A DNA stretch of 10,279 nt from Verrucomicrobiota bacterium (lineage in GTDB: Bacteria > Verrucomicrobiota > Verrucomicrobiia > Chthoniobacterales > UBA10450): positions 2,634 through 12,912 of the forward strand of contig QHRC01000017.1 in NCBI GenBank assembly GCA_003219995.1. The letters are read 5' to 3'. Within the stretch, counting starts at the first letter, position 1; each line of letters begins with the position of its first letter. A program made the position numbers and the translations under genes. Below, in pieces: positions 1 to 10,279 of the stretch. Under the pieces are notes generated by a model. It saw nothing but the letters and a program-made list of their open reading frames with translations. It was not told the origin of the DNA and did no database searches.

Positions 1-46
1 GCAGATTATGCGCAAGCCAGCAACCAGCAATCCTCTTTTCCTTGGA

Positions 47-202
47 TTAATGATTCAGTTCGATAACTGCACGATGCTGGTAGCCTTTGTTCAGGGCATC
101 GTCGGCCCCTTCGACAAAGACCTTCGCCCATTCTAAAACAGAGGCGGCGAGGAATCCCGCAATCGCGCAGAGAATGACCTTTTGAAAAAAAGTGGCATGC
201 AT
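47..202 (-). CDS. Small single-helix membrane protein, hypothetical
   Basis: A 51-codon reading frame starts at ATG 202 and ends in TAA at 47-49, just downstream of the CAAX-protease gene on the same strand. An in-frame GTG at 223 would give 58 residues and leave a 22-bp gap to the protease stop codon. The peptide has one hydrophobic stretch (about residues 9-23, VILCAIAGFLAASVL), followed by an acidic and polar tail with VEGADDALNKGYQHR. This suggests a membrane-anchored small protein. I do not recognise a family. No convincing Shine-Dalgarno precedes either start, so translation might depend on coupling to the upstream gene. Support comes from the clean hydropathy pattern and the strand and spacing only. 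It could still be a chance frame. Confidence 0.4.
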   Translation of the reverse strand: MHATFFQKVILCAIAGFLAASVLEWAKVFVEGADDALNKGYQHRAVIELNH

Positions 203-245
203 CTTGACCACTTTTGAGAGCACGCGGGATGCCAGTTTGGAGGGA

Positions 246-920
246 TCACCAGAATCCCCACTGCTTCGTCTTCATAATCCAGAGCCCGAGGAGCAGGTTC
301 GTAACGGCATGGGTCATTATGCAGGATGAAAGGCTCCTCGTTCGATAAGCAACGCCGTTATAAAGTATGCCCGTCAGTAGCGCGGCCGGCCAATCCGCCA
401 CCGCATGGGAAAAGCCGAAACCAAGCGTTACGACTGCGAACGAAAGCCACGAGAAGGTCCCGAGACGCACGCGCCCGAAATTTTCATTGACCAGGAACCG
501 GAGCAGAAACCCGCGCCAAAAAATTTCTTCGATAAATGGAACAACGACCACAAGGCGGAGAAATCGGAAAATGATCGTTAGCCAGTAAGCCAGCGGTTGC
601 CTGGCAAAGGTGTCGGGATTGAAACCCAAAGTCCGCGCGGGAAACCCAAAAAATGCCTGCGGCGAGATCCAAATGAGTAAGACGACTACCGCGATGGAGG
701 CGGCAAAGAACGGGCGACACAACCGGTCAAAATCATATTTGCAGCGAAACCAAATCAGCAAACCGCCGCACAAAATTGTCTGGGTTGGATAAAGCCAATA
801 TTCGGCCGAACTGAGCCAAAAGAGGTTGTCGATCTTCTTTGACGCGCCGTTCAGCGCGAGCAAGGCAAGGAACGCCGCCAACGGCAGCGTGTAGGCCGCT
901 AATTTTCGGCTCTCGGGCAT
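246..920 (-). CDS. CPBP-family intramembrane metalloprotease (PEP-CTERM/exosortase-type CAAX protease relative)
   Basis: The 224-residue protein is a predicted polytopic membrane protein of the CPBP (CAAX protease and bacteriocin-processing) family. The three family motifs are present: EEIFWRGF with Glu131, Glu132 and Arg136; GFSHAV with His172; and THAVTNLLLG with His204 and Asn208. These should form the metal and catalytic site inside the membrane. The C-terminal pattern, a His-Ala-Val-Thr-Asn helix ending in WGFW, recalls the CAAX-related proteins found with exosortase/PEP-CTERM sorting systems in Gram-negative bacteria. That sub-assignment is from memory of the family. Hydrophobic segments lie near residues 10-24, 45-58, 71-86, 110-130, 156-171 and 177-190. 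The start at 920 has no obvious ribosome-binding site. It diverges from the gene at 972 with 51 bp between them, so promoters for both must be in or near that gap. No exosortase gene is visible in this window. Confidence 0.85.
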   Translation of the reverse strand: MPESRKLAAYTLPLAAFLALLALNGASKKIDNLFWLSSAEYWLYPTQTILCGGLLIWFRCKYDFDRLCRPFFAASIAVVVLLIWISPQAFFGFPARTLGFNPDTFARQPLAYWLTIIFRFLRLVVVVPFIEEIFWRGFLLRFLVNENFGRVRLGTFSWLSFAVVTLGFGFSHAVADWPAALLTGILYNGVAYRTRSLSSCIMTHAVTNLLLGLWIMKTKQWGFW

Positions 921-971
921 AGGATTTGCAGAATAATTCCAGATGTTGTTTAAAAAAACTGCTTTTCAATC

Positions 972-1235
972 ATGCCCGACACACCCGGCACGACCAATTC
1001 AAACGACAATGATGCAGAGAACCTTGCACGCCTGCTCGAACTGGAGCTGACCCAGAAACGCGCGGCCTGGAAACAAGCCGCCGCGCATTATCGAACTATC
1101 CGATTGCTCGGCTTTCTTTTCCTTTTTATTTTCATCCTTGCTTGTGCAGGCGGTTTTTTGTTTGTCGTTTCGCGCGTAAACGAAGAACGAACAAGCCAAC
1201 GCGATACAGCTCAGACGACGGCCGCTGGGCAATGA
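972..1235 (+). CDS. Small membrane-anchored protein with N-terminal helical segment, hypothetical
   Basis: An 87-residue protein. A polar N-terminus rich in Asn and Asp leads into a charged, probably helical stretch (about residues 16-42, ENLARLLELELTQKRAAWKQ and beyond). One strong transmembrane helix follows (about 46-67, rich in Leu, Phe and Ile). A short polar tail rich in Arg, Gln and Thr ends the protein. The layout suggests a bitopic membrane protein whose cytoplasmic helix could self-associate. The family is not recognised. It is transcribed divergently from the CAAX-protease gene and convergently to the sorbosone dehydrogenase gene, with a candidate terminator just after it. No clear Shine-Dalgarno is seen before the ATG. 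The complementary strand also has an open frame here, but that one lacks protein-like character. Confidence 0.6.
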   Translation: MPDTPGTTNSNDNDAENLARLLELELTQKRAAWKQAAAHYRTIRLLGFLFLFIFILACAGGFLFVVSRVNEERTSQRDTAQTTAAGQ

Positions 1236-1273
1236 TGTCGCCTTGACAATGAGTAGCGGTTTCCAAGCCGCCG

Positions 1274-1298
1274 GGGCAATAGAAGATCGCCCTTCTTT
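1274..1298 (+). terminator. Candidate intrinsic terminator after the small membrane gene
   Basis: GGGCAAT (1274-1280) can pair with ATCGCCC (1286-1292) around the loop AGAAG. Six of seven positions pair, with one A/C mismatch. The run TTCTTT follows at once on the plus strand. It lies 38 bp after the plus-strand stop and just before the convergent stop at 1304. The stem is imperfect and the T-run is interrupted, so this is a moderate call. The rest of the 68-bp gap holds only a weaker stem, GCGGTT/AGCCGC at 1256-1271. Confidence 0.4.
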
Positions 1299-1303
1299 GA
1301 TCT

Positions 1304-2632
1304 CTATTTCGGGTAACTCACTCGCCAGATTGTACCGTTGCCGTCTTCGCTGAAAAGCAACGCGCCATCTTTGGCCACGGCGATTCCGACAGGCCGGCCC
1401 CAGACATCGCCGCGATTCGTGACAAAACCAGTCACGAAATCTTCGTACTCGCCCAGCGCTTTCCCGGTCGCATGATCGAACGGAACCCGCACAATTTTAT
1501 AACCGGTCCGTTTGCTCCGGTTCCACGAACCGTGAAACGCGGCGAAAATGTCGCCCTTGTATTCGGCGGGAAACTGGTCGCCGGTGTAAAAGCAGAGATT
1601 CAGCGTGGCGGAGTGTGATTGAACGAGCACGTCAGGCACAACGACCTTTTCGGCGAGATCAACATGTTTGCCCTTGTGCCGAGGATCGACATGATTACCC
1701 AGGTAAAACCAGGGCCAGCCGTAAAAGCCACCTGGCTGCACGCTGCTGATGTAGTCTGGAACCAGATCGTCGCCCAGTTCGTCGCGTTCGTTTGTGCTCA
1801 TCCAAAGTTCGCTTGTCCCAGGACGAAATGCGATCCCGACGGCGTTGCGAATTCCCCAGGTATAAACCTTCTGTCCTGTCCCATTAGGGTTGAATTCAAA
1901 AATACGCGCGCGATGGGCTTCCGTGGCATCGTCGGAATCGTTCGAGCGCGAACCGATTGAGATGTACATCTTGCCGCCATCGGGAGAGAAAACGAGATCA
2001 CGGGTCCAATGTCCCCCACTGCGCAGAAATCCGGCACCCCCGGATAGTTGGGCAGCCAATTTCTCAGCCGGGCCACGCGCTTTCATATCTCCAGTGCGAT
2101 AAGGGAAGCGAATTAAGCCATCGGTATTCGCAACGTACAAAAATTGCGGATTATTGCCGGGCGGATAAAAAGCGAGACCGAATGGTTTGTTCAAACCCGC
2201 ATCGGCAAAAAGCTGAATCGATTCGGCATGATCTCCACGAATGACCTTGATCTGATTGACGCGACTCTCCGTTACAAAAACATCACCGTTGGGTGCAGTT
2301 AACAGAAATCGCGAATCGCGAAATCCGCTTGCGTAAATGTCGACCTTGAAACCGGACGGAACACCTAGTTCGGCGCCAGGTGGACGGCTGACAACCCGTG
2401 GCGGATTAATCGCCAGAACGTTTGAACCGGGCGACGGCAAATCATTGACCGTGATTTTGCGCCGCGCTCCCGGCGCGTCGCCTGTCCAATCGTCCATCGC
2501 GGCTTTCCCCTCCCGCACGCCGCTGTCGGCCGCTTTGGAAATGAAACGAGCAAGAGACAAAAGCGCGATCAAGATCGCGGTTTGTCGGGCGTTTGCCCGG
2601 AATCTATGTTTGAGAGGCGGTCTCGTTCTCAA
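1304..2632 (-). CDS. Secreted PQQ-dependent sorbosone/glucose dehydrogenase-family beta-propeller protein
   Basis: A 442-residue member of the soluble glucose/sorbosone dehydrogenase family (six-bladed propeller, PQQ cofactor, periplasmic). The start is TTG at 2632. No ATG or GTG lies between it and an in-frame stop upstream, and the next ATG (codon 46) would remove the signal peptide. Residues 1-34 look like an export signal: basic start, hydrophobic AILIALLSLARF, then KAA. Family signatures are NKPFGLAFYP (148-157), HWTRDLVFSPDG with His208 in the place of the catalytic His, WGIRNAVGIAF with Arg262 and Asn263, NERDELGDDLVPD (281-293), AAFHGSWNRS (364-373), and GRPVGIAVAKDGALLFSED near the end. 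The substrate cannot be read from sequence; many relatives oxidise sugar aldehydes or aldoses. No cytochrome domain is fused, so an electron acceptor must be encoded elsewhere. It lies 8 bp after the RlpA-like gene and is probably co-transcribed with it. Confidence 0.85.
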   Translation of the reverse strand: MRTRPPLKHRFRANARQTAILIALLSLARFISKAADSGVREGKAAMDDWTGDAPGARRKITVNDLPSPGSNVLAINPPRVVSRPPGAELGVPSGFKVDIYASGFRDSRFLLTAPNGDVFVTESRVNQIKVIRGDHAESIQLFADAGLNKPFGLAFYPPGNNPQFLYVANTDGLIRFPYRTGDMKARGPAEKLAAQLSGGAGFLRSGGHWTRDLVFSPDGGKMYISIGSRSNDSDDATEAHRARIFEFNPNGTGQKVYTWGIRNAVGIAFRPGTSELWMSTNERDELGDDLVPDYISSVQPGGFYGWPWFYLGNHVDPRHKGKHVDLAEKVVVPDVLVQSHSATLNLCFYTGDQFPAEYKGDIFAAFHGSWNRSKRTGYKIVRVPFDHATGKALGEYEDFVTGFVTNRGDVWGRPVGIAVAKDGALLFSEDGNGTIWRVSYPK

Positions 2633-2640
2633 ACGACGAG

Positions 2641-3504
2641 TTACCGCACGACCGGATTGAATGCGCTGCCTTTAGCTTCTGCTACCGCGCTGCTCGTCTT
2701 ACGATCGTTAATGACAAACGTGTTGTTTTCTCCCACCTTCGACCAGGGACCGCGCGGAACTTCGCTAAAATCGACAAACTTCCAATCGGTCACATCCGTT
2801 TCATCTATTCCGAGGTAATCGCGCACGGCCGGAGAAACATCGAGCCCAGCACCTTTGTTGAGATTTGGTTTCGGACGTTCGTCGCCAAAAACGTATTGCC
2901 AGTGGTCGGTGCGAAACGGTCCGGCGTCTTCCCATTGCGCATAAACCGTTCGATTGCCTTTGCGAATCGCAATCCAGCGACCTTTGCACGTGGAGACGCC
3001 AGGGCCTTGGTACGCTTCCTTGAACCACGGCACGACGCGCGGCGCTTCCGACCGATGGCCGGTAGATGCCTTGTCGTTATAAGGAAGAGCGCAGTAAAAC
3101 GGATTCTGCCGAGGCGTGAATTTTACCGGCATGTAGTCGCTCCGGCGCGCAGGAGTTGGATCGTCGAAACCGCCATAACTCCTGGCCCAATCCTTGTCCC
3201 ACGAGCTCGAGCGATTCGGCACCGGATTATTTGCGCTCGGCGCTTCCCCAATCCAGAAAACTGTCGTCACGATTTGTCGTTTCCAAGGATAACGTTCTCC
3301 GGCTTTAGGCGGAGGCGACGACAAATGACGCGGCCCAAATTCGATCGAATGAAGATTCAACATCGGATCCTCCGATAATTTGTCCGATTTTTTGCTCAGC
3401 TTGATCTTTGCAGGTTCTGCTTTTGCCGGAGTCGAGTGCGCGAAAAGAGACGAAACCGAAGACAGCAGGGCTGCGATCGTGTGAGTAATGGTTCCGGGTT
3501 TCAT
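2641..3504 (-). CDS. Secreted RlpA-like double-psi beta-barrel protein, function unknown
   Basis: The protein has 287 residues from ATG 3504. This start is preferred over ATG 3525 because GGAGG (3515-3519) lies 10 nt upstream and the N-terminus then reads as a signal peptide (MKPGTITHTIAALLSSVSSL, cleavage probably near AHS or AKA, residues 22-29). The mature part is rich in Pro, Lys and Trp. Its C-terminal half resembles the double-psi barrel of RlpA-like proteins: GRWIAIRKGNRTVYAQWEDA (175-194), then GPFR, then GAGLDVSPAVRDYLGI (218-233). These parallel the GPF and (I/L)DLS...A...LG motifs of RlpA. Two cysteines remain (Cys138, Cys173) and may form a disulphide. The protein is probably periplasmic or on the cell surface, with a possible glycan- or peptidoglycan-related role. 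The barrel assignment is motif-based, and no catalytic activity can be claimed. It starts a likely two-gene unit with the downstream propeller dehydrogenase. Confidence 0.75.
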   Translation of the reverse strand: MKPGTITHTIAALLSSVSSLFAHSTPAKAEPAKIKLSKKSDKLSEDPMLNLHSIEFGPRHLSSPPPKAGERYPWKRQIVTTVFWIGEAPSANNPVPNRSSSWDKDWARSYGGFDDPTPARRSDYMPVKFTPRQNPFYCALPYNDKASTGHRSEAPRVVPWFKEAYQGPGVSTCKGRWIAIRKGNRTVYAQWEDAGPFRTDHWQYVFGDERPKPNLNKGAGLDVSPAVRDYLGIDETDVTDWKFVDFSEVPRGPWSKVGENNTFVINDRKTSSAVAEAKGSAFNPVVR

Positions 3505-3514
3505 TTCGTAATTG

Positions 3515-3519
3515 CCTCC
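3515..3519 (-). promoter_or_regulatory. Shine-Dalgarno GGAGG fixing the start of the RlpA-like gene
   Basis: GGAGG on the minus strand lies 10 nt before ATG 3504 and inside the reading frame that would begin at ATG 3525, so it argues for the inner start. The flanking ATTGC and GCAAT can pair and would present the ACGGAG core in the hairpin loop. Confidence 0.6.
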
Positions 3520-3534
3520 GTGCAATGCGTCAAC

Positions 3535-3551
3535 GAAGACACAATGTCTTC
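3535..3551. repeat. Perfect palindrome GAAGACA-CAA-TGTCTTC upstream of the RlpA-like gene
   Basis: Seven-base arms (3535-3541 and 3545-3551) around a 3-base centre, 31 bp upstream of the probable start codon at 3504. On the minus strand it follows an AT-rich stretch, AATTAATTAAG. It could be a dimeric repressor operator or a leader-RNA hairpin. It does not match a LexA-type box known to me. The function is inferred from position only. Confidence 0.4.
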
Positions 3552-3593
3552 CTTAATTAATTCGGTCGCGACGACGCAGATGCGCGTAAATCG

Positions 3594-3615
3594 CGGCGCA
3601 TTTTCAGATGCGCCG
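3594..3615. terminator. Stem-loop downstream of the GlcD-type gene
   Basis: CGGCGCAT (3594-3601) and ATGCGCCG (3608-3615) form a perfect 8-bp, GC-rich stem with a 6-base loop, 35 bp past the oxidase stop codon at 3650. No T-run follows on the minus strand, so it may be a weak or Rho-assisted terminator, a 3'-end stabilising hairpin, or a REP remnant. It separates the fabI-glcD pair from the next gene pair. Confidence 0.45.
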
Positions 3616-3649
3616 GAGCAAAGCCAGGGAACTTCGACGCAAACCCGGC

Positions 3650-5086
3650 TCAGTCAAGAAATTTTCCCGGATTCAAAATTCCGTCTGGATCGAGAATGTC
3701 TTTGAGCTTGTGATGCAGATCGCGCGCCACTTCGCTGGTTGCCTCCGGCCACCAGCGTTTTTTCGCGAGCCCGATCCCATGTTCGCCCGTGATGACGCCA
3801 CCCCAGGCCAGAATTTTCGCAAAAAGTTCGTCGAGCGCGTGCTCGACTTTGTTGCGCACGGCCGGATCGCGATTGAAACGATCAGCCATGATATTGACAT
3901 GAATATTTCCGTCGCCGGCATGACCGAAACAGGCGATCGGGAATCCATGTTTGCGCTGCAACATCTCCGCGAACTCGACAAGATCGACAATGCGACTTCG
4001 CGGCACGACCACATCCTGATTCAATTTCGTCAACCCGGTTGCGCGAAGCGAGTTGCTGAACTCGCGGCGAAGCGCCCAAAGCTTTTCACAATCAATTTCG
4101 CCTTCTGCCATTTCCAGCGCGTTTGGCTTTTTCCGGGCCAGTAATTCGCGAACCGCCGCCGCTTCGCCGCGCACGCTCTCCTCCTGTCCGTCAAGATCGA
4201 CAAGGAGATGCGCGCTGCCCGAGGGCACAATTGCTCTACCAATTTTCGCGCGTGCTGATTCCAAAGTGAAGCTGTCCGCGATCTCGAGCGACGAGGGCAA
4301 AAATCCCTGTGCGAAAATTTCCTGCACCGCTGCCGCCGCCTGCGACATCGTGGCAAATGCCGCGGACAAAGTCGCGCGCGCCGGCGGCAACGGAAGCAGC
4401 CGCAGAGTGATTTCCGTTACGACACCGAGCATTCCTTCCGAACCGACAAACAAGCTGATTAAATTGAACCCCGTTTTGTTTTTGTGGACGCGCCCTCCGG
4501 TTCGCAATACTTCGCCATCCGCAAGCACGACTTCGAGACCGATGACGTAATTGCGCGTCACGCCGTATTTTAAACAGCGTGGGCCACCGGCATTGGTCGC
4601 GATATTTCCACCAATGCTGCAATCCTTCATGCTCGCCGGATCCGGCGGATAAAATAATTTTTGCGCCCGAACCGCCGCTTTCAGATCCGCTGTGATCACA
4701 CCGGGTTCCACGATTGCGATCGCGTCCGCGAAGTGAATTTCCTTGATCCGATTCATCCGCATCAAAGAAAGCGCAATTCCTTTTCGAACCGGGACACAGC
4801 CGCCGACGTAGCCAAAACCCGCGCCACGCGCCGTCACCGAAATTTTCTTCTGCGATGCAAACTTCAACAGCTTGGAAACATCGCTTGCCGATCTGGCAAA
4901 CACGACAACCTCCGGCTCTTCTGCCGCGAACCATTTGTCGCCGCTGTGCGCCACGAGCGTTGCTTTATCGTCAGTGACAGCATCGTCGCCTAGCAATTTC
5001 CGCAGCTCGCTCGCGATACTCGTGCTCATGCTCCTGATCGTAATCGATCTTTTGTCGTTTCGATTAGGAGCACGAGTAACAATCAC
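3650..5086 (-). CDS. glcD: FAD-linked 2-hydroxy-acid oxidase/dehydrogenase, GlcD-type
   Basis: A member of the FAD_binding_4 plus FAD-oxidase_C (VAO/GlcD/D-lactate dehydrogenase) family, oxidising a D-2-hydroxy acid such as glycolate or D-lactate. The FAD-binding half shows TARGAGFGYVGG (85-96) in the pyrophosphate-loop position, GGNIATNAGGPRCLKYG (159-175) and VGSEGMLGVVTEITLRL (214-230). The C-terminal half has FGHAGDGNIH with His389 and His396, and GEHGIG with Glu435 and His436. In D-2-hydroxyglutarate/D-lactate dehydrogenases these are the metal-binding and catalytic positions. The protein ends in the family-typical ILDPDGILNPGKFL. The span given starts at GTG 5086, which overlaps the fabI stop as GTGA (478 residues). 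ATG 5029 (459 residues) fits the usual family N-terminus better, but its AGGAG is only 1 nt away. No GlcE/GlcF partner is present. The substrate is uncertain, so the symbol is family-level. Confidence 0.85.
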   Translation of the reverse strand: MIVTRAPNRNDKRSITIRSMSTSIASELRKLLGDDAVTDDKATLVAHSGDKWFAAEEPEVVVFARSASDVSKLLKFASQKKISVTARGAGFGYVGGCVPVRKGIALSLMRMNRIKEIHFADAIAIVEPGVITADLKAAVRAQKLFYPPDPASMKDCSIGGNIATNAGGPRCLKYGVTRNYVIGLEVVLADGEVLRTGGRVHKNKTGFNLISLFVGSEGMLGVVTEITLRLLPLPPARATLSAAFATMSQAAAAVQEIFAQGFLPSSLEIADSFTLESARAKIGRAIVPSGSAHLLVDLDGQEESVRGEAAAVRELLARKKPNALEMAEGEIDCEKLWALRREFSNSLRATGLTKLNQDVVVPRSRIVDLVEFAEMLQRKHGFPIACFGHAGDGNIHVNIMADRFNRDPAVRNKVEHALDELFAKILAWGGVITGEHGIGLAKKRWWPEATSEVARDLHHKLKDILDPDGILNPGKFLD

Positions 5087-5859
5087 ATGCCCATGATTTG
5101 ATAGCCGCCATCGACATAAATCACCTGGCCGGTAATCGCAGTCGCTCCATCGCTGGCGAGAAACACGCCCGTCGCACCAAGCTCGGCTGGATCACAGCTG
5201 CGTTTTAGCGGCGCGCGTTCTTGATAATGTTTCAACATCTGGGTGAAACCGCTGATGCCGCGCGCCGCCAGCGTTTGCACGGGCCCGGCGGAAATGCAAT
5301 TCACGCGGATCTTTTTGGGGCCAAGGTCGTAAGCAAGATAGCGCGTACTCGCTTCGAGACTCGCCTTTGCCACGCCCATTACGTTGTAATGCGGCACCAC
5401 TTTCTCCGAGCCATAATAAGTCATGGCCAGAATACTTCCGCCGTTTGTCATCATCGGCGCGACTTCGCGCGCAAGCGCGACCAGTGAGTAAGCGCTGATG
5501 TCATGCGCGACCCGGAATGCTTCGCGCGCTGTGCTGAGAAAATCGCCTTCCAATGCTTCCTTCGGCGCGAAGGCAAGCGAATGAAGCATAAGGTCGACAT
5601 GTTCGGTTTCGACGCGCACCTTTTCGAAGAAAGTCTTGATCTCGTCATCGCTCGACACATCACACGGAAAAAACGGTGTTTTTTCTCCAAACTCGCCGAC
5701 GAGCTCTTCCAGGTTTTCTTTCAGTCGCTCGCCTTGATAATTAAAAATCAATCGCGCGCCGGCCGCGGCCCACGCCCTCGCAATCGCCCAGGCAATGCTG
5801 CGTTTATTCGCCACGCCGAAGACCACGCCGGTTTTTCCTGCCAAAATTTGCTCAGTCAT
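5083..5859 (-). CDS. fabI: Enoyl-[acyl-carrier-protein] reductase (NADH), FabI
   Basis: A 258-residue short-chain dehydrogenase-type enoyl-ACP reductase, catalysing the last reductive step of type II fatty-acid elongation in the cytoplasm. It aligns with E. coli FabI along its length. The nucleotide-binding start is GVANKRSIAWAIA (15-27), and HSLAFAP (93-99) follows. The active site TYYGSEKVVPHYNVMGVAK places Tyr148, Tyr158 and Lys165 at the E. coli Tyr146, Tyr156 and Lys163 positions. SAGPVQTLAA (190-199) and VDGGY near the end are also conserved. Ala96 stands where E. coli has Gly93; Ala is common in other FabI proteins, so resistance should not be inferred. The ATG at 5859 is preceded by ACGGAG with a 4-nt spacer. 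The stop codon overlaps a possible GTG start of the downstream oxidase. A 17-bp palindrome lies just upstream of the ribosome-binding site. Confidence 0.95.
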   Translation of the reverse strand: MTEQILAGKTGVVFGVANKRSIAWAIARAWAAAGARLIFNYQGERLKENLEELVGEFGEKTPFFPCDVSSDDEIKTFFEKVRVETEHVDLMLHSLAFAPKEALEGDFLSTAREAFRVAHDISAYSLVALAREVAPMMTNGGSILAMTYYGSEKVVPHYNVMGVAKASLEASTRYLAYDLGPKKIRVNCISAGPVQTLAARGISGFTQMLKHYQERAPLKRSCDPAELGATGVFLASDGATAITGQVIYVDGGYQIMGM

Positions 5860-5875
5860 AAAACTCCGTCACCAT

Positions 5876-5892
5876 ACGCACGTTTAGTGCGT
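5876..5892. promoter_or_regulatory. Palindrome ACGCAC-GTTTA-GTGCGT in the fabI leader
   Basis: Perfect 6-base arms around a 5-base centre, ending 16 bp before the fabI ATG and directly upstream of its ribosome-binding site. It could be an operator of a dimeric regulator or a short leader hairpin. No known fatty-acid regulator motif is claimed. Confidence 0.35.
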
Positions 5893-5903
5893 CGCAAAAG
5901 CAC

Positions 5904-5963
5904 TGTAGCGGCGGTCTATGACCACCGAATATTTGGTTTCGACGCTCACAGAGCGCCGCTACA
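5904..5963. repeat. REP-like inverted pair, TGTAGCGGCG family
   Basis: Two head-to-head copies of one element: TGTAGCGGCG at 5904-5913 and its exact complement CGCCGCTACA at 5954-5963. Each copy carries an internal mini-hairpin next to the head: GGTC-TAT-GACC in the left copy, and GCTC-ACA-GAGC in the right copy as written on the plus strand. The stems differ but both still pair. This is the layout of REP/BIME elements. It lies in the fabI/BNR divergent gap, 44 bp from the fabI start. Confidence 0.65.
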
Positions 5964-5993
5964 ACTTCACGCATCGTCAATAGCCAACAAAAT

Positions 5994-6055
5994 TGCAGAG
6001 CAGGCGCTCCGCTCTGCCGTTCTTTAATTTTGGCAAGCGATGCGCTTGCCCTACA
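5994..6055. repeat. REP-like inverted pair, TGTAGGGCA family (left copy degenerate)
   Basis: The right half (6032-6055) holds the perfect stem GGCAAGCG-ATG-CGCTTGCC followed by CTACA, which is the reverse complement of a TGTAGGGCA-headed hairpin. The left half (5994-6018) is an imperfect copy, AGCAGGCG-CTC-CGCTCTGCC, with an unpaired base in the stem and an altered head. The same family recurs at 8931-8994. The pair ends 33 bp before the start of the BNR-protein gene. An open frame running through it from 5993 is accidental and should not be taken as the N-terminus of that gene. Confidence 0.75.
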
Positions 6056-6088
6056 ACGCAGAAATCGTCATTGTCACAGGTCATGCCT

Positions 6089-8911
6089 ATGACTGCTCGA
6101 CTTTCAGTTCTCTCTGCTTGGCTGCTTTCAATTTGTCTCACTTCGCATTTGCCGGCCCAGGAAGAAACTCCGCGGAATGCTGCACCAGTCGGTGGCGCCT
6201 CGCCGAGTGCACCAGCGGTCAGCACCACTCCGCCATTATCGGCTTCCATAACGCCGATTCCAGCGCCCGTCCCGGCACAGCTCAGCGATGTTCTCTTCAA
6301 AAACCTGAAAGCGCGTGCCATCGGCCCAGCTGTGATGGGCGGTCGCGTTTCCGACATCGCGCTTGATCCGCGAAATCCTTTTGTCTTCTACGTCGGCCTC
6401 GGACACGGGGGCATTTTTAAAACAGGCGATAATGGCGTGTCGTTCGATCCGATTTTCGACAAGCAACCGATGCTTTCAATCGGCACCATCGCGATTGCGC
6501 CATCCGATTCCGAGATCATTTGGGTGGGCACGGGCGAAGCAAACGATCGCAATTCTTCCGGCTGGGGCGATGGCGTTTATCGATCGACCGATGCCGGCGA
6601 AAACTGGCAGAATGTCGGGCTTAAAAATAGCCGCGCCATTGCCCGCATCGTTGTCGATCCAAAGAAACCTGAAGTCGCTTATGTAGCCGCGGTGGGCCAT
6701 TTATGGGCCGACGGCGGCGAACGGGGTCTCTTCAAGACGACCGACGCAGGAAAAACCTGGAAACTTATTTTGCAAGCGCCGGCGCCCCACAACGCCCGCA
6801 CCGGTTGCGGGGACGTGATTATCGATCCAACTAATCCGGAAATTCTCTACGCGGCGCTCTACGCGCGACAACGTACGCCGTGGAGTTTTTCGTCCGGTCC
6901 CGCCGCCACGGACGGCGAAGACGTGGGCGGAATTTTCAAGAGCACAAATGGCGGCGCGAGTTGGAAAAAACTGAGCGGCGGCTTGCCTTCCCAAACCGGC
7001 CGTATTGGTCTCACGATTAGCGCAACCAATCCGAAAATTGTCATGGCAGTCGTGCAGAGTTATGAGGGTGGTTCCGGCCAGGTGACCGATCTGCGCAGCA
7101 AGAGTGGCGGCGTCTTTCGGTCCGAAGACGGCGGCGAAAAATGGGCCCGGGCCAGTGCGATGGATCCGCGTCCCTTTTATTTCAGTCAGATCCGCATCGA
7201 TCCGGCAAACGATCAACGCGTTTATTTGCTCGGTTTCGCATTGTTCGTATCGGACGACGGCGGAAAAAATTTCCGGGAAGATCTTTCCGAGAAAATTCAT
7301 CCCGATTGCCATGCGTTTGTCATTCAGCCGGGCACTGCGCCGCCGCCCAAGCCGCCAAAACCCGAAGACAAAAGCAAACCGCCCAAGCCTCCGGTTTGTC
7401 AGCGGTTGTTGCTGGGGACCGACGGGGGCATCTATCGAAGTTTTGCGGCCGGGAAAGGCTGGGATCATCTCAACCGGATTCCCGCCGGAGAATTTTACCG
7501 GATCACGCTGGACGATTCCAAACCTTACTACCGGATCGCCGGCGGCCTTCAGGACAACGAGAACTGGGTTGGGCCGAGCGGCGTGCCGAGCAAGGAAGGA
7601 ATCCGCAATTCGGATTGGATCGCGCTCGCGGGCGGCGACGGCTTTTACGTTTTATTCGATCCGGTCGATCACGATATGTTTTACGCCGAAAGTCAGGGCG
7701 GCGAAGTGCACCGGATCAATTTGCGAAACGGCGAACTGCGGCGTTTGCGACCAGAGCCGCCTGAAGGCGCGCCGAGGTATCGGTTTCATTGGAATTCGCC
7801 GCTGATCATGAGCCGTCACAAGCCGGGCGTAATCTATCTGGGCGGCAACTGCATCTTCAAGCTGACCGATCGCGCCGAAAAATATGCGCTCATCAGCCCG
7901 GACTTAACGCGCAATGATCCTACTCGCACAAACGCAACTGGCAGCGGCGCCGAAAATTACGGCGTTGTGTTCTCGCTGGCTGAATCGCCAAAACGCGCCG
8001 GTCTGTTGTGGGCCGGCACTGATGACGGCCGGCTTTGGGTCACTGAAAATGAAGGTGGCAAATGGATCGAGCTCACGAACAATTTGCCGGAACCGGCCCG
8101 TGGCGCGTGGGTTGTCCGGATCGAGCCAAGTTCGCACGATGTCAACGCGGCCTACGTTGTGACGAATTCTTATCGCGCCGGCGACGATCGCCCGATGATT
8201 TTGCACACTGTCGATCTTGGCAAGACCTGGCAATCGGTTGTGGGCGATCTCCCGGCGAACGATCCGGTCGAAGTTGTGCGTGAAGATCCAGTGAATCCGA
8301 AATTGCTTTATGCCGGTACGCACTTCGGATTGTTCGCGTCGTTCGATCAAGGCGCGCACTGGGTTCGCATTGGCGATGTTCCTTCGGTACGCGTCGACGA
8401 TATTCAAATACATCCGCGCACATCCGATCTTGTCATTGGAACACACGGACGAAGCATCGCGATTCTTGATGATTCAGTCCCATTGCGCGAGCTGACGCCC
8501 GAGATTGCGGCGAAACCGGCGCATTTATTCACGGTGCGTTCGGTTACTGGCGCTTATCTCCAACCCGGATTTGTCGATGCAAATGGCAAGGGGATCTACC
8601 GCGGACAAAACCCAGCCGAAGGCGCGCTCTTCACCGTCTGGGTGAAAGAATTTACCGGCGACGAAATTAAAATCGCAGTGACGAAATCGGGCGGGCAACC
8701 GGTGGCAAATTTAAAAGCGCCGGGCGCACCCGGCCTCACCCGGATGAATTGGGACCTGCGACCCACCAAAGATGTCAGCATCGAATACGGCGGGGACGAT
8801 CCGAAACGCCTTTTGCCCGCCGGTGACTACAACGCGGAACTAACCTTCGGCGCGTTGAAAGTGAAACAGAGCTTTCATGTCGATCTTGCCGAAGGAATTA
8901 CGCCCAGGTGA
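6089..8911 (+). CDS. Secreted BNR/Asp-box beta-propeller protein (sortilin/VPS10-like, often annotated glycosyl hydrolase)
   Basis: A 940-residue protein from ATG 6089, where AGG lies 8 nt upstream; ATG 6083 is a near alternative. The N-terminus is a signal peptide (MTARLSVLSAWLLSICLTSH, then LPAQEE). A linker rich in Pro, Ala and Ser follows, and then a large double-propeller region. At least nine Asp-box hairpins of the S/T-x-D-x-G-x-x-W type are visible, for example RSTDAGENW (165-173), KTTDAGKTW (216-224), KSTNGGASW (284-292), RSEDGGEKW (344-352) and HTVDLGKTW (706-714). GGLQDNENWVGPS (about 485-498) is a recurring motif of this family. A Lys/Pro-rich insert lies at about 415-436, and the last 100 residues look like a beta-sandwich tail. 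Such proteins are common in Verrucomicrobiota, Acidobacteriota and Bacteroidota. Their substrate is unknown, and the sialidase-like catalytic set is not evident, so an enzymatic name is not justified. It is probably periplasmic or extracellular. REP pairs stand on both sides of the gene. Confidence 0.85.
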   Translation: MTARLSVLSAWLLSICLTSHLPAQEETPRNAAPVGGASPSAPAVSTTPPLSASITPIPAPVPAQLSDVLFKNLKARAIGPAVMGGRVSDIALDPRNPFVFYVGLGHGGIFKTGDNGVSFDPIFDKQPMLSIGTIAIAPSDSEIIWVGTGEANDRNSSGWGDGVYRSTDAGENWQNVGLKNSRAIARIVVDPKKPEVAYVAAVGHLWADGGERGLFKTTDAGKTWKLILQAPAPHNARTGCGDVIIDPTNPEILYAALYARQRTPWSFSSGPAATDGEDVGGIFKSTNGGASWKKLSGGLPSQTGRIGLTISATNPKIVMAVVQSYEGGSGQVTDLRSKSGGVFRSEDGGEKWARASAMDPRPFYFSQIRIDPANDQRVYLLGFALFVSDDGGKNFREDLSEKIHPDCHAFVIQPGTAPPPKPPKPEDKSKPPKPPVCQRLLLGTDGGIYRSFAAGKGWDHLNRIPAGEFYRITLDDSKPYYRIAGGLQDNENWVGPSGVPSKEGIRNSDWIALAGGDGFYVLFDPVDHDMFYAESQGGEVHRINLRNGELRRLRPEPPEGAPRYRFHWNSPLIMSRHKPGVIYLGGNCIFKLTDRAEKYALISPDLTRNDPTRTNATGSGAENYGVVFSLAESPKRAGLLWAGTDDGRLWVTENEGGKWIELTNNLPEPARGAWVVRIEPSSHDVNAAYVVTNSYRAGDDRPMILHTVDLGKTWQSVVGDLPANDPVEVVREDPVNPKLLYAGTHFGLFASFDQGAHWVRIGDVPSVRVDDIQIHPRTSDLVIGTHGRSIAILDDSVPLRELTPEIAAKPAHLFTVRSVTGAYLQPGFVDANGKGIYRGQNPAEGALFTVWVKEFTGDEIKIAVTKSGGQPVANLKAPGAPGLTRMNWDLRPTKDVSIEYGGDDPKRLLPAGDYNAELTFGALKVKQSFHVDLAEGITPR

Positions 8912-8930
8912 TGAACAACGCCGAACGATA

Positions 8931-8994
8931 AATTGTAGGGCAGGCGCATCGCCTGCCAATAAAGGATGGCAACCGGAGCGGTTGCCCTACAATT
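8931..8994. repeat. REP-like inverted pair, TGTAGGGCA family; probable bidirectional terminator
   Basis: Outer arms AATTGTAGGGCA (8931-8942) and TGCCCTACAATT (8983-8994) are perfect 12-bp complements. Inside, each half forms its own perfect 8-bp hairpin: GGCAGGCG-CAT-CGCCTGCC on the left and GGCAACCG-GAG-CGGTTGCC on the right. The stems differ between halves but are fully paired. It fills the convergent gap between the BNR gene (stop at 8911) and the CADD-like gene (stop at 9007), where it could end transcription from both sides. Confidence 0.8.
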
Positions 8995-9006
8995 AAAATC
9001 GCGCCA

Positions 9007-9678
9007 TCAGCACGCGATCGCGTGCCTTCGGCAGACGCTGGAGAGCATTTCCCAAAGCGCGTCGAGAATGCGCTGCGCCGCGGCGCGCACCTTGTCGACG
9101 TTGTGATTGTCGATGTACCCGCTGAGCATGTTACGCTCAGCGGCGGAATGTTTGCGGTCGGCTTCGATGTGGACGCTGAAGTATTCGTAATGCTCGGGAT
9201 CGTTGAAGCCGTAATGCTTTTTCAATCCGTCGATTTTCGACTCGCAGATCGCCGGAATCTGGCTCTCGTAGGCATAAAGCGCGGCCAACCCTTCGGCCGT
9301 CGTTCCATCACGACAAGCTGATCGGAAAGTATCGATCAAGTTCTTCGTCTCCGGCCGTTGCTCCGTGTTCCGTACATCGACATCTTCGACGCCAAGACTT
9401 TCGGCAAATCTCAGCCAAAGCTCGGGATGATTGGGTGAGCCGCCTTCTTCATCGATCAAATTGGACAGGAGTTGCTTCCGCGTCGTTTGATCATCGCACT
9501 TCGCGTGCACGGTCGAGAGATACGTCGGAAACGCCGCGACATGATGATAGTACTGCTTTGCATAGTCCATTAGCGCCGCTTTGCTCAGCTCCCCGCGCGT
9601 CCAGGCGAGATAAAACGGATGTTTCAGGAGATGCTTCTCCGCGATGTCATTGTCGATCTTGTCGAGATGTTGGTTCAT
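9007..9678 (-). CDS. CADD-family (TenA/PqqC-like) diiron-type protein, probable self-sacrificing p-aminobenzoate synthase
   Basis: A 223-residue all-helical haem-oxygenase-fold protein that aligns with Chlamydia trachomatis CADD (CT610) with a constant 4-residue offset. The metal-binding set Glu77, His84, Glu138, His170, Asp174 and His177 matches the CADD ligands. Tyr23 (HPFYLAW), Tyr39 (MDYAKQYYHH) and Lys148 (ESKIDGLKKHYG) match Tyr27, Tyr43 and Lys152. In CADD these are linked to making p-aminobenzoate from the enzyme's own tyrosine with lysine as amino donor, which feeds folate synthesis. Other signatures are CDDQTTRKQLLSNLIDEE (61-78) and YAYESQIPAI (135-144). Residue equivalences rest on my recall of the chlamydial sequence. 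AGGGA lies 5 nt before the ATG. The gene appears monocistronic, with a REP pair after it. No other folate gene is in view. Chlamydial death-domain binding should not be assumed here. Confidence 0.85.
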   Translation of the reverse strand: MNQHLDKIDNDIAEKHLLKHPFYLAWTRGELSKAALMDYAKQYYHHVAAFPTYLSTVHAKCDDQTTRKQLLSNLIDEEGGSPNHPELWLRFAESLGVEDVDVRNTEQRPETKNLIDTFRSACRDGTTAEGLAALYAYESQIPAICESKIDGLKKHYGFNDPEHYEYFSVHIEADRKHSAAERNMLSGYIDNHNVDKVRAAAQRILDALWEMLSSVCRRHAIAC

Positions 9679-9705
9679 AATTGTCCCTTTCCAGGGTTAA
9701 TGCTG

Positions 9706-9735
9706 TTAATAGACCTCAGTTTCGCCAGCCTCCAA
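9706..9735 (-). promoter_or_regulatory. Possible promoter of the CADD-family gene
   Basis: On the minus strand, TTGGAG (9730-9735) and TATTAA (9706-9711) are separated by 18 bp and lie about 28 bp before the ATG at 9678. They resemble -35 and -10 boxes, with 4 of 6 matches each to the sigma-70 consensus. Downstream, CCCT-GGAA-AGGG could form a small hairpin that covers part of the ribosome-binding site. It is a pattern match only. Confidence 0.3.
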
Positions 9736-9769
9736 CATTAATCACCGCCCGGATCTTCTGCACGAAAAT

Positions 9770-9791
9770 GCCCGGCGTTTCAGCGCTGGGC
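9770..9791. repeat. REP-like hairpin, GCCCAGCGC type
   Basis: GCCCGGCG (9770-9777) pairs with CGCTGGGC (9784-9791), allowing one G/U pair. It is related to the CCCAGCGC that begins at 10272 and runs off the right end of the window. It lies between the CADD-family gene and the maltokinase remnant and may be the left border of the REP/transposase-derived segment. Confidence 0.5.
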
Positions 9792-9799
9792 CTTCGATA

Positions 9800-9847
9800 A
9801 TATAAACACGACTAAGTCCCGACACGAACGACGGAGTCGTTTTATAT
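9800..9847 (-). terminator. Long stem-loop immediately after the maltokinase remnant
   Basis: ATATAAACACGACT (9800-9813) and AGTCGTTTTATAT (9835-9847) are complementary apart from one extra C. They give a stem of about 13 bp and a 21-base loop. A competing small stem, AACGAC-GGA-GTCGTT, sits at 9827-9841. It starts 2 bp after the remnant's stop codon at 9850, so it is well placed as the old gene's terminator, although a clean T-run is lacking. The loop contains AGTCCCGACA, which recurs inverted at 10241-10250. Confidence 0.45.
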
Positions 9848-9849
9848 CG

Positions 9850-10071
9850 TCAGGCCGATTTCAAAATGTGTTTGATGCCGCGGATCGGGATGACGACCCA
9901 ATCGGGGCGATTGTTTAGTTCGTAGCCGATTTCGTAGACAGCTTTGTCGAGGAGGTAGGCTTCGAGAAGAATTTGGAGATCGTCTGAATTCTGCGGGACG
10001 AAGATGGCGCCAGGGGTTGTCTGCAAATAACTTTGGAGGAACACGCTGCTCATCTGGCGATACCAGAGATC
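9850..10071 (-). pseudogene. C-terminal remnant of maltokinase (TreS-maltokinase type)
   Basis: Seventy-three codons match the C-terminal end of bacterial maltokinase, the kinase domain often fused to trehalose synthase. Matching parts are DLWYRQMSSVFLQSYL, LLEAYLLDKAVYEIGYELNN and RPDWVVIPIRGIKHIL, followed by TGA at 9850-9852. Maltokinase makes maltose 1-phosphate in the TreS/GlgE route to alpha-glucan. Homology begins at about 10071, which is not a natural start. Five non-homologous codons upstream the frame meets TAA, and the sequence there belongs to the oppositely oriented transposase remnant. ATG 10053 could in principle give a 67-residue peptide, but it lacks any ATP-binding or catalytic core. 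I therefore call it a truncated pseudogene. An assembly join at this point is the main alternative. Confidence 0.75.
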
Positions 10072-10228
10072 GGGGGTACGGCGCGTTTAGCATCGGCGTT
10101 TCCGGAATCGATGCGACCGCGAGCTATATTCGGAATCAGACCGAACATCGACGCGCTCGTTTCGCGAAGAACTCGTGGCGATGCTCCGCAAGCACGGCTT
10201 CGATTATGACGAACGGATGCTTGATTGA
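10071..10228 (+). pseudogene. C-terminal remnant of a REP-associated (RAYT, Y1-type) transposase, frameshifted
   Basis: One frame reads GYGAFSIGVSGIDATASYIR then NQTEHRR (10074-10154), the pattern of the last helix region of RAYT/IS200-like HUH transposases (GYGAFSV...YI.NQ..HH). After roughly 10155 the family pattern continues in another frame as RSFREELVAMLRKHGFDYDE then RMLD, ending in TGA at 10226-10228. A net change of one base (or an equivalent indel) near 10150-10160 explains the switch. The N-terminal two thirds, including the HUH motif, are missing because the left side is maltokinase sequence. It is therefore a dead fragment. RAYT proteins are known to be linked to REP hairpins, which are abundant in this window. 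Confidence 0.7.
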
Positions 10229-10235
10229 TTCTTTC

Positions 10236-10250
10236 GTCCCTGTCGGGACT
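10236..10250. repeat. Hairpin GTCCC-TGTC-GGGAC just after the transposase remnant
   Basis: A 5-bp GC-rich stem with a 4-base loop lies 8 bp after the transposase stop codon, where RAYT genes usually carry a REP. Its right side, TGTCGGGACT (10241-10250), is the exact complement of AGTCCCGACA at 9815-9824. The window ends in CCCAGCGC (10272-10279), which looks like the first arm of a further hairpin. Nothing else is recognisable in 10229-10279. Confidence 0.5.
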
Positions 10251-10279
10251 CGCTCGTCTTGAAACCATTTACCCAGCGC

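Follow-up and report, generated by a model that had tools for sequence, protein, structure and literature searches.

Self-sacrificing synthesis of p-aminobenzoate (pABA) has been published for two enzymes, CADD (CT610) of Chlamydia trachomatis and NePabS (NE1434) of Nitrosomonas europaea. NePabS consumes its Tyr25 and Lys159 and cannot do without Tyr41; Tyr45 and Trp99 also contribute, and the choice between an Fe/Fe and a Mn/Fe cofactor depends on Phe148 and Phe177. The counterparts named in CADD are Tyr27, Lys152, Tyr141 and Tyr170 (PMC11965152). An E. coli pabABC deletion is rescued by the N. europaea gene, whose product carries a loop of about 10 residues that is absent from CADD, and relatives have been noted in Chloroflexi, Sphingomonas, Nitrosomonas, Wolbachia and Rickettsia (PMC11965152). 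The use of Mn/Fe by Chlamydia has been proposed as an answer to host iron restriction (PMC11965152), and PMC13108848 describes CtCADD as the sole HDO known to use Fe/Mn.

Here we analyse a gene of this kind in a stretch of 10,279 nucleotides (the window) from a Verrucomicrobiota bacterium. We conclude, with a probability of roughly 87%, that it encodes a single-turnover pABA synthase of the CADD/PabS type that replaces PabA, PabB and PabC in a family of soil Verrucomicrobiota. The initial annotation had implied that such an enzyme would be new outside the Chlamydiae and in a non-parasitic bacterium. That novelty has to be given up, because NePabS already sacrifices its tyrosine and lysine in N. 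europaea (PMC11965152) and because, among the 120 of 7669 matches listed for the window protein, NCBI already names a close Verrucomicrobiota relative (P0093) a "CADD family putative folate metabolism protein". The informative part is the replacement at the level of a family. Full-text searches, whose coverage leaves out most subscription papers, returned no paper titled on the CADD of Udaeobacter-type Verrucomicrobiota; the only paper found to bring Verrucomicrobiota, CADD and pABA together was, by its listing, a review of drug metabolism.

The protein and its key residues

The gene occupies positions 9007..9678 of the reverse strand, from an ATG at 9678 to a stop at 9007, and its product of 223 aa can be classed as a CADD-family member and putative self-sacrificing pABA synthase. 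It matches TIGR04305, the model bearing the family name given above, with 305.9 bits against a cut-off of 200 (E 1.4e-91), and contains the Pfam domains PF14518 and PF03070. The closest PDB sequences found by phmmer are CT610/CADD itself (1rcw, E 1.4e-57), 8va9 and 9pj4, the latter two both named 4-aminobenzoate synthase, and the predicted fold is heme-oxygenase-like, helical and close to that of CADD.

The translation contains all six metal ligands, three histidines and three carboxylates, as Glu77, His84, Glu138, His170, Asp174 and His177. The alignment to CT610 (1rcw) is free of gaps across the key positions, with a constant offset of +4 in full-ORF numbering; the sole gap in the phmmer alignment falls near residue 187, after these positions, and the CADD numbers of the ligands, taken from the initial annotation, agree with this offset. 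Tyr23 (codon 9610..9612, reverse strand) aligns with the tyrosine that is sacrificed in CADD (Tyr27) and NePabS (Tyr25), Lys148 (codon 9235..9237, reverse strand) with the amine donor (Lys152 and Lys159, respectively; roles from PMC11965152), and Tyr39 with the essential second tyrosine. The earlier statement that the ligands, Tyr23, Tyr39 and Lys148 are all present at a constant offset is therefore borne out by both translation and alignment, including the correspondence of Tyr23 and Lys148 to the CADD residues on which it depended. The translation further contains Tyr43, Trp88, Tyr137 and Tyr166. From the offsets and the alignment with 9pj4 we read Tyr39, Tyr43 and Trp88 as probable counterparts of NePabS Tyr41, Tyr45 and Trp99.

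Of the 132 rows aligned (the window and 131 loci), 127 retain all 13 key residues; the alignment is redundant, includes some genomes twice and consists mostly of close relatives. Given the strength of the TIGR04305 match together with this retention, chance is excluded as the source of the match and of the residue set. Two of the exceptional rows have His at position 137, two have a gap at 148, and the fifth is a shorter homologue (L168:2000-2554, from genome G036) that scores 86.8 bits, below the family cut-off, with Phe at 137 and, at 177, an Ala where the last His ligand would stand; it is possibly decayed or repurposed. Two other CADD matches (L055:8001-8795 and G004:C74:12942-13706) are about 43 codons longer than the rest, owing to an in-frame extra stretch, and are perhaps from one genome.

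The heme-oxygenase-like fold is shared with PqqC, and the protein might instead be PqqC or another catalytic HDO enzyme that acts on a small molecule. The two belong to one superfamily, the PqqC model TIGR02111 matches with E 2.3e-19, and the JGI names in the 120 of 7669 matches listed still give pyrroloquinoline-quinone synthase. However, that match amounts to 69.8 bits where the cut-off is 240, identity to 1otw is 20%, and on the score an identity as PqqC or TenA was rejected. We consider such a catalytic role very improbable.

For a pABA synthase of the CADD type, the chemistry can be sketched by analogy with the two characterised relatives. The dimetal site formed by the six ligands would activate O2, and a radical would reach Tyr23 by way of tyrosines and perhaps Trp88. 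The side chain of Tyr23 would then be cleaved to become the pABA ring, leaving a glycine behind, and Lys148 would supply the amine. The spent protein would not be used again, and dihydropteroate synthase (FolP) would couple the pABA to pterin. What this analysis contributes to the scheme is family membership, the residues, the predicted fold, the lack of PabB, and the presence of FolK and FolP in the family.

The metal cofactor

Tyr137 (codon 9268..9270, reverse strand) and Tyr166 (codon 9181..9183, reverse strand) stand at the positions that bear on metal choice, corresponding respectively to Tyr141 and Tyr170 of CADD and to Phe148 and Phe177 of NePabS (roles from PMC11965152). The protein thus carries the tyrosine pair of the Mn/Fe, CADD-type subgroup. 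Because both positions are Tyr, as in CADD, a Mn/Fe rather than a Fe/Fe cofactor is predicted, although with less assurance than the family assignment. The pair is present in every one of the 120 matches listed of 7669 for the window query, a sample of nearest relatives that includes the window's own protein as P0001; one of these matches lacks Asp174. For the chain 9pj4, of Nitrosomonas type by its nearest named relatives, the 120 matches listed of 4638, again nearest relatives only, have Phe at the equivalent of 137 in 120 and of 166 in 118. In the 132-row alignment the Tyr/Tyr pair also occurs in rows titled Acidobacteriota, Armatimonadota and others.

Substitution of these residues in CADD yielded an enzyme able to use either metal and not a full switch (Phan et al., as cited in PMC11965152), and a cofactor other than the one predicted is a serious contender, with odds somewhat below even. 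Conversely, the F148Y/F177Y substitutions did switch NePabS to Mn/Fe (PMC11965152), and the window protein has tyrosine at both positions. If the pair sets the metal, then its occurrence in soil bacteria would count against the iron-restriction explanation of manganese use. Since the pair associated with Mn/Fe is present in these lineages, that published explanation can be tested directly on a harmless protein.

Probable replacement of PabABC: genome, family and phylum

The genome from which the window comes is 2.1 Mb long, in 285 contigs, and 77% complete. Its relatives' loci were limited to the best 80 of 235, so that distant relatives are missing; among these 80 the nearest named ones are Spartobacteria, Chthoniobacterales, Verrucomicrobia AVnn and Candidatus Udaeobacter, titles from which we infer that the family is that of Udaeobacter and free-living. 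Ca. Udaeobacter is globally abundant. The pabB model finds one protein in the genome, G000:C6:674-1753, which adjoins trpC and scores 556.5 with TrpE (cut-off 517.7) and 281.0 with PabB (cut-off 328.4); by these scores it is TrpE. The PabA/TrpG model gives one strong, contig-cut match beside trpE, at 111.2 bits against a cut-off of 121.05, and three weaker matches at 77.2, 54.2 and 23.1 bits. Two class IV aminotransferases fit the branched-chain transaminase best, one above its cut-off and the other a contig-edge fragment, and neither reaches a PabC cut-off. In this 77% complete genome, then, the absence of pabABC to which the initial annotation had pointed is supported for PabB and, at the cut-off, for PabC, the strong PabA/TrpG match lying beside trpE and below its cut-off. 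The same genome contains folK; folP was not found in it but is present in 3 of 3 other genomes of the genus. The remark that the gene stands alone, unlinked to folate genes, also holds within the window, where a Pfam scan of eight ORFs revealed no folate enzyme.

Across 83 genomes of the family, the numbers exceeding the cut-offs are 61 for CADD, 0 for pabB, 77 for folP and 71 for folK. In the 30 good genomes (completeness of 90% or more, contamination of 5% or less), CADD is found in 24, including three (G013, G050 and G068) in which it is represented only by contig-edge pieces, and both folP and folK in all 30. The pabB model does match below its cut-off in 57 family genomes. Nine of these proteins, from eight of the 57 genomes (the window's own, G019, G028, G036, G037, G043, G056 and both from G072), were scanned, and all nine pass an anthranilate synthase cut-off, so that the proposal that the family's single chorismate enzyme is PabB was rejected. 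These profile matches argue that CADD stands in for the absent pabABC in genomes that keep folK and folP, at the level of the family and, in part, in the window's own genome.

Six of the 30 good genomes (G019, G028, G034, G035, G037 and G056) have neither CADD nor PabB over the cut-off, which indicates that loss of pABA synthesis, or assembly gaps, also occur. All six keep folK and folP, and may be pABA auxotrophs, users of a third route, or incompletely assembled. They lend some weight to another explanation, namely that the family residues are kept in this lineage for a different role and that the bacteria are auxotrophs importing pABA or folate from soil. Also in its favour, classical DHFR (PF00186) has no match in 80 of the 83 family genomes, the other three, all of genus g6, giving partial-model matches of 25.7-32.4 bits (cut-off 25); many other genomes of the phylum show neither PabB nor CADD; and PMC7343977 describes vitamin B9 synthesis in a Ca. 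Udaeobacter genome as partial. On the other hand, the presence of folK and folP in 30 of 30 good genomes makes little sense without a source of pABA, and even the divergent genus g5 copies retain every sacrificial residue. We therefore give auxotrophy with a changed role for CADD little credence, and prefer replacement of PabABC by CADD.

A draw of 288 genomes from the phylum, at least 90% complete except for the window's own, places this in context. CADD (E up to 1e-30) occurs in three, all within the window's family; pabB exceeds its cut-off in 104, none of them a CADD bearer, and passes in three other families of the same order (G206, G337 and G360). Counted by hand, 83 of the 288 give one match to the pabB model and 31 give no match, CADD being absent from most of these, and two genomes of the same order (G117 and G138, 0.9 Mb) have one pabB match under the cut-off and no CADD. 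Genomes with CADD are thus not alone in lacking PabB. In other phyla, 27 CADD-bearing genomes, whose completeness is not given, have no chorismate enzyme in 10 cases, one in 16 and two in 1; at most one is thus found in 26 of these 27, compared with 114 of the 288 in the phylum draw. The 27 belong to Acidobacteriota, Armatimonadota, Chlamydiota, Calditrichota, Zixibacteria and Polyangiaceae and represent 27 of the 30 non-Verrucomicrobial loci among L083-L118 (L099, L104 and L115 were left out). Of their 18 chorismate enzymes 10 were scanned: three exceed the TrpE cut-off, four exceed TrpEG fusion cut-offs, two are best matched by TrpE below its cut-off, and one is an isochorismate synthase. 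Frames of 711-729 aa in four Acidobacteriota genomes were considered as PabB fusions and rejected, as TrpE-clade3/TrpEG models pass their cut-offs in 4 of 4; chorismate-binding and GATase domains are present in both of the two checked with Pfam. Similarly, the protein of G369, at 335 just over the PabB cut-off of 328.4, was rejected as PabB on a TrpE score of 591.7 (cut-off 517.7).

Genomic setting, history and comparison with known systems

A FabI-type enoyl-ACP reductase (PF13561; 5083..5859, reverse strand) is encoded in the window and recurs near CADD in relatives. Of 130 loci, 20 have a FabI relative close to CADD and 19 a GlcD relative, both counts being lowered by short flanks. Upstream of CADD, the 3' end of a trehalose synthase-maltokinase gene (10204..10279, reverse strand) runs past the window; the complete gene, L180:3838-7176, has alpha-amylase and maltokinase-cap domains, the copy in L039 is 92.5% identical to it, and in 47 of 97 loci, a partly redundant set, a gene of this sequence cluster precedes CADD on the same strand. 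Between the complete gene and CADD, at 9856-10071 of the reverse strand (L180:3490-3705), the final 72 residues of trehalose synthase-maltokinase are encoded a second time, with 97% identity to residues 1041-1112 of the L039 protein; this reflects either a tandem duplication of part of the gene or an effect of assembly. On the forward strand, 5993-8911 encodes a protein of 972 aa with Sortilin/Vps10-type and BNR repeats, convergent to CADD. A functional tie of FabI, GlcD or trehalose synthase to pABA was considered and set aside: the linkage recurs, but we found no reason for such a tie.

A tree built from 57 rows picked by hand and rooted at the midpoint groups the main Verrucomicrobial CADDs into a single clade of 19 rows (97/86), with Chlamydiota and one Polyangiaceae row as its weakly supported neighbour (87/75). 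Genus g5 belongs to the same family, and its CADDs lie far away on a long branch (100/100) and were perhaps acquired independently. These copies (L160-L167) are about 40-44% identical to the window's, keep all 13 residues and adjoin a redoxin and a DUF488 gene. CADD may have arrived by transfer. Viral contigs yielded no CADD relative, and two stretches matched a pattern.

Enzymes that serve once are costly. As the only visible route to pABA in most of a soil family, CADD would show that this strategy is viable outside parasites and nitrifiers, and it bears on the gap in vitamin B9 synthesis described for Ca. Udaeobacter (PMC7343977). A wider proposal, which we hold tentatively and at slightly less than even odds, is that most of the free-living soil family akin to Udaeobacter gave up pabABC and relies on a chlamydial-type Mn/Fe enzyme, each protein yielding a single pABA molecule. 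On this view Mn/Fe self-sacrifice would be the common form in free-living Verrucomicrobiota, Acidobacteriota, Armatimonadota and other groups, nitrifiers with their Fe/Fe enzyme would be exceptional, and manganese use would have a cause other than host iron restriction.

Compared with CADD (CT610 of C. trachomatis; 1rcw, 8va9, 8vag), the window protein belongs to a host from soil that is presumably free-living; moreover, the Chlamydia gene clusters with folABKP, according to PMC1971073, whereas the window gene is not among folate genes. Like NePabS, the window protein has the sacrificial tyrosine and lysine and the counterparts of Tyr41, Tyr45 and Trp99, in a probably free-living host. It differs from NePabS at the two metal-side positions, both of which are Phe in that enzyme, with its preference for Fe/Fe (PMC11965152), and it lacks a 9-residue insertion present in 9pj4.
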